From a virus: a stretch of 64,000 nucleotides of DNA. Positions 1-64,000 of the stretch are shown piece by piece (the stretch's first letter is position 1; the number at the start of each line of letters is the position of its first letter). The position numbers and the translations under genes were made by a program. The stretch is taken from positions 1 through 64,000 of the IMG/VR virus record IMGVR_UViG_3300024239_000015. One strand, written 5' to 3'. The notes beneath the pieces were generated by a model. That model was not told where the DNA came from and ran no database searches. It saw only the letters and a program-made list of their open reading frames with translations.

Positions 1-200
1 GTCATAAACCGTTGTAACCACGCATCGTCTTCTACAATACTGTTCGTGTGCTGTGACATCAATAACCGTAACGTCAGTAACGTCGACGGATAGTGTTCAC
101 GGTACACTTTCCTCGCTAACAGAAAGTTTTCAAACAGTAATCGATACTGTTTGACGTACTCTGTAAACTCTAGCTGTAACTCATTACTCGTAACAATCAC
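1..200 (-). CDS. Partial CDS, unknown function (C-terminus outside window)
   Basis: An open frame runs from a GTG at 198-200 off the left edge, giving about 66 residues. The start is chosen because AAGGAG lies a few bases upstream (near 207-212) and a terminator hairpin lies just before it. The visible part is charged and helical, with leucine-rich stretches such as LLFENFLLARK. No motif is recognised. It is the gene downstream of the intein-bearing helicase on the same strand. Confidence 0.6.
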   Translation of the reverse strand, partial: MIVTSNELQLEFTEYVKQYRLLFENFLLARKVYREHYPSTLLTLRLLMSQHTNSIVEDDAWLQRFM

Positions 201-225
201 GTCTGTCTCCTTTTCACTAAACGGC

Positions 226-253
226 ACAGTGGGAGAGTTTCCTCCCCCACAGC
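226..253 (-). terminator. Hairpin terminator after helicase gene
   Basis: On the minus strand an imperfect GC-rich stem (GTGGGGGAGG pairing with TCTCCCAC, loop AAAC) is followed by a short T stretch. It lies 5 bases after the helicase stop and before the next GTG start. Confidence 0.6.
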
Positions 254-257
254 CTTG

Positions 258-2357
258 TTACACTTTCATTGGGGTAGGTAACGTCGTGTGTGACAACACC
301 CGATGCTGGAATAACTCCATCTTTTTCTGATGGTAATTCCGATGCGGAGGAACATCCAAACACGTTAAGTAGAAGAACTTCGGTTTCAGCGTAGGCCACA
401 GTTTCAACTGACGTAACCGTCCGATGATCTGTAGGTTCGCTTGACTGCCACTCACCGCTGTGGTTAAAATACACACCGTTAAGTTAGCGATGTCAACCGC
501 CGTACCTGCACTTCCGTACGTAGAGACAGAGATATCCGACGTCATCAAAACCTCGTAGTCTTCATCACTCGTGTACTTCGAAACCGTTAAGTCCCCCACC
601 CGGTCATCAATGTATTTCGCAATTGCGTCACACATCTCCACCTGAGCAGCTAACAACAAACACCGCTGCCCTTCCACGTACTCTGCAATAAAGCCATGTT
701 TCACCACACTCCAGATTAACTCCAAGTACCGCTTGAGTCGCTCTGGTTTGCGCATGATCCATTTCTCATACTCAATGTGACTGTACTGCCCTTTCCCGTT
801 CTTAAAGTTCAGTCCCTTCCGTTCCAGTAACTGATACTCGATGTTTCGAACGTGCGTGTACTTGATATATGCACCGCCATTCTGCCTCAAGTGCAGTGGA
901 TACGCAATCTGATACATCTTGTCAATGAAAGGGTCGTCCGACTCTAGCGTCGCTGACAGATACAACGCTTTCGGGATATGCGTGTACAAGTCAATCTTAA
1001 AGTTCGCATGAAAGTTCTGGTGACACTCGTCCAGTATACGAAACCCTACCTTCAACTCTTTATAGATGTCTTCCGGCGGGACTAGGTACTTTGGCATTCC
1101 CAAGAACTTCGTCTGCTCGTACAGACGGATGTAGTCAGAGATCGTATCCGTTGTCACGAGGATCGCTTGACAGTTGTCTGGAATGGCGTCGTTATCTGCT
1201 TGTTCCAAAATAGAGTGCAACTGTTTCTGTCCACGGACCGTGATTAACTCCTGTGGTTTTAACCCATAGTTTTCAATCAAGTCCCCTTTCCACTTGTCGA
1301 AATACCGACCTAACACCATCACTAACAAACGTGTACCGATACGCTCGTTGGCTTTGAGCGCACACGCTGTGTTGTGAGTGACGACGTGATTTTCAAAGAC
1401 ATATAAGGCGTCTGGATGATCGACTTCGATACACGTAGCTGGTGCCTCGTGTGAATATTCAATCGAAACGATTCGTAGTCCCGGCGCGTCCGGATACACA
1501 CTTCCGGTAACGCTCCACAGCCCATCTTCTTCTTTTAGCGTTGCGACACCACCGGCTTGCCACACGAGTTGTTGGTGTGCGATCGCAGCAGCTTTAGAAG
1601 TACTTACGTAGTTAGCGTTATCGAGATGGTCTTCGCCTAATAAACCTCCCTTATAGAAAGGAATGTAGCAGCGATTGTGTTTTAACCAATCCCCTATAGT
1701 GTTTGTATCGATCACCGCTTCGCTGGAATCGTCCAGTAACACTTTCCAGAGATGCTCCCCACCCGCGTAAATAAAACGTCCGTCTTCGAATAACACGCGG
1801 TGTAATTTAGACACACCGTGCGGGTATACGTTAAGGACTTTCGTGTGGGTTCCATCAGGTGCGATTACGTACTCTCCAACTCGAATGTCACCCAATTGCT
1901 TCCAACCGCCAGGGATTTTGACTAGAGTTCTGTTATCTCCTAGCTTTCCCCTGCCGGTCTGAAGGGTTACAACCTTGGTGTGTCCTTCCTCAACGATGTA
2001 GTCGATGATGGGACCTTGGTCTTCTCGAGCCACCCAACTCTCAGGCATTTTCACTTGTGACGTCGCTAAAGGGTACAGCGGATGTTCGATAATCTCCAGC
2101 TGGTCTAAGGTGTAGCCTCGTTTGGTGAACTCCGCTAAAAGTTTGTCGTACTGGTGTTTATGAAACCGCCACTCTGCTTTGTCTTCAGAGCGCGCAGCAA
2201 ATACCCGTGTGGCAGTCCGTACAAAACGCTGTCGTACTTTCTCCATGGTGTACTGCACCAGACTGTAGGTAAAGTCTTTAAGCACCAAAGCGGCTGGTGC
2301 TTCGACTTTAGTCACCTTCACTCCATGACTGTACACATCTATTCTACAAATCTTCAC
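258..2357 (-). CDS. SF2 DNA/RNA helicase interrupted by an intein
   Basis: The 699-residue precursor is a superfamily 2 helicase. Extein motifs are Walker A TGRGK|TACAL (split by the intein), motif II DECH, motif III LSATLE, and a C-terminal region with motif V-like TAVDIANL and motif VI-like QIIGRLRQ. After removal of 191 residues the spliced protein would be about 508 residues, typical of UvsW-like phage helicases. The start is GTG at 2355-2357 with GGGAG upstream. It follows the beta' C-terminal RNA polymerase gene across a terminator. A role in DNA replication, recombination or transcription remodelling is inferred from family only. Confidence 0.88.
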   Translation of the reverse strand: MKICRIDVYSHGVKVTKVEAPAALVLKDFTYSLVQYTMEKVRQRFVRTATRVFAARSEDKAEWRFHKHQYDKLLAEFTKRGYTLDQLEIIEHPLYPLATSQVKMPESWVAREDQGPIIDYIVEEGHTKVVTLQTGRGKLGDNRTLVKIPGGWKQLGDIRVGEYVIAPDGTHTKVLNVYPHGVSKLHRVLFEDGRFIYAGGEHLWKVLLDDSSEAVIDTNTIGDWLKHNRCYIPFYKGGLLGEDHLDNANYVSTSKAAAIAHQQLVWQAGGVATLKEEDGLWSVTGSVYPDAPGLRIVSIEYSHEAPATCIEVDHPDALYVFENHVVTHNTACALKANERIGTRLLVMVLGRYFDKWKGDLIENYGLKPQELITVRGQKQLHSILEQADNDAIPDNCQAILVTTDTISDYIRLYEQTKFLGMPKYLVPPEDIYKELKVGFRILDECHQNFHANFKIDLYTHIPKALYLSATLESDDPFIDKMYQIAYPLHLRQNGGAYIKYTHVRNIEYQLLERKGLNFKNGKGQYSHIEYEKWIMRKPERLKRYLELIWSVVKHGFIAEYVEGQRCLLLAAQVEMCDAIAKYIDDRVGDLTVSKYTSDEDYEVLMTSDISVSTYGSAGTAVDIANLTVCILTTAVSGSQANLQIIGRLRQLKLWPTLKPKFFYLTCLDVPPHRNYHQKKMELFQHRVLSHTTLPTPMKV
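1371..1943 (-). mobile_element. Class 3-like mini-intein in helicase Walker A motif
   Basis: Precursor residues 139-329 separate GRGK from TACAL of the P-loop. The segment has splicing-block features: LVKIPGG and GEYVIAPDG near the N-terminus, GGEHLWKV, and the C-terminal LYVFENHVVTHN followed by Thr. The first residue is not Cys, Ser or Thr but Leu. Trp204, Cys309 (ATCIEV) and Thr330 match the W-C-T triad of class 3 inteins, which use an internal Cys for the first step. No intact LAGLIDADG or HNH motif is visible; LVWQAGGVA may be a remnant of a homing endonuclease. Confidence 0.85.
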
Positions 2358-2383
2358 GTGTTGCTCCCACTAAAGACGAAAAG

Positions 2384-2415
2384 CACAGGGGGAGGTTTTG
2401 TCACCTCCCCCTGTG
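2384..2415 (-). terminator. Strong hairpin terminator between beta' gene and helicase
   Basis: A perfect 13-bp inverted repeat (CACAGGGGGAGGT and its complement, 6-base loop) lies after the beta' C-terminal gene and is followed on the minus strand by a T-rich run. Confidence 0.8.
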
Positions 2416-2426
2416 TGACGGTTGAG

Positions 2427-4406
2427 TTACACAGTCGGGTTGATGATTGGATCAAACGGATGCGGAGTGCGTAATCGTCTCAAGAACGCTGCAGGGTCTG
2501 AGAACACTGCATGCTGCTCTTGGTACGCTGCTTGTGCAGCCAAACTACGCCCACCAATGATTTCGCTGTACCGACCGAATTGTGCTTCCCCTCCTGGTAA
2601 AGGTAAACGGAAGTCTCCTCGGCTTTTCGAACGAATCATCGTTGCTTTGAGAATCACCTCTAACAACGCAATGTTGATCACAAACTTACCGCTGACCAAG
2701 TCATAGAAATCAGCCAACGCAATTGCAAGGCTGTTGTGGTCTGAAAGATCCAAGTGTTCTTTTGCTTGGTTGTCTCCATTGCCTTTGATCAATGACTTGA
2801 CGTCTGCCATAAACTCAATCATACTGGATTGTTTCTTCGGTAGTACAAACAACGGTTGGTTGTGTGTCCAGCCTGCTAAACTCACCTTGATGTACTTCGC
2901 ATCGGTTTCGTACCCTACGCGAGCAATGTGCTCTAAGAACTCTTTGCTGAAACTAGAGAGACGAGACCCCATACAGACTGACACAGGTGTGGTTTCTCCA
3001 AACCCGTCGTCGTCTTCTGTAATAAACTGCACAGAAGAGAGTTGGGAGATTCGAGAGATACTCAAGTCGGAGATATCACACAACGCGATGTCATTTAAGT
3101 TAGGGACTTCTTCTCGTAGCACAGCAATCGTTGTGCGTTTGGGTTTGATCTTCGAGGAAATCGCTATACTGACCCGATCAGGTAACACAGCGATGTAGGG
3201 TTCGTCGTAGGTAGGTACGATAAACTCATCCACGAGCGCACTACCGTTTAAGTGTTTAGTAGACAGTACGTTTTGGGACACTGCAGAGCAGAGCTCAATA
3301 ACCGCCATATGACCTAAACTGGTTTCTTCATCGATACTCAGACCAATGTCCCCTAAGCACGCTAGACACACTCCTTTAGGGGAGATGTGTTTACATTGCA
3401 TAGGAGAGCGTAGAAAGATCGTGGTATTGACTAAGTGCGTTTCGTTCCCTAAGATTCGTTTGATACTACCGTCTGCAAGTACGTGGTTTTTACCTGCAAG
3501 AGAAGGGAGGTGTTTCTCTTTGACTGTCCAAGGAACGTAGTCTGTGGAACCACAGTCGTAATTCACAACGTGGTCGATGATGTTCCCAACCAGCTGTAGT
3601 TCACGGTTGAAATACTCAACATCCGCCAGTGGATCTTTCTGTAAGAACAGAGCAAGTGATGCAGCTCTGGATTCCATCATCGAATCCGCCAGAGTCACTA
3701 AGCCGTGTGCAAACCCATACACGATCGGTTTGTTAAACACGTTGTAACTGATGTCTTGTAGAATCCCCCGTGGACCAAACACCTGCTGGATTTGTCCAAT
3801 CTTTAAAAGAGCAGACTTGATCCCTTCCGCTACACGGTTTCCTCGTAACTCCGTGGGAGAGTTCAGAGTTTTCCCTACCACCTTATACACGTCACGGATA
3901 TGCATGTCCGCTTGTTCGCACAGCTCAGGGTCGTCCCAGTTCATGGATTGAATGCGTTCGTTTGCGGCGTAGATGTCTGGATGCTCTAACACTTCCAGAT
4001 AATCCAACGCACTGACAGACGTTACGTACGCACCCAACAACCCATTGCAGTCGTTCACTAACGTGTTGACTTGTTCGTACGCTTCTTTGCGTAAGTCCAA
4101 TACATGCACACGCCCTTGCGTGTAGTCGTGGATATCAAACATCACTCGCTCAAACAACCGTGGTGTGGTTTGAGCAGTGAGTCGTTCATTCCCAATGTGG
4201 TGACGTTTACAGATGGGTACCTCAGGCGCTCGTTTGAAGAAACTCCAGTGGTACCACGAGTAGATCGTCTCACGGATTGTCGTGGTTAACAACCCATCGT
4301 CAAAGTGGACGACACAGGGTAAGTTCTCCCCATCAATCGCTTGTGGAAGTGCCCAGATCTGCCAGCGTGTGTACTGCAGTAAATCCCGTACGTTGTACTC
4401 TAGCAT
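2427..4406 (-). CDS. RNA polymerase beta' subunit, C-terminal half
   Basis: This 659-residue protein matches the C-terminal half of multisubunit RNA polymerase beta'. GPRGILQD (residues 211-218), the following KPIVYGFAHGL and SRAASLAL resemble the cellular region leading into the bridge helix. YDCGSTDY (283-290) resembles the DDCGT element. RSPMQC..GVCLACLG (333-351) is the four-Cys zinc site. LSTKHLNGSA (381-390) sits where the trigger loop lies. It starts at ATG with AGGAAA upstream and overlaps the stop of the beta gene by 7 bases, so the two are probably co-translated. phiKZ-type phages encode such split subunits for their virion and non-virion polymerases; which enzyme this serves is not decided by sequence. 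Confidence 0.85.
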   Translation of the reverse strand: MLEYNVRDLLQYTRWQIWALPQAIDGENLPCVVHFDDGLLTTTIRETIYSWYHWSFFKRAPEVPICKRHHIGNERLTAQTTPRLFERVMFDIHDYTQGRVHVLDLRKEAYEQVNTLVNDCNGLLGAYVTSVSALDYLEVLEHPDIYAANERIQSMNWDDPELCEQADMHIRDVYKVVGKTLNSPTELRGNRVAEGIKSALLKIGQIQQVFGPRGILQDISYNVFNKPIVYGFAHGLVTLADSMMESRAASLALFLQKDPLADVEYFNRELQLVGNIIDHVVNYDCGSTDYVPWTVKEKHLPSLAGKNHVLADGSIKRILGNETHLVNTTIFLRSPMQCKHISPKGVCLACLGDIGLSIDEETSLGHMAVIELCSAVSQNVLSTKHLNGSALVDEFIVPTYDEPYIAVLPDRVSIAISSKIKPKRTTIAVLREEVPNLNDIALCDISDLSISRISQLSSVQFITEDDDGFGETTPVSVCMGSRLSSFSKEFLEHIARVGYETDAKYIKVSLAGWTHNQPLFVLPKKQSSMIEFMADVKSLIKGNGDNQAKEHLDLSDHNSLAIALADFYDLVSGKFVINIALLEVILKATMIRSKSRGDFRLPLPGGEAQFGRYSEIIGGRSLAAQAAYQEQHAVFSDPAAFLRRLRTPHPFDPIINPTV

Positions 4407-7000
4407 TTCTGTTTCCTCGCTTCTTGACGTTTACGCGTCGTAAAACGACGACCACTACATTCCATCACGTGATTCACAAACAAGTAACTCCGACCGTTCC
4501 CACGTTTGACTACGTGTTTGTCCCACACGGCTTGGATGTCCATCGGGTTGTCAGCCGTCAGTAGTTTATACGCAATCGCTTTTTGTGCTGCAGGAGAGTT
4601 TTGCATCTCCAAGAAGTCCGCTGTGGCTTGAGGTCCAATCTTTGCAACCAGCAAACGGATTTCTGCTTCACCCAGTATCCGTGTCGGGTTTTCACGCCAC
4701 GGTTTACTGTTACGATCGTTCTGCGTGAGTTTCGCTAAGATCCCATAGTGCTGACGTTTGAAGCTGCTGCCCGCTGCAGCGTCATCGCCAATCTTCTCTA
4801 ACAACATCACGTACATACTACCAATCAACACAGGGTCTTTCGTCGTGTACTCTTTCCCAGCGTAATCCTTATACGTCACAGGACCGATAGGAATAGGAAA
4901 CGACTCTCTGAGCTGTTGGATTTGTGGAGCACCAATGTTAGGACTGTGGGGTGGGAGCAACAACCTCACCACAGGCTGGCTGACCGCAAACTCCGGATGG
5001 CGATGTTGGTGAATCTGCTCATTTAACTCTTTGAGCTTTTCAGCTGGACTGAGTTTGAAGCTTAAGTACTCCTCATATTGCAACGGAGAAGCAACCGAGT
5101 AATACGCCATCAAATACCGCCACGCATCGTCCACACGTCCTCGATCCATAAACTTGATCAAGTTCTGTCGCACCCACCAACTGGTTGCGTTGACGTAATG
5201 TTCGTAAATAATACCCGGATTCATTCGTTTGGTGACCGAGTCGCCACAGAAAACCAGATGTGCTCTACGTCCCCATTGGTCTATAGGCATATCTTCCCAT
5301 TTTCTGATATCTACCAATACCCCTTTCTTTTTGTCCAGTTATGTCGCTACCATAACCCGGTGTGCTAAGACACCCGCCCTTACTTTCATAAGGGAACAGA
5401 CTATATCAATCCCACAGCGGTACGGTTTATGTACCCTGGTTGGGCCTCTCGTTTGGGGCGGCCAATCGCTTGCCGCTCTACAGGGTGGTCCAGTCCCTTA
5501 GTCGTTGAACACATCCCATACCTGTAAATAGGGTTAGGGACTTCGATGCGGATTGCCCCGACGTTACTACAGTAACGCTCTATGTCTCTTTTACCATACC
5601 TGAGTAGTTAGTTCAGCCACCGTGGAGTGATGTAAACATCACTCGATCACTGTTTCCAGCACGGCTTGGTGTACATAGTTTCTAGGGTGTTCCCGTCAGT
5701 TAGATGAGTGGCATCTAAGAATTACTTCCTAGACGAACAAAGCCTTACCGCTCATTGAGCCATAAGTTCCGTTACCAAGTAAGCCTACAGCTTTTGAACC
5801 TACATTCGGTGTGTACTTGTAGGTGTATTTGATCTTTACCCACCAATCATCCAGAGGTGCAGCACGATACGTTCTCGTTACGATCGCTTTGGCATTCTTT
5901 GGATTATTCGGTAGGGCTTCTAGTGCAAGGAAACGTTCCAGTTCAGGTGTGGTTTGCACCCGTTCCGGTTGGTACTTTCCATTTCCTATACGCCGTACGT
6001 AATCTCGATACGTTTGGATGACCTCACTGTAAAACTCATCCTGCGCAGTTTGATACCGCTGTGGTTGAGTTTCCATCCCCACTGGCGTCGGTGGGGTTTG
6101 GTTTGTAAAGTCATGGAGTACTTCGATGTCAGTGACGATCGCACCACCTTTAGCGTACACGCGTTTATCGAACTTGTAGTCGATTTCCCGTAACGCTTTA
6201 AGCGACATTTGACATGGTCCTAAGAGTTCATCGTAAGGTCGCATGACAAACAGTAACCCATCGTCTCTTATTTTCTCCCCTACGTCTGGATACGGTTTGT
6301 AATTCTCATCGTCCCCATAAAGGTTTAACAAGAAGAACTTTTTACCATAACTACAGACAGCCTCTCCAAACGCCGTAGCGCGATTGGCTTTACACCACGT
6401 ATCGGAGGCAACGATACCGTCCTCGATGATCTCTGGGATCGTCATGAACGCAATATCGGTTTCTACCCCGTACATATACTCCCCATCGTCAGTGACGTTG
6501 GGAGAGTCTGCAAACACGTATCCTTTAGGGATAATGTCCCCTGGTTTAAATTTGTTAAAGCTGTTCTGTAACTGATCCGCTCTGTATTTAAACCCGAAGG
6601 TTTGGTGCGCACAGTGGTGTGTACGTAAAAGCACCATCCCTAAGGAATGGATTCCATTTTGTAGTTTCTCCATCTCCTCGTAGATCAGGATCGTCGTGGG
6701 GTTACTGCGAAATGGAAAGCCTCCTAGTTTCTTTGGAAACTTATGGATTACTTTTAACAACCGTCCGGTGGTAGGCATCGTTTGTTTAAAAGTAGTTTGT
6801 GCGTATTCAAACTCGTGTCCTGCGATCAAGTTAGGTCGCGTAGGACAATCCACCACTAAACTTTGTGCCTGATGACCTCCCCGCATGGATAAACGCGGGG
6901 AAGACGCACAGGCGATATAGTTTACTAAATCGGTGGTGTTCCCGAGCAATTGGGGATGCAGCTCGTTTTTAGACCTGTGTACCAAGGGTCTCAAAATCAT
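4400..7000 (-). CDS. RNA polymerase beta subunit, C-terminal half, split by a group I intron
   Basis: Two open frames form one gene. Exon 1 is about 7000-5739 and exon 2 about 5321-4400, giving roughly 727 residues after splicing in frame. The N-terminus (SSPRLSMRGGHQAQS and following) aligns with the beta stretch DANRALMGSNMQRQAVPL. The exon 1 end (VGSKAVGLLGNG) matches GDKMAGRHGNKG. Exon 2 begins near WEDMPID and continues CGDSVTKRMNPG, matching EDMPYD and GVPSRMNIGQ. Neither frame alone carries a complete conserved block. ATG at 6998-7000 has AAGGAAGAG upstream. The equivalent phiKZ beta gene (71-73) is also intron-split. A promoter-like motif lies about 100 bases upstream. Confidence 0.85.
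5322..5738 (-). mobile_element. Group I intron in RNA polymerase beta gene, no ORF
   Basis: The 417-base interval between the two beta exons has no long ORF. It carries group I core signals on the minus strand: GCTGGAAACAG, AACGTCGGGGCAATCCGCA (P4-P6 side), and GTTCAACGACTA (P7 side, 5499-5510). I place the 5' splice site after GCTTT, because GAAGT about 10 bases into the intron can pair with it as guide sequence, and the 3' site after a G at 5322. This keeps frame. Exact junctions are inferred. Confidence 0.8.
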
Positions 7001-7097
7001 GCAGTTCTCTTCCTTTTGTTTTTTTGTATGCTCATGGATCTACCTTCCAGCAACCTAGTATGGAAGGGGTCACACTGACACTTTTGTACTACGTGTC

Positions 7098-7128
7098 CAG
7101 AATGATAATATAGACTTCAAATCACGAC
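7098..7128 (-). promoter_or_regulatory. Promoter-like motif upstream of RNA polymerase genes
   Basis: On the minus strand GTCTATATTATC resembles the AGATATAnATTAT motif seen at five other unit starts in this window and the phiKZ early consensus TATATTAC. It points towards the beta gene starting at 7000. The match is weaker than the other copies, and the gene at 7143 starts on the other side. Confidence 0.45.
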
Positions 7129-7142
7129 GAGTAGAAACAACC

Positions 7143-7487
7143 ATGACGTTTACCGTGCAAGGGTATAGACAGCCACTTGGAGACCCGTTGTATTACAGCG
7201 ATGGATTTCTCCTGCTGTTTGAAGACCACATTGACATCCTAAAGAAAAGCCCCAATACACAACAGCTCCCGATTGCTGCAGACTTAGCTGCTCGGTTTCA
7301 GTATAATTTTATGGGACTTTTACACTTTCTCAAACCCACTCCCCCATTTGCATTTCACTTACTCATGAGACTGAATGGTCTGTCGACACCAGACCAATTC
7401 GACGTAGGGTTTGACACGTTACTCGTGCCGAACGAAGACGAGATAGAGCGCTTACGACAAGCGTATCTACGATCGTACGCAGAATAA
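7143..7487 (+). CDS. Hypothetical protein, 114 residues
   Basis: A lone plus-strand gene among minus-strand neighbours, converging on the gene ending at 7584. It encodes a compact, mostly helical acidic protein with aromatic residues (YSDGFLLLFEDHID, FNFMGLLHFLKPT-like segments). No family is recognised. The ribosome binding site is weak (GAAACAACC before ATG). It ends before a bidirectional hairpin terminator. Confidence 0.6.
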   Translation: MTFTVQGYRQPLGDPLYYSDGFLLLFEDHIDILKKSPNTQQLPIAADLAARFQYNFMGLLHFLKPTPPFAFHLLMRLNGLSTPDQFDVGFDTLLVPNEDEIERLRQAYLRSYAE

Positions 7488-7546
7488 TAAGTGTTGGCTG
7501 TAAAAACCAACATCGCTCTGTAAAAAAGTGAGAAACACAGCACATC

Positions 7547-7568
7547 GCCGGAGGTTTTCACCTCCGGC
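7547..7568. terminator. Bidirectional terminator hairpin
   Basis: GCCGGAGGT and ACCTCCGGC form a 9-bp stem between converging genes. CAT lies just left and TTTATG just right, as in many hairpins in this window. Confidence 0.75.
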
Positions 7569-7583
7569 TTTATGCGGTCTTAC

Positions 7584-8954
7584 TTACATTGGGCGTTGAT
7601 ACCCTGCTGGAGCTACTGATGCTTGTGGGGCACCGTAGTTATAGGCAGGTTGGTGGTACGCCTGCTGATACCCAGTAGCTACGTTCTGATACCCCGACTG
7701 AACATTCTGGTAACCCGGTTGTTGGTACACGTTCTGCTGGTACCCCGTCTGTGGAGCAGCTCCATAATTTCCATACGTAGCAGGTTGGATATACGCATTG
7801 CGATTCTCTTCCTGACGTTGGATCTCACGCAGTTGCCGTGGGGTCAAAGGTGTTGCTTGCATGGGAGCTTGGTGGTAGCTCGGTGTGTAGACGTTAGGGC
7901 TTTGATACCCTCCAGCAACTGGTGCTTGGTAAGCCGGAGGTTGGCTTACTGCCGAAGCCCAGGTCTTCGGCGCTTCGGTACTCACTGGAGTTGTAACAGG
8001 CGCTACTGACGTCGCTGCCTTATTCAGTGTTCCATTGTTGTTCACCGCCGTGACTTTCGACTCTTCCCCTTCCCCTTTGTTACCTGCCAGTGGAGGAATC
8101 AGACTACCGAGTTCACGAAACTCCGTCAGGTCTTGTTCCAACTGGTCTAAGTGAGGTGTGGTCCACTCCGCTAAGTCTGGACACACGTCAGAGTACAGCT
8201 CGATCACACGGTTGTAGTCTCGCATGACTTTGATATAACTCGTCAGTAGACAGTGGAAGTTCGGAGCTGTTTTATCACGAGAACCAGCGCTGTAGAATCG
8301 CTCTGGGTCTAACGCACCTGGGAGGATAAACTGCAGTAAGTCAAAGAATGCTTTCTTATCCTTCACTCGCATTTTCTTCCCGTAGATGGCGTGTTCTTTC
8401 GTGACTTTTGCTTTGAGAACATCAAAGCTCACTAACGCTGCACGTAACCACTCTGCGCCATCTAGCACTTTGTTTCGACCTACGTACGTGGAGATCAGTT
8501 TCTTATCTCCTGTACCACAGATCACGTCAAAAAGATCCACAAAGGCTTTGACCATCGTCTCGTCTGCTTCTGGCAGTACAGACAGTAACTCCGCTTGGTC
8601 CGGACTGAGTGTTTTGTGACGCTCAGTCTCAGCAGCCAGCTGCGCCAACTCAGTAAACAGAATCGCTGCTACAGAGGTTTGTCGTACGGTAAATGCGCGA
8701 CGTAACCACTTGAGTACGTCCGACTCCACACGGTCTAACGCCTCCCCCAGAGGAGCAAACGCGAGCTCCTCTTTTAAGCCCGCGGTTAAGCGTGCTTGAG
8801 TGGGCAGCACCAGAGGAAGCTTTGCAACCTGTACAGGGATTGCTCCTTTTCCAGATTGCACCAGCACGTCTGCGTTCGTGCCAATCTGTAAGCCACTGGC
8901 TTCAATGACACGACGATAAAACTCAACCACGTCATTGACTGTTTTTAACCCCAT
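7584..8954 (-). CDS. Hypothetical protein with long Q/Y/P-rich disordered tail
   Basis: A 456-residue protein with two parts. Residues 1 to about 290 are helical and globular-looking. From about 300 to the end the chain is low complexity, rich in Gln, Tyr, Pro, Ala and Gly, with repeated GYQ and YQ units (GYQNVQSGYQNV and similar). Such tails often mediate condensates or weak multivalent binding; that is inference. The ATG has GGGAG upstream and the start overlaps the stop of the gene at 8945 by 10 bases. It is last in a three-gene operon with the genes ending at 8945 and 10455. No family is recognised. Confidence 0.75.
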   Translation of the reverse strand: MGLKTVNDVVEFYRRVIEASGLQIGTNADVLVQSGKGAIPVQVAKLPLVLPTQARLTAGLKEELAFAPLGEALDRVESDVLKWLRRAFTVRQTSVAAILFTELAQLAAETERHKTLSPDQAELLSVLPEADETMVKAFVDLFDVICGTGDKKLISTYVGRNKVLDGAEWLRAALVSFDVLKAKVTKEHAIYGKKMRVKDKKAFFDLLQFILPGALDPERFYSAGSRDKTAPNFHCLLTSYIKVMRDYNRVIELYSDVCPDLAEWTTPHLDQLEQDLTEFRELGSLIPPLAGNKGEGEESKVTAVNNNGTLNKAATSVAPVTTPVSTEAPKTWASAVSQPPAYQAPVAGGYQSPNVYTPSYHQAPMQATPLTPRQLREIQRQEENRNAYIQPATYGNYGAAPQTGYQQNVYQQPGYQNVQSGYQNVATGYQQAYHQPAYNYGAPQASVAPAGYQRPM

Positions 8955-10441
8955 CTTGTTCTCCCTGCTTCTGTGTGCGGTGTGTAGTTTTGCATAGGCA
9001 TGTTATCCATCCCTACGTGTGAAAGTAAATTGTCTACGTCAGCAGACAATGAAACCAACGACTGACGGTCGGTACCGATCAGCGGTGTGTACAGACTATT
9101 GGCGAATGTCGGTGCAATAAAACGCACGAACGGTTGACCGTTGATACTGACGTCAATGGTGGTCGTACCCATCAAGTCAGAGAACACATTCAGTGTAACA
9201 ACCAATGCACCCTGACGAGTTAAACCTGGCATCAGCTCCCGTGTAATACACTGACCAAAGTGCGCTACGTATTGAGAGATATCCAAGTTACGTACGTAAG
9301 AACGTGGAGCATCCGAACCACTGGGGTCGTTCGAGATCACGTTAAAACGATACGAACCATCGTGTGTGGCGTTAGTCAAAGTAAAGTTACAGTACCCTAA
9401 CATAAACTTCCACATCATCGATGCCATCACAGACAATACCATACTGGCAGCCACCTGTTCGTTGGAGTTACCTTCCCAATTACAGGAGTGTCCTGGCGTG
9501 TAAGCTGCCATACGCTCTGCTTGACTGAATGGGAAAACTTCTGTCACGTGCGACAAATGCGCACACAGACCTTCCAATTCACACAGCTGAATGTAACCAC
9601 GACTACGCCAGTCGTATGCGTAGGACATCGTATCCAGCACACCGATGTTACTGACTTGGTTCTCAGCAACAATGCCTCGTGCGTGACGATGTAGGTCGCG
9701 TTGTTCTGCGTCCATCACGTCCACGCTGGTAGACGCTGCTGTAAAGCCTTGGAAAACTTTCTCAGCCCAGCGGCTAGGAATCGCGTTATCCGTACGGCTT
9801 AACTGCGCACCCGCTTGGAAGCTGGTACGTCCGTCAAACAGTTGTATCCCCGGCTGGTTGTATTGCGAAGGGATGGCTAGACTGGAGAACACATCCACGG
9901 GACGTAACGCTTGCTCGTTGCGTAAACCTGACTGATACCCACTGGCAGCTAAGCCTTTGAGAATCATGTCAGCATCCAGCAGGGTTGTGATTGTCTGTGG
10001 TCCGTTTGGTCCATTAACGATCTGATCTCGTACCCGAATGACATTGGTGAAATACAAGGCCATCTTCGGATCAAGTGCCGTACTACCTGGAGCGTACCCG
10101 TAGTGGTCCGTGTAGCCCGTCAGGATTGTACGTAACCCCACACCCATCGCGTTCTCTTGTAGTTCCATAATGAAACGAAACCGTGCTTCAGACCAGCCGT
10201 TGATGATCCCTGGCGTACGGAACGTCTCAGCACTTGGCATGATAAACTGACCTGCGACACCAGACAACGTCGTGTGGTCTAAGAACTGACCGTGCTGAGT
10301 CGCTTCTTGAAACGCATTCAGTACCTGCCCCGTTACGTGACTCGTGAGCGGACGCCCCACCATCTCTGCAAATCGGTCGGTTTCAAACAACTGAAACATA
10401 GTCACGTGCAGTTGTTGTGAATTCCCATTGACTTGGCTCAT
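8945..10441 (-). CDS. Conserved-looking phage protein, 498 residues, unknown function
   Basis: The protein begins with a Gln/Asn-rich N-terminus and has a segment ILTGYTDHYGYAPG followed by DPKMALYFTNVIRV. The C-terminal half is beta-rich (GALVVTLNVFSD, TTIDVSINGQPFVRFIAP). A virion or intracellular structural protein is possible, but I do not recognise the family. It is the middle gene of the operon 12002-7584. The ATG at 10439-10441 has AAAAAGGAGTCGT directly upstream, a strong site. Confidence 0.75.
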   Translation of the reverse strand: MSQVNGNSQQLHVTMFQLFETDRFAEMVGRPLTSHVTGQVLNAFQEATQHGQFLDHTTLSGVAGQFIMPSAETFRTPGIINGWSEARFRFIMELQENAMGVGLRTILTGYTDHYGYAPGSTALDPKMALYFTNVIRVRDQIVNGPNGPQTITTLLDADMILKGLAASGYQSGLRNEQALRPVDVFSSLAIPSQYNQPGIQLFDGRTSFQAGAQLSRTDNAIPSRWAEKVFQGFTAASTSVDVMDAEQRDLHRHARGIVAENQVSNIGVLDTMSYAYDWRSRGYIQLCELEGLCAHLSHVTEVFPFSQAERMAAYTPGHSCNWEGNSNEQVAASMVLSVMASMMWKFMLGYCNFTLTNATHDGSYRFNVISNDPSGSDAPRSYVRNLDISQYVAHFGQCITRELMPGLTRQGALVVTLNVFSDLMGTTTIDVSINGQPFVRFIAPTFANSLYTPLIGTDRQSLVSLSADVDNLLSHVGMDNMPMQNYTPHTEAGRTRWG

Positions 10442-10454
10442 ACGACTCCTTTTT

Positions 10455-12002
10455 CTATTGGTTAATACGGATGACTAAACTGGCTAAAAAGACTTTGATA
10501 TCCGCAGGGAATACTTTTCCATGAGGGTTGGTTAACCAATTGGTTTTCTCCAATAACTCTGGAGGACCATTCAGCTCCCACACTAAGTCGTTTCCTAACG
10601 TCACTACCGCGTCAATCCCACGGATAGCTTCATTGTGAACGATCTCTTTCTTTCCTACCCCTTGGATCTGAGCGTGTTTACTCAGAGTTTTCCCTTTGAG
10701 TTGCTGGTAGTAAGGAAACAGCTTACGTAACTGCTCTACCTGCTCATCAGTGATTGGGTTTCGACGACTCCCGTAGATGGTATCTTCCGGAGTTCGTTTC
10801 CAGAACGCGCTAATAAGTGCAGCTAGATCGTAATACTCCCAATGCCACAGGACTGCCTTTACTGCAGCAAACACTTTGATTGTTTCTTCTGCATCCAAGT
10901 GTGGAATGGCATGCGGAGAAAGATCAGCGAGCTTCACCAGCCACTGCACCAGCGTTTGTTGGATAGGGTGAGGTGCGTACCGTGCAGATTCCCACAACAC
11001 CGCCCAGCACCGATCTACGTACGCCTCAGGCACCGTAGAATCGATTCTACGGGCAAATACCAACGCGTTCTGAGTATGGACCTTATACAACTGAGAATCC
11101 AACTCCGTCACGTCTGTGCGGTTTTTGTAGCCTTCGGGTAAAGACGTGTTATCAGGTTCGTTGTCGTTCCCGTCCTGAGGTTTCTTGTTGCGAATTGCAC
11201 CACCGTATTTGTTGTTCAGCCCATCTAAAGTAGACCTTACAAAGTTGTAAAGCGTTGCTACCAGATTCACAGGCTCCGTGTCTTCTCCTTTATAAGGGAG
11301 TTCACAGGTTGTGAGTTTACGAACGATCGCCATCGCAGTCACGTAGTCTGGTAATGTCACTGTCCCTAAGGAGTTTAACACCGCGGCTTCAGAACGGTCT
11401 GCGTTCTCCACGTGGTGTCGGATATACAGAAACATGCGTTCGTACGCTTCTGATGTCACGTAATCCGTGTCCTCCAGAATACTCGCAGCATGATACTCTT
11501 TGAACTGCACGCCGTACGAGTCTTTCACGTTTGCGCAGTACACTGCAAACAAAGGCAGCAGTGGTCGACTACGTAACACTAACGCCAGTAACGCACGGTA
11601 CTCTGATGTCACGTACGTGATCTCTTTTGGGAAACCGTCGTCGTAGTGCTCTTTGATGTCAGGGTGGTATTTGATCTGACATTCGTTTTCTGCCCAGAGT
11701 ATGGTTTCTTCAATCGGGTGGTTGTCCATCAACATTCGAAAGTCTTCAATCAACCGTTCGTGCATCCGGTCGGGGTTTTCAATGTTGTGGAGTTTGTAGT
11801 GCATGTCCTTGTAAGTGTCAAAGATCAACTGTTGGCGGTGCTGTGGTATTTTACTCCAGTAGTGGTTAATGTCCCGTACGACACGGTCGGGTCGGTCTGT
11901 GGCTAAAAACCCAGACACTACCCAACGCAGCTGCTCTCCTTGGTGCTCTAAGACCAATGTCTTGGTGGGAGACATCGGGCAGTAAGCGGTATGAAAATGC
12001 AT
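10455..12002 (-). CDS. Hypothetical protein, 515 residues, first gene of operon
   Basis: Mostly helical, rich in Tyr, His and charged residues, with a hydrophilic linker around residues 265-290 (NKKPQDGNDNEPDN). No catalytic motif or membrane segment is seen. The start ATG has AAGGT upstream. A clear promoter-like motif (AGATATACATTATTG) lies 50-80 bases upstream, so this gene and the two after it (8945, 7584) are probably transcribed early. Function unknown. Confidence 0.75.
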   Translation of the reverse strand: MHFHTAYCPMSPTKTLVLEHQGEQLRWVVSGFLATDRPDRVVRDINHYWSKIPQHRQQLIFDTYKDMHYKLHNIENPDRMHERLIEDFRMLMDNHPIEETILWAENECQIKYHPDIKEHYDDGFPKEITYVTSEYRALLALVLRSRPLLPLFAVYCANVKDSYGVQFKEYHAASILEDTDYVTSEAYERMFLYIRHHVENADRSEAAVLNSLGTVTLPDYVTAMAIVRKLTTCELPYKGEDTEPVNLVATLYNFVRSTLDGLNNKYGGAIRNKKPQDGNDNEPDNTSLPEGYKNRTDVTELDSQLYKVHTQNALVFARRIDSTVPEAYVDRCWAVLWESARYAPHPIQQTLVQWLVKLADLSPHAIPHLDAEETIKVFAAVKAVLWHWEYYDLAALISAFWKRTPEDTIYGSRRNPITDEQVEQLRKLFPYYQQLKGKTLSKHAQIQGVGKKEIVHNEAIRGIDAVVTLGNDLVWELNGPPELLEKTNWLTNPHGKVFPADIKVFLASLVIRINQ

Positions 12003-12051
12003 AGCTTGTACCTTCTTTTATTTATCCAGCCTTCGCGATTGATTGGGGCTA

Positions 12052-12086
12052 GTCCTAACAATAATGTATATCTGAAAACTTGTCGA
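12052..12086 (-). promoter_or_regulatory. Early-type promoter motif, operon 12002-7584
   Basis: Minus-strand CTCGACAAG..TTTCAGATATACATTATTGTTAGGAC. The core AGATATACATTATTG and the downstream GTTAGGAC are identical to the copy at 61471-61505. The upstream CTCGA is shared with copies at 22066 and 53098. Confidence 0.7.
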
Positions 12087-12104
12087 GTGCTGAGGAACAT
12101 AGAA

Positions 12105-12127
12105 GAGGAGAGCGAAATGCTCTCCTC
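12105..12127 (-). terminator. Terminator after SSB-like gene
   Basis: GAGGAGAGC and GCTCTCCTC form a 9-bp stem with loop ATTTC, followed on the minus strand by TTCT. CATA and TATG flank it. Confidence 0.8.
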
Positions 12128-12141
12128 AGTATGTTGTTTAC

Positions 12142-12921
12142 TTAGAACGGTAAACCGTCGTCGGCGTCATCCCAACCGCCGCCTGCTGCAGGTTTGTCAC
12201 CACCGGAGTCTCCTCCTTTGTTGTACCCACCGCCGTTACCGCCTTTGTTGTAGCCACCTTTATTGTAGCCACCACCACCGCCTTTGTTATAACCGCCACC
12301 GCGGTTGGCTTTGTTGGCTTCTTTCGCTGCTTCGATTTCTTCTTTGGTTTGGAAACCATCGTGGTAGTTTTGACGGACTAAGTATTCCATCCGCGCAGCG
12401 TACTCACGCGCCAAATACATCGACACGTCTGCTTCACTTAATGAATTGCCGTCAGCGTCTACCAGAGCAAACCATTCATCGTCCGTAAACGCGAATTGAA
12501 TCATCGGACGGTTTTGGTACTCAGGAGCTACACACGCGATGTATACCACACCGTCTTTGTTTTTCCCTACGTACAGCTTAGAGATCTCTTCAGGTTTCTC
12601 TGAGCGCTTTCCGTTCGGATACGTGAAGTTACGGTTTAATACCGCAATGCGTTTGCCTGCTGGCCACTCTGGTTTAGACGCGTCTTTGATCAACTCAATG
12701 AACGCACCAAAGATAGGCAGTGACATGTTTGCTTCAATCACGCCTTTGTTTTTATCCCCTGCTACACCCGTGTACACTTTCGCTTGCACTTGGTTGTAGC
12801 GAATCGCTACACGAAAGACCGGTTTGATAGGACGATCATCGCGTTGCTCTGCGTTGCGATGGGCTGGCGCTGTCAGTGATAACTTCCATTCGCCTAATGA
12901 GTTTTTTGTCGTTTCGGACAT
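12142..12921 (-). CDS. Single-stranded DNA-binding protein (SSB-like)
   Basis: A 259-residue protein with an N-terminal region of about 190 residues that could hold an OB fold, then a Gly/Asn/Lys-rich linker of repeated GGYNKGG units, and an acidic tip ending DDADDGLPF. A Gly-rich linker with a DDxLPF terminus is the hallmark of bacterial and phage SSBs, where the tip recruits replication proteins. The N-terminal sequence itself is not a close SSB match. It starts at ATG with AAAGGAAAGG upstream. It lies next to a nuclease-like gene (13795), consistent with a replication/recombination role. Confidence 0.8.
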   Translation of the reverse strand: MSETTKNSLGEWKLSLTAPAHRNAEQRDDRPIKPVFRVAIRYNQVQAKVYTGVAGDKNKGVIEANMSLPIFGAFIELIKDASKPEWPAGKRIAVLNRNFTYPNGKRSEKPEEISKLYVGKNKDGVVYIACVAPEYQNRPMIQFAFTDDEWFALVDADGNSLSEADVSMYLAREYAARMEYLVRQNYHDGFQTKEEIEAAKEANKANRGGGYNKGGGGGYNKGGYNKGGNGGGYNKGGDSGGDKPAAGGGWDDADDGLPF

Positions 12922-12988
12922 AGAACCTTTCCTTTTATTAAAAGTAGTTTTGATGTGTGTCGTCCTATTATTACACGCTCTGTGTAAA

Positions 12989-13810
12989 TTAAGACGTTAA
13001 GACTTTCAGAAGCATCATTCGTTCCACAGGGTCTTTGTGTTTGTTGATAGAAGCACGTATCCGATCGTCGCTGGACATACTCGTCCAGTGGTCAGCTTTT
13101 GCCATCCCCAGCACCAGCTGTTTGACCTTAAAGGGTTTTTGTTTCAGTAGCGTGTTGTTATCCCCAAAGATCTGCAAGCCAAATCGCCCAAAAGGAATAC
13201 AGTCGAGCTCTTTCCCGTTAGTGTACTTCGTGTGCCACAACGTGTACCCTTTGATTGCTCCTGTGTGAGACTCTAAAAGTTGCAACTGTGGGAAGTAAGG
13301 TTTCGCTAACAAGTCACAAGGACTATGGGTTAGGATCGTCGTCGCTTGCTTGAGTCCGGGATGACGAGTCGCTACGCGTTCCCACGGTTCTGTTTTCTGA
13401 CGCTGTAGATGCGCAAAGACGTGTTGTTCTAACGCCACTTGAAACTTCTGAGCAGGAGTGGTGATTTCCCGAAGCTCAGCGTAAGGAAGTATCCGCTGTA
13501 AGTCGGAGTACGTCGGGTAGTAAAACTGCACTTGCGTGACTTGCCCTGTTAAAGGCGGAAGCTCACGATGGATAAACGCGAGCTCATCCAGTAGCACCGT
13601 CGCTAAGTCTTCCGCCTTTACACGCAACAGGACGTCTTTCTCTACGGATTCCATTAAGTTACGCAGAACCGTCCGCACGTTCACCAAAAGAAAAGGCGTT
13701 TGTGTTTTTTTCTCTTTTACGTAGGCTTCGATGGCCAACGCTGTCCCAATCGACAGCGTGGACATTTCTTCTCCACACGCTCTGCTTTGTAACGCTAAGA
13801 CACCTCGCAT
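12989..13810 (-). CDS. Conserved-looking phage protein with SHTG and WHTKY motifs
   Basis: A 273-residue protein. The C-terminal half contains LLESHTGAIKG and LWHTKYTNG, followed by PFGRFGLQIFGDN, spacing that looks like a folded enzymatic or DNA-binding domain, but I cannot name it. ATG at 13810 has GGAGGACTTGCA upstream and overlaps the previous stop by 16 bases. An internal ATG at codon 16 also has a GGAGAAGAA site, so the true start may be 45 bases downstream. It sits between the SSB-like and SbcD-like genes. Confidence 0.7.
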   Translation of the reverse strand: MRGVLALQSRACGEEMSTLSIGTALAIEAYVKEKKTQTPFLLVNVRTVLRNLMESVEKDVLLRVKAEDLATVLLDELAFIHRELPPLTGQVTQVQFYYPTYSDLQRILPYAELREITTPAQKFQVALEQHVFAHLQRQKTEPWERVATRHPGLKQATTILTHSPCDLLAKPYFPQLQLLESHTGAIKGYTLWHTKYTNGKELDCIPFGRFGLQIFGDNNTLLKQKPFKVKQLVLGMAKADHWTSMSSDDRIRASINKHKDPVERMMLLKVLTS

Positions 13811-14934
13811 TGCAAGTCCTCCAGTAATTGTACCACACGTAACTGTAGCTCAGCCGTAACACCTGTACGCGTCATACGTTCTTTCACTAAGTGAGGTAAG
13901 TTTGTTGCGGTGAGTGACGTGCCACGAAATACAGGAACGTCTGTAGGGTCTACACGACTCTCTGTTAGCTCTTCTTCACGTACCCCTTTGGTGTCCCAAT
14001 AGAACTGAGGAAACTCTTGTCGTAAAGCTGCTACGCCCCTTAGAATCGAGTCTGTACTACTGGCTTTGACACGTAAGTAACTACGAGCAGGAGTGCTCTG
14101 TGCGATTTCACGTATCTCGTCATACGCCGCTTCTAACGACAGACCGATGCAGTCAATCGTTCGGTACACTTTCGCTTCTGCGTTCTCTACAAACGCCCAC
14201 CCTTTACGAGAGCCTCTCACCCACACTCGTAAGTGTCCTTTCGGTGCTTCTTCGTTATGGGCGAGTCGGTTGTGGGAACCCGCCACGAGGATGTTCCCAC
14301 GGTGTGAGTGTTGGTGGATATGCCCACAGAGTATGTACTGCCTAGCTAACGGCTGCCACTCACTGCTACTGTGCGTAGCGTGTGGTACATGCGGTGGGAG
14401 TTGATACTCAAACGCGCCATGCATGAAAATGAAATCCACTTGCGCTAAGCCGTGAGACTCTAAAAGGCGCACCGCTTGACGGTGTGTATCCGCTGGATCG
14501 ATGCTCCACTCATCCGGTACGTATAAAACCGTCATCCCGTTCGGGAGGGTTTCGATTTCTAACTGCTCTGCGTAATAGAGCTCACAGTCTATTCGCAGTA
14601 GACGGTTTAATGTCACTAAAAGTCTGGACTGTTTCCAATCGTGGCTCGGTGTACCTTCCAGTACCCGTAACCAAATGTCGTGTTCTTTGCAGTAGCGGAG
14701 TAACCATTCAAAAAACTCATGAATGTCAGTCACACAGTGCGCACTTAATTGCAAGTCACGGTCAAACAAGTCCCCTTGAAACGCAATACAACTCACCAGC
14801 TTGGGGTTCTCAGCAAGGATTGCTTTCTTTACCCCAGCGATGATCTCTTCCGTCGGAGTCCGGTGGTGTCCTAAGTGGACGTCGTGAAAACTTAATAACG
14901 TGAATCCCTCACGCCCAATCGTCGTCTGTGTCAT
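13795..14934 (-). CDS. SbcD/Mre11-like metallophosphoesterase (nuclease subunit)
   Basis: A 379-residue calcineurin-like phosphoesterase. Visible metal-binding motifs in order: DVHLGHH (18-24), GDLFDR (49-54), GTPSHDW in place of GNHD, FMHGAF, and GHIHQHS. After these comes a C-terminal domain of about 130 residues, as in SbcD, Mre11 and T4 gp47, which process DNA ends with an SbcC/gp46 partner. No SbcC-like ATPase is visible in the window. The N-terminus overlaps the preceding gene by 26 bases and lacks a clear ribosome binding site, suggesting translational coupling. Confidence 0.85.
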   Translation of the reverse strand: MTQTTIGREGFTLLSFHDVHLGHHRTPTEEIIAGVKKAILAENPKLVSCIAFQGDLFDRDLQLSAHCVTDIHEFFEWLLRYCKEHDIWLRVLEGTPSHDWKQSRLLVTLNRLLRIDCELYYAEQLEIETLPNGMTVLYVPDEWSIDPADTHRQAVRLLESHGLAQVDFIFMHGAFEYQLPPHVPHATHSSSEWQPLARQYILCGHIHQHSHRGNILVAGSHNRLAHNEEAPKGHLRVWVRGSRKGWAFVENAEAKVYRTIDCIGLSLEAAYDEIREIAQSTPARSYLRVKASSTDSILRGVAALRQEFPQFYWDTKGVREEELTESRVDPTDVPVFRGTSLTATNLPHLVKERMTRTGVTAELQLRVVQLLEDLQCEVS

Positions 14935-15469
14935 CGTCAGTCAGCCATGTCTGTGACAACGCCTGTGTGCTCACGCTCGACTCCGTCGTCCCAGTGACGA
15001 TTCCATACCGTTGCAAAATCGCAGCCCACGCTTTGGAGTGGTCTGGAGTTTGCTCTCTACGGGTGGTGTAAAGCCCCTGTAAGGTTTTAGGAAGGGCGAT
15101 ATCCATCGAAAGGTTAAACGCTCTGGCTTTACTTTGGAGTTGGTCTACGACCGTAGAGATGCTTTGTCTCTCGTCGTATTTCGTGTAGGTAGTAGGCGTT
15201 GCAAATAAAGGAGGTACAGTAAATAAGAGCTGCCCGTTTTTTACAACGTGTACAGGTTTGAATTGTCCTCCTTGGAACCCTCCTCCTGCTAACTCTACCC
15301 AAGGCGTTAAGTCGACTTTCTGAGTCGCTGTGAGTAAAGGTAAGTACTTACTGACAAACACATGCTCTTCTACACTTACGATTCGACTTCGGTTTTCATT
15401 AATGAGCGTATCCATCGCTTCATTCATTTCTATCAACCCTAAGTCTTCTAAACTACGTGCGTTAGCCAT
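14909..15469 (-). CDS. Hypothetical protein, 186 residues
   Basis: Soluble protein with an acidic C-terminus (TDDDTDDDWA) and a Gly-rich segment LAGGGFQGGQF near residue 65. No motif is recognised. ATG at 15467-15469 has GAGGTGATCA upstream and overlaps the preceding stop by 8 bases, placing it in an operon with 15462-15863 and the phosphoesterase. Confidence 0.65.
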   Translation of the reverse strand: MANARSLEDLGLIEMNEAMDTLINENRSRIVSVEEHVFVSKYLPLLTATQKVDLTPWVELAGGGFQGGQFKPVHVVKNGQLLFTVPPLFATPTTYTKYDERQSISTVVDQLQSKARAFNLSMDIALPKTLQGLYTTRREQTPDHSKAWAAILQRYGIVTGTTESSVSTQALSQTWLTDDDTDDDWA

Positions 15470-15863
15470 TGATCACCTCAATCAAGTCCTGTAGTTTCCC
15501 ATTACTGAGTTCTAACACTTTTGATAAGTCATACACGATCCCGTCTCGTTGAACTTGGATCGACAAGTTGATGTTATACCGTGCTGCTTCTATGTTATTA
15601 GGATACGTCACCGCTGTGCTCACACTGACTGTTGTAAACCAACGTGACAAATACGACGTCAGTACAGAGTCCAGTTGCGTACTAAACGCTTCTGGGTCTT
15701 GTCCATACTCACCCACTAAATACGCCATACTACTGATACTTCCAGCATACAGCTCAGACTTCGAATACTTTGCGGTAAGAAAGTCAGCCATGCACTGATC
15801 CAACGTTTCAATCGTTCCTGTCAACCACCCTTTTCCACCTAGGTTTATACCTACTGCTACCAT
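15462..15863 (-). CDS. Hypothetical small protein, possible virion component
   Basis: 133 residues with a C-terminal beta pattern (YNINLSIQVQRDGIVYDL) that recalls small baseplate or tail proteins of jumbo phages, but this is only an impression. The ATG at 15861-15863 is preferred over an upstream GTG because GGAGGAAGG precedes it. A rho-independent terminator separates it from the gene ending at 15932. Confidence 0.65.
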   Translation of the reverse strand: MVAVGINLGGKGWLTGTIETLDQCMADFLTAKYSKSELYAGSISSMAYLVGEYGQDPEAFSTQLDSVLTSYLSRWFTTVSVSTAVTYPNNIEAARYNINLSIQVQRDGIVYDLSKVLELSNGKLQDLIEVING

Positions 15864-15897
15864 ACCTTCCTCCACGTCATTCCACCAAAAAAAAAAG

Positions 15898-15917
15898 AAA
15901 GAGCCCGAAGGCTCTTT
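15898..15917 (-). terminator. Rho-independent terminator downstream of the gene ending at 15932
   Basis: AAAGAGCC-TTCG-GGCTCTTT with a UUCG-type tetraloop is followed on the minus strand by CTTTTTTTTTT. The strongest classical terminator in the window. Confidence 0.92.
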
Positions 15918-15931
15918 GCTTTTTTATTCAT

Positions 15932-16540
15932 TTACCCCAATGCCCCATTGAGCTCATCGGTGGTGTCAATCCCTTCTGCAAATCCAGCTACCATAACATC
16001 GATACTGTACCGAATGTCTAGTTTCTGTTGCGTACTTAAAGGAATCTCGTCGTCGTCCCCTACGACACAAACCCGTACTAAAGGTCCTTCGTCGTCAAAG
16101 TTGACTTGTCCACTGTAAACACGACAGTAGTCATCGTGGTCCCAACGAGACACACCCGGCTGTAGGTCGACATACCGCTCTCCAAACCCATGACAGCGTT
16201 GGTCGTGGTACACGTCCCGGATCTCAGGAGCCACCATCAACCACCGTACCATTTCTTGTGGAGCGTTCTGTACCTCTTCATACGTTGACAACCGATGGAT
16301 ACTGTTGACTTGTGTGAAGCTTTCCGTCCGAGCACGTAACGCGTCTGCAATCACTAACGCGTGTGAGTCAACCAAAGTTGACGCGTGTGCAATCGCTTGG
16401 TCGTACTGAGCCCGTCCAAGCTCAGTTAACCCACTGACGTAATCGTGTCGTTGTGTCTCTACGTACTGGAGTACGTTTTGATGTGGACGTCCGTAAGCCG
16501 CAGCATGTTGCAGCGCACGGCCTCCTTCTACCACTCGCAT
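15932..16540 (-). CDS. Hypothetical protein downstream of RNA polymerase beta' gene
   Basis: 202 residues, mixed helix and strand, with acidic loops (CVVGDDDEIPL) and HGFGERYVDLQPG. No family recognised. Its ATG follows the beta' stop directly and its GGAGGT site lies inside the last beta' codons, so it is translationally coupled to the polymerase subunit. A virion protein is possible by analogy with genes next to phiKZ gene 80. Confidence 0.65.
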   Translation of the reverse strand: MRVVEGGRALQHAAAYGRPHQNVLQYVETQRHDYVSGLTELGRAQYDQAIAHASTLVDSHALVIADALRARTESFTQVNSIHRLSTYEEVQNAPQEMVRWLMVAPEIRDVYHDQRCHGFGERYVDLQPGVSRWDHDDYCRVYSGQVNFDDEGPLVRVCVVGDDDEIPLSTQQKLDIRYSIDVMVAGFAEGIDTTDELNGALG

Positions 16541-19500
16541 TTATACCTCCAGGTTTTTAAATTGCGCCAGTTGGTGGTCTGGGTCATACCGTTCTATAGG
16601 CAACTCAAACCGTTTTGCTGACGCTTCATCTCGATACAGCCAGTTAGCTATCGTAGCAATAGTTGCACTGTGTAGTGCAATTACACGACTGACTTTACGA
16701 GGCGTACCGTGGTCTAATACCCCTTTGTGAGGCGCTAGTTTCCTAAGCGCTTCAAATTGCTCCCTGTCTAATGCGACAAGGGCATTTAATGCATCACCGT
16801 CAAACCATGTATGTTCGGAGAGTTCGCAAGGCTCTCCCGCGTCTCACGCTTCACAGCGTGGGTACGCAGCTGTAGGCTTTCCCTACAGTGCAGACTATAC
16901 CATCTACTCTCCTTTATAGAAGAGCAGCACCACATTTCGAAGTACCTTGAGTTTTCACTCTAGCTTGTACCCCTACTCCCCGCTACGGGACAGTCGTTGA
17001 ACACACTCCGTAATCTGTGTAAACAAACCCTTAGGAGCTTCGCTGCTGATTGACCATTTTACCTTTCGGTTTCTTTTTCATCCCCTTAGCGCCGTTTCCG
17101 GTTTCTTTTCAGCATAGGGCATCTCTACGATTGTTTCTGGGTTTCCCCACCTGACGTTCAGAAGACTCGCGCCGTCCTAGTGATCTCCGTGTACCGCACT
17201 TGCTGCCAAGTACTGTAGTTTACTGTTTCCAGCACGGTGTTGGTTGCAGAGCTTTAGGCTTTTCCAGCGTTTAGTGGTGTACGCATCCACCCTCGCGGAT
17301 AGATGGGACTTTAACATACTAACTAACGTTAACGTATTCGATTTGATATATTGACCATCTACCCCCGTTGATGGACATTCCCCTTTGTACCGTATTTCTT
17401 CGAGCTCCCACTTCCGCACAAAAGTCCAGAGTCGACGCGTAGTGCTTAACTTCGCCGGTCAACTTATTGGTTACTTTTATCGGAAAGGCCGGACGTCGCG
17501 AGTTAGGTGACATTTTCTTAGGCTTTCTCTTAACGACAGTTCCCACAGAACCTTCCTTCTCGTCAAGATGTTTTGCTAGGAATAAACCCCTGACTCTAGT
17601 CCCCCTATTTATCGACTGCCATATCGAACTCGTAGACACATTGAAGTATCTGGCAGCTTCCCCGTAGCTCTCGAAGATATAAACTTCTTTTCCATCCTTA
17701 GAAGTCAATACAACTTCGCGCGGGGCACCATTTGGTTTCTCGCCGACATTACTGGAATCGATTTGTTTCCAACTCGAGTCCGCGTAACGCACGTTGTATT
17801 TTTTCAAGAACGGAGTTTGCTGTGTGGAGTTCAGATAAACGTGTAACCTACTCTGGGACGCTTTCAGCCACGCGGCTGCTTTGTTTAAACCCAAGAACGA
17901 ATTAACTTCCTGCGTGGTTAAGTCTAAGACCTCTACAGGACGATTATCTTTCTTCAGCCCTAACTCGTAAGCGTGCCATAAGTTTCTTTTCCTATCGACC
18001 CATTCTAGGTTACTGGCTCTGTTGTTAAATTTATCGCCATCGATGTGATTCGTGACGTAGTGGTCGTGTTCTTTGTGATGGAACGTTTCGGCGACAAGAC
18101 GATGGTGTGTCATCGTGCCTTTACCGCGTATGTTCATCACGTTATACCCGAAATGTGAGTTGAAGTACGCTAAGGGACAATAATCTAACAAAACATCAAT
18201 TACTATCCCTTCTTCGGAAATCACAATCCGAGGAATCTGGGGGTGGTGGTAATACTTAGGGTATCTTTTCGATTCTATCAAACCTTCGCGCATCTTTCAT
18301 TTCCTTCTCATGCTAGTCGCATAAGATAGATGCATGTTAAGTTAATTAATGTTATTTCATCGCAGTTCATGCCGGTTATACAGTGAGTGGATACACTGAC
18401 TGAGTTTATAGCCGGGTCTTTCTTTATCCTGCTGATAAAGAATTGCTGCATGGATAGTTCATGCAGTGTGGGCTTTGCTTTCACGTAGGGCGCGACACCT
18501 ACGCAGTTCTTAAAAGAACGTCCCCAGAATTACCTGGGATAAAAGACTATATCTTCATCCGTTATAAGTAGGGATAACGGAGCTCCTCGTTTCGCATAGT
18601 TTTAAACTACTTAGCGCTAGGCTAACCACCTGACCTTTCGATCGCTTGCGGGCTACTCTACTCCCTTCTCTTTCTTATTGCAAGAAAGCGGTTTCGATAG
18701 TCGTTGAACACATTCCGTAATGTATACTGCTGATACACCCTTAGGAACTTCGCTGCTGATAGACCCAGACTCTTTGTTTTCAAACCGTCACGTAGACCGT
18801 TTCCAGTTGCGTTGTGGTAAAGAGTTTTAGATAGATCGTCCCAGCAGTTAGAGGAGTTTGGCGTTACTGTTACCAGTAAAGGAAACCTAAGTCAATTTCG
18901 ATGGAAAATACACGGGATACCACGGATCTCTCGATGTTCGTGGGGTTGTGTACCGATGGGGTTATAAACACCAACGACGTAAGGGGAGTCGCTGATTAAC
19001 TCATCAAAGAGTGCATCCAGCTCTGGGTTGTAAGTGTGAGCGTTTTCAGACAGGAATTTCTCAATCTGATTCGGACCCCACCCACGTTTCAAAAGCTTAT
19101 TGGTGAGCTGTGCTTGCAATACAGCAATCGCAGTCGTCCACGGAATCTCCAGCTCTGAGTATAAGTGCCATCCTGTCAAGGAGTTCACGACGTTACGGAA
19201 GCTGTAGTTTGCACGTGTACCGAAGATGTGTTTACGGAACCATCCCTTCTTCCCACCTAGAATGTTCTTGTACAGGTTGTTGTAGTACGCACTGAGTTGT
19301 ACCACACACACCGTTGCACGACTCTCTGCTTTCTTTAACCGTACGTTCTGGTACGCTTCCCCTAAGTCGAGAATGGTGTAGGCTGCATCAATCGCGTCTA
19401 CCATTCCGAAGTCGGCGTAGGTACCCACCGCTGTTTTCTCTGTAATAAACGCAATCTTGTTTGGGATTGGTAGATATGGAGTAAACACCAAGTCACGGTT

Positions 19501-20097
19501 CTCACGCACCAGCTCCATGACGTTGTCTTTGCGATCGGGTGAGCCTGAGTACAATCGGTTATCCACGAGGATACTTAAGTACAGGTCAAAGTGATCAAAG
19601 AAGTTATTCAACCCCCGTTGAAACCCATACGCTTCCAGTTGTTCTCCAAACGCACTATGACCACTCGGGATACGGTAGTAGGGGTCACATAACCACCGCA
19701 TGATACTGATCCCGTTCTTCTTAAACAGTTGGTCTAAGATGTACCAGATTGTTGGGTTAATCAACGCTTTCACGCCCCGTGGTGCGCGTATCCATAACGT
19801 AGACTCGATTGGACGCTCGAGAATACTCATGGGAACGGTACCACACAGCTCACAGCGCAGTTTAATGCTTGCTGCATACTGCCCTGTGGTATGCCCACAC
19901 CCACACGACGGGAGGACGCTGACTTGGTCTCCATCGTACTCTGTCCGTATTAAATTGGACAGAAATTGTTTTGCTTGCACGGTACGTGCGTCGATGTCAT
20001 TGATACACACCGGTGGCACGGACTGTGCGCCGTACATTTCCACGTAATCGACGAGTTCTAGATAGACGCCATCGTCGTTTTCGTTTGTTTCTACCAC
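16541..20097 (-). CDS. RNA polymerase beta' subunit, N-terminal half, three exons
   Basis: I reconstruct three exons: 20097-18895 (401 codons), 18472-18359 (38 codons) and 16804-16541 (87 codons plus stop), giving 526 residues. Exon 1 has a zinc site (CGCGH near 65, CELC near 82) and KKGWFRKHIFGTRANYS (282-298), matching KQGRFRQNLLGKRVDYS. It ends GIPCIFHRN. Exon 2 gives PTLHELSMQQF, matching APTLHRLGIQAF, and ends MNCD. Exon 3 begins FDGDALN, restoring NCDFDGD, the Mg-binding NADFDGD active site. The start is GTG with AGGGAG upstream. Without splicing, translation would stop after FHRN before the catalytic motif. It complements the C-terminal half at 2427 or a second polymerase outside the window. 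Confidence 0.88.
16805..18358 (-). mobile_element. Group I intron 2 of beta' gene, carrying an HNH endonuclease
   Basis: A 1554-base intron between the codons for NCD and FDGD. It follows a U (GAT) and ends in G, as group I introns do. Core signals on the minus strand are GTGCTGGAAACAG near 17230, CAGCAGCGAAGCTCCTAAGGG near 17030-17050, and GTTCAACGACTG at 16991-17002. The HNH gene occupies the 5' two thirds and the ribozyme core lies after it. The guide sequence for the 5' site was not identified. Confidence 0.87.
17319..18293 (-). CDS. HNH homing endonuclease (intron-encoded)
   Basis: 324 residues. The N-terminal part (RIVISEEGIVID) resembles a NUMOD4 motif. The nuclease follows as MTHHRLVAETFH with NHIDGDKFNNRASNLEWV, the classic HNH arrangement. 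Three further DNA-reading repeats of NUMOD1/IENR1 type follow, for example FESYGEAARYFNVSTSSIWQSI and ASTLDFCAEVGARRNTV. The ATG has AAGGAAATGAAAG upstream. It would cut intronless alleles at the FDGD codons to spread intron 2. The frame looks intact. Confidence 0.92.
   Translation of the reverse strand: MREGLIESKRYPKYYHHPQIPRIVISEEGIVIDVLLDYCPLAYFNSHFGYNVMNIRGKGTMTHHRLVAETFHHKEHDHYVTNHIDGDKFNNRASNLEWVDRKRNLWHAYELGLKKDNRPVEVLDLTTQEVNSFLGLNKAAAWLKASQSRLHVYLNSTQQTPFLKKYNVRYADSSWKQIDSSNVGEKPNGAPREVVLTSKDGKEVYIFESYGEAARYFNVSTSSIWQSINRGTRVRGLFLAKHLDEKEGSVGTVVKRKPKKMSPNSRRPAFPIKVTNKLTGEVKHYASTLDFCAEVGARRNTVQRGMSINGGRWSIYQIEYVNVS
18473..18894 (-). mobile_element. Group I intron 1 of beta' gene, no ORF
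   Basis: A 422-base intron between FHRN and PTLH. The 5' exon end GAAAU can pair with GUUUC 10 bases into the intron as guide sequence, with the expected U-G at the splice site. The intron ends in G before CCCACACTG. Core signals are AACTGGAAACGG, CAGCAGCGAAGTTCCTAAGGG (near 18737-18757) and GTTCAACGACTA (18698-18709). The core closely resembles that of intron 2. Confidence 0.88.
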
Positions 20098-20159
20098 AGT
20101 GACTCCCTGAGTGAATTGAAACGAATTTTAAAGAAAAGAAAAGGAAAAGCGGCAAAGAA

Positions 20160-20184
20160 AACAGGGAGCGGAGTGCTCCCTGTT
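20160..20184 (-). terminator. Terminator after 598-residue protein gene
   Basis: AACAGGGAGC and GCTCCCTGTT form a 10-bp stem with loop ACTCC, followed on the minus strand by TTCTTT. Confidence 0.85.
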
Positions 20185-20206
20185 TCTTCGTCACGAGGAG
20201 TAAAGC

Positions 20207-22003
20207 TTACCAGCGAGACTGGAAGCTTTGACCGTTGTTAAACGTCGGTGCGTTGTAGCCAGTGCTGAATGCATTTGCAGACAGACCGCCAGACAACACG
20301 TCTACGTTTGCACGAGGTACGACGCGAGTTTCGTTTTGTGTGTACTCTGGAGTCAGAGCCGCACCTACTTCACCCAACGCAGTCACCAGGGCTAACAGAA
20401 CGCGATCGTTTAACATCACTTCAGTAGCGTAGTCAGTGATCACCACGTCACCTAAGTATTTCTTCTGCAGCTGACACAGTACAGTCAGACGTTCTTCGGT
20501 AGAGGCACGACGTGGATCGTAACACTCATCGAAACGGTAGACTTGGGTTAAGTCTTTGTCACCTTCCATAGCAGAGATTGCCATGTGGTCGAAGTCACGG
20601 ATGTCGGACTTCACAGAGTGGCCATTGGTGTAGTAACCTAACGGAACCCGTGTAGGGACGACTTTACCGATAGGACCAGAACCTAAGCGCTGGAACACTT
20701 CAGAGAACTTACCAGAGGTCAGGTTATCACACGCTTGTGTGAAACGCTTCACTGCCGTGTCAGAACCCGCACAGGCGTCACGTAACAGACTCAGTAACCA
20801 GGTGTCTTCACCTGTTTCTGGGATGTGTACTACGACCGCTACTTCTGGGTGAACGAATTCAGCGAAGAAGCGGTTTACGTCGAACGTAGGTTCGTTAGCA
20901 CCCACACGAGTACCTGCTGGCAGTAAACCTTCAGCGGCCATTTCAGCAGACAGCACGTCTAAGCTACGCTCAGCGCCATGGCGGTGGAACGTGTTGATGT
21001 ACTGACGGCTACGGATTGGTTCAGCAGCTAACGCTAATGCCAACACCATGTGCTCAGGCGTGGTCACACCGGCGTTCAGTGACAGATCGGTGACAACCAT
21101 ACGCGCTTGGAAGTGCTGAGTAGTAGCACGAGCTGGCTGGTATGGCGTTTCGATCATGCGTGGGCCTACGTAGACTAAGTCTAAGAAGGCAGACAGCTGA
21201 GCCATGTTACGAGATTGACCCGCTAACAAACCACCATTGGTGTTGGTGTTCACCAACGCAACAGAAGCAGTGATGTCACGACGTACGGGTAAACCACCTG
21301 CTGTTTTAGCAGGAGCTGACGCTAACTCTACACGGCTACGTAATTGGAAGCCTGCTTGGTTTGCACCTTTCATAGAAACGATGTACTGACCTGCTTCCTG
21401 TAACGCTGCTTTTAAGTTGTACTGTAAAGCAGACATTGCACGGACTAACACGTCGCGTACGGCTTTGGCATCGCCTGGAGCAGTTTCACGGGGTACTACA
21501 CTGAAGCCTACGAATGACGCCGTTGGCGGTAAACCTGCTAACGCTTTAGACACCAGTGGTTGGAACTGAGGATCACGTGTTAAGTCACCTACGGTTTGTG
21601 GGTACAGTAACTCACGTTGACCTAAGTTGATGCTGTCGTTGCGTTTGGCTAACATCGGCAGTTCTTCTGCAGTACCTGCTAATAACATCAGGTACACCGC
21701 AACTTGCTTTTTGTACTCACCCACGATCGCTACAGCTGACACTGGGATCAGAGTCGTTTGTTGATCCAGTTCCAGCATGGTGAACTTGAAGTTGTCACGG
21801 TTGGCAGAGTCTACCATTGGCTTCAGAGTTTCTAAGTAGCCAGACAGCACTTGACTGTGTGGGCTTAACGGCATCACACCGCTGGTTTGTGCTGCAAACA
21901 TAGCAGCTAAGTTTTGAGCGACTGGTTGTTCACCAGTGAACGTTTGTTGTTGTTCTGCTTGTGCCTGAGTCGACTTCTGGCTGGCAGTGTTCAGTTCTTT
22001 CAT
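20207..22003 (-). CDS. Probable abundant early protein; candidate phage-nucleus shell (chimallin)
   Basis: 598 residues. A Gln-rich disordered N-terminus (about 1-45) precedes a large globular region and a flexible C-terminal tail ending NGQSFQSRW. There is no membrane segment or enzymatic motif. The unit is monocistronic, with its own promoter-like motif (22066-22101) and strong terminator, and the ATG has AAAGGAAG upstream, suggesting high early expression. Size, flexible tails and context in a PhuZ-encoding phage fit the nuclear shell protein ChmA (about 600-630 residues), but I cannot show homology by eye. A capsid or other virion protein is the alternative. Confidence 0.4.
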   Translation of the reverse strand: MKELNTASQKSTQAQAEQQQTFTGEQPVAQNLAAMFAAQTSGVMPLSPHSQVLSGYLETLKPMVDSANRDNFKFTMLELDQQTTLIPVSAVAIVGEYKKQVAVYLMLLAGTAEELPMLAKRNDSINLGQRELLYPQTVGDLTRDPQFQPLVSKALAGLPPTASFVGFSVVPRETAPGDAKAVRDVLVRAMSALQYNLKAALQEAGQYIVSMKGANQAGFQLRSRVELASAPAKTAGGLPVRRDITASVALVNTNTNGGLLAGQSRNMAQLSAFLDLVYVGPRMIETPYQPARATTQHFQARMVVTDLSLNAGVTTPEHMVLALALAAEPIRSRQYINTFHRHGAERSLDVLSAEMAAEGLLPAGTRVGANEPTFDVNRFFAEFVHPEVAVVVHIPETGEDTWLLSLLRDACAGSDTAVKRFTQACDNLTSGKFSEVFQRLGSGPIGKVVPTRVPLGYYTNGHSVKSDIRDFDHMAISAMEGDKDLTQVYRFDECYDPRRASTEERLTVLCQLQKKYLGDVVITDYATEVMLNDRVLLALVTALGEVGAALTPEYTQNETRVVPRANVDVLSGGLSANAFSTGYNAPTFNNGQSFQSRW

Positions 22004-22065
22004 GTATTTCTTCCTTTTGTTTTACGTACATTTCGATTGCAATCGAGCTAGGTTTTATCCTAGTG

Positions 22066-22101
22066 CTCAACTCTATAATCTATATCTGTAAATTTTTCGA
22101 G
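22066..22101 (-). promoter_or_regulatory. Early-type promoter motif upstream of 598-residue protein gene
   Basis: Minus-strand CTCGAAAAATTT..AGATATAGATTATAGAGTTGAG. It is nearly identical over 36 bases to the copy at 53098-53132, although the genes downstream are unrelated. It lies 65-100 bases before the ATG. Confidence 0.72.
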
Positions 22102-22272
22102 TCGTCTACGGATATAGGAATTTGGGGGTTTAGCCGCATAGAGAGTGGCTGTGCAGGCACTTTTTACAAAGCCTGCTGTGTTTTCTACATAGTATAACTA
22201 CAGCAGTAAAAATAAACACTGATGGTATGTGCGAAAACGTCTTCAAGACTCATGTTTACCAAGGAGCAGATT

Positions 22273-23397
22273 GTGCTGACTTTATTTTTGTCTCCGAGTG
22301 TAAAGGCTTACGGAGGCGTCCGTCTCGGACAGTATCCGTATATAGAAAGACGATTCAGTGAAAACTTTCGAACGGTAAGGGACCATTACCGGACGAGAAA
22401 CCTAGCGGTGAAGAACACACACTTCCTCGTGACTGCATTAGACTCTTTACCGATTGCAGATACAGGTTCACCACATCGCTTTGCAGACGTAGCTGCATCC
22501 TTAGCTCCCAACTTACTGAATCGGTTTGGAGTAGGAAGTGACCGTTACGTAGGAAAGTTTCAAGCCACCCAACGGTTCTTTGGAAGTAACGTCTACGAGT
22601 ACCTGTACTTAACACAAAGTTACTACGACGAGTTTACACTCAAACCGAGCGAGTGGATGTACTTACGTCCTATCCAAGTGCTGAGCCATCCTCGTACAGA
22701 TTTTGATTACTCTATCCTCGCAGGACAGATTACCACCGAAGAATCAGGGCACGCGTTTATTACCATTGACTTTGGTTTACTGGCATTCCAGTACCACTGT
22801 TGGCGTAAAGAACACTTGAGGAAAAACGGTGGAGTCTTTTTGGGGTCAGTACGACAGTTTCTAGTGCAATACCCATTAGCGAACTTAATCCCAAGTTACA
22901 ACAACATCGCATGGTACAACACGGTGTTTCGTAGTGCCATAGGGTACACGCCTGCGTTATCAGTCAATCGTCCGCCTCTCGCGATTCCTGACTCGTACAC
23001 CTACGTGAGGGAAACTGCAGCACAGTTTCACGCAAACTTAACGCGTACAGGACGAGCTTTGCAAGCAGAAGCGTTACTCCAGTGGATACCGAGTGTGGAC
23101 ATGTATGCAAGTAATGCAGCTGAGGACACCTACTGTTACCCTACAAGAGTGCACTCCACTCCCGCAGAAGTCGCGCGATGGTTTTGTCAACTCGATTGGT
23201 GTGAAACGGTTTTTGGAATTCTGTTTCAAAACGAAGCGATCAAGAACAACCGTGCGTTAGTGAACGAGTACTTAAAAGACTACCGTCGGTTAGTGAATAC
23301 AAAACTGTTACAGGACGTTGCGATGCCGTTAGATGCACGCGACTACTTAAACAGAAAGTTAGACACGATACTCGCGTACATAACGGAGGGAGCGTAG
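22273..23397 (+). CDS. Hypothetical protein, 374 residues
   Basis: Rich in Tyr, Phe and Arg, without repeats or membrane segments; includes RRFSENFRTVRDHYRTRNL and a C-terminal helical part. GTG at 22273 is chosen as start because AAGGAG sits 6 bases upstream; the upstream ATGs at 22222 and 22252 have no such site. It is the first of two plus-strand genes, and its stop lies inside a terminator hairpin. A structural role is possible but unproven. Confidence 0.68.
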   Translation: MLTLFLSPSVKAYGGVRLGQYPYIERRFSENFRTVRDHYRTRNLAVKNTHFLVTALDSLPIADTGSPHRFADVAASLAPNLLNRFGVGSDRYVGKFQATQRFFGSNVYEYLYLTQSYYDEFTLKPSEWMYLRPIQVLSHPRTDFDYSILAGQITTEESGHAFITIDFGLLAFQYHCWRKEHLRKNGGVFLGSVRQFLVQYPLANLIPSYNNIAWYNTVFRSAIGYTPALSVNRPPLAIPDSYTYVRETAAQFHANLTRTGRALQAEALLQWIPSVDMYASNAAEDTYCYPTRVHSTPAEVARWFCQLDWCETVFGILFQNEAIKNNRALVNEYLKDYRRLVNTKLLQDVAMPLDARDYLNRKLDTILAYITEGA

Positions 23398-23407
23398 TGC
23401 TCCCTCC
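23385..23407 (+). terminator. Hairpin overlapping the stop codon, followed by TTATG
   Basis: GGAGGGAGC and GCTCCCTCC form a 9-bp stem with loop GTAGT that includes the last codons of the upstream gene. CATAA precedes it and TTATGC follows. Confidence 0.72.
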
Positions 23408-23459
23408 TTATGCTTGTCATTTTATGGACTGTTTAGAATTTAACCAAAAGGGTGTGTGT

Positions 23460-24692
23460 ATGTCAAAAAAATTAAACCGATTTTTAGCGCTGGAAAGTGC
23501 TGAGGTCGTAGAACAACGTTTGGTCGGTTCGGAAGAGCCTACGGTCGATGTAGAGACTGCAGCCGCAGAATTAGGTGAAGTAGAAGAAGCATTAGACGAA
23601 TCGTTAGACGTCCATGACGAACTGTCGGCTTTAGCAAACCAAGTACAGACTGACGCAGACAACGGTAAACTGTCTCAGGAAGCGTTAAGCTACGCGAACG
23701 CGTTGGCGCGTGTACATCTGAACCGCGTAGGTTTAGGCGGATTGCGCACCGGTATGGAGAGCACTTACTCTCCAGAGTCGATCGGTAAACGCGTGAAAGA
23801 CGTGTGGGAGATGGTGAAGAAGTTCTTCGCAGAGATGCTCAAGAAGTTGAAAGCTTTCTTCAGTAGTTCTAGCAAAAAGTCGGAAGAACTAAAAGAAGAG
23901 ATAAAGCAACAAAAAGTAAAACTTCAGGAACTAGATAAAGAGATCAAAGCCGCAAAAAGCGACAAGGCTGAATCCAAACAGATCCCTGTAAAGTTTACAA
24001 CAAAGAGCCGTGAGGTTCTCTTTCTGGTCGACTCTGATGGTAAACTACCTGATTTAAACAAAGCCATGTTGAGTTTAGATGAAGCTCTCGGTATCGTCAT
24101 GGATTCCTACTCGGAACGCTTAGACCAGTTCACGCGAGTGAGTAAAGACATCCAAGCGGCGACACAAGGAACGGCTGTTCCAGAATACACCAGCGCCGAT
24201 TTCAAGTTATCCTTAAAAGGTATGACCGTAGTGAAAGATGCTGTGAGTGGATACCCCACTCACAGATTAGATTTGGAGTACGGTAATGTAGCTTTGGGGT
24301 GTTATGAACCACTCGGTGATATCAGACCTTCGAACTTCGTAGAGAGGAGTCAATTCGCTCTGCTTCACGCGGAATCGGGCCTGGCGCACCAAGAGTGTAC
24401 TGTACCAATCCCCTCCATTTCTGAACTCGACTCCCTCTTAAATTCCGCCGAAAGACTATTGGCTGTATCTGAAACACTCGACCAGGCTATGGTAGGCTTC
24501 GCGCGAACTCTGGAGAATAAAGAATTTCCAGATGAAGTATGGGATGCCGCAGAAGATGCTGTTATGTTAGCGACTAAACTATCCAGTTCGGCTGCGTCCT
24601 ACGCTGTCTTTATACAAAAACAGAAAATCAGACTCTGTCGAGCGATTATCACTTACGTCGAGTTGGCTAAGGCTGAATTAGCTAAGTCGTAA
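23460..24692 (+). CDS. Putative internal head (inner body) protein
   Basis: 410 residues. The acidic N-terminus (FLALESAEVVEQRL) holds S/A-x-E sites that resemble cleavage sites used by phiKZ-type prohead proteases. GLRTGMESTYSPESIG follows near residue 100, then a basic amphipathic stretch (VWEMVKKFFAEMLKKLKAFF) and a coiled coil (about 140-180). This layout resembles the internal head protein paralogues of phiKZ. Function is inferred. ATG at 23460 has AAAAGGG upstream; an upstream in-frame ATG at 23409 lacks one. Confidence 0.55.
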   Translation: MSKKLNRFLALESAEVVEQRLVGSEEPTVDVETAAAELGEVEEALDESLDVHDELSALANQVQTDADNGKLSQEALSYANALARVHLNRVGLGGLRTGMESTYSPESIGKRVKDVWEMVKKFFAEMLKKLKAFFSSSSKKSEELKEEIKQQKVKLQELDKEIKAAKSDKAESKQIPVKFTTKSREVLFLVDSDGKLPDLNKAMLSLDEALGIVMDSYSERLDQFTRVSKDIQAATQGTAVPEYTSADFKLSLKGMTVVKDAVSGYPTHRLDLEYGNVALGCYEPLGDIRPSNFVERSQFALLHAESGLAHQECTVPIPSISELDSLLNSAERLLAVSETLDQAMVGFARTLENKEFPDEVWDAAEDAVMLATKLSSSAASYAVFIQKQKIRLCRAIITYVELAKAELAKS

Positions 24693-24711
24693 GTAAACTC
24701 ACCAAACATAC

Positions 24712-24734
24712 GAGGGAGGCGTAAAGCCTCCCTC
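24712..24734. terminator. Bidirectional terminator hairpin
   Basis: GAGGGAGGC and GCCTCCCTC form a 9-bp stem between converging genes, with CATAC on the left and TATGCTG on the right. Confidence 0.78.
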
Positions 24735-24744
24735 TATGCTGCTC

Positions 24745-26973
24745 CTACTCTTCGCTGTTCCAAACCACCATCGGAGTCATGTCACGTGACTCCCAACCTT
24801 CTATTACAGGAGGTGTGCCGTCTACCCCCCACGAAGGAGGGAAGTAGTCTGATACCATTTTCGTTAGATGTTTCTCGTGGGTGTAATACCCCAAGGACTC
24901 TAAGATCAAATAGTAACTGGTCATTAACCCATAGATCAATTTCCGGTAGTTCATCATCTCCAGTAACTCTTCTGGGATTCCGTGGACTTCAGCATAACTG
25001 ATGGGTAGGTAGATAGTCGTTAAATACTTTTTGTTGTATTTACGCATCCACTGACGGAATCGTTCGGCTAAGTCTTGGTCGGGCAGGGAATCCAACCACG
25101 TGTTGACTTTGTTCGGTGTATTAGTCAACATCGACATCTTAATCGCACGGTACGGAGGTTCGGTGATGACTCCGTATTTCGGTGCAAAGACCTCCTGCCA
25201 TAACGTGTAGTTCAAATACGGAGAGTTTTCGTTTTTGTACCCCTTCGCAGGTTTGATGGTTGCTGTGGAGAAAAACAACGAATCGCCGTTTCCAATCCCG
25301 TGTTTAATACGGTGTTCTTCGTCTGCGACTTGCTGCAGTATTGCGCGCAGCTCTATTTTCTTCCCACTGGAAATCGTCGTCAGTATCGTTTCAATGAGTT
25401 CATCCGACTTGTCCATTAAGTACGTAGGGGCTTTGGAGTTCCGTAACGTCGCTCCTTTGATCTCCAGTTCGTGTTTCTTAAAGACAATCCCTTCTTTTAC
25501 GGCTTGGCTTGCAAAGTAGTGTTTTGCCATACTGGTTAAAAAGAACACAGGGAAACTGTATTCATTTTTCATTGCCAGCATGTGGATTTTCTCTGTCACC
25601 ACACCCATGTTCGCTGACATCAACGCCAGTAGGTGTACGGTCAACTGAGAACACAAATAAGTGACCGCAGCACTCACGTTTGCGCTACGTTCACCAAACT
25701 CCAACTCCCCGACATACCACTCTGTCCAGTACTGGGTAGAGAAGATACTGGAGTCAGTATCTGACGCCACCACACACCTACGTATCGATTCAGGAAAGTG
25801 AGCCATACTCGCTGGCATGTTGGGTGTACGCCAAAACGCACGGATGAAGTCTGCGTAGTCCTGTACGGTTTCGTACAACTGCTTCGCTAACGCACCAATC
25901 CAACCGTAATGTGGTCCGTTCACAACGTCATCGTCCTTGAGTTTTTTCCCGTCGAGCTCGCGGTGTGCGATGATCACTAGCAGGATCTGAGCGTCTTCGT
26001 CTAACTTTTTAATCCACCCAGCCGTTTCTTCCGCTGGGATGTGTTGTGTAGGTTTCTCAGATAAACCACCAAGTAGACGTCGTACAAACTCAGGATGTAA
26101 CTCCGCTAAGCTGTACATACACCCCGTATAGACATACGCGGCTCTTTCGATGTCCGATAACGCTTCTACCAACAACCGCAGCTTCTCTTCGAGTTCTGGA
26201 CTTCTCCAGTACAACCGCGTGGAACGTAACACGTGTTCAAACGTGTACTCTACACTTGGATACCCAAGTTTATATTTTTGCATCGCAGCGCGTATAGCGT
26301 CGTAGTCGGAGTGGTTGACAATACTGACGATATTCTGCTGTGCGATTTCATAGCTCCAGTAGTGACGGTTTCCTAACAGAAAACGCTCTACGTTCGCGTT
26401 TGTATTGGAAGACGCGCTACGACACGTACTGGTGAGTGTACTGTGAGCTGAGACCAAACACAATACAGACGACTTCGTACCATGCGCACCTGAGACTGAG
26501 TTACACTTGATCTTGTTTCGGTTCTGTCGGTTGTTGTAGATGTTCTGCATCAGTGTGTTCCCCGCACGTTTCGCGTCAAACATCAACCCTTTGTTTTTGT
26601 TTCGGTTAGCAAGCTCGCCTACTAAGTAACGTCCGGTTAGAGACTCTTTGACTTTTGGGTTCGCGTACACCGTTAAGTTAGGAGCAATCGCAGACCCTAA
26701 ACGTACTGCTTTTTTGAGAATCTCTGTTAAAGGGACTAATTTCTGTTCACGATCCCCGTCAACCTCACGTTCCAGTATCTTTACCTTCGGGTCTACAAAA
26801 GGAAACTTTCCTGTATTCCCAGGTTTGGTGTTCGCTACTACCCATTTTAAAACTTCTTCGAAGGGTTTCCCTGTACGCAAGCTGATGTACTTCGCAACGT
26901 CACGTGCGTACGTTTTATAAAAATCTAACGAGCGCTTATACTCTTCAGGCGCTAGAACAAATGGATTGGACAT
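24745..26973 (-). CDS. Family B DNA polymerase, polymerase-domain part
   Basis: About 742 residues. Motif B resembles KxxxNSxYG as KIKCNSVSGAHG (154-165). Motif C is SDTDSSIF (404-411), with both catalytic aspartates. Neither the exonuclease motifs nor a clear motif A (DxxSLYPS) is seen, so the N-terminal part is probably encoded elsewhere, as in phiKZ-type split polymerases. The distance from motif B to C (about 240 residues) is long, implying an insertion. The start ATG at 26971-26973 is preferred over an ATG at 27054 that lies inside a hairpin; neither has a perfect binding site. Confidence 0.82.
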   Translation of the reverse strand: MSNPFVLAPEEYKRSLDFYKTYARDVAKYISLRTGKPFEEVLKWVVANTKPGNTGKFPFVDPKVKILEREVDGDREQKLVPLTEILKKAVRLGSAIAPNLTVYANPKVKESLTGRYLVGELANRNKNKGLMFDAKRAGNTLMQNIYNNRQNRNKIKCNSVSGAHGTKSSVLCLVSAHSTLTSTCRSASSNTNANVERFLLGNRHYWSYEIAQQNIVSIVNHSDYDAIRAAMQKYKLGYPSVEYTFEHVLRSTRLYWRSPELEEKLRLLVEALSDIERAAYVYTGCMYSLAELHPEFVRRLLGGLSEKPTQHIPAEETAGWIKKLDEDAQILLVIIAHRELDGKKLKDDDVVNGPHYGWIGALAKQLYETVQDYADFIRAFWRTPNMPASMAHFPESIRRCVVASDTDSSIFSTQYWTEWYVGELEFGERSANVSAAVTYLCSQLTVHLLALMSANMGVVTEKIHMLAMKNEYSFPVFFLTSMAKHYFASQAVKEGIVFKKHELEIKGATLRNSKAPTYLMDKSDELIETILTTISSGKKIELRAILQQVADEEHRIKHGIGNGDSLFFSTATIKPAKGYKNENSPYLNYTLWQEVFAPKYGVITEPPYRAIKMSMLTNTPNKVNTWLDSLPDQDLAERFRQWMRKYNKKYLTTIYLPISYAEVHGIPEELLEMMNYRKLIYGLMTSYYLILESLGYYTHEKHLTKMVSDYFPPSWGVDGTPPVIEGWESRDMTPMVVWNSEE

Positions 26974-27047
26974 CGTAAACGTCTCTTGTAATTTCAGTGC
27001 ACTAAACGATAGACCGTAAAGGTCAAAAAAGACAGACGGCATAAAAG

Positions 27048-27063
27048 GAAGCATCCGCTTCCC
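27048..27063 (-). terminator. Short hairpin followed by TTTTATG
   Basis: GGAAGC-GGAT-GCTTCC on the minus strand is followed by TTTTATGCC. It could be a terminator plus a TATG-type start signal for the DNA polymerase gene. Confidence 0.5.
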
Positions 27064-27064
27064 T

Positions 27065-27200
27065 AGTCTAAAAAAAAGAGGGGGTCAGCAAACCCCCTTT
27101 GTCTCTAAGGCATTGGGGAAAGCCAAAGACGAGGTTCAGGTACATGTCGTATTCCACCGCCGAAAGGACACCCAGCGTGGTCTACATACCATAGTCGTCA
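27065..27200 (-). ncRNA. Candidate structured small RNA ending in a terminator
   Basis: Between two terminators there is no convincing ORF. Positions 27128-27199 form three nested pairings: GACGA/TCGTC, GGTA-TGT/ACA-TACC with a 2-base bulge, and CCAC-GC/GC-GTGG, with loop around TGTCCTTT. Downstream on the minus strand is a GGGGGT..ACCCCC stem plus T8. TATG occurs at the 5' edge. This looks like a free-standing small RNA on the minus strand; strand and function are inferred. Confidence 0.4.
27071..27100 (-). terminator. Rho-independent terminator with T8 tail
   Basis: GGGGGTTTGCTGACCCCC on the minus strand is followed by TCTTTTTTTT. It ends whatever transcript crosses 27100-27220. Confidence 0.85.
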
Positions 27201-27225
27201 ATGTCAAAAAAAAAACGTGAAAAAA

Positions 27226-27248
27226 GAGAGGAGCGTATAGCTCCTCTC
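27226..27248 (-). terminator. Rho-independent terminator after small-gene array
   Basis: GAGAGGAGC and GCTCCTCTC form a 9-bp stem with loop TATAC, followed on the minus strand by TTTTTT. It lies 170 bases after the stop at 27418. Confidence 0.88.
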
Positions 27249-27417
27249 GTGGTGGTTTATCAAACCCAATTTTCATGAAGGAAGAATTGCGTAAAACTAA
27301 ACAACGAGCTGTAGACTCCCCAGGAGGCGAGGATGACCTCCGAAGTGGAACCGGTTTAGAGACTACACGAAAAGTACGGACTCTAAAACTTCTCACCTCA
27401 GAGGTAACTACATAGTA
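27249..27417. other. Non-coding stretch with one weak small ORF
   Basis: The 169 bases after the 27418 stop hold a plus-strand ORF of 46 codons (27275-27415, Lys/Thr/Arg-rich) without a ribosome binding site. On the minus strand it is the 3' untranslated region before the terminator. I see no other feature. Confidence 0.4.
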
Positions 27418-27825
27418 TTACGACTGTATTTTAAAAGACGTAATGGTAAACCCATTACTCTGTAACGCTTCTTCTACCAATGGACGTTTCAGTGGATCGA
27501 CGCCATCGAGTTCAATCACAAACTTTGTTGTCGTGTGGACTTCGATACTCGATTCCACCAGCCACGGTAAGCCAATGAATCGTGTACTGCCATCCATCGT
27601 TTTGATCTTCAACCACTCGTAGTCATACGGACTGTTTGGTTTTGGATCTGGTAAGAAAGGTAGGATGTTCGCATGCAGTGCAGCAACGTCCGTTCCTGCC
27701 TGTGCGGCTGTTTCGGTATCGGCAATCGACAATGCTTTTGCTCGAATAATCGGTGGGATTACACTCGGCGCGCACGTCGTCGCTGAGATGGTATTACGCA
27801 GTTGGAAATAGTCTTGCCAAGCCAT
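27418..27825 (-). CDS. Putative virion-associated small protein, 135 residues
   Basis: Soluble protein with a C-terminal beta-rich domain. WLKIKTMDGSTRFIGLPWLVE is a pattern that resembles short structural proteins of jumbo phages; the rest shows no known motif. ATG at 27823-27825 is chosen over an upstream start because GGAGCCCTGT precedes it. Last gene of the array transcribed from about 31600. Confidence 0.6.
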   Translation of the reverse strand: MAWQDYFQLRNTISATTCAPSVIPPIIRAKALSIADTETAAQAGTDVAALHANILPFLPDPKPNSPYDYEWLKIKTMDGSTRFIGLPWLVESSIEVHTTTKFVIELDGVDPLKRPLVEEALQSNGFTITSFKIQS

Positions 27826-27839
27826 ACAGGGCTCCTCTT

Positions 27840-28145
27840 TCAAAATTCAATAGCGACGGTGTCGTCTTCCCATAACATCACCCGATACGGCGGATTGCCT
27901 AACCGATACACCCGCAGTACTTTCTCTAATAAACACTTCCCAGTCAAGTACACGTCTCTGAGTATACCGTAGGGATCAGTGAACACCCCTAAAGCAATCT
28001 CCGTTAAGAGTTGTGAAAACGACAGGTTTAATGCAACGTGTGAGCGTGGGTCATCGACGTACTCCGAGTACGTGAGCATGGCCGCACAAAGAAAGTCATT
28101 GTACTCAGACTCCACCTCACGTAGATCGACTATAAGCACACCCAT
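27840..28145 (-). CDS. Small protein of the 27.8-31.5 kb array, 101 residues
   Basis: A helical middle (CAAMLTYSEYVDD, LLTEIALGVF) is followed by a short beta end (YRVMLWEDDTVAIEF). This helices-then-hairpin plan recurs in the adjacent genes. Start ATG has AAAAGGGAATACC upstream and overlaps the previous gene by 29 bases. No family recognised. Confidence 0.6.
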   Translation of the reverse strand: MGVLIVDLREVESEYNDFLCAAMLTYSEYVDDPRSHVALNLSFSQLLTEIALGVFTDPYGILRDVYLTGKCLLEKVLRVYRLGNPPYRVMLWEDDTVAIEF

Positions 28146-28524
28146 GGTATTCCCTTTTGATCATTTCGCCAAACAACACAAAATCAGACACGCCGTCTAA
28201 ACGGATGTCCCGCCACTGCACTCCCGCATCGAAGATTCCATACCGAGCAAAGAGATCTCCTACGCGACGGACACAGTCTCGCATGACCTCTGCTTTTAAC
28301 GGGTCCATCCCCACGTGTTCTTTGATCCAATAGCCTCGATGTGCATTGACCGCACACAACGCTGCTTCCACCAGTACGTCTTCGACTCTTACGTCAAACC
28401 ACCCCAACGAGAGGAGGTCGTCGTAAAGTCGTTCGTACTCGCCCTCCACGGGGATATACGTCACAGTCGCGTTGGTGTACGCTTTGACCGTTTCCCCGAC
28501 TTCATTGGTTTTGTACAGACTCAT
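28117..28524 (-). CDS. Small protein of the array, 135 residues
   Basis: Beta-rich N-terminus (YTNATVTYIPVEGEY), then helices (VEDVLVEAALCAVNAH), then a beta end (WRDIRLDGVSDFVLFGE). ATG at 28522-28524, with GAGG about 12 bases upstream. Overlaps its downstream neighbour. Unknown function. Confidence 0.6.
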   Translation of the reverse strand: MSLYKTNEVGETVKAYTNATVTYIPVEGEYERLYDDLLSLGWFDVRVEDVLVEAALCAVNAHRGYWIKEHVGMDPLKAEVMRDCVRRVGDLFARYGIFDAGVQWRDIRLDGVSDFVLFGEMIKREYHGCAYSRST

Positions 28525-28530
28525 GGTTGA

Positions 28531-28932
28531 CTATGCCTCATTCACTGGATAAAACACCACATAAAGATCACCTGCGACTTCATGAACCTCTGCTGGAGTG
28601 TAGTCGTACATATCTACGACGTTCATACTAAAGAAGTGCCTCAGTTCCGGCTCTAGTATCTGAGCCATTTGCATGATCTTGTTCCAAATTTCACTTTGTA
28701 CTTTCTCCATTTCTACACCTGGATGGTCCCGACAGTAGAGTTCCGTCTGTTGGTAGATGTGCTCCCACAGCTGATCGCGAGTCCCCATGTGCACCGCGTG
28801 ATGGTTATCCGGGTGCATGTAGTACTGGATCACCAAGAACAACATATCACTGTCGTTAAACACAGGGTTTCTTCCTAGTTGCAGTACGTGCTCTAAAAGA
28901 TGAGACGTACCGAATATAAACATCTTTTTCAT
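28531..28932 (-). CDS. Small protein of the array, 133 residues
   Basis: Helical core rich in Met, His and Gln (IQYYMHPDNHHAVHM, QSEIWNKIMQMAQILEP) with a C-terminal strand GDLYVVFYPV. AAGGAATCCC lies upstream of the ATG; an in-frame ATG 9 bases inside is an alternative. A hairpin at 28980-29001 precedes it. Confidence 0.6.
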   Translation of the reverse strand: MKKMFIFGTSHLLEHVLQLGRNPVFNDSDMLFLVIQYYMHPDNHHAVHMGTRDQLWEHIYQQTELYCRDHPGVEMEKVQSEIWNKIMQMAQILEPELRHFFSMNVVDMYDYTPAEVHEVAGDLYVVFYPVNEA

Positions 28933-28979
28933 AGCGGGTGGGATTCCTTTTTTCTAAACCAAAGCAAGAGGAGCATAGC

Positions 28980-29001
28980 GTCGGAGTACTTAGACTCCGA
29001 C
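28980..29001 (-). terminator. Hairpin at the end of the 28990 gene
   Basis: GTCGGAGT and ACTCCGAC form an 8-bp stem that includes the stop codon, with CATA on the left side. It is probably attenuating, since the array continues beyond it. Confidence 0.5.
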
Positions 29002-29391
29002 GGGTTGGTGTGTACCAAACGTCACGTAAAGCTCACTGGTGGGTTTTCCATATGAGCTTCCTACGTGTTCTACGCCCCAAGGTTTTTGTAAGTAGGGTTT
29101 TAAGTAAAGAGAGAAGATCGGATCTTTACGGAGGATCTCGATCTCTATAGCGATTGCTGTTTCTTCACTTAACCGATAAAGACTTTCTTGGTCGAGGGTG
29201 TGCTGTTGACTCAAGTAATGATCCAACACACTGCTGTATAACTCTCCTGGTACTTCGTAGGGAGCTTCGACAAAAAGCTCCCATCCACGAACCACCATGT
29301 CCCAATACAGCCCTGTTCCTAAGTACCGTCCAAACGGTGCGCGTAAGTCTTCAAAAGGAACCACCACTACGTATTTCTCCGTGGGGGTCAT
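28990..29391 (-). CDS. Small protein of the array, 133 residues
   Basis: Starts with a beta segment (KYVVVVPFEDL), then helices (LYRLSEETAIAIEIEIL) and ends with a strand (SELYVTFGTHQ), the same plan as its neighbours. ATG has GGAGGACTT directly upstream and overlaps the preceding stop by 4 bases. Unknown function. Confidence 0.62.
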   Translation of the reverse strand: MTPTEKYVVVVPFEDLRAPFGRYLGTGLYWDMVVRGWELFVEAPYEVPGELYSSVLDHYLSQQHTLDQESLYRLSEETAIAIEIEILRKDPIFSLYLKPYLQKPWGVEHVGSSYGKPTSELYVTFGTHQPVGV

Positions 29392-29831
29392 AAGTCCTCC
29401 GGTAAGACTGGGGTTTCAGTATCCACAGTAACGGTTGTACAGGAGTACTCCAGTTCACGAAACCCTACCGCTAACCACTCGTCGTTGAGTAAACGGTAGT
29501 CGTGCAGTAGATAGTTGGGTGTGTACTGGATGTGATCGGCAATTAAACAGATCAACGTGTTGATCGCTTGGTTGTGATACTCTTGCAGCAACTGCCACTC
29601 TTTAAAGTTTGCAGCACAACGGTGATACACTCGTGCAAGCTCTACGTCAATGTAGTCTTGTTTGGAGCGTTGAGCAAACACCACTTCCAGTAGACTGCGT
29701 AAGACGTCTTCTCTGTCTTTGATCCAGAACGGTTCTCCGCCTAGAAGAGTTTTAACGTTCTGTGCTAGTGTGGTGTGTACTCCCGCAACGTAAAGCACGT
29801 GACCACTGTACTCAGGGGACACGGGATGCAT
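29388..29831 (-). CDS. Small protein of the array, 147 residues
   Basis: Helical body (DREDVLRSLLEVVFAQ, AINTLICLIADHIQY) and C-terminal beta part (LNDEWLAVGFRELEYS). The ATG overlaps the upstream stop as TGATG. A GTG one codon earlier is possible. No family recognised. Confidence 0.62.
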   Translation of the reverse strand: MHPVSPEYSGHVLYVAGVHTTLAQNVKTLLGGEPFWIKDREDVLRSLLEVVFAQRSKQDYIDVELARVYHRCAANFKEWQLLQEYHNQAINTLICLIADHIQYTPNYLLHDYRLLNDEWLAVGFRELEYSCTTVTVDTETPVLPEDL

Positions 29832-30679
29832 CACGCCACCCCAAGGACACGTTTAAGGACCGCGGAGAGTTCTTCCAGCGCGTAGGTGGTTTCTACTGCT
29901 TGAGAGATCAGTTTTGCTTGTGCTCCGCCTACGTACGTAAAGAGCACGGTGTCGTTGACCAATACGTCAAACTTAGCCTCGTTCTCACCTTGAGCCAACT
30001 GAACTTTAAATGACTCTTTTCCTTCGGTGGGTTCTGCTAGGAAACCACTGTAACTACTGTGTGCCACGTAAAACGATTCATTGCTCTGCAGTAAGTCCAT
30101 GACTTGTCTTACGGACAGAATACGTTCTTTCGGAGCAATTGGTTTGAGTACTGTCTCTACCTCATGTTTGAAAAGCCGTAGTTGTAAATCGGTCGTAACC
30201 TGCTCTTTCGTTCGTTTGGCTTGCTGTAATTCCCACTCGATGATTCGTGCGTCTCCTAAGTACTGAATGTACAGACTAGAACCATCGCAGTGCACCGACC
30301 ACACGGAGTGAGGAGCGACTTTAAGCGCACGAGAGAGTTCATCCAGTAACTGGTCTTTCAAAGGAACCAGTAGACGATCGTACACACGTGTCGAGTACTC
30401 GTGGTTATCGATCCCATCGAAGATAAACGCAGGGTGTAAGTCATGGACTGCTAACAACCACGCTTCTTCTAACCGTACGTAATCCCCCACGCAACTCGCA
30501 TCGTCCAGTATAAACCGTACGGTGTGTTCTACGATACGATCTGCAACGTCCCCTGTAGGTGTGGCGTCCCAACGAAACTCTGGAAAGAGCGCCTGGTGGA
30601 TCACTTGGATGTGTGACCACACGTCAAACATATACGTTTTTTTCTGTGCAGATTTATCGGGTATGCTTAACTGATTCAT
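29831..30679 (-). CDS. Largest protein of the array, 282 residues
   Basis: Residues 1-155 repeat the array plan: helices followed by the strands VWSVHCDGSSLYIQYLG. The second half has helices (TKEQVTTDLQLRLF) and beta strands (EAKFDVLVNDTVLFTYVGG), so it may be a fusion of an array-type domain with an extra domain. ATG has AAGGAAA 11 bases upstream. Function unknown. Confidence 0.62.
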   Translation of the reverse strand: MNQLSIPDKSAQKKTYMFDVWSHIQVIHQALFPEFRWDATPTGDVADRIVEHTVRFILDDASCVGDYVRLEEAWLLAVHDLHPAFIFDGIDNHEYSTRVYDRLLVPLKDQLLDELSRALKVAPHSVWSVHCDGSSLYIQYLGDARIIEWELQQAKRTKEQVTTDLQLRLFKHEVETVLKPIAPKERILSVRQVMDLLQSNESFYVAHSSYSGFLAEPTEGKESFKVQLAQGENEAKFDVLVNDTVLFTYVGGAQAKLISQAVETTYALEELSAVLKRVLGVA

Positions 30680-30697
30680 GTCTAGTGGGTTTCCTTT

Positions 30698-31126
30698 TTA
30701 GTCTTCTAACCGATACCATACGACGGTACGAGATTCAAACGACATCTCGTCATAGATCTCAACCACTAACATCCCATCGGGGCTAGTGATGAGCGACGCG
30801 ATGCTTTCGAAGTAATCCTGATACTCTTGCGCTCTTGGATAGATCGCATCAAGGATATCGGAGATCACTGCATTAAACGCTTCGTCGTCTTCTATTTGTC
30901 CTTCCAACGACCTGTACAGGGAATTATGCAATAAACTGTACCACGTTCCTCGCTTGTGTTCCACGAACGATTCCACCAACACGCTATACACCATGTAGTG
31001 ACTTGCATCCAAGCGTTCTAACAACTCCTCAGTACGTGGTCCTAAGAAATTCTCTGGAATCTCTTCTATATAAGCAGGATGTCCATCCTTTAGAATGGTG
31101 GCTAGTTCTTCTTTTGTTTTAAACAT
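30698..31126 (-). CDS. Small acidic protein of the array, 142 residues
   Basis: Acidic and helical (EELATILKDG, LLERLDASHYMVYSVLVESF) with beta ending (GMLVVEIYDEM, RTVVWYRLED). ATG at 31124-31126 chosen for the GGAGGAAATGA directly before it. Shows the plainest C-terminal resemblance to the next upstream gene (DVSFYDTF..VAVCWR). Confidence 0.62.
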   Translation of the reverse strand: MFKTKEELATILKDGHPAYIEEIPENFLGPRTEELLERLDASHYMVYSVLVESFVEHKRGTWYSLLHNSLYRSLEGQIEDDEAFNAVISDILDAIYPRAQEYQDYFESIASLITSPDGMLVVEIYDEMSFESRTVVWYRLED

Positions 31127-31127
31127 T

Positions 31128-31538
31128 TCATTTCCTCCAGCATACAGCAACGTTCCCGTCAAAGGTATCGTAGAAACTCACGTCAGGTACGTGGTGGTGT
31201 TCATACGCCATGGTTGAGACAGGGTGTAACTCACGGTACACGTCAACGAACACCAGCTCCAAAAGTTCCATCCGTAAAGTAGAGCACTGTACGAGTTCGT
31301 GGTATACGTGACGTTCTCCTGCGAGAGAACGGATGTGTAAGTACTCATCTGCAATCTGGTCGATTGCGCCTAGCCAAATCCCACGCACGATAGCCTCTAG
31401 TCCTCGAAAGAAAGGATGTTCTAACCAGATGGGGTGTTGTCCTTGCTGTGTGTGTACAATCTGTTGGATGCGGTGGTGCATCCGAGTGTACGCTGGAAGT
31501 AAGTCTACTATAAAGGTAGCACGCAAACGTTCGTCCAC
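31128..31538 (-). CDS. First small protein of the array, 136 residues
   Basis: His- and Arg-rich helical protein (YTRMHHRIQQIVH) ending in a beta pair VSFYDTFDGNVAVCWRK. GTG start at 31536-31538 with AGAGGTCTCA upstream. A promoter-like motif lies 40-65 bases upstream, so the whole array down to 27418 could be one early transcript. Confidence 0.62.
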   Translation of the reverse strand: MDERLRATFIVDLLPAYTRMHHRIQQIVHTQQGQHPIWLEHPFFRGLEAIVRGIWLGAIDQIADEYLHIRSLAGERHVYHELVQCSTLRMELLELVFVDVYRELHPVSTMAYEHHHVPDVSFYDTFDGNVAVCWRK

Positions 31539-31574
31539 TGAGACCTCTTCTATTTATTACGAAAGATGGTTAAT

Positions 31575-31603
31575 GTCATTGAAATAATATATATCTCAAC
31601 GAC
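31575..31603 (-). promoter_or_regulatory. Early-type promoter motif for the small-gene array
   Basis: Minus-strand GTTGAGATATATATTATTTCAATGAC shares GAGATATAnATTATT with the copies at 12052 and 61471 but lacks the upstream CTCGA element. Confidence 0.6.
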
Positions 31604-31618
31604 GTTCCACATGTGATA

Positions 31619-31641
31619 TGCGTTTATCGTAAATATAAACG
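31619..31641. other. AT-rich perfect hairpin
   Basis: GCGTTTAT-CGTAA-ATATAAACGC is a stem of about 9 bp between the array promoter and the PhuZ-like gene terminator. It has no T tail, so a regulatory or protein-binding site is as likely as a terminator. Confidence 0.4.
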
Positions 31642-31656
31642 CTTTAGAGCGGCATA

Positions 31657-31682
31657 CTAGGGTAGGTCTACCCTACCCTAGC
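31657..31682 (-). terminator. Terminator after PhuZ-like gene
   Basis: CTAGGGTAGGGTAGACCTACCCTAG on the minus strand forms a GC-rich hairpin 8 bases after the stop codon at 31690. Confidence 0.65.
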
Positions 31683-31689
31683 TGGTCGA

Positions 31690-32673
31690 CTACAAAATCA
31701 AACCTGAGCCCGTAGAATCGCTCTCACCACCTAAGGCGGACGTCTCTGGCAGACTGGCTTGTTGTTGTTGGATGGCAGTTAAACGCTCTTTAGCGATGGA
31801 GTACAGTTTCTCCACACCTACAGTCGTGATCACTAACTGTAGTTGTTTCAGGTCGTCGTCGTTTCCTGCTGGAGCTAATAACCCATCGCAGATGTACCCA
31901 GCAGCGACCGGTGGGTAGTAGTCTGGGTTACTGGACAAACTGAATAAACTGATTGGGAACTCCACGTCTTTGAGTTCGTCGTCGTTTAGACAGTAGTCAA
32001 TTAAAGCCAGTTGAGGTTTGACCTGAGTCACACGGTTGTAGAACACCCAGTTGATCACGTCCGAACTATCTACACGAGAGTTCTCACCAGAGACCGCACG
32101 AGAAATATACGACACTAAACGTCGTGCTTCTGAGTCGGCTTCTGTTGCAGTATAACCATCATTCAGTGGATCAGTCAGCACATAGAACATCGACATCGGT
32201 ACGTTACGTCCCCGTGCCATTTTGTCTAACGACTCGATGACCTTGACGTTGTTCTGTGCGCTCAGCGCAGATTCTGCTGAACCGATAAAGATCGCCACCA
32301 CAGGGATACCTAACTCTAACAAACGAGCCTGCAGTAACGATGCAGCGACGTTTCCACTTCCGCCTGTCGTAGAGGCCAGTACGATATTAAAATCGCCCGG
32401 TGCGTGTTTCTGAAGGATTTGTGGGATGTGCTTCTCAATATCAGAAGCCAACTGACCACGGACTTTACCTGCACCATCTTTCTTATCACCCAGTGGAACG
32501 ATATACACCGACTCCGTAGGAATAGCGTCGGTTAAGTTCGCTTTGGAGGTGTCGATATACGCGATTTCTAATTCCGCGTGTCCTGGGACTTGCTGCTCTA
32601 CCGCACTTTGAAAGTACGCTGCGTTGTTGATCCCCGCGCCACCACAGCCATAAATACGTAATGTTTTCTTCAT
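31690..32673 (-). CDS. phuZ: PhuZ-like tubulin/FtsZ-family GTPase
   Basis: 327 residues. The N-terminus (RIYGCGGAGINNAAYF) matches the first glycine loop of FtsZ/tubulin. STTGGSGNVAASLL (near 100-113) is in the place of the tubulin signature GGGTGSG. ESALSAQNNVKVIESL follows as in phage tubulins, and the chain ends in a flexible tail (GGESDSTGSGLIL), which in phage tubulins contacts the next subunit. PhuZ filaments centre the phage nucleus and move capsids in phiKZ-like infections. ATG at 32671-32673 has AAGGAAACTAGA upstream; an ORF extension to 32709 lacks a binding site. Diverges from the gene at 32770. Confidence 0.82.
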   Translation of the reverse strand: MKKTLRIYGCGGAGINNAAYFQSAVEQQVPGHAELEIAYIDTSKANLTDAIPTESVYIVPLGDKKDGAGKVRGQLASDIEKHIPQILQKHAPGDFNIVLASTTGGSGNVAASLLQARLLELGIPVVAIFIGSAESALSAQNNVKVIESLDKMARGRNVPMSMFYVLTDPLNDGYTATEADSEARRLVSYISRAVSGENSRVDSSDVINWVFYNRVTQVKPQLALIDYCLNDDELKDVEFPISLFSLSSNPDYYPPVAAGYICDGLLAPAGNDDDLKQLQLVITTVGVEKLYSIAKERLTAIQQQQASLPETSALGGESDSTGSGLIL

Positions 32674-32769
32674 TCTAGTTTCCTTCTTCAGTGTAAACCT
32701 ATGAGCCAAAAGACGAGCTGTCTACATAAGACTAGAGCCGTCGTTAGTTTTTAACCGATGGAGTTCCTG

Positions 32770-33639
32770 ATGAACGCAATTCAGTATTTACTCAACCGAA
32801 TCAAACAGGAGATTCCTCCTCAGATTATCGAACGGGTGTTCGCTCCACAAGTGATCCGTTCTGTACGTCAAGCTGCGCCTGCTTATGGATTCCAATTTGC
32901 AAATAGCATCGATGCGCAATTAATAGACAAGGTCATCGAAGGGCGTTTGCGTCCTGACTTAGACTACGCAGGCGGTACGTCTGTGGATATCTCCTTAGAC
33001 GGTTTAGCTCACCAAGAGCTGGATTCTCCATTTGCATACGAAGGACGCTTTAACGTCATCTATCAAATTCCAAAGAGTAGAACCAATGGTTTAGAGATCA
33101 CCGCTGTGCATGCGTTTATCTACGGGATTAACTCACAGGTAGGGAGCACGTCGTACTCGGGTGGGCAATGGCCTTACACCACAGCGAACTCCACGATCAT
33201 CCAGCAAGGGATGCAAGGGATGCTGAACGCAGTGTCGCCTATTCCTATCTCTCAGTCTGCTAACACTACGATCATTGGTCCAAACACCATTCTGATCACC
33301 GACTGGACTCCTTTAGTCAGAAATGGATACATGTCTGTGCTTTTAGGGTACGACAGTCAATTTGCGACTATTCCTTCGAAGTACTACCACGCGCTTTCTA
33401 AGTTAGCGATCCTCGCCACCAAAGCGTGGATCTACAACAACTACTTATTAGAGATGGGCGAGCAAGAGTTGTTCTACGGGATGACGTTAGATCGTTTCAC
33501 CAGTATCATCGAACGGTACGAAGACGCGAATGACCTGTACGCAGAGTACTTAGCAACACAGTGGAAAGCGATGGCGCTCTTAGCCGATCCAAAGTCGGCA
33601 ATGAAACACTACCGGATGTTAATCGCCGGTGGACAATAA
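32770..33639 (+). CDS. Putative virion structural protein, 289 residues
   Basis: Helical N-terminus (IQYLLNRIKQEIPPQIIERVF), beta-rich middle with Ser/Gly/Thr loops, and a helical C-terminus (YEDANDLYAEYLATQWKAMALLADP). This layout is common among neck or tail-completion proteins of large myoviruses, but the family is not identified. ATG at 32770 with GGAG 6 bases upstream is preferred over the ATG at 32758. Confidence 0.6.
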   Translation: MNAIQYLLNRIKQEIPPQIIERVFAPQVIRSVRQAAPAYGFQFANSIDAQLIDKVIEGRLRPDLDYAGGTSVDISLDGLAHQELDSPFAYEGRFNVIYQIPKSRTNGLEITAVHAFIYGINSQVGSTSYSGGQWPYTTANSTIIQQGMQGMLNAVSPIPISQSANTTIIGPNTILITDWTPLVRNGYMSVLLGYDSQFATIPSKYYHALSKLAILATKAWIYNNYLLEMGEQELFYGMTLDRFTSIIERYEDANDLYAEYLATQWKAMALLADPKSAMKHYRMLIAGGQ

Positions 33640-33650
33640 GACAACATAAA

Positions 33651-33672
33651 GAGGGAGGCTCGAGCCTCCCTC
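33651..33672. terminator. Bidirectional terminator hairpin
   Basis: GAGGGAGGC-TCGA-GCCTCCCTC is a perfect stem between converging genes, with CATAAA on the left and TATGCTG on the right. Confidence 0.8.
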
Positions 33673-33681
33673 TATGCTGGT

Positions 33682-34770
33682 TTAAACCACTACTATAGTG
33701 ATCTGTAAAAAAAGGTCATTCACAACAAAGGTATCAAGGGCTTCAGCTGTTAGTGTAAACTGATAGGTCCCCGTAGGGATGGCTCCATTCAAAGGAGGAG
33801 TGACCCCTAAGAAAGGCACCACTAACCGTCCGTACAGTACCGTCTGCACCACGGTAGTCTCTGGGGTAGTTGTAGACAACGCAGGAATGTTAGAGACATC
33901 CCCCACCCACGCGTATTCACCGGCTTCTTCGTTCAGTACCCACGCGCGGCTTCCTACGATAACCTCGTCCTCTAAGTACGACACGGTGAGAGTCGTGTGG
34001 TACTGGTCTTTTAGACTCACAATACGTTCTTTGGTTAACAAAGAAATCGTGACTGGTACGAACCAACCCAACGGGTCTTCACTACTAACGTAATAGGTAG
34101 AAGTAATGAAGTAAGGTAGAACACCCGAACGATCGCTGCGTGCACACATGGCGAGCTCACATTCTAAATTCGTGACTGCGACGTGTCCCCCTGCGAGTAT
34201 TCCAATTCCGTGTTCTAGCTCTGGTGGGTCTGTAGGCACAACACCCAGTGAAGGTTGGACCTCACTGCTGTAGTTGATTGGAATGGGGTACTCAAATCCC
34301 GGAAACGCAACCGTCCCTGTAGGCTCCACACCGTGATCCAAAACACGAATGTCTAGACCTGTACGGTAAGCTAAAGACTGCTCAGGCGTTAACGTCAGCT
34401 CCAGTGGATACGTCCCTTCGGTGTAACGCTGGTTATAAAACTCATTGAGCTCCAATACGGTGTCAAACCGACCATTGATGTAGTCTAGTATCCCTACCGT
34501 GTCTAAACGCGACAGTGCGTGACGTGGAATCTGGAGTACAGGAGTGTCTACACCCACACGAAAGAGTTCAGGGAATAAAAAACGATCATACGTGAATACT
34601 ACCACGTCTTCTCGTTTCCCTTGGATAAACCCAGCGATCACCGACGTGTTAGGCGTACCTTCTAAAACCTGAGGGATTCCAAAACGCAGTTGCTCTACAG
34701 CAAACTCTTTGCCGTTGGCTTGGTTGATCGCAGCAGTCACTAAACCCGCTGAGCTGGTTGATCGTTGCAT
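33682..34770 (-). CDS. Putative virion structural protein, beta-rich, 362 residues
   Basis: Almost entirely beta-predicted with Thr, Val and Pro-rich loops, ending in strands YQFTLTAEAL and LFLQITIVVV. Such composition is typical of tail or baseplate proteins. The N-terminus (SSAGLVTAAINQANGKEF) is helical. ATG has AGAGGGTAGAAC upstream and overlaps the next upstream gene by 31 bases. No family named. Confidence 0.62.
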   Translation of the reverse strand: MQRSTSSAGLVTAAINQANGKEFAVEQLRFGIPQVLEGTPNTSVIAGFIQGKREDVVVFTYDRFLFPELFRVGVDTPVLQIPRHALSRLDTVGILDYINGRFDTVLELNEFYNQRYTEGTYPLELTLTPEQSLAYRTGLDIRVLDHGVEPTGTVAFPGFEYPIPINYSSEVQPSLGVVPTDPPELEHGIGILAGGHVAVTNLECELAMCARSDRSGVLPYFITSTYYVSSEDPLGWFVPVTISLLTKERIVSLKDQYHTTLTVSYLEDEVIVGSRAWVLNEEAGEYAWVGDVSNIPALSTTTPETTVVQTVLYGRLVVPFLGVTPPLNGAIPTGTYQFTLTAEALDTFVVNDLFLQITIVVV

Positions 34771-35303
34771 GTTCTACCCTCTGTCTGTTTTTTGTGTTCT
34801 AAATACGCGACATTAGCGTACGCTTTACAAAGTAGTTGTTCCAAGTACCCTTCGTGCTCACGGGGGGTGTTCTCCAAAAGTACACTGACGTAATACCGAT
34901 CGGTCGGTTTACCGTCAGGATGAGCTTGCATGTCGTACGCAGTCCCTCCAGCACTATACATTGGACTGATACATCCCAGTACGTGTTGGTCAATCAAAAA
35001 GAGACTCGTAGTCCCTTTGAACAGGTTTCGGATGGTGCCGATGTAGTACCGGTCCAGCGGTTGGTGGTTTACTTGTAGAAACCACTGAGAGAACTTATAC
35101 AGCACGCTGTGGATACGGGCGGTATCGTCTACGGTGAGTAACGCATACACCGTAGGTTTCTTGCCGTACAGGTATACAGAAGGATACCCTAAGAGTATCC
35201 CTAAACCAACTTGCGCAACCAACGTCTCACCGACAAAAACATCCACTACCGTCGTGTGGGTTGGGTCCTTCTTAGGAATAAAAACGTATTCGGGAGTGTT
35301 CAT
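34740..35303 (-). CDS. Hypothetical protein, 187 residues, coupled to structural gene
   Basis: Beta segments (VVDVFVGETLVAQVGLG, YVSVLLEN) and a helical C-terminus (EQLLCKAYANVAYLEHK). ATG at 35301-35303 chosen for AAAGGACAGAG upstream. Its 3' end overlaps the start of the 34770 gene, so the two are probably co-translated and functionally linked. Confidence 0.62.
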   Translation of the reverse strand: MNTPEYVFIPKKDPTHTTVVDVFVGETLVAQVGLGILLGYPSVYLYGKKPTVYALLTVDDTARIHSVLYKFSQWFLQVNHQPLDRYYIGTIRNLFKGTTSLFLIDQHVLGCISPMYSAGGTAYDMQAHPDGKPTDRYYVSVLLENTPREHEGYLEQLLCKAYANVAYLEHKKQTEGRTCNDQPAQRV

Positions 35304-35432
35304 ACTCTGTCCTTTTCTAACGGTCAGATCTCCTCTGACGCATAGCATTAATTCGGGTGCACGATCCTGTGTGTCGTGGGGTTATACGTTAATCTCATGT
35401 GGTTAATTTATATAAAAAGGAAGGGGTTCATT

Positions 35433-37427
35433 GTGCTTAGCTCCGTATTAAAACGTTTTGTCGGGTATGTCACTGTAGAAGAAATCGGAGATCAAATTCA
35501 CGTAGAGGGCCTCAACAACCAACGTCTTTCTCAGCTGATCTACAAAACGTGGAAGACCTCGAAAATTGAATCAGGGATCTTTCGCGAACACAACAAGTTT
35601 GGCTTTAAACTCCACAAGTTCTTTGCGGTAGAGCTTTTGTATATCGTAGAGAAACTCTTTCTCCAGTACAAAGGTACACAAGGCTTTGCTAAAACCCTCC
35701 TCAGTATCAAAGCGGGCTTATTGGAACACACGTGGCTTAAGAACACCCTCGTAGAACCAGAGTCTCCTTTATTAGACCGTAGTCAGTTTAAACTCCTGAA
35801 GAAGAAACCGTATCCGCATCAGGAAGCGTTCTTTAAAGAGTACGAGCGTAACGCACAGCAGTACGGTCTACGTGGTTATATGTTAGCCTCCCCACCGGGT
35901 TCTGGGAAAACCCTAATGTCCGCGTGGTTGTCGTATGGGTTAAAAACCGACCACACCATCGTCGTGTGTCCGAAGAACGCGTTAACTGATCCATGGGCGA
36001 GTACGTTGGATAAAGAGTTTGTGTCACCTCCCACGTATTGGACTTCTGCGGTAGGTACACCACCACCTCCTAACAAACGGTTTTATATCCTCCACTACGA
36101 GTACTTAGTCAAGTTCTTAGAGGAAGCAAAGTTCTTAAAAGGGAAAAGAGTCAACCTCGTCCTAGACGAGTGCCACAACTTTAATGACCCTGACTCTATC
36201 CGTACAGATGCCTTTGTGACGTTAGCAAAACTACTCAACCCAGTCTCTACGCTCTGGATGTCGGGAACGCCGATCAAAGCGTTAGGAAAAGAAGTCATTC
36301 CTTTCTTACGGACGATCGACCCACTCTTTACTCAAGAAACAGAGACTGCGTTTCGAACGATCTATGGTCTAGACTCTGCACGAGCTCTGGATATCTTAGC
36401 CAATCGTATCGGTAAGACCACCTACCGAATCGACAAAAGCCAGATCATCGAACGTGCTCCGATCGTTAAAGAGATTCGCGTAAAGATTCCCAAAGCAGAA
36501 CGGTACACCTTAGATGTGATTCGTGTAGCAATGACCGAGTATATCACAGAACGGTTAAAGTACTACCAGAAAGACTTTGACCACTACGTAAAACTCTTTG
36601 AGGAGTGTATCCGGTACCACAAAGACCGAATTGCGCTCAAGTCACAGTCTCAACAACACGAGTTCTCCAAGTACTTAACTTTACTGAGAATCATCCGTAA
36701 GAGTACCGACTACCGTCACTTAGGACCAGAGATCAAGTTTTGTAACCTTTACGAGAAACACGAATTGATTCCTTCTTTACCAGATGCCCTAGCGCGTCAG
36801 TTTAAGGAAGTGAAAAGTATCGTGAAGTACTTACCTTTGAAAGTACGTGGAGAGTGTTTAGGAAACCTCCTCAATCGTAAACGCGTGGAGTGCGCGATCG
36901 AGGTGATGGAAAATCTAGACTTAAAAGACTTAGTGGATTCGTCCATTAAGAAAACTTTACTCTTTACGTCCTACGTAGATGTTGTCAAAGCAACAGACAC
37001 ACGACTTAAAGGGTTAGGGTACAAACCTCTCACGGTCTTTGCAGAAACCAACAAAGACTTAGACGGTATCTTAGAACGTTACAAGAAAGGTAGTGAGAAC
37101 CCTCTGGTAGCGACCTTAGACAGTTTATCCACCGCAGTCCCTATCCTTGCTGCGAACACCGTTGTGTTTCTGAACTCCCCGTTTAGACCCCACGAACGAG
37201 AGCAAGCGATTGCTCGAGCGGATCGGATCGGACAAGACCAGCAGGTCTACGTGTTTGATGTGTTCTTAGATACTGGGAACGTCCCTAACATTTCTACTCG
37301 TTCTAAAGAGATCCTCGAGTGGGCACAAGGACAGATCGACCAGTTGATGGGGACCACAGGAACGGTCTCTACCGAAGACTACGGTTTAGACACTGGGGTG
37401 AGAATGCCAGTTAGTTTTTACTGGTAG
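35433..37427 (+). CDS. SNF2-type SF2 helicase/ATPase
   Basis: 664 residues. Walker A SPPGSGKT near 150, motif Ia-like VCPKNAL, motif II DECHNF, motif III-like SGTPIKAL, and motif VI region QAIARADRIGQDQQVYVFD, where the R-x-D-R-I-G-Q element is typical of the SNF2 group. These proteins translocate on duplex DNA and strip bound proteins; phage versions act in replication or repair. GTG at 35433 is chosen because AAGGAAGGGG lies 6 bases upstream; upstream in-frame ATGs have none. Transcribed away from the structural gene cluster at 33682-35303. Confidence 0.87.
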   Translation: MLSSVLKRFVGYVTVEEIGDQIHVEGLNNQRLSQLIYKTWKTSKIESGIFREHNKFGFKLHKFFAVELLYIVEKLFLQYKGTQGFAKTLLSIKAGLLEHTWLKNTLVEPESPLLDRSQFKLLKKKPYPHQEAFFKEYERNAQQYGLRGYMLASPPGSGKTLMSAWLSYGLKTDHTIVVCPKNALTDPWASTLDKEFVSPPTYWTSAVGTPPPPNKRFYILHYEYLVKFLEEAKFLKGKRVNLVLDECHNFNDPDSIRTDAFVTLAKLLNPVSTLWMSGTPIKALGKEVIPFLRTIDPLFTQETETAFRTIYGLDSARALDILANRIGKTTYRIDKSQIIERAPIVKEIRVKIPKAERYTLDVIRVAMTEYITERLKYYQKDFDHYVKLFEECIRYHKDRIALKSQSQQHEFSKYLTLLRIIRKSTDYRHLGPEIKFCNLYEKHELIPSLPDALARQFKEVKSIVKYLPLKVRGECLGNLLNRKRVECAIEVMENLDLKDLVDSSIKKTLLFTSYVDVVKATDTRLKGLGYKPLTVFAETNKDLDGILERYKKGSENPLVATLDSLSTAVPILAANTVVFLNSPFRPHEREQAIARADRIGQDQQVYVFDVFLDTGNVPNISTRSKEILEWAQGQIDQLMGTTGTVSTEDYGLDTGVRMPVSFYW

Positions 37428-37474
37428 GGTAATGGTATGGTGCGATTACGTACGTTTCTCAAAAACGCCCGTGA

Positions 37475-37615
37475 ATGGTTCCCGTCCTACTCGTAGTTTT
37501 ACTCCTTTTTAGCTACGTAGTCCCTCTGTTGCAGGATGGTGGTGAGGGCGTTGGTTGGTGGTTACCAAAGCCCACTGTACCTAAAGCGCACCGTTTAGCT
37601 GGTGGAGGGGGTTGA
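37475..37615 (+). CDS. Possible small membrane protein, 46 residues
   Basis: In the 243-base gap after the SNF2 helicase an ATG frame encodes MVPVLLVVLLLFSYVVP, a good transmembrane helix, followed by a polar Gly/Pro-rich tail. No ribosome binding site is seen, and a 19-codon ORF overlaps its start in another frame, so coupling is possible. Nothing else is seen in this gap except the terminator. Confidence 0.35.
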   Translation: MVPVLLVVLLLFSYVVPLLQDGGEGVGWWLPKPTVPKAHRLAGGGG

Positions 37616-37627
37616 GGCCCCCTCCAC
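37602..37627 (+). terminator. Terminator hairpin followed by CTATGCTG
   Basis: GTGGAGGGGG..CCCCCTCCAC is a strong stem 190 bases after the helicase stop. TATGCTG follows, 40 bases before the next start. Confidence 0.78.
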
Positions 37628-37670
37628 TATGCTGCATTTTATGTAGACGTTCTAACAGGAGTGTAAGCCC

Positions 37671-38966
37671 ATGTCGGCTCAATTAAAAGAACTATTCGAT
37701 CGTGTATGCAGTCACTTGAAATACGATCGTCGGATGGCTGGGTCTTTACAGCACACCGTACAAGCGTTTAAAACAAAGAACGAAGATCACTTGATGTTTT
37801 TTGGGACAGGTCTTTTAGGCGTGTACCCAGTCAAGTTCACTGGGGAAGACCGAGACTGGTTGTTTGATGAAGTCTTTCGGATTGACGAGTACGCACTGCG
37901 ACAAGACTTATTGAAACTCAAAAGCCCTAAAGATCCCTCAGAGCCGTTGATTCCCGAAGAGTACAATGTTCTGTCTGATCCACTGAACCACTTGCTGCTG
38001 TATACCGTGTATCGGTTTAAAGACTCCGACTTAAGTCAAAGCGTCTCCTTACAAGCCCAGCAAGACTGTGTGCGTTTATTGCACTACAAGTTTAGCTCTT
38101 CGTTACTCTCAGAGTACTTCCACTACCCAGCTGACCCTGCGGTTGCTAAAGTCGCTTTTGAAAACTTTGACTCTGTAGTAGCGCGTTTACTGAAAGACCA
38201 TCCCACGGAACTTTCAGAAGAGTCGTTGAGTCAACGGTTTGACATCAAACGCTTAGGGACGTGGTCGGCGCTCTTTGACTCCAGAGCAGAGCACTTTGTC
38301 TCTCGTGAAGGTTTACACGTACAAACCTTACTGAAGTACGGACCAGACGAAGCGTGTTTGTATATGGTATCAGACATGCAGACACGGATACGCAACGTAA
38401 TCAAAGACTACACCAAAGTCTTCTACGACGTCCGTAGCTCCAATAGTCGTGTGGTCACGACAAGCTCTGTGATTGAGTCTTCAGAAGGGACGTTTATCCG
38501 TGACGTCTCACGTGTGTACCATGACTTGATGCGTTACTTACAACAGGTAGCATTAGAGCCAAAGAACTTTGTACGACAAGAGCTGATCGACGTGGTGGCA
38601 GTAGCAATTCCTTCTATAGACAAAAAAGTCTTTGAAGCAGCGCTTTACTACCTAAGTGAAAACCTCACGAATCCAAAGAAAGCGTACCTACAAGAACTCC
38701 TAACAGAAACCTTACTCTACACCATCGAGTTTATGGCTTCACGGAGAATCAAAACGTCCGACTTAGCGTTTTTGATTGAACGACTCAAAGCCATGTACAT
38801 GGGTTCACGTATCAACGACAAGAATGTCATGCACTTACGGAAGCTTGGGGATCGTTTAGTCCAAGACTTGAAACTCAGGAAGTCGACCGTCCCTACCGCC
38901 CCAGAGCGGAGTGGCGTGATGCTCTACATTGCACTCAGAGCCCTCACGAAACACTACTTTAAGTAA
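37671..38966 (+). CDS. Hypothetical protein, 431 residues, near terminase block
   Basis: Helical, charged protein (VCSHLKYDRRMAGSL at the start, LAFLIERLKAMYMGSR near the end). No catalytic motif, signal peptide or membrane helix. ATG at 37671 with GGAG about 10 bases upstream. It converges with the terminase-block genes across a terminator. Function unknown. Confidence 0.7.
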   Translation: MSAQLKELFDRVCSHLKYDRRMAGSLQHTVQAFKTKNEDHLMFFGTGLLGVYPVKFTGEDRDWLFDEVFRIDEYALRQDLLKLKSPKDPSEPLIPEEYNVLSDPLNHLLLYTVYRFKDSDLSQSVSLQAQQDCVRLLHYKFSSSLLSEYFHYPADPAVAKVAFENFDSVVARLLKDHPTELSEESLSQRFDIKRLGTWSALFDSRAEHFVSREGLHVQTLLKYGPDEACLYMVSDMQTRIRNVIKDYTKVFYDVRSSNSRVVTTSSVIESSEGTFIRDVSRVYHDLMRYLQQVALEPKNFVRQELIDVVAVAIPSIDKKVFEAALYYLSENLTNPKKAYLQELLTETLLYTIEFMASRRIKTSDLAFLIERLKAMYMGSRINDKNVMHLRKLGDRLVQDLKLRKSTVPTAPERSGVMLYIALRALTKHYFK

Positions 38967-38975
38967 ACCAGCATA

Positions 38976-38997
38976 GAGGGAGGCGCTTGCCTCCCTC
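38976..38997. terminator. Bidirectional terminator hairpin
   Basis: GAGGGAGGC-GCTT-GCCTCCCTC between converging genes, with CATA left and TTTATG right. Confidence 0.8.
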
Positions 38998-38998
38998 T

Positions 38999-39721
38999 TT
39001 ATGCGTCTTCGGTATCTAAGTCGAGCTGTAACTCATCGATGGCTTGTTCGTAGTTGTGTATCCATGGCGTAATCCCTGTACACACAAACCGACGTTTAAA
39101 GTCACACGGGAGTTCTCCTTTACGGTAGATCCCAGTAAAGAGGGCTTTGAAGAAAGAAACAGTAAACCCAGCTGGGTAGTCAAACACTAACTCAATTCCA
39201 CCGTAAGGTAAAGTTGTGCAGGTGTCTAAATCCAACTGGTGTTTCAGTAACGTCCCTCGATGTCCGCCTATGAAAGTTTTTGTACTGAACCAGTCGCTAA
39301 CACGCAACACCAGTGTGTCACCGTAAGCGTGTTCTTGTACGTGGACTCGCTCTGGTGTGACTAACCCCAGTAACTCGTCGGCTAATTTTAAACCCCCTAA
39401 CCAGATCTCTGGTGCGGGGTACACAAACCGATGAAAGAATCGCCCTACTGCAAGTACTCGTATTTCACGCCCCGACTCTTCTTTTGCTCGGTTAAAGAAG
39501 TACTCCACGTTCGCCTTGGTGTAGGAAGAAATGTCGTGAAACACTAGCCCCAGTAGACGCTGTACGCCAGCGTCTTCAATCCACACGTACGCTTGACAAT
39601 CACACAACCGAGTGTGATGTAAGTCAAACGTCCGTAACCAGATACACTCGGTCTCTGGGTCTCTTAAGGTAAAGGTCGGTTGCGTACTTAAAAGGTACGT
39701 CTCCAATGCTTTTTGTCCCAC
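38999..39721 (-). CDS. Hypothetical protein downstream of terminase, 240 residues
   Basis: Mixed alpha/beta protein (RLLGLVFHDISSYT, EIRVLAVGRFFHRFVYP). No clear motif. GTG at 39719-39721 with GGGAGGACTGGGAC upstream. It is the last gene of the TerL unit; the spacing to TerL is 16 bases, so co-transcription is likely. Confidence 0.68.
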   Translation of the reverse strand: MGQKALETYLLSTQPTFTLRDPETECIWLRTFDLHHTRLCDCQAYVWIEDAGVQRLLGLVFHDISSYTKANVEYFFNRAKEESGREIRVLAVGRFFHRFVYPAPEIWLGGLKLADELLGLVTPERVHVQEHAYGDTLVLRVSDWFSTKTFIGGHRGTLLKHQLDLDTCTTLPYGGIELVFDYPAGFTVSFFKALFTGIYRKGELPCDFKRRFVCTGITPWIHNYEQAIDELQLDLDTEDA

Positions 39722-39737
39722 GTCCCAGTCCTCCCGT

Positions 39738-41906
39738 TTAGTGGACGTACACCCCTTGGTAATACCCAGGAGCGGTTGTGCGTTGGAAAGGATTCCGATA
39801 CAGCGAATCTTTCTGTTGACGTTCGCGATCTTTCAGCTCACGGTCTAACCCGGCCATGGTTTTCACCTCTCCTCCATTGGCGGTCAATTGCTGCCGCACT
39901 TGGTTCAAACGATGTGTTGTGAGGATTTTCTGGTGTGGGTCTTTAGCTTGTTTCAACGTCTCTGTGAGTGTATCGAATTCATCCTGCAAAGTTTCAATCA
40001 ACGCTTGACGTTTACGTTGTTCGTCTTCAAAACGCACGTCTTCGTCAAACACTTTTGACATCACTCTCCTAGGATCGATTCCGTACTGTTCTAAATTACG
40101 TCCAAACATCAGTAACCACTGGCCTAGTAACCACGCAACAACTAAGTCATCATGTCCGCCGAGTTGGTGGTCAATCCTTCCATTACGCATTTCCAGCTTA
40201 CGAATCTGACCCGAGAGTTTCCGGTCTTTGATTTGTGTGGCTGTACGTTTGGCTGCGGTTTTCAGTACACGACCATAGAGGATCTCACGGCTTGCGCCTG
40301 TGGTGATGAAACCAAACATCTTCCGGTGTTCGTTCACAAGCTCTGCGTTGGCGGGACGTTTCATAATCAAAGCAAACAGGTCTTTGTGGTTATCCCGGTC
40401 ATCCACGACTTTGTTAAAGATTCTCTGGAATGGGCACATCCCTGCACTCAGTAACTCGAGGATCGCTAAGTCGATAAACGTCTGAGCTGAACTCTTCCGC
40501 TCAGGGATAAACGTCACGGTGGGGTACTTCACCAGAATGTTTGCTACAAACGTCGCTGCTGGAATCAGGTTCGATTTGTTGATGGTCGCAGAGGCTACTG
40601 GAGCGCCTGTTTCTACGTCGACAAGCACCAGAGCACAGTCATCGTTTCCGATGGCGTCTGACGTATCAAGCCCCAAGATAAACCGACCTTCCTGCATCCT
40701 GCGTTGTTTCTCCGACTCAGGGATATACCACTTGAGTACAAAGCGAGTCCGTTCGTCGATGTCGTACCACTCTGGATCAACTTCTGATTTTAAGATCTTC
40801 TCGAGGATGGCTGTAGGCAGTGGGTTTGATAAACCACCGGTTGTCCATCTATTAAAGTAGTCACGATCTGCGTCCTCACCAGTAGAAGCCGTCTCGATGA
40901 TCTTCCCGTACAGCCATTCATCCGTGTATCCCAACTGACGGTGATTCCATACACCAAGGATCATCAGCTTCTTACCGCGTGACGTCCCTTCAATCACCTG
41001 CACTAATTCCGTACGGTCTTTTAAGTCTAATAAACGCTCTGTCCAGTCAGCAGAGTTGTTCATAAACTCGTACATGTACTTCCCTTCAGGTGTGTCGAGT
41101 TTCCCTGCGGTGGTTGTAAAGATAGCACCATTGGGGTAGCCGTGTAAACGCGCTTCGTCGCGCACGGCGTTCATCGCAGTCATCGCTGCAGGTAGTGTCT
41201 TGTGGATGTACTTCGTAAACGGACCCTCGTCTCCATGCAGGTAGCCTACTGACGCACCCCGTCCTGTTTTGTTGGCGTCGTCTTCAGAGTTCTGTCCTAC
41301 CGCAGTTAAGTACCGGTTCTTGTTCGTGTTGTACGTCAGCATCGTCTGGTTGTTGGCGTCATTCGGATCTTTCACCACCAACCACTCCGGTAAGTACGAG
41401 CGCATCTTCTGTAACCGGTTCACGTTCTCTACACGGATCGTGTTGTCTTTGGTGATCAGTAAGGATCTCGAGTTACGTAACCAGAATAAATACATCCCTT
41501 GGGACAAGCAGTCAGTAGAGACCGATTTACCCGTCTGACGAGGTTGCACTAAGAAATAGTCGATGTTGTTGAAGAACGTCCAGAATAAAGAAATGTTCGC
41601 ACGGTTCGCTTTAAACGGAATCGGGTCATCTGACGCGTTCGGTGGTATCCTTACGACTTCACGTAAGTAGTACCACGGGTTCCATCTGACCTCCATCTGG
41701 ATGTCAAGTTTGATCTCACGAGACAGGTGTTCAGAATAAACATTCACCCCAGACAGGTGAGGTTGGTGTAACGCTAAACAGAAGTCACTGTTTTTGACAC
41801 CCATCAGTACGAGTAAACGAGCGTACTCTAAAAAGCTTTTGTTATTCGTTTTATAGTCGCGAATAGCGGTTGGGTATTTGTCCCAATCTTCGGCATAAAG
41901 TATCAT
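39738..41906 (-). CDS. terL: Terminase large subunit
   Basis: 722 residues. ATPase motifs: Walker A VQPRQTGKS (120-128), an acidic motif YLHGDEG in the Walker B region, and FTTTAGKLDT (coupling motif). Nuclease domain: GLDTSDAIGNDDCA with the first catalytic Asp, and GGHDDLVVAW near the end with the paired Asp residues. It drives headful DNA packaging with the portal. The order TerL, three structural genes, sheath, tube equals phiKZ genes 25-30. ATG has AGGATGG upstream. No intein or intron is present, although some related terminases carry one. Confidence 0.93.
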   Translation of the reverse strand: MILYAEDWDKYPTAIRDYKTNNKSFLEYARLLVLMGVKNSDFCLALHQPHLSGVNVYSEHLSREIKLDIQMEVRWNPWYYLREVVRIPPNASDDPIPFKANRANISLFWTFFNNIDYFLVQPRQTGKSVSTDCLSQGMYLFWLRNSRSLLITKDNTIRVENVNRLQKMRSYLPEWLVVKDPNDANNQTMLTYNTNKNRYLTAVGQNSEDDANKTGRGASVGYLHGDEGPFTKYIHKTLPAAMTAMNAVRDEARLHGYPNGAIFTTTAGKLDTPEGKYMYEFMNNSADWTERLLDLKDRTELVQVIEGTSRGKKLMILGVWNHRQLGYTDEWLYGKIIETASTGEDADRDYFNRWTTGGLSNPLPTAILEKILKSEVDPEWYDIDERTRFVLKWYIPESEKQRRMQEGRFILGLDTSDAIGNDDCALVLVDVETGAPVASATINKSNLIPAATFVANILVKYPTVTFIPERKSSAQTFIDLAILELLSAGMCPFQRIFNKVVDDRDNHKDLFALIMKRPANAELVNEHRKMFGFITTGASREILYGRVLKTAAKRTATQIKDRKLSGQIRKLEMRNGRIDHQLGGHDDLVVAWLLGQWLLMFGRNLEQYGIDPRRVMSKVFDEDVRFEDEQRKRQALIETLQDEFDTLTETLKQAKDPHQKILTTHRLNQVRQQLTANGGEVKTMAGLDRELKDRERQQKDSLYRNPFQRTTAPGYYQGVYVH

Positions 41907-41961
41907 AAATCCATCCTACACACTTTCATGAAAAGAAAGTGAGTTGCTGTATAACGGTCAT

Positions 41962-41989
41962 AAGGATGAGGGCGCAACCCCTCATCCTT
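41962..41989. terminator. Hairpin between 41995 gene and TerL
   Basis: AAGGATGAGGG-CGCAA-CCCCTCATCCTT forms an 11-bp imperfect stem 6 bases after the stop at 41995, with CATA on its left side pointing at TerL on the minus strand. Confidence 0.7.
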
Positions 41990-41994
41990 ACTCC

Positions 41995-43638
41995 TTAGTT
42001 TACATGCACGATGACAAACGGACTGGCAGCAAGCTGCAGTACCGTCGTACCAATCCGACGTTCGAAGTGGACCACGGCTGCAGCGCCCACGACTCCAGGA
42101 GACGTGATCTGCAAGTCTTGGTTCCACTGGTCGATCGGGAACGTGTACTGTAAACCATCCAAGGTCAACACGAAGTGAGTCGGCGCTGGTGGACGGTTTG
42201 GTTCGTTGAACGGGTCTCTGAGTGGAATCGTTGGGTAGTACACTTTCTCTAACCACTCTGCAAGTGTGCCAGAACCAGTCGCTTCCAAACGAACCGTAGA
42301 GTCACCAATCGCAATGCGTGTGACACGTGCGGATAAGCCTCCACCGTATTGTGGATCTTGTCCTTCCATATACCGGATGTACCACGGAGTACGGTCTTGG
42401 ATGCCGTCTCCCACTAACGTAATCCGTACGTTTTGTACGTGATAGAAGTCTGTGTAGTCCCCTGGGATATCCGCGAGGTTTAACACGTACGTCACGGATT
42501 GTTCTACGCCATACGTCAGTGGTTGGAAGGCTGCTGAGCCTACCGCTAACTGCACGTGCGGTGTTACGTATTGATACGCTGTCCGCTCTAAGTTGTAGAG
42601 GTACCAGTCTAAACGCCAGCCTGTCAACGCACCTGTCCAGTACGGCACCACAAACAGTTTCGTGTTGTACGCACCTTGCACCGGTAAGACTTCGACTTCA
42701 TACGCTACCGCGATCTTATTCAGATTCGGACCCGTCGCTAATGAAGACGTTTCGTCAGAACCTAAGGTGTACTGAAGCACCAAGTCTTGACGTTGTCCTG
42801 CGTTGGTCCCTACGTACTCGTTCATGCCGATCAGTTCCATCCGCCCAGAGTCTAACGCCACCCGTACGGGGTTGCCTACACTGTACGTGACGATCCCCAT
42901 CAGTGGAACAGAGCTCAAAGGGACGTTCACTGGAATCTGCAACAGCTTATCGTCCGATAACGACAAGTACGGAGACTCTAACGCAATACCGGTAACGTAT
43001 CGCTCTGGGGTGTCTGCTGCTTTAACAAATGCAGAGTCTTCTACACGTAAACGACACAGACTGAGTACGACTCCTGCATCGTCGTAGACGACTGCAGTGA
43101 CGATCTCACCGGTAGGTAACGGCATGGTACTCCATCCATTTGCGGGGACTTTCACAGAGACATTATTCGCATCGGGTAATACCGCAGTAACCAGAGGAAT
43201 CAAGTCTCCTGTAGGAACCCCACTGGAGTTGTACATAATGGAGATTACTTCACCGTCATTGCTGATGTCGTACCCTTTAAAGACACGAATCGACGACGCA
43301 CTGGACGTTGCGTACACTTTCAGCTGGGAGTCAAACGACATCCGGTACGGCTGGCGTAACGTATCGATAAAGATCCGATAGCTTTGTTGGGTAAAGTCAT
43401 CCGACACGCCCAGTAAAAGGTTTTCTGTGGTAATGCCAGTTTCTTGAGGTTTCGTCCAAGGGACTGATTGGTAGATCAGGTCGACGACACCACTGACTCG
43501 CTCAAACCCTACGTCGTAGTCAATGATCAAGTCATTGACGTTTGGAACGAACCGTCCCGTGCCTGTAGGGCCTGTGTACAGCTGTGGTTTCAACCAGACG
43601 TTAAATCGATCGTCTTGGGGTAATATAGGTTGTGCCAT
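41995..43638 (-). CDS. Virion structural protein, phiKZ gp26/27 position
   Basis: 547 residues, nearly all beta-predicted with Thr, Val, Pro and Tyr-rich loops and several repeats of a short strand pattern. No enzymatic motif. Composition and position between TerL and the sheath gene indicate a tail-associated structural protein. ATG has AAAAGGAGTCGCCTG upstream. Naming beyond position is not supported by the sequence. Confidence 0.72.
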   Translation of the reverse strand: MAQPILPQDDRFNVWLKPQLYTGPTGTGRFVPNVNDLIIDYDVGFERVSGVVDLIYQSVPWTKPQETGITTENLLLGVSDDFTQQSYRIFIDTLRQPYRMSFDSQLKVYATSSASSIRVFKGYDISNDGEVISIMYNSSGVPTGDLIPLVTAVLPDANNVSVKVPANGWSTMPLPTGEIVTAVVYDDAGVVLSLCRLRVEDSAFVKAADTPERYVTGIALESPYLSLSDDKLLQIPVNVPLSSVPLMGIVTYSVGNPVRVALDSGRMELIGMNEYVGTNAGQRQDLVLQYTLGSDETSSLATGPNLNKIAVAYEVEVLPVQGAYNTKLFVVPYWTGALTGWRLDWYLYNLERTAYQYVTPHVQLAVGSAAFQPLTYGVEQSVTYVLNLADIPGDYTDFYHVQNVRITLVGDGIQDRTPWYIRYMEGQDPQYGGGLSARVTRIAIGDSTVRLEATGSGTLAEWLEKVYYPTIPLRDPFNEPNRPPAPTHFVLTLDGLQYTFPIDQWNQDLQITSPGVVGAAAVVHFERRIGTTVLQLAASPFVIVHVN

Positions 43639-43669
43639 CAGGCGACTCCTTTTAAAACGTGTGTCGTGA

Positions 43670-46183
43670 TCACACGATCACCACGGAAGGTGTGAGGTCT
43701 AACACCCCACGTAAGTACGTGGTGTTTAACCGTTCTAAAAACGCGTATTCTACCGCTGAGACTTCCATCAGTGTTAACCGTGGATGCGGTACAGGGAGGA
43801 CGTACTCCTCGTTGTATCCTTCCACACACGGATCAAAGTCCAGTAGGTATTTATACGGCGTCACCAACTGTTCGATTTCTTGTCCTGTTGCAGAGCTTGC
43901 AGGAGCGGTCAGTAAACCCCGTTCTAACAAAGAAAGAATCTTCGCCATAAACGGACTGACGACTTTATACAGTCCTGTAATAGGAGACGGACCTTCCCAC
44001 TCTGGAGGAGGTATCTTCGCGGTTAAGTAATCACTCACCCGTTGGTCTAAGTCTAAAGACTCTGGACGGAAAGGGTAGGTGTTATACGGGGTAAGTCCAC
44101 GTAAAGGGACCAGTACTGCATCAATACAGTACGGCTGACCGTTTTGTAGACCAGGAACCGTAACTTCCCGCATGTTCTCAGCAAACGACAACTGATCCGG
44201 CGTATAGAACCGACCACCTACAACACAACGGATAGCGCGATCGTTCCGTAGGTTGTACGTACTTCCCACAGAGATCGTTTCGTGTTCTACAAACCCAAGC
44301 TCACTAGGAGTCTCACGCGTCATGTCGTCTTTACAGAATCCTGTTCCACGCACCACCAGCTGTTGTGACAACGTCTGGGACAAGTAATCACGATTCACGA
44401 CAACGACTTTCTTGCCACGAACAAAAAAATCCACCGTCTCTACTAAGGGATGTCCGTTTAACCAGATGTCGAGTTTCGCAGGTAAAACCGTAAGCTCATT
44501 CCCAGGCGCAGTGTCCAGTAAAGTAAATTCCCACACGAGTTCGGTGTTGTTCAGTGACAACGAGTAACACGTGAACTTCGAGTCTCCTTTGACTAAGCCT
44601 CGTTTGTACACCGGGTTGAACAACCAGTTCACACGACCGTCTGTTCCGATGGTGTACACCGACGTATCGCCCGTAACGTCCACCCATGCATTGGTAGGCT
44701 CTCCGTTTTGTAAGTCACAGATGTAGAACCGATACCCTACGTTCGGGTTTAAGAACTTCTCTGTGGTAGAATACGTCAGGTCTAACGCTAACCCACCTTC
44801 TCCATCAAAGACTTCAATGTACTCACAGGCTGGGAATAAAGGAACGTAGTTCTCTACCCCTACCACCGTCCGGTAGCCTAACAATAACCCACTGGCGTTG
44901 TACTCAAACACCGTAGACGTGCCTGTGTATAAAGAAGCTAATTGGAAGTACCCATCCGTTTTAGTCCCGTAGGGTTTACCGAGGATCTTCGTCATGGCGT
45001 TGTACCCAAAGAGTGCAGGCGTTTGACTTCGGTAGGTCTCTGGGTGTACAGCCGACATCAATGCGCAGTACGTGCTGTTTTCTAAGTTCGCTGCTCTCCA
45101 CTCGACGATCGTAGAGTCAATACCAATCAACGCGGCCTGGATTTGACTGTCTGTCATCTCGTACAAGTCTTGGATACGCTGGTGTTCGTCTACCAAAGGA
45201 CGGTTGTTGAGCGTATGACGGATCAGTAACCGTACAGTAACGTCTGGCTCTGAGTTCCACCCATTGGCAATTTTGATATTGTCGATGTGGGAGACTGGAA
45301 TGCTGTAGTCGTTGTGTGTGACCATACGCATCGAGCGATCGATGTTACGGTGATAATACACGCCGGTTTCTACCGAGCCTGCCGTGTTGAGCAAAAAAAT
45401 CTCTACGTCGTCTTTGTACTGGATGTAATCGTTTTCTTTCTTTGGTGGGTGGAGTAAGTACTTCGCTTGACTATCCACTGTAGAGATAAACGACTGTAAA
45501 GACTCCAACGGGAAGTCTATCACTTCCGCTACTGTCGGGTCATACACCCACTCAATCACGTCACCGTTGACGTAGGAGCCAGGAATGAAGTCAGACACCA
45601 CCCGGCCGTTCTTGTACGCAGTCACGTACCCTACCCGCTCGCGTGCTAAGTGATACTGTTGCTGCAAGGTTAAGCCCTGAGCCGATGAAAGGATTGTTCC
45701 ACCTTTGACTTCAATCGGAGGTAAGTCAGTAGGTTTGTTACTGGATTGGAAATACGCGCTGCTGTAAAACCGCATGTACAAAAGCTGTGTATCGAGATTA
45801 CCAATCTTTGGCTGTATCCGCACAGCGAGTAAATACGTTTTGTCTGGCGTGCGTAAAAGGAATGATTCCGTCTTTGGAAACATCAACCCATTTTCTAAGT
45901 ACAGGTCAATCACTAAATTCCGTGCTTCCATAACCTGAGCGCAGCTCACCCAGCTGCGTTGTGTGGCAGCTAGATTCAAACGGTTGGGTGCAGTCTGCCC
46001 TAACGAGTAGATGTGGTAGGAGTGGGTAGAATCCGGTAAATAGTACTGCTGACGGCCATACTCAAAATAAGAGCGACGCCCTCCTACAGGCGTCGCTCTA
46101 CGGAGTTGGATGATCGCCTGCAGATCCTGATAAGGACTACACCAAATGTTAGAGATGGCGTAATCGGTCAGTTGATCAAGCAT
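43670..46183 (-). CDS. Large virion structural protein, phiKZ gp27/28 position
   Basis: 837 residues, the largest unspliced protein in the window. Beta-rich with Tyr/Leu/Val-rich domains. The C-terminal 120 residues (YLTAKIPPPEWEGPS, FMAKILSLLERGLL) are helical. Probably a baseplate or tail protein by position. ATG with GGGAAC about 8 bases upstream. It follows the 46188 gene by 4 bases and precedes the 43638 gene by 31. Confidence 0.72.
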   Translation of the reverse strand: MLDQLTDYAISNIWCSPYQDLQAIIQLRRATPVGGRRSYFEYGRQQYYLPDSTHSYHIYSLGQTAPNRLNLAATQRSWVSCAQVMEARNLVIDLYLENGLMFPKTESFLLRTPDKTYLLAVRIQPKIGNLDTQLLYMRFYSSAYFQSSNKPTDLPPIEVKGGTILSSAQGLTLQQQYHLARERVGYVTAYKNGRVVSDFIPGSYVNGDVIEWVYDPTVAEVIDFPLESLQSFISTVDSQAKYLLHPPKKENDYIQYKDDVEIFLLNTAGSVETGVYYHRNIDRSMRMVTHNDYSIPVSHIDNIKIANGWNSEPDVTVRLLIRHTLNNRPLVDEHQRIQDLYEMTDSQIQAALIGIDSTIVEWRAANLENSTYCALMSAVHPETYRSQTPALFGYNAMTKILGKPYGTKTDGYFQLASLYTGTSTVFEYNASGLLLGYRTVVGVENYVPLFPACEYIEVFDGEGGLALDLTYSTTEKFLNPNVGYRFYICDLQNGEPTNAWVDVTGDTSVYTIGTDGRVNWLFNPVYKRGLVKGDSKFTCYSLSLNNTELVWEFTLLDTAPGNELTVLPAKLDIWLNGHPLVETVDFFVRGKKVVVVNRDYLSQTLSQQLVVRGTGFCKDDMTRETPSELGFVEHETISVGSTYNLRNDRAIRCVVGGRFYTPDQLSFAENMREVTVPGLQNGQPYCIDAVLVPLRGLTPYNTYPFRPESLDLDQRVSDYLTAKIPPPEWEGPSPITGLYKVVSPFMAKILSLLERGLLTAPASSATGQEIEQLVTPYKYLLDFDPCVEGYNEEYVLPVPHPRLTLMEVSAVEYAFLERLNTTYLRGVLDLTPSVVIV

Positions 46184-46187
46184 GGTG

Positions 46188-47096
46188 TTAGTTCCCTAAT
46201 TGACGAACCAGACTGACGAAAGAACGGTCAAACTGTTCTAACGCTTCACGTTTCAAGAAACGCTGAGTGGATAAAAAGATTGGAGTTTTGTTGTACACAC
46301 GTTCGTTCACTACCGTGTGGAGTAAAGCAATCCACGTTGGTGGGTGCTCTAATGCCACAGAGACCGACTCTTTTGCGGTGGGAGTACCAAACCAGCTAGA
46401 CGCCATGATCGAGTAGAACACGCCATTCGTGAAGTGCTCTAGTTTCAAACTCCCTAAACGCTGCACGGCGTTACTGAACGCGTCGGTGTCAGCTAAGTAC
46501 CCTAAGGCTACGGCTTCACGGCACTCTTCAATACCTTGATCACTCACACGACTTAAACGTACGGCTAACGCGTCTTGGTCAGACTCTAGCTCGTTTTCGT
46601 TAAAATGTAGGCAGAGGTAAAACCACGCTGCTAATGCAGTCAGTTTCATTTGAGCGGTGTAATCCAACGCTAAACGACGCGTGACTAACTCGCCGATCCA
46701 GTTGGCGTAGCCTTTTATAGGTAAGCTACTGAACAACCAAAGACTCTGACGATCAGCGCGGTCTTCCGTCCACGCAGTCTGGAGAATAGCTTGTTTGATT
46801 AAAAACGCAGCAGCACCTTCTTTCGGTGCTTTGTATTGACCAGAAGTTAACACTTGACTGTTGTAGCTACGTAAGTCAACGTACGTGTACTCACCGTCTA
46901 CCACAGGGTGACCGAAGGCTGGGATACGATCTAACGCAACACCACGTCCTGCAACAGCGAAGATCTTTGGAAAACGTTCATCGGCTTGCACTAGCGCACC
47001 TTCAGTCCGTGCGTAGTTCAATTCTGATACCACTTTACGTTCGATCACTCCAGCAGAGTGTGCCGCTATTGTGGTGTTATAAGGCGTTAAAAACAT
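46188..47096 (-). CDS. Structural or tail-assembly protein next to sheath, 302 residues
   Basis: Helical protein (AQMKLTALAAWFYLCLHF, FDRSFVSLVRQL) with a beta N-terminus. First gene of the minus-strand structural run, divergent from the sheath gene across a 149-base region. Corresponds in position to phiKZ gene 28. ATG has AAGGATACC upstream. Function not known. Confidence 0.68.
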   Translation of the reverse strand: MFLTPYNTTIAAHSAGVIERKVVSELNYARTEGALVQADERFPKIFAVAGRGVALDRIPAFGHPVVDGEYTYVDLRSYNSQVLTSGQYKAPKEGAAAFLIKQAILQTAWTEDRADRQSLWLFSSLPIKGYANWIGELVTRRLALDYTAQMKLTALAAWFYLCLHFNENELESDQDALAVRLSRVSDQGIEECREAVALGYLADTDAFSNAVQRLGSLKLEHFTNGVFYSIMASSWFGTPTAKESVSVALEHPPTWIALLHTVVNERVYNKTPIFLSTQRFLKREALEQFDRSFVSLVRQLGN

Positions 47097-47191
47097 AAAA
47101 AGGTATCCTTAATAAAGAAAGTTAATCATGTGCGTCTTTTTCGTCTTCGCTCGGTAGTACGTAAAAACCGAATTCTATGAAGTCGTACGCA

Positions 47192-47203
47192 GTATGGCCA
47201 TAC
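47192..47203. promoter_or_regulatory. GTATGGCCATAC palindrome in divergent region
   Basis: A perfect 12-base palindrome presents TATG on both strands between the divergent 47096 and 47246 genes. A second TATG is at 47176. If TATG marks late starts, as in phiKZ, this is a two-way late promoter for tail genes. Confidence 0.4.
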
Positions 47204-47245
47204 GATACAAAAGCTTCACCCGTTAACGGAATCAGGAGTACACCC

Positions 47246-49309
47246 ATGACAATTAACTCAGCCAATCCGGCGTTCCGGTACCAAGGCGCGGACGATCAGT
47301 CCACAGCCACAGTGCCGGTCGAGGCGAGACCGTCCCCGGTCTTTTTGGCTTATAGCCCTTTATTCACCCAGCGTGGTCCCACTGATCCGAACTACGGTCC
47401 GATCATTGTGGATAAGGCTGACTTTGACAAAATATTCGGTGCTGAATCTTTACAGTATCGCAGTAAGTACATGACCCACCAAGCGGTTCTGACACGTGCT
47501 TTGTTAGAAGCCGGTGGTTTAGTTGCAGTAGAACGTATTGCACCCAACGACTTAACCGACTTGCCAAAAACTGCAATGATCAACTTAGCGGTTGACGTGC
47601 TGGCGATGAACATCCCTCAGTACGAACGCAACACCGACGGTTCGTTTAAGTACGACGAAGACGGTCTGAAGATTCCTTTGGGTACGACCAAACCTGGTTA
47701 CAAATACAAGTTTGTGTTGGCTCCTTTAGTAGGTGCTGTAGGCGCTGAAGTAGAACGTGTAGGTAGCATGACCGAAGGTGCCACACAGTCTACGATCAAA
47801 CCGTTGATGGATATACCAGCTGCGTACTTTGGTATCGACGGCAACAATATCGGTTTCTCTTTGTTTGCCCCTACGGATGCGTCGTCTGAACCCGTAGACC
47901 GTGACCGTATCGAACGTGTTGGTAGTTACATCAACCGCTTCGCTGCGATCCGTCGTGCGTCTACTACAAGCTTAGGTACCGTAGCACCGACAATCAACGG
48001 TGAGCGTTTCGTGGAGTTCTCTTTAGACCCAGACGCGTTCGATCCACTGACTGAAAGTGAATTAGCGTTCGATCGCGTCATTGCGGATAACTACCGTAAC
48101 CTGATGCCAAACGATGGTAGTGCTCCAGTGTTTGGTCCATACGGCGACATTTACGTCTACCGTGACAAACTGGACGGTTTACTGGAAGACTTACACAGCG
48201 CAGAAGCGGGTGAGCCTACGTTAGCTTCCGATACTGGTATCTACGCGTTCAACTTGTTTGGTGCTGCGTCTCCTTCAGGTGAGCCGTACTACACTGCACA
48301 GATCGTTGGTGTGTTGGATGGTGGCGTGGAATTCACTGAAACGTCTAACTTCTATTTAGAAGGTGGTAAAGACGGTTTGATGACGGCTGCTCATTACGAA
48401 GCACGCGTTGGTGAGATCTTCGACAATATGTCGACTGGTTTTGTTCGCTACGAAGACATGGGTCGTTACCCGTTCACCTGTGTGGTCGACTCTGGTTTTA
48501 CGTTACCGACGAAGAACAAACTACCACAGATCATGTCTGTGCGTCGTGACGTGGTCGTCTTAGAAGCCACACAAGACGTAGCACAACCTCAGAACACCAT
48601 TTCTGAAGAGTCGTCTATCGCTGCTGCACTGCGTAGTGCGCTGCGCTTACATCCTGAATCCACTTACTACGGTACACCAACGTGCCGTGGTGCGATTATT
48701 GGTCAGTCCAGCTACCTGCTGAACTCCACGTATCGTAAACTGGTTCCAGGTACGTTTGAAGTGGCGTTGAAGTTACAACGGTACATGGGTGGGGATCGCT
48801 TCCAGAACTCTGCAAGCCTGAACTTACCACAGAACCGTAACTTACAGTTCTTAGCACCGCAGTACATGAACTGCACCAGCAAACCAAACACCACGTTAAC
48901 CGCGGATTGGTCGTTAGGTTTAGTGTCTGCTCGTTTCAAAGACGACAACACGTTGTTCTACCCTGCATTCAAAACCGTGTACGATGACGACACCAGTGTG
49001 CTGAACAGCATCCTGATTGCGTTCATCTTAGGTGACGTGGTGCGTGGTTGTTACTACGTGTGGACACAGCTGACCGGTCGTGAAGACTTGTCAGAAGAGC
49101 AGCTGGCTCAGGAATCAGACCGTTTGATTCTGCTGTGGGTACAGAACAAGTACGACAATCTGGTGGAAATCACTCCACGGACTAACTTCACTACGGCAGA
49201 CCGTGCTCGTGGTTACAGCTGGTCTACGGAAGTGACGATTCGTGGTCGCGGTCAGAAGAACGTGAACACGACGACAATCATCGCACGCCGTATCGAGGAG
49301 GAGGTGTAA
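47246..49309 (+). CDS. Tail sheath protein
   Basis: 687 residues. The C-terminal domain has the sheath pattern: VEITPRTNFTTADRARGYSWSTEVTIRGRGQ and a final beta strand. The N-terminus has ARPSPVFLAYSPLF and TRALLEAGGLVAVERI, as in contractile sheaths. Sheath subunits wrap the tube and contract at infection. ATG at 47246 is preceded by AGGAGTACACCC; upstream in-frame starts have no site. The next gene, the tube protein, begins one base after its stop. Confidence 0.88.
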   Translation: MTINSANPAFRYQGADDQSTATVPVEARPSPVFLAYSPLFTQRGPTDPNYGPIIVDKADFDKIFGAESLQYRSKYMTHQAVLTRALLEAGGLVAVERIAPNDLTDLPKTAMINLAVDVLAMNIPQYERNTDGSFKYDEDGLKIPLGTTKPGYKYKFVLAPLVGAVGAEVERVGSMTEGATQSTIKPLMDIPAAYFGIDGNNIGFSLFAPTDASSEPVDRDRIERVGSYINRFAAIRRASTTSLGTVAPTINGERFVEFSLDPDAFDPLTESELAFDRVIADNYRNLMPNDGSAPVFGPYGDIYVYRDKLDGLLEDLHSAEAGEPTLASDTGIYAFNLFGAASPSGEPYYTAQIVGVLDGGVEFTETSNFYLEGGKDGLMTAAHYEARVGEIFDNMSTGFVRYEDMGRYPFTCVVDSGFTLPTKNKLPQIMSVRRDVVVLEATQDVAQPQNTISEESSIAAALRSALRLHPESTYYGTPTCRGAIIGQSSYLLNSTYRKLVPGTFEVALKLQRYMGGDRFQNSASLNLPQNRNLQFLAPQYMNCTSKPNTTLTADWSLGLVSARFKDDNTLFYPAFKTVYDDDTSVLNSILIAFILGDVVRGCYYVWTQLTGREDLSEEQLAQESDRLILLWVQNKYDNLVEITPRTNFTTADRARGYSWSTEVTIRGRGQKNVNTTTIIARRIEEEV

Positions 49310-49310
49310 T

Positions 49311-50174
49311 ATGTCTCGTTTAACTAATGCTATTTTAGCAGAAGGTACGGCGTACTTAGGTGACTTTGGTAGCAACACCACACTGAACCCAGAACTTGGG
49401 AACAGCCATGGTTTTATACCGTCGTACAAAGCGTACGTCAGTACTGCTCACCACATTCGCAAGAACCTCATTGCCGTGGTCATTAACTCCCCTCGTGGTT
49501 TTAATGACCTACCAGAACCACAACGCTGGCATGCTGCGTTTAAAGCAATCATTGAAGAAGGTTCTATCCGCATCAGCGGTCTGAACGCGACTCTGACTGT
49601 GGATAACGCAGAAACCGCGTACGGTAGCAATGAGATGTTCCAGGACCCTACAAAAGTGAACCGTCAGCGTAGTACGCCAACGCACACACACGTAGAGAAA
49701 TACGGCAAGCCATACAACCGTTTCTACACGGGCTGGATTACGTATTTGATTGGTCATCCAGACACAGGTGTTCCTGCGATCTCTCAGATTGCGGGTACTC
49801 AACCTGCGGATCTGTTACCTGACTACATCGGTGCCACGGTACTGTATTTCGAACCAGACGCAACCCACACGAAAGTGGTGGAAGCGTGGCTGTGTACGAA
49901 CATGCGTCCGAACACTGCTGGTCCTGTGGAAGGTTCTCGTGACTTACAAGCTCCAGGTCAGACCATCGAGTTTGACGTCGAGTTCACTGCACTAACTCAG
50001 CACGGCTTAGGTGTGAAACAGTTCGCTCAGCAGATCTTCGACGAGATCCTGCAGACTGGTCTGAACCCGAACCGCATCGAAGCGTTCACCAACGCGATCG
50101 ACGCTGACGTGAAACGTGGTGAGTATGGTTACGCTGAAGGCGTGAAACGCGCTCAAGCTGAAACCATCGCGTAA
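49311..50174 (+). CDS. Tail tube protein
   Basis: 287 residues, directly after the sheath gene, with GAGGAGGTGTAAT before ATG. Segments GFIPSYKAYVSTAHHIRKNLIAV and QTIEFDVEFTALTQHGLG give the beta-barrel pattern of tube proteins; the C-terminus is helical. Sheath and tube adjacency is near-universal in contractile-tail phages and equals phiKZ 29-30. The identification rests mainly on context. Confidence 0.82.
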   Translation: MSRLTNAILAEGTAYLGDFGSNTTLNPELGNSHGFIPSYKAYVSTAHHIRKNLIAVVINSPRGFNDLPEPQRWHAAFKAIIEEGSIRISGLNATLTVDNAETAYGSNEMFQDPTKVNRQRSTPTHTHVEKYGKPYNRFYTGWITYLIGHPDTGVPAISQIAGTQPADLLPDYIGATVLYFEPDATHTKVVEAWLCTNMRPNTAGPVEGSRDLQAPGQTIEFDVEFTALTQHGLGVKQFAQQIFDEILQTGLNPNRIEAFTNAIDADVKRGEYGYAEGVKRAQAETIA

Positions 50175-50199
50175 GCCAAAAAAAGTAAGGCGTAGAAAC

Positions 50200-50230
50200 A
50201 TACAGGGAGAGCTTCGCGCTCTCCCTGTAT
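50200..50230. terminator. Long bidirectional terminator hairpin with CATA/TATG ends
   Basis: ATACAGGGAGAGC and GCTCTCCCTGTAT form a 13-bp perfect stem with a 5-base loop between the converging tube gene and the 50236 gene. The outer pairs are CATA on the left and TATG on the right. Confidence 0.88.
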
Positions 50231-50235
50231 GCCGT

Positions 50236-50688
50236 CTAACACGTTCCCCGTAACACACCCCACGCGAATTTTAAACGTTGTTTAAATGTGGTTGGTTTAC
50301 CTAACACACCATTCAACCCGTAGGAGTCCATTCGAGGCGATGTCCAAAAACAAATCAACCCTTTGGTCGTTTTGATGTAACGCGCCACAACAACCTTGTC
50401 GGTTTGATCAACTAAAGTCACGACCTCATACCCGTACTGTTTAAACGCATTACACGCCGAAGGAACAAGCGAAGCGTCTATGGTCAATAAAAGCGCGGGT
50501 GCTTTGATCAACACGTCGATTAAGACCATACGGATGTCAGAGGAGTACTTACACGGGCAGTAGTATTTCTCTAACTGGGGTAAATCTCGTGGTGACGCTA
50601 AAACACCCCCATCGGGCACGAAGTTGTGTTGGCTTAAGTAATCCAACTCTTTGATCAGAAATTCAATCGTGTTTTTATTCACTGACAT
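50236..50688 (-). CDS. Hypothetical protein, 150 residues
   Basis: Mixed alpha/beta (IDVLIKAPALLLTIDASLV, YEVVTLVDQTDKVVVARY). No motif recognised. ATG has AAGGAGACCTTCA upstream and overlaps the previous stop. Part of the accessory region; function unknown. Confidence 0.65.
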   Translation of the reverse strand: MSVNKNTIEFLIKELDYLSQHNFVPDGGVLASPRDLPQLEKYYCPCKYSSDIRMVLIDVLIKAPALLLTIDASLVPSACNAFKQYGYEVVTLVDQTDKVVVARYIKTTKGLICFWTSPRMDSYGLNGVLGKPTTFKQRLKFAWGVLRGTC

Positions 50689-51064
50689 TGAAGGTCTCCT
50701 TGGTTAGTTCTCCACGGTCTACAAATGGGAGGTTATTAGAAAGGCAGCATTTCTCAAAGTACGTTTTGAGTAAGTGACGATGACAGAACGTACCGGGAGG
50801 ACAGTAACACGCAATCGCTACTTTCGGAGTAGCACAGACGGCTAACCAGCGTTCTTTACTACGCTGGTAGCTTTGCTGCATGAGTTGCCGGTAGACATTC
50901 GTGTATTGGGTTTCTGTAAGCTTTCCTGACTTCACTCCAAGGACGATGTCCCACGTCGGTGAGAACACACGCTCTCCTGACTTCACGGTGGTGTCAAGAA
51001 GCAGTATGCCGCTCTCTGGCGTCACGAGGCGGTGTTGTGACAGTTGAATGGTGTAACACTCCAC
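50675..51064 (-). CDS. DUF488-like protein with CYC..FCHRHLL motif
   Basis: 129 residues. ACYCPPGTFCHRHLL near the C-terminus is the cysteine/histidine signature of a DUF488-like family common in phages. SPTWDIVLGVKSGKLTE and MQQSYQRSKERWLAV fit the same family. The biochemical role is unknown. GTG start with AAGGAGGTTAC before it. Overlaps the 50688 start. Confidence 0.7.
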   Translation of the reverse strand: MECYTIQLSQHRLVTPESGILLLDTTVKSGERVFSPTWDIVLGVKSGKLTETQYTNVYRQLMQQSYQRSKERWLAVCATPKVAIACYCPPGTFCHRHLLKTYFEKCCLSNNLPFVDRGELTKETFNVSE

Positions 51065-51188
51065 GTAACCTCCTTAAACCTCGTACGGTGAGTTCTAGAG
51101 CGGTTGCAAGGACCACGCTGATAACTGCGATGAATTTCCCTAACTCTAGTAAAAGAGGGAAGAGGAATTTTAATTCTACCAACGACAT
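50994..51188 (-). CDS. Possible small membrane protein, 64 residues
   Basis: The N-terminal 35 residues are hydrophobic (LFPLLLELGKFIAVISVVLATALEL), suggesting one or two membrane segments, followed by an Arg-rich tail. It overlaps the DUF488-like gene by 71 bases, and its binding site is weak (AGAGCAGACCAG), so the C-terminal end may be read differently. It fills the otherwise empty gap 51065-51202. Confidence 0.35.
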   Translation of the reverse strand: MSLVELKFLFPLLLELGKFIAVISVVLATALELTVRGLRRLRGVLHHSTVTTPPRDARERHTAS

Positions 51189-51202
51189 CTGGTCTGCTGC
51201 TC

Positions 51203-51643
51203 TTAGTAAATTAACGAATGAAGTTTCTGTAACACCAACCCGCGTTGTTCATCTGGAATCAGTTGGATCAGACGGGCAATACGTTCTGCTTTACGTTGGC
51301 ACAAACCGTCTTCGTCTTCAGCGACAGCGTTGTTGTAAAGTCTCGGATCTAACTCCGGCAGATCTCCCACTTTGAGTTCTTCAAAGTAGGTAAACACACC
51401 ACTGGGTTGTAACACGGCGTGGTGTTCGTGAATCACGACTTCCATCTCAGCAAACATACTCGGAGGAATCTCTGGAACACACCCCAACGGGTTTACAGCT
51501 TCCGGAGCGTGAGATTGACTACGGATGATGTTTAGGTCGTTCACGCCAGTAGCGACTAATGTTTCTTGGATCAGATCAGCGATTGCTGTTTTACCAGATC
51601 CGGCAGCTGCGTGTACTTTGATAACAATTTGCTTTTTGCGCAT
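51203..51643 (-). CDS. Small P-loop protein
   Basis: 146 residues with an N-terminal beta strand and Walker A HAAAGSGKTAIADL (11-24). There is no convincing Walker B; the rest is acidic and helical. Such short P-loop proteins recur in jumbo phages with no assigned role; nucleotide binding is inferred. ATG has AAAGGGTAAGCT upstream. A second protein of the same size class is at 54238. Confidence 0.65.
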   Translation of the reverse strand: MRKKQIVIKVHAAAGSGKTAIADLIQETLVATGVNDLNIIRSQSHAPEAVNPLGCVPEIPPSMFAEMEVVIHEHHAVLQPSGVFTYFEELKVGDLPELDPRLYNNAVAEDEDGLCQRKAERIARLIQLIPDEQRGLVLQKLHSLIY

Positions 51644-51684
51644 AGCTTACCCTTTCAAAAAAGAATCAAACAGAAATAGCAGAC

Positions 51685-51710
51685 AGAAGGGAGGGTTTCC
51701 CCTCCCTTCT
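51685..51710 (-). terminator. Terminator after 51726 gene
   Basis: AGAAGGGAGG-GGAAA-CCCTCCCTTCT type stem on the minus strand, 15 bases after the stop. Confidence 0.75.
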
Positions 51711-51725
51711 GCTGTACACCAGGAC

Positions 51726-52208
51726 TTATTCGCCAGACAGGATTGCAGCAGCGTATTGATGCACAATCGTCTTCGCTTTCTTCAGTTCACCACGAGAAGC
51801 ACCAGCAGCACTCACGTCGTAGTTGACTTTCAGTTGACCAGGGATTTCTTTCTTCTCACCAGTGCCAGGACCAGCGTTTACTAAACCTGAACGTAAGTTT
51901 TTCACAGTCAGTTCGTTGTCGCCCATTTGTACTGTGGTGGTTGCAGAGTCTAACGACTTGTCGCCTGACATCGCACCGACGTTCGCCATGCCGCCAGCTA
52001 AAGTAGCAGCAGCGATGAAGCTACGTTCCCAGTTTTGGTAAGAAGGGATGTGTGGACGTAAGTCTTCAGGAGCCAGGTCTACGAATGGATTGCCTTCGGC
52101 TTTAGCCACGCCAGCTTCGTGTGTAGCAATTACGATCTGTTCGGCTAAGCTTACGTCAGCTTTGTTTTCGGCAGCAATGTCTTTTACTTGTTGATTAATG
52201 GTTGTCAT
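51726..52208 (-). CDS. Hypothetical soluble protein, 160 residues
   Basis: Ala- and Gly-rich, with FIAAATLAGGMANVGAMSGD, a predicted beta part (QLKVNYDVSAAGAS), and a helical C-terminus. The codon use and composition (high Ala, Glu, Lys) suggest good expression. ATG with AAGGAAACCGTCAATC upstream. Function unknown. Confidence 0.68.
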   Translation of the reverse strand: MTTINQQVKDIAAENKADVSLAEQIVIATHEAGVAKAEGNPFVDLAPEDLRPHIPSYQNWERSFIAAATLAGGMANVGAMSGDKSLDSATTTVQMGDNELTVKNLRSGLVNAGPGTGEKKEIPGQLKVNYDVSAAGASRGELKKAKTIVHQYAAAILSGE

Positions 52209-52295
52209 GATTGACGGTTTCCTTTTTTAGGTTTAGAGAAAAGTTGTGGTTTACGAGGACCACGCAACAGATGTGCGGTGTCCGGTATTTATTTA

Positions 52296-52382
52296 CTACG
52301 ATTGGATGTTCTGTTTCAGCGCTTGTAGGCGTGTACGTACCCGGTCGAGCAATTCAGCCGTCGGGTGGTGGGGTTGGTTCAT
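52296..52382 (-). CDS. Micro-protein, 28 residues
   Basis: A short frame with AAAAGGAAACCACC directly before ATG encodes a peptide with an amphipathic helix (AELLDRVRTRLQALKQNIQ). The binding site is better than that of many long genes here. It lies between the 52402 and 52208 genes on the same strand. Confidence 0.5.
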   Translation of the reverse strand: MNQPHHPTAELLDRVRTRLQALKQNIQS

Positions 52383-52401
52383 GGTGGTTTCCTTTTTACA
52401 G

Positions 52402-53067
52402 TTAAGCGTTTACAAACACCACAGGTTTGACATACCCTGTAAGGTGTTGTGGTTTTTTGCTGAGTAACACCGATTCGTGGTGCTGTCGGTTGTGGTTTAG
52501 AAAGTGCCGTAGCAGCACACAGACAACAGTCAGGTGTCGTTGTAAGAACGTACGTATTTCCCGTTCGTTGTACTTCGTGGTGAATCGATCTACTCCGTCC
52601 AGTGTGGCGAGTAACACAATCAGTGTACCGACGACCACGTCAGCCCGAAGCCACACGCTTTGTTTACCACCGACTGACCACTCGATGTAGTTTGGATGTG
52701 GATGAGGGATTGCAAGATCGGTATGTAAAGGAGGGGTGATTCCTTTACTGGGCCACAGCAGGTACGTGGTGATGTAGTCTAAAAGGTCCGCAGGAGCTCT
52801 TACGTGAGACTCAGTGAAGTTTTGTAGACCTGTGAGTACCAACGTATTACTACAGCCTAACAACTCGTTGTAACAGATCTTGGTGGTTTGTACGCGGTCT
52901 ATCGGTAACACCACCGTTTGATTCCCACGACCGTTCGTGTGGATCTTATCCCGTAACGACTGAGGCCAGTCGAGCTCTAAAGGTTTTACACCAAGTACCG
53001 AGACGGTATCAAGGTCAAACCCAAGTGGCGGTAACGCCTGTAGTTCTTCTTCTTTTAAAACGCGCAT
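52402..53067 (-). CDS. Hypothetical protein, 221 residues, behind early-type promoter
   Basis: Mixed alpha/beta protein with a central region VWLRADVVVGTLIVLLATLDG that may be a buried helix, and a basic helical stretch (IRTFLQRHLTVVCVLLRHF). No known motif. ATG at 53065-53067 with AAGGAG 5 bases upstream. A promoter-like motif lies 30-65 bases before it, so it opens an early unit. Confidence 0.68.
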   Translation of the reverse strand: MRVLKEEELQALPPLGFDLDTVSVLGVKPLELDWPQSLRDKIHTNGRGNQTVVLPIDRVQTTKICYNELLGCSNTLVLTGLQNFTESHVRAPADLLDYITTYLLWPSKGITPPLHTDLAIPHPHPNYIEWSVGGKQSVWLRADVVVGTLIVLLATLDGVDRFTTKYNEREIRTFLQRHLTVVCVLLRHFLNHNRQHHESVLLSKKPQHLTGYVKPVVFVNA

Positions 53068-53097
53068 TAGCACTCCTTTGAATTGCGGGGCAAATTC

Positions 53098-53132
53098 TCA
53101 ACTCTATAATTTATATCTATAAAACTTTCGAG
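53098..53132 (-). promoter_or_regulatory. Early-type promoter motif for the 53067 unit
   Basis: Minus-strand CTCGAAAGTTTT..AGATATAAATTATAGAGTTGAG, almost identical to the 22066 copy from end to end. Confidence 0.72.
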
Positions 53133-53139
53133 ACGGCAC

Positions 53140-53160
53140 AGGGAGAGCCGAAGCCCTCCC
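53140..53160 (-). terminator. Hairpin after 53167 gene
   Basis: AGGGAG and CTCCCT arms around a GC-rich loop (stem about 7 bp), 7 bases after the stop and directly before the next promoter motif. Confidence 0.6.
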
Positions 53161-53166
53161 TGATAT

Positions 53167-53790
53167 TTATTCAACCGCTTTCTCAAACTCTTCTGTCGTA
53201 TGCAGAAGCGCCAAGTCCTTTAAAAGCTGTGGGTCGGTGACGTGATCAAACAGCCGTTGGATGAGCTCGTAGCCAGCGTCATCCTTCACCCACCGTTTGT
53301 GTTCTTCTGTGGCACCGTCGGTGTAGACAGACACAAACCAGAACATCCCGTCGTCATAGTCGTCTGAGCAGAACCGTATCAGACGTTTCTCTGTAGAGTC
53401 TACCTGTGTCGTGCCTTCCGTACCGGCTGCCGTACGGCGCTCTGTACGCGCTCTTAAAGCGTGTTGTGCGCTACGTAACCCACGGATAGCGGTGGTGTTC
53501 TCAGGGCACGCAAACGCGGTTTGCTGATAGCACTGTAAGCGATGTTCGGCGATCGCTAATAAGTCTTCTACAAACACTCCATTAGCGCCTACTTCCTTTA
53601 GAGGACCTGTTTGAAACTTCACAGACCCTAAACTACCGTTTACTGTTTCGGGGTCTACTACGATATACTCGTCATACAGCGGCGCTCTTTCCGTCGTCCC
53701 GGTCCCAACGATTTTATTTGGAGACTGCGGTAACGGTGGTATTACAGCGCTTGCATTTTCTAAACTTAAGAGTTTTTCTCTGAGTGACAT
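53167..53790 (-). CDS. Hypothetical protein, 207 residues
   Basis: Soluble, acidic, with an internal Arg/Thr/Glu-rich linker (ARTERRTAAGTEGTTQ) and a domain FCSDDYDDGMFWFVSVYTDG. No family recognised. ATG has GGAGGAAGA upstream. Its first bases overlap the end of the small ORF 53766-53885. Confidence 0.65.
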   Translation of the reverse strand: MSLREKLLSLENASAVIPPLPQSPNKIVGTGTTERAPLYDEYIVVDPETVNGSLGSVKFQTGPLKEVGANGVFVEDLLAIAEHRLQCYQQTAFACPENTTAIRGLRSAQHALRARTERRTAAGTEGTTQVDSTEKRLIRFCSDDYDDGMFWFVSVYTDGATEEHKRWVKDDAGYELIQRLFDHVTDPQLLKDLALLHTTEEFEKAVE

Positions 53791-53885
53791 TCTTCTTCCT
53801 CCACGAACAAGACCTTTAACAAAGCATGCCCTCCCATTGCAATGAGTGACATCGCTGCAATGAAGACCAACACCCCTTCTATCAT
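53766..53885 (-). CDS. Small membrane protein, 39 residues
   Basis: ATG with GGGGAGTAAA directly upstream opens a frame whose first 28 residues form one hydrophobic helix (GVLVFIAAMSLIAMGG), followed by EEEECHSEKNS. It fits exactly between two genes and overlaps the next by 25 bases, as is usual in this operon. Confidence 0.55.
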   Translation of the reverse strand: MIEGVLVFIAAMSLIAMGGHALLKVLFVEEEECHSEKNS

Positions 53886-53886
53886 T

Positions 53887-54198
53887 TTACTCCCCTCTCC
53901 ATACTCGATACCCATTCCCAGGCTCTTCGTAATACCGCATGGCTACACTCCAACGGATTAAAAAGTGTTCTGGGTAGTGCTGTAAAAAACGATCCCGTAC
54001 ACGGATATACTCCTCTGTGTGCTCCTCGCTAGGAAGCACACAAGGTCCTACTAAACATACAGTCACTAGCTGGTCGTGTTCTTTGACTCGCGTTAGTGTG
54101 GCGTAGTACAGTGTTTGTCTGGCTTTGTGATACCAGTACACTGTACTGCCTCCGATGACGTACGCGATCCCTGCTGTCAGTAGTAACTCCCACCCCAT
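53887..54198 (-). CDS. Small membrane-anchored protein, 103 residues
   Basis: N-terminal hydrophobic helix (LLLTAGIAYVIGGSTVYWY) and a basic/aromatic cytoplasmic part (YIRVRDRFLQHYPEHF). ATG at 54196-54198 chosen for GGGAGGTACAG upstream over an earlier start. Unknown function. Confidence 0.65.
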   Translation of the reverse strand: MGWELLLTAGIAYVIGGSTVYWYHKARQTLYYATLTRVKEHDQLVTVCLVGPCVLPSEEHTEEYIRVRDRFLQHYPEHFLIRWSVAMRYYEEPGNGYRVWRGE

Positions 54199-54237
54199 CT
54201 CTGTACCTCCCAGCCTCCGGTGCACAGAATTGGAGCG

Positions 54238-54669
54238 TTACGAGAATACAGCAGCGTCTGTATGAGGAGTAATCGCCTCGATGATCCAGGTGTGGTGTGG
54301 AGCAGACTCAGCAAGGATCAAAAACGCGGGAATGGACTTTGCCGGAACGTCCTGCAGATAGAAACACTGAGGTTCCAGTTTCAACACGTGGTTGTTCAAT
54401 CGAATCCCTAGTTCGATCATTCCTGTTTCTGTGGTAAGTCCTGCGCCGCCTGTAGGTGTCATCAAACGGATACGGTCTATTTGTTCCGCTGTGAGGAAAC
54501 TATTGAACGCTTTTAGGGTGTCGTTCACGACGACTTTATCGTGACCTGCGACGTGAACTTGCGACTCGGCAGAGTGGTGCTCTGCGATGAATTGTAAAAT
54601 CAGCGCTTTGGCTTTGAGGGTTTTACCTGTTTGACGTTTACCAACGATGACGTTTACAGTGTTATGCAT
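54238..54669 (-). CDS. Small P-loop protein
   Basis: 143 residues. Walker A VGKRQTGKTLKAK (9-21) after an N-terminal beta strand, HVAGHDKVVVND, then a domain with no clear Walker B. ATG at 54667-54669 has AAGGAGAGTACC upstream; the longer frame to 54753 runs back into the previous gene. Parallels the P-loop protein at 51203. Role unknown. Confidence 0.68.
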   Translation of the reverse strand: MHNTVNVIVGKRQTGKTLKAKALILQFIAEHHSAESQVHVAGHDKVVVNDTLKAFNSFLTAEQIDRIRLMTPTGGAGLTTETGMIELGIRLNNHVLKLEPQCFYLQDVPAKSIPAFLILAESAPHHTWIIEAITPHTDAAVFS

Positions 54670-54688
54670 GGTACTCTCCTTTTTTTGG

Positions 54689-55105
54689 TTAAAGTGCCGG
54701 GTTTTTGAGCACCCGATAATCGATAAGGTTGATGGCTTTCCAAACACCTTCACGTTTTTGTAACACGATGGGTTGGTAGAACGCTTGGTATAAAGAAGGG
54801 TTGTTGATCAACTCGTGGGAATCATCAATCACAGTAAACCCATATAGCGCAAGCTCATCCGAATGCGCGCAGTGCGCGTTAACGTTGATGTGTATGTAAT
54901 TGTGGTTAGTGGATCGAGCACGGATAATCACTACGCAGCTAGGGTCTTCCGCGACACGTCGACTGGCAGTTTCAGCTTTCTCCCCAAACCACGCGTACGT
55001 ACCCTTAGGGTTTTCAAATTTCGGTGGTTGTGTGGTGCGTGGTTCACCGCACCCTAAGAACAACACCGCCAACATGAGTAAAGCGCCCGTTAGAAACGAT
55101 TTCAT
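54689..55105 (-). CDS. Lipoprotein, paralogue of the 55108 gene
   Basis: 138 residues with a signal peptide (LLMLAVLF) and lipobox LGC at residues 17-19 that would be cleaved by signal peptidase II, then a short linker and a periplasmic domain. Segments CVVIIRAR, HINVNAHC, GFTVIDD, YQPIVLQK and WKAINL line up with its upstream neighbour. A surface lipoprotein could act in superinfection exclusion; that is inference. ATG has GAAAGGAGTCTGATA upstream. Confidence 0.72.
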   Translation of the reverse strand: MKSFLTGALLMLAVLFLGCGEPRTTQPPKFENPKGTYAWFGEKAETASRRVAEDPSCVVIIRARSTNHNYIHINVNAHCAHSDELALYGFTVIDDSHELINNPSLYQAFYQPIVLQKREGVWKAINLIDYRVLKNPAL

Positions 55106-55107
55106 TA

Positions 55108-55509
55108 TCAGACTCCTTTCGTCTGTTCTATCTCAGGAATGTTAGTGATCACCCAATGGGTTCCGTTATGTTTCAGTACCAGTGGTCGGTAAAATACATA
55201 CCTCATTCCCAGATCGTCAGATCTCGAAACTGTCGGTTTAGTGACGTTAAATCCGAAGATTTTTTGTGTGGTGGTTGTTAGTCCGTCGTAACATTTTTTG
55301 TGTACGACGAAATTTGTATGCGGCCAACCACCAACGTCAGTATAACTGATCACCACACTACACTGGGATGGTTTCTGTACCAGTTGTTTGTCGTGTAATT
55401 CAACAACCCGCATTATTTCGTAGACAGAAAATTCCCTGAGTTCATTTGGGTCATCCGAACACCCAGTTAAAGTTAGTACCCCTATCAGGGCTAACAAAAA
55501 CACCTTCAT
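55108..55509 (-). CDS. Lipoprotein, paralogue of the 54689 gene
   Basis: 133 residues with signal peptide (LLALIGVLTL) and lipobox LTGC at residue 17. The mature domain has CSVVISYT, NFVVHKKC, GFNVTKP, YRPLVLKH and WVITNI at the same positions as in the downstream gene, so the pair is a tandem duplication. Both keep two cysteines that could form a disulphide. No known family. Confidence 0.72.
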   Translation of the reverse strand: MKVFLLALIGVLTLTGCSDDPNELREFSVYEIMRVVELHDKQLVQKPSQCSVVISYTDVGGWPHTNFVVHKKCYDGLTTTTQKIFGFNVTKPTVSRSDDLGMRYVFYRPLVLKHNGTHWVITNIPEIEQTKGV

Positions 55510-55569
55510 AGTTCACACCCCAATGTAACGTCGTTTGGTTATAACAATAAACGCGAGTACTAACCCCAT

Positions 55570-55743
55570 TTATTCCCACTCCGCCGACTTCGGTTTTTGT
55601 TTAGGTTGAAACTTCCCAGCGGCTTTATCAGCCGCTACGAATTCTTTTGCAACCTCCCGAGGAATCTCTGTTTTCTCAGAGAGTTCCTTGTCGTGCGCAA
55701 CCGCTTGCATTAAGTCGTGCTGCTGTTTACTTTTAGACGGCAT
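55570..55743 (-). CDS. Small phage protein of the MPSKSKxQ type, 57 residues
   Basis: MPSKSKQQHDLMQAVAH, then KTEIPREVAKEFVAAD, matches a short protein pattern common in phages (helix, IP-x-x-VAKEF). Function unknown. ATG has AGGGGGTTACGC upstream; the longer frame is rejected. Confidence 0.65.
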   Translation of the reverse strand: MPSKSKQQHDLMQAVAHDKELSEKTEIPREVAKEFVAADKAAGKFQPKQKPKSAEWE

Positions 55744-55753
55744 GCGTAACCCC

Positions 55754-56272
55754 CTATAAACCAAATTGTCGTAACACAGGGGTAAAGTCACACCCGATGA
55801 GTTCTTGGTCTCCCACTGGAGCGCCAGCACACGCGACGACTGTACGTTGGTCCGATGCTAGATCGATAACCAAACATTCACTATCCGAGTGCTTGAGTGC
55901 CGCAAGTGTGTAAGTGCACGTAGCTGCTTTGGCTTGTAACACGCCATTTCGAATGCGTCGCGGCGCATCGGTCAAAGTCCCTTCATCGAACAATAACACA
56001 TCGTTCTCCTCTTCGTCTCCTTTTAAGAAAACGTCAATGACCGCAAAGTCACTTTTTTGCCCCGGTACCGTTGCGTGGATGTACGGTACTCCCGGATTCC
56101 GAGGCACCTGTGCGATGTACAGTAAGTTCGTAAAACGAATCAACGCGTATTCAAACCCTTCTGCTAAAGGGTGCACAGTGTGGTCGTTAAACATCGCCAG
56201 TGGAACACCGTCGTAATTCCGAATGGTTGCGTTGCCGCCCTCAACTAAATAGATCTTTAATACGTCGGACAT
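55754..56272 (-). CDS. Hypothetical protein, beta-rich, 172 residues
   Basis: Beta-predicted throughout (LKIYLVEGGNATIRNY, FAVIDVFLKGDEEENDVLL), ending with CDFTPVLRQFGL. ATG with GGAGGATTGAA upstream, overlapping the upstream small membrane gene by 16 bases. Structural or binding role unknown. Confidence 0.62.
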   Translation of the reverse strand: MSDVLKIYLVEGGNATIRNYDGVPLAMFNDHTVHPLAEGFEYALIRFTNLLYIAQVPRNPGVPYIHATVPGQKSDFAVIDVFLKGDEEENDVLLFDEGTLTDAPRRIRNGVLQAKAATCTYTLAALKHSDSECLVIDLASDQRTVVACAGAPVGDQELIGCDFTPVLRQFGL

Positions 56273-56451
56273 TTCAATCCTCCAGACACTAAGTAAAGTA
56301 ATACGAACAGTTGCCCTACTGCGAATAAGAACAACGCGATAAACAGAAACCCGCGAGGACTGATGTTCTCGTTGATAATCCGTTTCGGTGGTGGCTCTGG
56401 GGGTGCCACCACCCCCAGGTTAGGTCGCGTTTCAGAAGCGTTCCGCGCCAT
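56257..56451 (-). CDS. Small membrane protein, 64 residues
   Basis: A Pro-rich N-terminus (VVAPPEPPPKRI), then one transmembrane helix (GFLFIALFLFAVGQLFVLLYLV). ATG has GGAGCCCGAAG upstream. It overlaps both neighbours, typical of a tight operon. The stem CTGGGGGTG/CACCCCCAG lies within it. Confidence 0.6.
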   Translation of the reverse strand: MARNASETRPNLGVVAPPEPPPKRIINENISPRGFLFIALFLFAVGQLFVLLYLVSGGLKCPTY

Positions 56452-57586
56452 CTTCGGGCTCCTCTAAATCGTCCAACGTAGACTTTAAGGTTTGTTTCAG
56501 GTGGTTGACTTTCCCTGAGAGTTTCTTACGTTCCTCTTCACGGATCTGCTCAGCAAAGTCCTGACGACACTTCAGTGTGGTTAAGTACTTGTGCACACGT
56601 TGGTTGATCAGGATGTAGTCTGGTACACTGTGATCAATCAGTGTTTGCCAGAATACTCGAGCCAGCGGTAGTAACTCAGGATCGGTAGGAGTCAGGTCGA
56701 TACGTAACTGTTTCTGTAACGTCTCCAGTAACAGCCCTACTCGTTGTTGATACAACCCTGCCCCAAAGAACTGGATGATATCTGCTGCATTTCCTGCCCG
56801 TACCTGCTCGTAGAAAAAGTCAGGAGACTTGGAATCCATCGCGTCTCTTGCCCACTGAGGAATCTCGCGTGTGGGGTCTTTGATCACCACCCGACGATGC
56901 ACCCACTTCAACCAAAACGCTTCGTTGATGTAGTCCCAGTGAGGTAAGGTTTTTAACACCTCACGATACGTTTGGAAGTTGGTAGAAAGTTCCATTGGAG
57001 CGCCGTAGGCCATCGCTAGGATAGAGCCGATAAAGATAGGCTCACCAGCGTCGGCTCCCCAGACTGCGTCTTTGACGACACCGATTTGTTTATCGAAACT
57101 ACGGACGTAGACCTCAAACGTACGAATGTCCATCGACTCATCCAGTATGAAACGTAGAGTATTCGCGCCTTTGCGGTCAAACAAGAGTTCTGCTAACTGG
57201 GTTTTACTACACACGTTACGAACCAGCTCCGCGTTCTCTGGTAGCCGTACGTCCCGCGAGAACGCTTGGAGTAACTCATACGCGTACTCGTCGCTGTACG
57301 CAGCGTTGTATAACGATTGGTACAGCTCAGGCCAACGACTATCAGGTTTGATTTTCGTTAATTCTAAAGCTTCAATGGCTTTGAGGAATGCGATCTCGCA
57401 TTCCGTTCCTGTAAAGGTGTTGAGTTGCGATAAAGCGTCTTTAAAACTTTGTGGTTGTAGGAACAGCTCACGTCGTACGAGGCGGCTGCTATGGGTTGGA
57501 TAGAAACTATCGTCTTGTTCTGGTTGTGCTATGAGTTCTTTTGCGAACTCTACGAACAGTTTTAGTAATGTTTGAAAATCTTGCAT
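56432..57586 (-). CDS. Hypothetical helical protein, 384 residues
   Basis: All-alpha prediction with long amphipathic helices (LLKLFVEFAKELIAQ, AIEALELTKI) and a C-terminal coiled coil (EQIREEERKKLSGKVN) ending in acidic residues. No catalytic motif. ATG with AAGGAGAACTAACCA upstream. The largest gene of the right-hand accessory region; function unknown. Confidence 0.68.
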   Translation of the reverse strand: MQDFQTLLKLFVEFAKELIAQPEQDDSFYPTHSSRLVRRELFLQPQSFKDALSQLNTFTGTECEIAFLKAIEALELTKIKPDSRWPELYQSLYNAAYSDEYAYELLQAFSRDVRLPENAELVRNVCSKTQLAELLFDRKGANTLRFILDESMDIRTFEVYVRSFDKQIGVVKDAVWGADAGEPIFIGSILAMAYGAPMELSTNFQTYREVLKTLPHWDYINEAFWLKWVHRRVVIKDPTREIPQWARDAMDSKSPDFFYEQVRAGNAADIIQFFGAGLYQQRVGLLLETLQKQLRIDLTPTDPELLPLARVFWQTLIDHSVPDYILINQRVHKYLTTLKCRQDFAEQIREEERKKLSGKVNHLKQTLKSTLDDLEEPEDGAERF

Positions 57587-57589
57587 TGG

Positions 57590-58483
57590 TTAGTTCTCCT
57601 TTAGGACAAAGTAGTTCGGTAGGGTCTCAACGAAAGTAAGTCCTTCCGTTGTAAACTCTCTTCGTTTTTTGGTCGTTCTCTGATCCGCAAGCCGCGACAC
57701 GACACCCAATGTTAATCCCACGTTAGTGTCGTAACCCACCTTTGTTTTCAGTAGGTGCTGTAAAACGTCACGTACGAAGGTAGGTCCGCCCACCCATGTC
57801 GTATTTGGAGTCAAAATGGTTATATCTCCAAGTGTGGGGTGGTTGTAGGTCGAGTACATCAGCTCTTCGATCTGCTTGTTTCTACAGGACAGAAGCCATC
57901 TGCGTGCCTGCAGGAGTGTTTCCTCAGGCACGGAAAGATCGACTTGTTTTCTTAAGTACGTGAGATCGCAAACTTCGATGTTCTCTCTTTCTCTGTCGTA
58001 ATCTCTAGGAGATACGTTATGGAGATGTTTAAAGAAATATCCGCGATTTGCACAGAGGTCTACCGCAAGTGAATCGAGACTCTCTATCCCTAACGTTGTA
58101 TCGATTCCTTGGATTGTTCTGAATGCCACGTCGCCGCTGTAAAGTAGTTCGACAGCTTCTCTTGGGAACGTGCGTAAGCGGTTGAGTTCGTAGTCTTTAC
58201 GTACAGCACCGATCACCACAGAACGAGAAGGTACTACAGCAACATCGTAAGGCCAACCACGTCCTGCGTAGGTTGTTCCAGTCGCCACTAAGAACACCCC
58301 ATATTCTTCGTTTTCCTGAAGTTCCACTTTACGATCAAACCGGATGCGGATATACGGACCATTGAAGTTGATCAGATCTCCCTGAGCATTAACACGTATC
58401 TGAAATTCATCGTCTTCAGTGTAAACGTACTGTAGTTCAAATACAGGTTGTTTTAAAGGTCGTAATTCATCGACTTCTGACAC
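57590..58483 (-). CDS. Hypothetical protein, 297 residues
   Basis: Beta-rich N-terminal half (FELQYVYTEDDEFQIRV, YIRIRFDRKVEL) and helical C-terminal half (ETLLQARRWLLSCRNKQ). GTG at 58481-58483 chosen for AAAGGAG 8 bases upstream. Precedes the 57586 gene by 3 bases. No motif. Confidence 0.65.
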   Translation of the reverse strand: MSEVDELRPLKQPVFELQYVYTEDDEFQIRVNAQGDLINFNGPYIRIRFDRKVELQENEEYGVFLVATGTTYAGRGWPYDVAVVPSRSVVIGAVRKDYELNRLRTFPREAVELLYSGDVAFRTIQGIDTTLGIESLDSLAVDLCANRGYFFKHLHNVSPRDYDRERENIEVCDLTYLRKQVDLSVPEETLLQARRWLLSCRNKQIEELMYSTYNHPTLGDITILTPNTTWVGGPTFVRDVLQHLLKTKVGYDTNVGLTLGVVSRLADQRTTKKRREFTTEGLTFVETLPNYFVLKEN

Positions 58484-58496
58484 TGCTATTACTCCT

Positions 58497-58805
58497 TTAA
58501 TTTCGTTCAGTACGGTAATACACAAGTACGTCACTCGTGGTACGCACTAACCCTTCTTTATCAATCCACTCATCCTGCTGGTCTTCAGGTAGGTGTGGGT
58601 TGTTGTATGCCGTGAAGTCCACAGTGCGAGGGCGTAAGTACCCACCAATGATCGACTGGGCTGTGACTAACAGTAAAGAGTCTACAGAGACGCCGTCGTC
58701 CAGAAATACATCCAGCAGCATTCTACAGCGTTTTAAAGACCCTTTGAATGCTAAAGGGCGATGTACATCAGACGCGATATTTACAACGTGTGTTAAGTTC
58801 GACAT
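58497..58805 (-). CDS. Hypothetical small protein, 102 residues
   Basis: Soluble alpha/beta protein (SLKRCRMLLDVFLDDGVSV). ATG at 58803-58805 with GGAGGTTTT upstream; the longer frame lies within the next gene. Unknown function. Confidence 0.62.
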   Translation of the reverse strand: MSNLTHVVNIASDVHRPLAFKGSLKRCRMLLDVFLDDGVSVDSLLLVTAQSIIGGYLRPRTVDFTAYNNPHLPEDQQDEWIDKEGLVRTTSDVLVYYRTERN

Positions 58806-59053
58806 AAAACCTCCTGAGTTTTCTTGACCCACGCACGCACGTCGTACATTAATGACGTCACGCGCTGATCGTGGGTTAGTCCAGCTGACTGTTGTTTGAC
58901 GTATTCGCCCCACTGTGCTTCTGGTGCCTTTGCGAAAAGTTCCCAATACCGATTCAACAACGTAACCGATCGTTGGTAGAAATCGATTTTAGGAAACCGC
59001 AGCGCGTACCCTAAAGACACCAATGCTTGAGTTGTGAAGTTGTATTCAAACAC
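58793..59053 (-). CDS. Hypothetical small helical protein, 86 residues
   Basis: Helical (LLNRYWELFAKAPEAQW). GTG at 59051-59053 chosen because AGGAGGTAAA precedes it. Overlaps the following gene by 13 bases. Confidence 0.6.
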   Translation of the reverse strand: MFEYNFTTQALVSLGYALRFPKIDFYQRSVTLLNRYWELFAKAPEAQWGEYVKQQSAGLTHDQRVTSLMYDVRAWVKKTQEVLCRT

Positions 59054-59061
59054 TTTACCTC

Positions 59062-59625
59062 CTAGTACCGTTTCTCTGGTACGTTCAGTAAACCATTGTT
59101 TTGTGAATGGCAAGGTTGAAAGATTGGGTTTTGGTCAGCTAATGCAATAGCCTCGTCCAACGAGTAAATACGTTGCTGTGTATCCCACCCGACGTCTAAC
59201 GACTTCCCGTGATGTTTGTACCGACCGTGACAATGTCCGAATAGGTGGATTGCGCCGTGGTGTCCTTGGTTCCATTCCGTCATCGGCATGTGGGACAACA
59301 CCACCTTTCGTTTGAAGTGTTTAATTTCAATAATAGGTGATGTCTGCCCGTATACAGCGAAGACGTCACTTAACCGATGGTCGTGGTTTCCGGGAGTAAA
59401 CACTAACTTCAGAGTCAACTTAAAACGTTTCAATAAACGATGTAAGTTTTCTGGTCGGTGTTGTACGACGAAGTCACCAAGGATATACAGTGTGGCATTG
59501 TCTGGTAATGCATTGGCCTGCTCGAAGAAATAGTCCTCGAACTCAGCGAGAGTTGAGAAAGGACGGTTGTTGAGCGTTAGTGCTTTCTCGTGGTCGAGAT
59601 GCGTATCAGAAGTAACGTACTGCAT
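59062..59625 (-). CDS. Calcineurin-like metallophosphoesterase
   Basis: 187 residues with every family motif: SDTHLDH (6-12), GDFV (51-54), GNHDH (near 78), SHMPM (near 110) and FGHCHGRYKHHG. The spacing resembles small bacterial and phage phosphoesterases rather than SbcD. Substrate unknown; a nucleotide or 2',3'-cyclic phosphodiesterase role is possible. ATG with GAGTAAG upstream. Distinct from the SbcD-like gene at 13795. Confidence 0.87.
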   Translation of the reverse strand: MQYVTSDTHLDHEKALTLNNRPFSTLAEFEDYFFEQANALPDNATLYILGDFVVQHRPENLHRLLKRFKLTLKLVFTPGNHDHRLSDVFAVYGQTSPIIEIKHFKRKVVLSHMPMTEWNQGHHGAIHLFGHCHGRYKHHGKSLDVGWDTQQRIYSLDEAIALADQNPIFQPCHSQNNGLLNVPEKRY

Positions 59626-59626
59626 C

Positions 59627-60070
59627 TTACTCTACACCCAATCGCATTAACTTTGCAACTAGTCTTTTCCTTAAACTGAAGAACACGGAAAACAACACAG
59701 CGTTCAACACCACGATTAAGTAGATAGCGGAGTAATGTACGTTATTCCCTTCACCGTACGGGTCCGGACACCTCACTCTTCCGTAATCACTACTTTTCTC
59801 ACACACAAAAGTAACCCGACTCCCCACTACCGCGTTCATGTACGTAACGCGATCGACATAAAACTCTTCTCCTTTTGTACCAATTAAGTAATACTCAGGA
59901 CCAGTGCGAGTTTCTTCCTGCACTTTGTGTTTTACGGTAATAGTTACATTACCAGCGGCCATCACCGCGTCGAATTTCTTTGTGGTGTTTTCTTTCTCTA
60001 AAACTAAAGTCCACCACGCAAATGTAAGTAACGCTACTAACAGCACTACGTTAATCAACTTCTCTTTCAT
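59627..60070 (-). CDS. Membrane protein with two transmembrane helices, 147 residues
   Basis: N-terminal helix (NVVLLVALLTFAWWTLVL) and C-terminal helix (IYLIVVLNAVLFSVFFSL) with a beta-rich periplasmic domain between them containing two Cys. ATG with GGAGAAGAGTA upstream. Possible superinfection or envelope role; no family known. Confidence 0.65.
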   Translation of the reverse strand: MKEKLINVVLLVALLTFAWWTLVLEKENTTKKFDAVMAAGNVTITVKHKVQEETRTGPEYYLIGTKGEEFYVDRVTYMNAVVGSRVTFVCEKSSDYGRVRCPDPYGEGNNVHYSAIYLIVVLNAVLFSVFFSLRKRLVAKLMRLGVE

Positions 60071-60402
60071 TACTCTTCTCCATTTTCACGTGAGTGTGCC
60101 TCAGGCCATTTCATGAACTGGTGTTTGCATTCAAAGAACAGAGGACGATTTGTTTTACCCGCACCTTTAGGTAGTTCCAGAACTCTACTATCCGTAGGTC
60201 CAAAACGATTTAAGAACATGTCATAATCTAATACCCACACCGTACCCGCTGGACTGTCGTCTGTAGGTTTTAGATTCGTATACACCACCATCGGACGACT
60301 GCAGTCTTGTGCGTGTCTGGCTATACTCTTCACCAACACTAACGTCTTTGTACGTTTCGACACATAACTACGTCCTTCCTCCACCTCGTAAATTTCATTC
60401 AT
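60070..60402 (-). CDS. Hypothetical protein, 110 residues
   Basis: Beta-rich with TLVLVKSIARHAQDCS and VWVLDYDMFLNRFG. ATG has AAGGAAACGTACA upstream and overlaps a neighbouring gene. Unknown function. Confidence 0.6.
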   Translation of the reverse strand: MNEIYEVEEGRSYVSKRTKTLVLVKSIARHAQDCSRPMVVYTNLKPTDDSPAGTVWVLDYDMFLNRFGPTDSRVLELPKGAGKTNRPLFFECKHQFMKWPEAHSRENGEE

Positions 60403-60917
60403 TGTACGTTTCCTTCTTTAGAGACAACCCAAATGACTGGACTTGCTTTTGTTACCAATTCGAACAGTAAACGATGTCCTAAACGACACTTAAACCACGC
60501 TTCCGTGTCAAGCGGCATAAAAGCGCGTATGGCATTCATCTTCGATAACCCATACCTCGCACCTAAGACGTACTTATCTACACCACTGTTTTCGTACAGA
60601 GTACGGAGGTGTCGGTGTAACACCTCTCGTCCGTTATTCGGTGTGCTGGTGTACCGTGGTGTGTTCTCTTCTATTACCCCTAGATGTAATTCAAACGGCT
60701 CCACACGACTAGCTAAACGGATCAGTTTCAATATACCAAATTGATCTAAGTACTCTTTGATTTTGGTTTCTGAAGCTAAAGCTCTTAACACAGAACACTC
60801 TTTGGTGGTTAATCTCAAGTGTCTGCTTAAAGACTCGTTCTCCAGTTGCGTGCTGATGATCAACTTCGCTAAGTCTTGTTTCAGTCGGGCGATGTTCAGA
60901 AATTTGATCACTCGCAT
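60399..60917 (-). CDS. HTH-like protein, paralogue family member 1
   Basis: 172 residues. N-terminal IKFLNIARLKQDLAKLI, middle VEPFELHLGV, then VLHRHLRTLYENSG and the helix-turn-helix-like LGARYGLSKMNAIRAF, C-terminal hydrophobic helix. The same order of blocks occurs in the genes at 60908 and 62113. A DNA-binding regulator is inferred. ATG at 60915-60917 has GGAGCCTTTAAA upstream and overlaps the previous gene. Confidence 0.62.
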   Translation of the reverse strand: MRVIKFLNIARLKQDLAKLIISTQLENESLSRHLRLTTKECSVLRALASETKIKEYLDQFGILKLIRLASRVEPFELHLGVIEENTPRYTSTPNNGREVLHRHLRTLYENSGVDKYVLGARYGLSKMNAIRAFMPLDTEAWFKCRLGHRLLFELVTKASPVIWVVSKEGNVQ

Positions 60918-61438
60918 TTTAAAGGCTCCGTGCTTGTGATAACAAACCGCGTAGGACACTGAGCCGCCACAACTGTCAATAGTGTCGTCAACCCCACGTG
61001 GTCTTTTTTAGTGATCTTTTCGTCACGCGCGGCCACTACCCGGCGTATTGCTGAAACGGTTAACCCCCACCGATACGCTAACTGCGGAGCCGTCTTTCCC
61101 GTCTTTTTGTAACACTCGCGTAACAACACAAAGAGTGAATGTTTGAATCGCGCATCGGTTGTCTGATAAGCAACTGTCGGTTCTTTTCCCACCGTGATCT
61201 CCACTGAAGTGAGACGCAAAAGGCTATTTAAGATACGATCGGTTTTGATCGCTTTTGTTTGTTCGCGATCTTTCCTCTGACTGAGATAGTGTATTCCGGC
61301 AATAGCTCTGTTGTCTATCCCTAGTTCTGTGTACACTCTTTTCACCATTCTCGTGCGCCGACGGACTTCAACCGAGAGCGCTCTCGCTAAGTCTTGTTTG
61401 AATTGTACTGGGTTTTCAAATACGATTTCTACCGACAT
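60908..61438 (-). CDS. HTH-like protein, paralogue family member 2
   Basis: 176 residues. VQFKQDLARALSV at the N-terminus, TSVEITVGK in the middle, FVLLRECYKKTGK, then the HTH-like APQLAYRWGLTVSAIRRVV, and LLTVVAAQ near the end. The clearest member of the trio. First gene behind the promoter motif at 61471. ATG with AAGGACACGTGAAAGA upstream. Confidence 0.65.
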   Translation of the reverse strand: MSVEIVFENPVQFKQDLARALSVEVRRRTRMVKRVYTELGIDNRAIAGIHYLSQRKDREQTKAIKTDRILNSLLRLTSVEITVGKEPTVAYQTTDARFKHSLFVLLRECYKKTGKTAPQLAYRWGLTVSAIRRVVAARDEKITKKDHVGLTTLLTVVAAQCPTRFVITSTEPLKCE

Positions 61439-61470
61439 TCTTTCACGTGTCCTTATTGTTGGTGTGGTTA

Positions 61471-61505
61471 GGTCCTAACAATAATGTATATCTGTTTTAA
61501 ATTCC
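61471..61505 (-). promoter_or_regulatory. Early-type promoter motif for the HTH genes
   Basis: Minus-strand AGATATACATTATTGTTAGGACC is identical over 22 bases to the 12052 copy, 35-65 bases before the start at 61438. Confidence 0.72.
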
Positions 61506-61524
61506 ATTTCTATAAGGCAAAAAA

Positions 61525-61546
61525 AGAGGAGACCGAAGTCTCCTCT
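61525..61546 (-). terminator. Terminator after 61552 gene
   Basis: AGAGGAGA-CTTCGG-TCTCCTCT stem on the minus strand is followed by TTTTTT. Confidence 0.85.
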
Positions 61547-61551
61547 TTATG

Positions 61552-61890
61552 CTACTTCAAAAGCTCTAATTTCAGATGGTGTTCGACCTCGATTGAGTCC
61601 CAATTAAACTTCAGGGATAAAAGCCACGAGTCACCCTCTAGAGGTCTCCACTTTAATTCCAACCAATAGTCGCCGGTACATTGTTGTTCCATCGCGTGTA
61701 TTCGTTTAATCGAGTAGAGATAAAAGAGAATCTGGCGTAACCTCCGGGTCAACGCATCTGAGAACACATCTGGGTGTCGTTGAGTTATGGTCCACAGATG
61801 TGCATCCGCCCAACTAGAATAGTCGCCTTCGTTGGCGTAGGCGTCGTGTACTTCCGGTAATCCAAACACTACGTCTAGGCCGACTGGCAT
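61552..61890 (-). CDS. Hypothetical protein, 112 residues
   Basis: Contains SSWADAHLWTITQRHPDVF and a C-terminal beta stretch (DYWLELKWRPLEGDSWLLSLKF). ATG at 61888-61890 is the first ATG; the frame stays open to a TTG at 61935 but no site is strong. The region upstream shows signs of a frameshift, so the true N-terminus may lie in another frame. Confidence 0.55.
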   Translation of the reverse strand: MPVGLDVVFGLPEVHDAYANEGDYSSWADAHLWTITQRHPDVFSDALTRRLRQILFYLYSIKRIHAMEQQCTGDYWLELKWRPLEGDSWLLSLKFNWDSIEVEHHLKLELLK

Positions 61891-61970
61891 TAGAGTGAAG
61901 TTTTGCTCGACTAAACCACGTCGCCTTTTCGTCAAAAAGTGCGGCGATGTTGTCTATGTGTATTTTGACT

Positions 61971-62087
61971 TCATCGAGAAGAGGGCGTAGATGACTGACG
62001 TTCGTTTTCTAACTGATTTAAGATTAAAGCGGTTTGTACTAAACGCACAAACGCTTTGTGGTCTTGATTTCTTTGTTCTTTCGTCAT
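61971..62087 (-). CDS. Small ORF, 38 residues, possibly frameshifted
   Basis: ATG with AAGGAAGAGTACT directly upstream encodes a helical peptide (DHKAFVRLVQTALILNQLENE). It stops at TGA, but an adjacent frame continues protein-like as LRPLLDEVKIHIDNIAALF. This suggests either a +1 shift or a broken gene. Confidence 0.45.
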   Translation of the reverse strand: MTKEQRNQDHKAFVRLVQTALILNQLENERQSSTPSSR

Positions 62088-62112
62088 AGTACTCTTCCTT
62101 CTTTCTTATCGT

Positions 62113-62619
62113 TTAACGAATTTCAATCACCACCGGAAGATGGTCTCTTAAGAAATCCAACAGAACAGGTAAAGACGCACGATTGTCCTGCCAATTTGGA
62201 TTGCTTGGTTTGATTAACAGTTTCTTCACAAACTCTAAAGGAACTCCCCATTGCAGCGCTAAGTCACTATACCGCAGTCTCGACTCTTTGTAGTACCTAC
62301 GGATAAATAGGTAAAGATCCAGGTGGAGATTCAGATTGGTAGTCTTGATTTCCCCTGGAGTTTCACTTTCACCCACGAGTACACGAAACGGAGCTAACGT
62401 CGCTGAGAAGTCTACGAGCGTTTGAATACAATACCGTGTTTGGTAATACACGCTACGGTCTAACGCTAAACCACGGAGGTTCGTGATCTCTTTCTCTTCA
62501 GTGTCGAGTTTCCTTGCTCGCTCTGCGTTGTCTTTACATGTCATTAGGTGTGACATCACAAAGATGGCGAGCCTACGCCTGAACTGAGGTTTCGTCTCGT
62601 ACTCAATTTCTACTAACAT
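62113..62619 (-). CDS. HTH-like protein, paralogue family member 3
   Basis: 168 residues. IEYETKPQFRRRLAIF at the N-terminus, LAPFRVLVGE in the middle, LFIRRYYKESRL, then YSDLALQWGVPLEFVKKLL as the HTH-like segment. Same block order as the other two members. ATG at 62617-62619; the GGATTAAGT binding site spans the stop of the previous gene. Confidence 0.6.
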   Translation of the reverse strand: MLVEIEYETKPQFRRRLAIFVMSHLMTCKDNAERARKLDTEEKEITNLRGLALDRSVYYQTRYCIQTLVDFSATLAPFRVLVGESETPGEIKTTNLNLHLDLYLFIRRYYKESRLRYSDLALQWGVPLEFVKKLLIKPSNPNWQDNRASLPVLLDFLRDHLPVVIEIR

Positions 62620-62621
62620 AC

Positions 62622-63002
62622 TTAATCCATTAACTTGATTACTAACACAGCCGCTCTGTGGGGGTTTGTCCAATGCCCGTCTTCGAACACTTCTAAGAAG
62701 CACAATAGAAAACGACGACCATCTTTATACCGCACTTCTATTCTATCTTCTACTGGTATTTGAGTCGGGTAGTGGATGTTCAGCAGCACACGGCTAGAAG
62801 AACTAACACAAAGAAGTCCTAAATAAGGTTCTTCGCCGTACGTACGTGTGATTTCAACTGAAGGAAACGCGATGGAGTCGCTGGTCAGTGAGGGTATCTG
62901 ATCCAGTAACCAACTCGATACCTGGGACGGAATCCCGTGTTTTGTAACCACCGAAACTTCAAAGTTATCCGTCGAGAATACCTGATTTACAAAGTCTGTC
63001 AT
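62622..63002 (-). CDS. Hypothetical protein, 126 residues
   Basis: Beta-rich (VLLNIHYPTQIPVEDRIEVRY, RRFLLCFLEVFED). ATG with GGGAGACAAAAC upstream; tight spacing with both neighbours. Function unknown. Confidence 0.6.
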   Translation of the reverse strand: MTDFVNQVFSTDNFEVSVVTKHGIPSQVSSWLLDQIPSLTSDSIAFPSVEITRTYGEEPYLGLLCVSSSSRVLLNIHYPTQIPVEDRIEVRYKDGRRFLLCFLEVFEDGHWTNPHRAAVLVIKLMD

Positions 63003-63190
63003 GTTTTGTCTCCCAATGGAAGTGAGTTCCCTCTATTAGCTAACTTCCTGTACGTCTCTACCGCTAACGTCAGGTGTTTGTTTAACGCGTCGAACTTACG
63101 GTTTTTCCAGAGTTCATGTGCTTCAGAACCCGGAGCGATACACAGTTCCCCGTGTTGAGGGTGTTGGTAAGTGATAGTTGCTTTATTCAT
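62999..63190 (-). CDS. Hypothetical small protein, 63 residues
   Basis: Contains HGELCIAPGSEAHELWKNRKFDALNKHL, a helical, charged peptide. ATG with GGAGTAGCG upstream; overlaps the next gene by 4 bases. No family. Confidence 0.58.
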   Translation of the reverse strand: MNKATITYQHPQHGELCIAPGSEAHELWKNRKFDALNKHLTLAVETYRKLANRGNSLPLGDKT

Positions 63191-63192
63191 CG

Positions 63193-64000
63193 CTACTCCG
63201 CTGGGATTAAGTCGATTGTGATTAACTTAAAGCTACCGTCTGCTGTTTGGATTCCACGTAAACCCATTTTCACCTCCCCTTTCTGTATACCTTCATACGC
63301 CGTCTGGGTGATTGGTTGTACGTGAGCTACATACGTGTGTGGATGTACGCGAGTAAGTTCTACTGTAGCCCCAACACGCTCAGGTTTAACTTCAAACGCA
63401 CGACGCTCCCATTCCTCGTCTGACATCTCAGGCGTGCGGATAGGGCGTCCGTATTCGGCGTGAAACGTTTTCTCTAAAGGAAATTCGTATTTCTCCAACT
63501 CCCGTGTAACGACATCTATCGGAATCCCCTTTGCTACAGCAAATCCGTTCAGATCACCTAACATTATCGTCGTGTACCCTTTTGGTAAGTAAGGGTCTAT
63601 CGCGACCGGTGTATCAAACATTTTGCTGCATTCCCATAACGCACGAGTGGCTTCTTTTACACCGTGTGTGTTTGCTAGGAATAGCAAAGTTGCTTCAGCG
63701 CCACCAGCGCGGATCGTAGTATCGGGGATAACCACACAGTAACCAATACCGTGATAGCATGCTCTGAGTATCGCGATAGGGTCGTGTTCTACAACAACGT
63801 CGATATGAAACCATTTCTGTGGTTTATGCCCTTCAGCGGTGGTTAAACACGCCCCTTTACGTAAGTTCGTCTGGGCGTACGTCGTGTCCGGCGGCGATTG
63901 AAATTTCCCGTACCACTTTAGTAAATGAAACAAACCCGCAGTGGTTTCGAATGGAACGTGAAATTTCTGCTTTCCCTTGAACGCATCGATGACAAGGTAG
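63193..64000 (-). CDS. Partial CDS, unknown protein (start outside window)
   Basis: The frame stays open from the stop at 63193 to the right edge (269 codons visible). Residues before a candidate TTG at 63931 (VIDAFKGKQKFHV, ETTAGLFHLLKW) look like ordinary protein, so the true start lies beyond 64000. The visible part has alpha/beta character, with DPIAILRACYHGIGYCVVIPD and a C-terminal beta domain (RVGATVELTRVHPHTYVAHVQ). No family recognised. Confidence 0.7.
   Translation of the reverse strand, partial: YLVIDAFKGKQKFHVPFETTAGLFHLLKWYGKFQSPPDTTYAQTNLRKGACLTTAEGHKPQKWFHIDVVVEHDPIAILRACYHGIGYCVVIPDTTIRAGGAEATLLFLANTHGVKEATRALWECSKMFDTPVAIDPYLPKGYTTIMLGDLNGFAVAKGIPIDVVTRELEKYEFPLEKTFHAEYGRPIRTPEMSDEEWERRAFEVKPERVGATVELTRVHPHTYVAHVQPITQTAYEGIQKGEVKMGLRGIQTADGSFKLITIDLIPAE

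Follow-up and report, generated by a model that had tools for sequence, protein, structure and literature searches.

The window, a stretch of 64,000 nucleotides from a phage record of 233,377 bases, carries what is almost certainly (a probability of roughly 0.93) a mini-intein of class 3, set in the P-loop of a UvsW-like SF2 helicase of phiKZ type and derived from a full-length homing intein by the loss of its LAGLIDADG endonuclease. The helicase would be produced as an inactive precursor, with the Walker A motif split between its lysine and its threonine, and would be restored by the removal of the insert.

The spliced product, of 508 amino acids, can be aligned over its full length with phage helicases that have no intein, and is 38% identical to that of phage DT01, while its C-extein matches the PHROG profile of the DNA helicase phrog_16 (E=8e-29). 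This match, together with the phiKZ-type context of the gene, supports the host protein originally proposed. The Walker A motif is divided as GRGK138 / L139...N329 / T330, with the intein ending in VVTHN, and the GxGK/T motif (the slash marking the site of insertion) is uninterrupted in the intein-free homologues of the phages DT01, Totoro, and Centimanus. The interruption of GRGK/T had been predicted from the letters of the DNA, and agrees with the boundaries found in both the empty and the occupied homologues; the predicted coordinates, 1371-1943, are exact, the insert running from L139, at nucleotide 1943, to N329, at nucleotide 1371 (Table 1). To judge from these comparisons, the insert lies far beyond chance, given the existence of empty homologues, of homologues occupied at the same bond, and of invariant catalytic residues. 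It is an intein, rather than a domain specific to this helicase, because the empty homologues align end to end and nearly identical occupied and empty pairs exist. The frame is open across the intein despite the split P-loop, and selection would not be expected to maintain such a reading frame without splicing.

Table 1. Features of the helicase precursor gene and its intein (window coordinates; residues numbered on the precursor).
Feature	Position	Strand	Basis
Precursor gene, phiKZ-type SF2 (UvsW-like) DNA helicase with in-frame intein	258..2357	-	ORF, GTG start, 699 aa
Intein, L139-N329, 191 aa (573 nt)	1371..1943	-	boundaries set by comparison with empty and occupied homologues; Hint fold pLDDT 94.8
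N-extein Walker A GRGK, G135-K138	1944..1955	-	G135, G137, and K138 invariant in helicase alignment
T330, Walker A Thr and predicted C-extein +1 nucleophile, outside the WCT triad	1368..1370	-	invariant in helicase alignment; role by class 3 mechanism in PMC6195587
Helicase Walker B/DEAD-type box DECH, D443-H446	1020..1031	-	helicase alignment: D443 invariant, E444 nearly invariant
Hint splicing domain, N-terminal half	1734..1943	-	profile, structure-sequence match, model, fold search
Hint splicing domain, C-terminal half	1371..1478	-	structure-sequence match, model, fold search
L139, intein position 1, not Cys/Ser/Thr	1941..1943	-	A/E/M/V/N in named-phage relatives
Block B H202-L203-W204: catalytic His (B:10), WCT Trp (B:12)	1746..1754	-	aligned to H65/W67 region of solved class 3 inteins; H202 and W204 invariant
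C309, block F:4 Cys, predicted initiating nucleophile	1431..1433	-	aligned to block F Cys of Msm/Mch DnaB1; invariant
Block G T327-H328-N329: WCT Thr (G:5), penultimate His, terminal Asn	1371..1379	-	aligned to THN of 6rix; invariant
Remnant of LAGLIDADG/DOD motif 1, PFYKGGLLGEDH vs PYILGAILGDGH of full-length relatives	1626..1661	-	alignment; least confident block of the model (pLDDT 71)
Remnant of the end of the endonuclease domain, VSTSKAAAIAHQQLVWQAGGVATL vs FCTTSPFLAMQFQYLIRSLGGIASL	1536..1607	-	alignment; modelled helix 117-129, strands 133-139 and 142-148

Class 3 inteins are defined by a tryptophan at B:12, a cysteine at F:4, and a threonine at G:5 (the WCT triad), in the absence, under the strict definition, of a class 1 nucleophile (PMC3196547). 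In the DnaBi1 intein of Mycobacterium smegmatis (Msm), the triad is formed by Trp67, Cys118, and Thr137, the last of these immediately preceding His138 and the terminal Asn139 (PMC6195587). The window intein has a non-nucleophilic first residue and a WCT triad of W204, C309, and T327, accompanied by H202, H328, and N329, and by T330 at the +1 position. The absence of Cys, Ser, or Thr at position 1 had been recognized correctly, as had the tryptophan in GGEHLWKV and the cysteine in ATCIEV, both of which align with the solved class 3 inteins. The threonine had been misassigned, given that the original prediction counted the +1 residue, T330, as a member of the triad, when the G:5 definition of PMC3196547 points to T327, in the terminal THN. 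A T330A mutation would be uninformative on class membership, because T330 is an ordinary +1 nucleophile.

No variation occurs at the six catalytic residues (H64, W66, C171, T189, H190, and N191 when counted from the start of the intein) among the 19 inteins from named phages, the window included, a set drawn from tblastn matches, with its members cut at the THN/T end. The same holds for 29 of 29 sequences of the set A3, where the invariance arises partly by construction, as these loci were found using F- and G-block patterns. The inteins of both sets are some 30-38% identical to the window intein. Position 1 varies freely among the relatives (A, E, M, V, or N, with Leu in the window), as expected if this residue has no chemical role. 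Counting against the class 3 reading, the window has in block B a glycine where the DxxH motif of Msm DnaBi1 has its aspartate, a residue that the 19 named-phage inteins all lack and that eight of the 29 A3 sequences possess.

The structural evidence points in the same direction. AlphaFold2, run on an alignment of 29 sequences, returned a confident Hint fold (mean pLDDT 94.8, pTM 0.89), and the first seven Foldseek matches in the PDB were all chains of 6bs8, 6riy, and 6rix, that is, of the two solved class 3 inteins, DnaB1 of M. smegmatis and of M. chimaera (Mch), followed by 6riz (gp41-1 with a grafted WCT triad), and then by native gp41-1 and class 1 inteins. A sequence profile search of the PDB recovered strong matches only to the Msm/Mch DnaB1 class 3 inteins and to gp41-1. 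The residues of the WCT triad and a fold search led by solved class 3 inteins thus support the predicted class assignment. On the other side, no strong curated intein HMM match was found for the window protein in Pfam or NCBIfam, which is ascribed to the divergence of this intein, and a Pfam match to HpaB_N (E about 0.08) was dismissed as chance. The Pfam profile PF14890 matched nothing anywhere in the phage genome, so that a family-specific profile was needed; over the whole phage record, this profile detected no second intein of the same family. A single-protein scan of viral contigs recovered no near relative, and an alignment of 17 helicases proved too divergent to serve as a search query.

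The degenerate endonuclease region that had been suspected is present, in the form of two fragments. The full-length relatives, found in the phages LucasX, Haymo, JN03, Kwan, AerS_266, Rebecca, phiHQ, and Miami, have 342-352 amino acids and two DOD-type motifs, such as ILGDGH and LMDTDGTV. In the window, motif 1 reads LLGEDH, from which the GDG is missing, and motif 2 is deleted; the second fragment, VSTSKAAAIAHQQLVWQAGGVATL, aligns with the stretch found beyond motif 2 in these relatives. Both DOD catalytic motifs are either broken or absent, as in a mini-intein. Other relatives are partly deleted (EL, with 248 amino acids, SL2, with 274, V2TSL, with 293, and AhC3, with 231) or short (KpZh_1, KpLz-2_45, phiKT1028, VP4B, and PS1, with 197-203 amino acids, and Slicko, with 142 and no DOD motif). 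The window copy should, by its sequence, be able to splice, but homing is not expected, because the endonuclease is reduced to these two fragments and has lost motif 2.

Splicing would begin with the attack of C309 on the K138-L139 bond, in which H202 and T327 would assist and W204 would pack the site; a first branched intermediate would result. T330 would then take over the N-extein, forming a second branched intermediate, and the cyclization of N329, aided by H328, would free the intein, after which an O-to-N acyl shift would restore an intact GRGKT P-loop and, with it, the activity of the helicase. This class 3 pathway is the most likely one; the sequence, the boundaries, the invariant residues, the predicted fold, the empty alleles of relatives, and the decay of the endonuclease are observed, while splicing itself and the order of its steps are inferred. 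The precursor would presumably have no ATPase or other activity, given the split P-loop and the precedent of RadA of Pyrococcus horikoshii (quoted in PMC6195587).

The intein may also have been kept after the loss of the endonuclease because its splicing is regulatory, with a redox- or stress-sensitive C309 delaying the activation of the helicase during infection. This proposal can be added to the main reading without conflict, and is unlikely. It has an analogue in Msm DnaBi1, itself a class 3 P-loop mini-intein, which is inhibited by H2O2 through the block F cysteine (PMC6195587). The window intein has a second cysteine, C230, but this residue lies in the remnant linker rather than at the place of Msm Cys48. 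Mini-inteins of this family persist in several phages, although an intein can be lost only through a precise deletion, which also accounts for their persistence.

It is very unlikely that the insert is a class 3-derived pseudogene that no longer splices, in a helicase that is dispensable or has been replaced by a second SF2 helicase gene (35376-37427). Such a gene does exist in the window (phrog_62/phrog_16), the intein branch is long, and there is a precedent in the Arthrobacter Arth_1007 intein, a non-splicing class 3 relative without the F:4 cysteine (PMC3196547). The window intein has the cysteine that Arth_1007 lacks, however, together with all the other catalytic residues, no stop codon interrupts the 699 codons of the frame, and the Walker A and DECH motifs of the exteins are intact. 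Also very unlikely is a false resemblance to class 3, the insert being in fact a class 1 intein or an atypical one of a class 2-like kind, since, even though native gp41-1 scores almost level with the class 3 DnaB1 inteins in the profile search (54.2 vs 55.7 bits), the leucine at position 1 makes the class 1 first step impossible, on which ground this reading was rejected, the window has Trp and Cys where native gp41-1 has F65 and D107, solved class 3 structures lead the fold search, and class 2 inteins are without the WCT triad.

The class 3 mini-intein thus retained as the preferred reading has many counterparts. At least 13 named jumbo phages have a class 3 insert at the identical peptide bond, GxGK/T, of the helicase: EL (ORF40), LucasX (LUCX_80), Haymo (gp291), Rebecca (gp251), PS1, VP4B, phiKT1028, KpZh_1, KpLz-2_45, JN03, Kwan, AerS_266, and AhC3_1. 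The window intein shares with them the phiKZ-type host protein, the site, the WCT triad, the His and Asn residues, and a non-nucleophilic position 1, which is mostly Ala in these relatives, but Leu in the window; the inteins of those that were aligned are about 31-38% identical to it; several of them keep a full DOD endonuclease (342-352 amino acids), whereas the window does not. Of 60 records sampled along the ranked matches to the spliced helicase, approximately seven were read as occupied, an estimate taken from breaks in the matches, rather than a count made by a tool. Two pairs of almost identical phages differ at this bond. In the Serratia phages Haymo (occupied) and Moabite (empty), the flanking DNA is 100% and 98.7% identical, with 348 additional amino acids in the former, while in the Erwinia phages Rebecca (occupied) and RAY (empty), the flanks are 98.9% and 98.3% identical, with a difference of 345 amino acids. 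The empty site of RAY reads GKGK/S, and the occupied site of Rebecca, GKGK/T. In Pseudomonas phage EL, two neighbouring helicase genes each contain a class 3-type intein, with the junctions THN/S (ORF39) and THN/T (ORF40), and InBase lists several phiEL inteins.

Given this, the description of the window copy as a useful data point overstates its rarity. Inteins of this kind are already known, with same-site class 3 copies in the deposited genomes of EL (record AJ697969) and LucasX (annotated as 'intein-containing'), and in many other jumbo phages. The window intein is real but largely expected, because the same insert occupies the same site in many sequenced relatives.

The extein tree places the window among the helicases of moabite type (92/95, unstarred), a placement that is not firm. 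In the intein tree, which is limited to WCT inteins and 117 columns and is poorly resolved, the window forms the longest branch and has no firm place. The intein may have arrived either by homing or by descent with decay, both of which are compatible with the trees. The overall GC content of the intein, 48.2%, is in line with that of the exteins (49.3% and 47.5%) and of the window (47.8%), but its third-position GC is lower (46.1% vs 53.6% and 60.8% in the exteins), so that base composition is ambiguous as to its age. A single phage origin has been proposed for the class 3 inteins (Tori and Perler, summarised in PMC3196547).

Among the other known inteins, Msm DnaBi1 and Mch DnaB1 (6bs8, 6rix, and 6riy) share with the window the class 3 residues, the P-loop site, the mini-intein form, and the Hint fold, although their host is the replicative DnaB, block B contains DxxH, Msm DnaBi1 has Ala1 and Ser+1, and identity with the window is only about 20% over the structural alignment. 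The resemblance to gp41-1 (6qaz) and to 6riz, its WCT-grafted form, extends to the fold, to blocks A and B, and to the THN end, but native gp41-1 is a class 1 intein that initiates from Cys1. The mycobacteriophage class 3 inteins (Bruin TerL and Colt gp205; TerL and Catera Gp206-type) have the WCT triad and THN/T in their block positions, but are found in other host proteins and retain the endonuclease, while Colt gp205 has a Ser at position 1 in the present alignment. The intein of Lactococcus phage 949 has Ala1, the block F cysteine, and THN/T, with Ile in place of the block B tryptophan (EHIIPY), and appears by its sequence to be a relative of class 3 that lacks the W. A complete WCT triad was also found in phage P-loop inteins with Cys1 (L026:2980-3600, L027, L028, L086, and L089) or Ser1 (L059, L060, L062, L067, L069, L078, L052, and L102), many others having Ala1, and the Cys1 and Ser1 forms may be two-nucleophile inteins or intermediates between classes 1 and 3. 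This combination was dropped as a novelty, since Tori and Perler reportedly extended class 3, in 2011, to cases with Cys or Ser at position 1 (MP-Catera Gp206).

The helicase gene has genes of the multi-subunit RNA polymerase (RNAP) as neighbours, with a phage-family DNA polymerase, a terminase, and a tail sheath gene further along. An RNAP subunit gene also directly precedes the helicase in LucasX, KpLz-2_45, phiKT1028, VP4B, JN03, Kwan, Rebecca, and Centimanus. A divergent nuclear shell (chimallin-type) protein is encoded at 20207-22003 on the minus strand (phrog_4795, E=6e-49), and because of this match, the phage is probably nucleus-forming. An RNAP beta subunit gene is split into two halves by a group I intron (Rfam RF00028, 5377-5767, minus strand, 53.8 bits); one ORF (5729-7000) matches positions 5-403 of phrog_3295, and the other (4400-5317), positions 408-696. 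A single gene separates this intron from the intein.

In the open literature that was searched, the terms 'class 3 intein' and 'jumbo phage' co-occur in a single paper, which reports none in the phage that it describes, and a survey of the class 3 inteins of jumbo phages may be unpublished. It is tempting, though unlikely to be right, to suppose that the nucleus-forming jumbo phages hold a large, still undescribed stock of such inteins at the GK/T site of SF2 helicases (and terminases), with living intermediates from homing to fossil forms, in which members without an endonuclease would be kept because conditional splicing times the activation of the helicase in the course of infection. The jumbo phages surveyed have many class 3 inteins at one helicase site, in full-length, decaying, and endonuclease-free forms, with near-isogenic occupied and empty pairs, and the window copy represents one further, divergent, endonuclease-less example. 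Because these graded forms and pairs occur at a single site, the gain, decay, and possible regulatory retention of inteins can be put to the test in phages already in culture, among them Haymo/Moabite and Rebecca/RAY.

Follow-up and report, generated by a model that had tools for sequence, protein, structure and literature searches.

Exons of the interrupted polymerase gene

In the first 64 kb (64,000 nucleotides, hereafter the window) of a 233,377-base viral record (IMG/VR IMGVR_UViG_3300024239_000015), an RNA polymerase subunit gene, when read as one frame, breaks off ahead of its active-site codons. In the unspliced RNA, the first intron codon after FHRN is a stop. An earlier, sequence-only reading of the locus (the initial annotation) had proposed that two introns, with a small exon hidden between them, separate the codons of the catalytic motif. 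The exons are as follows; throughout, a slash within a motif marks an intron position.

18895..20097, minus strand: exon 1, 1203 nt, residues 1-401, GTG start, ends FHRN (AAU/), covered by the phrog_2987 and 7ogp_A matches of the joined protein
18359..18472, minus strand: exon 2, 114 nt, 38 codons, PTLHELSMQQF to MNCD, profile match 6e-15 and 7ogp_A alignment
16541..16804, minus strand: exon 3, 264 nt, starts FDGD, 87 codons plus stop, profile match 6e-18

A profile was built from 73 intronless homologs and compared with every stop-to-stop segment of 25 aa or longer in 15501-21000, 138 in total. Good scores were obtained for just three of them, namely exon 1 (7e-132), exon 2 (6e-15) and exon 3 (6e-18). 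Exon 2 corresponds to profile positions 373-419 and exon 3 to 420-481, and these matches abut exactly. Each exon length is a multiple of 3, and the joined exons give 526 aa with a terminal stop only and with NCDFDGD at residues 437-443. Among the Mg-binding aspartates, D439 comes from exon 2, and D441 and D443 come from exon 3; this one-plus-two division would be repaired only by RNA splicing.

Database matches of the joined protein are phrog_2987 (RNA polymerase beta subunit; 1.9e-145 over residues 10-498), PF00623 (above cut-off) and the solved phiKZ non-virion RNA polymerase subunit (7ogp_A; residues 9-497, E 2.3e-71), and the alignment with 7ogp_A continues across both exon junctions. As the full spliced protein is homologous, including the DxDGD motif, the interrupted gene is, by homology, the beta' N-terminal subunit of a non-virion RNA polymerase (nvRNAP), homologous to phiKZ gp55. 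The claims of the initial annotation on this point agree with these data: its coordinates and frames, with the stop after FHRN before the active site, are exact to the base; the 38-codon exon at 18472-18359 has its own profile match with flanking matches that abut; the exon coordinates place intron 2 inside the Mg-binding motif codons (NCD/FDGD) and intron 1 38 codons upstream; and the beta' identity of the 526-residue conceptual protein was borne out by all three comparisons.

The gene lies directly downstream of a chimallin gene, an order shared with phiKZ, Eowyn and LucasX.

20207-22003, minus strand: chimallin gene, PF25677 (Chimallin_Phikzvirus) 2.1e-19, phrog_4795 6e-49

Judged by this chimallin gene, the phage is a member of the Chimalliviridae, the nucleus-forming jumbo phages. 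A second IMG/VR contig holds an identical 11.7-kb stretch of the locus, which makes a base error unlikely; an assembly error was rejected on the same ground. Megablast of window positions 14000-21500 against the phage collection gave no match, and a first scan of viral contigs with a single protein query returned the same virus and one weak relative only.

Ribozyme cores and an HNH endonuclease

The intervals between the exons contain the following features:

18473..18894, minus strand: intron 1, group I, 422 nt, no ORF, ends in G, RF00028 47.2 bits
16805..18358, minus strand: intron 2, group I, 1554 nt, inserted at NCD/FDGD, ends in G, RF00028 29.3 bits
17319..18293, minus strand: HNH homing endonuclease ORF in intron 2, 324 aa, HNH_3 and NUMOD1

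The Rfam model RF00028 matched intron 1 at 18903-18523 (47.2 bits, E 6.8e-9) and intron 2 at 17221-16870 (29.3 bits, E 0.0016). As both scores lie below the 50-bit gathering score, the core pairings were tested directly. Intron 1 forms a 5-bp P1 (GAAAU with GUUUC, 18899-18895 and 18886-18882), P3 (CUCCUC with GAGGAG, 18856-18851 and 18588-18583), P4 (GCUGG with UCAGC, 18845-18841 and 18759-18755) and P7 (GACUA with UAGUC, 18702-18698 and 18549-18545). In intron 2, P4 pairs GCUGG with UCAGC (17268-17264 and 17049-17045) and P7 pairs GACUG with UAGUC (16995-16991 and 16897-16893). The low score of this intron probably arises because Rfam misregisters P3 across a long insertion; a better P3 pairs CACCAC with GUGGUG (17279-17274 and 16933-16928). 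Thus the three helices of a group I core, P3, P4 and P7, form in both introns, each of which is preceded by U and has G as its last base.

Taken singly, the P3 complementarity of each intron was not significant against shuffled controls, and covariation at a fixed position across introns was therefore used instead. In a set of 13 introns drawn from this phage and its relatives, 98.6% of P3, P4 and P7 cells were paired compared with 88.8% in shuffles. Some of the P3 strands had been picked partly by complementarity, which favours the structure, although their distance from P4 was always fixed and P8 always adjoined them. Two-sided changes were found in 9 of 16 pairs, and none of 500 shuffles reached the observed pairing or covariation. 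That both intervals are group I introns is well supported by these comparisons, and self-splicing with a guanosine cofactor is predicted. An intein was rejected because of the stop codons in the intervals.

The probable guide of intron 2, GUCCCA at 17309-17304, is weak, with five of six positions paired and one internal mismatch. Its GUCC start is common to the same-site introns of two other loci, L102 and L025 (L025A), which supports the assignment. As a separate observation, the TGC codon of the window's NCD extends pairing with this guide, which may be coincidence.

The ORF of intron 2 combines an HNH fold motif with a DNA-binding NUMOD domain (HNH_3 and NUMOD1; PF13392 2.6e-6, PF07453 9.1e-11, both above cut-off), as in HNH homing endonucleases, and is 25% identical to the phiKZ intron ORF gp56 (E 3e-21). 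It lies inside the intron upstream of P3 and is flanked by a UUAACAU-AUGUUAA stem, and probably sits in the P1 loop. The initial annotation had called both intervals group I introns, had tied this reading to P3-P7 pairing and had expected a gene caller to report an orphan endonuclease; the RF00028 matches, although below the gathering score, the P3 and P7 helices of both introns, P4 and the domains of the ORF are in line with all three statements.

Evidence bearing on the proposed splicing at the motif

Evidence on splicing comes from phiKZ, whose gene 55/56/56.1 region (NC_004629) resembles the window in carrying the same gene with the same catalytic motif, chimallin directly upstream, and, ahead of the ribozyme core, an intron ORF from the same HNH family. 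In contrast to the window, with introns at FHRN/PTL and NCD/FDGD, phiKZ has one intron, at N/ADFDGD, two codons away; the exon proteins of the two phages are 32% identical. In the phiKZ annotation, gene 55 ends with KAPN followed by intron codons, and gene 56.1 starts inside the intron and reads on into ADFDGD. The calculated mass of gp55 is 55.7 kDa spliced and 47.9 kDa unspliced, and the purified protein was given as 56 kDa by Yakunina et al. (PMC4666361). In the cryo-EM paper on the phiKZ nvRNAP, the motif is numbered 417-DFDGD-421 (PMC8287921), which is the spliced numbering. The text of neither paper mentions an intron. Mass and residue numbering together provide experimental support for splicing in this cousin of the window's gene. 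An empty site is also available: KpGz_1 and the intronless Eowyn are colinear in DNA except for an exact 479-nt insertion at AAT/GCT, with about 90% and 84% identity on its two sides. Every boundary fits the rule of U before the intron and G at its end.

Overall, we propose a model in which two group I introns, one of them with an HNH gene, occupy phase-0 boundaries in or near the NADFDGD codons of the nvRNAP beta' N gene, splicing restores the subunit, and the HNH enzyme spreads intron 2. We give this reading a probability of about 0.95; the exons, their boundaries, the ribozyme helices, the HNH ORF and the repeated insertions are observed, and splicing, nuclease activity and mobility in this phage are predicted from the sequence. 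After transcription, each intron would excise itself by guanosine attack after the 5'-exon U and ligation after the terminal G. FHRN would thereby be joined to PTL and NCD to FDGD, restoring the three Mg-binding aspartates of a polymerase on which the phage's transcription in the nucleus depends. The HNH enzyme would cut or nick the motif of co-infecting relatives that lack the intron, allowing intron 2 to spread, and, by analogy with phiPA3 gp210 (PMC11620839), might harm a co-infecting phage. In this model, active-site codons are a favoured and safe target: any change in their sequence would destroy polymerase function, and the U needed at the 5' splice site is available at third codon positions.

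One variant, which we consider unlikely, is that splicing leaves exon 2 out of some transcripts, giving the active 526-aa protein and a 488-aa form (FHRN-FDGD) that could be regulatory, dominant-negative or splicing noise. Skipping would keep the frame, given two phase-0 introns and an exon 2 of 114 nt, and exon skipping between group I introns was reported for phages SIOphi and Twort (PMC11878797). However, the frame is kept automatically, as all sites are phase 0, which the codon-end U alone explains, and the shorter product, without 38 residues including D439 of the Mg motif, should be inactive. Far less credible is that there is no splicing and that the three frames yield separate polypeptides that assemble, like the naturally split beta/beta' subunits of jumbo phages. 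RNAP subunits of chimalliviruses are split at other places (PMC7598289), but the breaks here interrupt the catalytic loop of the double-psi beta-barrel, no plausible in-frame start exists for exon 2, the stretch is uninterrupted in sister phages, both intervals hold ribozyme cores, and phiKZ gp55 was found at its spliced mass. A decaying, inactive copy, with the subunit supplied by another intact gene, is just as improbable: although the frame is broken in the DNA and the motif reads NCDFDGD and not NADFDGD, a form found in three intron-bearing genes (window 18367-18359, L039 and L064), NCDFDGD also occurs in 3 of the 73 intronless homologs, the exons are stop-free and colinear with the profile, and the 86-kb paralog is a member of the virion RNAP family (phrog_2986) rather than a second nvRNAP copy.

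The same layout in related phages

The two spliced introns that we favour for the window have counterparts in isolates. Read with the phiKZ coding sequence as template, the published Phikzvirus isolates PA_ZH1, Churi and ANB1 carry introns at FHRN/PTL and N/A, fnug and OMKO1 at FHRN/PTL and D/Q, and KEN49 has three, at FHRN/PTL, N/A and D/Q. The intron 1 boundary is thus identical to that of the window and the later introns lie in the NADFDGD codons, whereas the second site is N/A or D/Q in the isolates and D/F in the window, and the intron sequences differ. The window anatomy is a further example, with another second site, of a layout that is present in isolates and apparently undescribed in the literature searched. 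The uniqueness that the initial annotation had implied was overstated, given the HNH-bearing intron of phiKZ in the same motif and the two-intron isolates. Its expectation that gene callers would report a truncated subunit was correct: GenBank annotation of phiKZ, LucasX, fnug and others gives a truncated subunit and separate ORFs, and the genes of the six isolates appear as truncated or hypothetical proteins, in KEN49 as scattered hypothetical proteins. Many public genomes list essential RNAP genes of this family wrongly, as truncated ORFs.

Comparable arrangements are known elsewhere. In phiPA3, the intron-encoded HNH enzyme gp210 cuts the RNAP gene of a co-infecting phage (Birkholz 2024, PMC11620839). 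It resembles the window's ORF in that an HNH gene lies in a putative group I intron by conserved aspartates of a multisubunit RNAP gene in a nucleus-forming phage; it differs in residing in the virion RNAP beta gene, with activity tested, whereas the window's lies in beta' and is known from sequence. Phages of the Bastillevirinae are known to have small exons lying between group I introns (PMC11878797). In these phages and in Twort, as in the window, a single essential gene contains multiple group I introns around a small internal exon, but the interrupted genes are others and splicing was demonstrated by RNA sequencing.

An insertion hot spot with micro-exons

The locus is another case of a known intron type, and its interest lies in the insertion hot spot, the involvement of both polymerases and the micro-exons. 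We surveyed IMG/VR and annotated phages, with loci partly selected by using the intact motif as bait, because of which prevalence is underestimated. In nucleus-forming phages, introns in or beside the NADFDGD codons were found at five or more phase-0 boundaries within 24 bp of these codons (loci are given by L numbers):

KA/PNADFDGD: LucasX, L083
N/ADFDGD: phiKZ, KpGz_1; also PA_ZH1, Churi, ANB1, KEN49
NxD/FDGD: window, L025, L102
NxDFDG/D: L025, L038, L039, L040, L064, L083, L108
NADFDGD/Q: PA7 (L087); also fnug, OMKO1, KEN49

Over the whole gene, insertion sites number at least six, and five of these fall within 24 bp of the codons for the active site; in the surveyed loci, no intron was seen elsewhere in the gene apart from FHRN/PTL. 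Each site lies at phase 0, directly behind a codon whose last base is T. Nearly all surveyed introns have an RF00028 match; that of L039 had none at E 0.01, with core strings present by eye. A pattern scan for G/D introns recovered three contigs that were already known and no others. In three loci, two introns enclose a very short putative exon:

L025, 6234-7615: two introns in the gp55 homolog (RF00028 69.5 and 89.1 bits), with a putative 9-nt exon TTTGACGGT (FDG) between them
L083, 6237-8594: two introns (RF00028 68.7 and 83.7 bits), with a putative 21-nt exon (PNADFDG) between them
KEN49 (L122), 1636-3884: putative 18-nt exon GCTGATTTTGACGGAGAT (ADFDGD), flanked on each side by an RF00028 match of 76.1 bits

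We infer these micro-exons of 9, 18 and 21 nt, those of L025 and L083 from homology and the U-to-G rule only. More tentatively, the codons of the Mg-binding loop may be contested by mobile introns throughout the nucleus-forming phages, such that neighbours at N/A, D/F, G/D and D/Q compete for, and may mask, each other's homing targets, the intron set could act as both weapon and immunity in co-infection, and ribozymes might splice exons down to 9 nt (FDG). The sites, at least six in number, form a natural series to test why homing introns choose active sites, and also suit tests of micro-exon splicing by ribozymes and of mutual endonuclease blocking by neighbouring introns.

Further group I introns in the same genome

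The 233-kb genome has six RF00028 matches, including, besides introns 1 and 2:

5377..5767 (Rfam span), minus strand: third group I intron of the window, splits the RNAP subunit gene phrog_3295, RF00028 53.8 bits
record 86051-86357 (locus L093, about 2986-3495), minus strand: intron of the virion RNAP beta' paralog (phrog_2986), RF00028, 510 nt
record 174242-174571 (locus L094), plus strand: intron of a DnaB-like helicase gene (phrog_3213), RF00028
record 204017-204368 (locus L095), plus strand: intron of a DNA polymerase gene (phrog_3011), RF00028

The ORFs on the two sides of the third window intron, 7000-5729 and 5317-4400, match phrog_3295 positions 5-403 and 408-696. In the virion RNAP beta' paralog, the exons join at LGAD/NDGD, a boundary homologous to NCD/FDGD of the window; at the corresponding virion RNAP site of Erwinia phage RAY, GGDYDGD is uninterrupted. 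Over 200 nt, the helicase intron and the 3' part of intron 2 share 77.5% identity, suggesting that introns have been exchanged or have spread within this genome. Separately, the window has a sub-threshold Rfam match to STnc290 at 23380-23444 on the minus strand (32.4 bits against a cut-off of 60), most likely a terminator hairpin.
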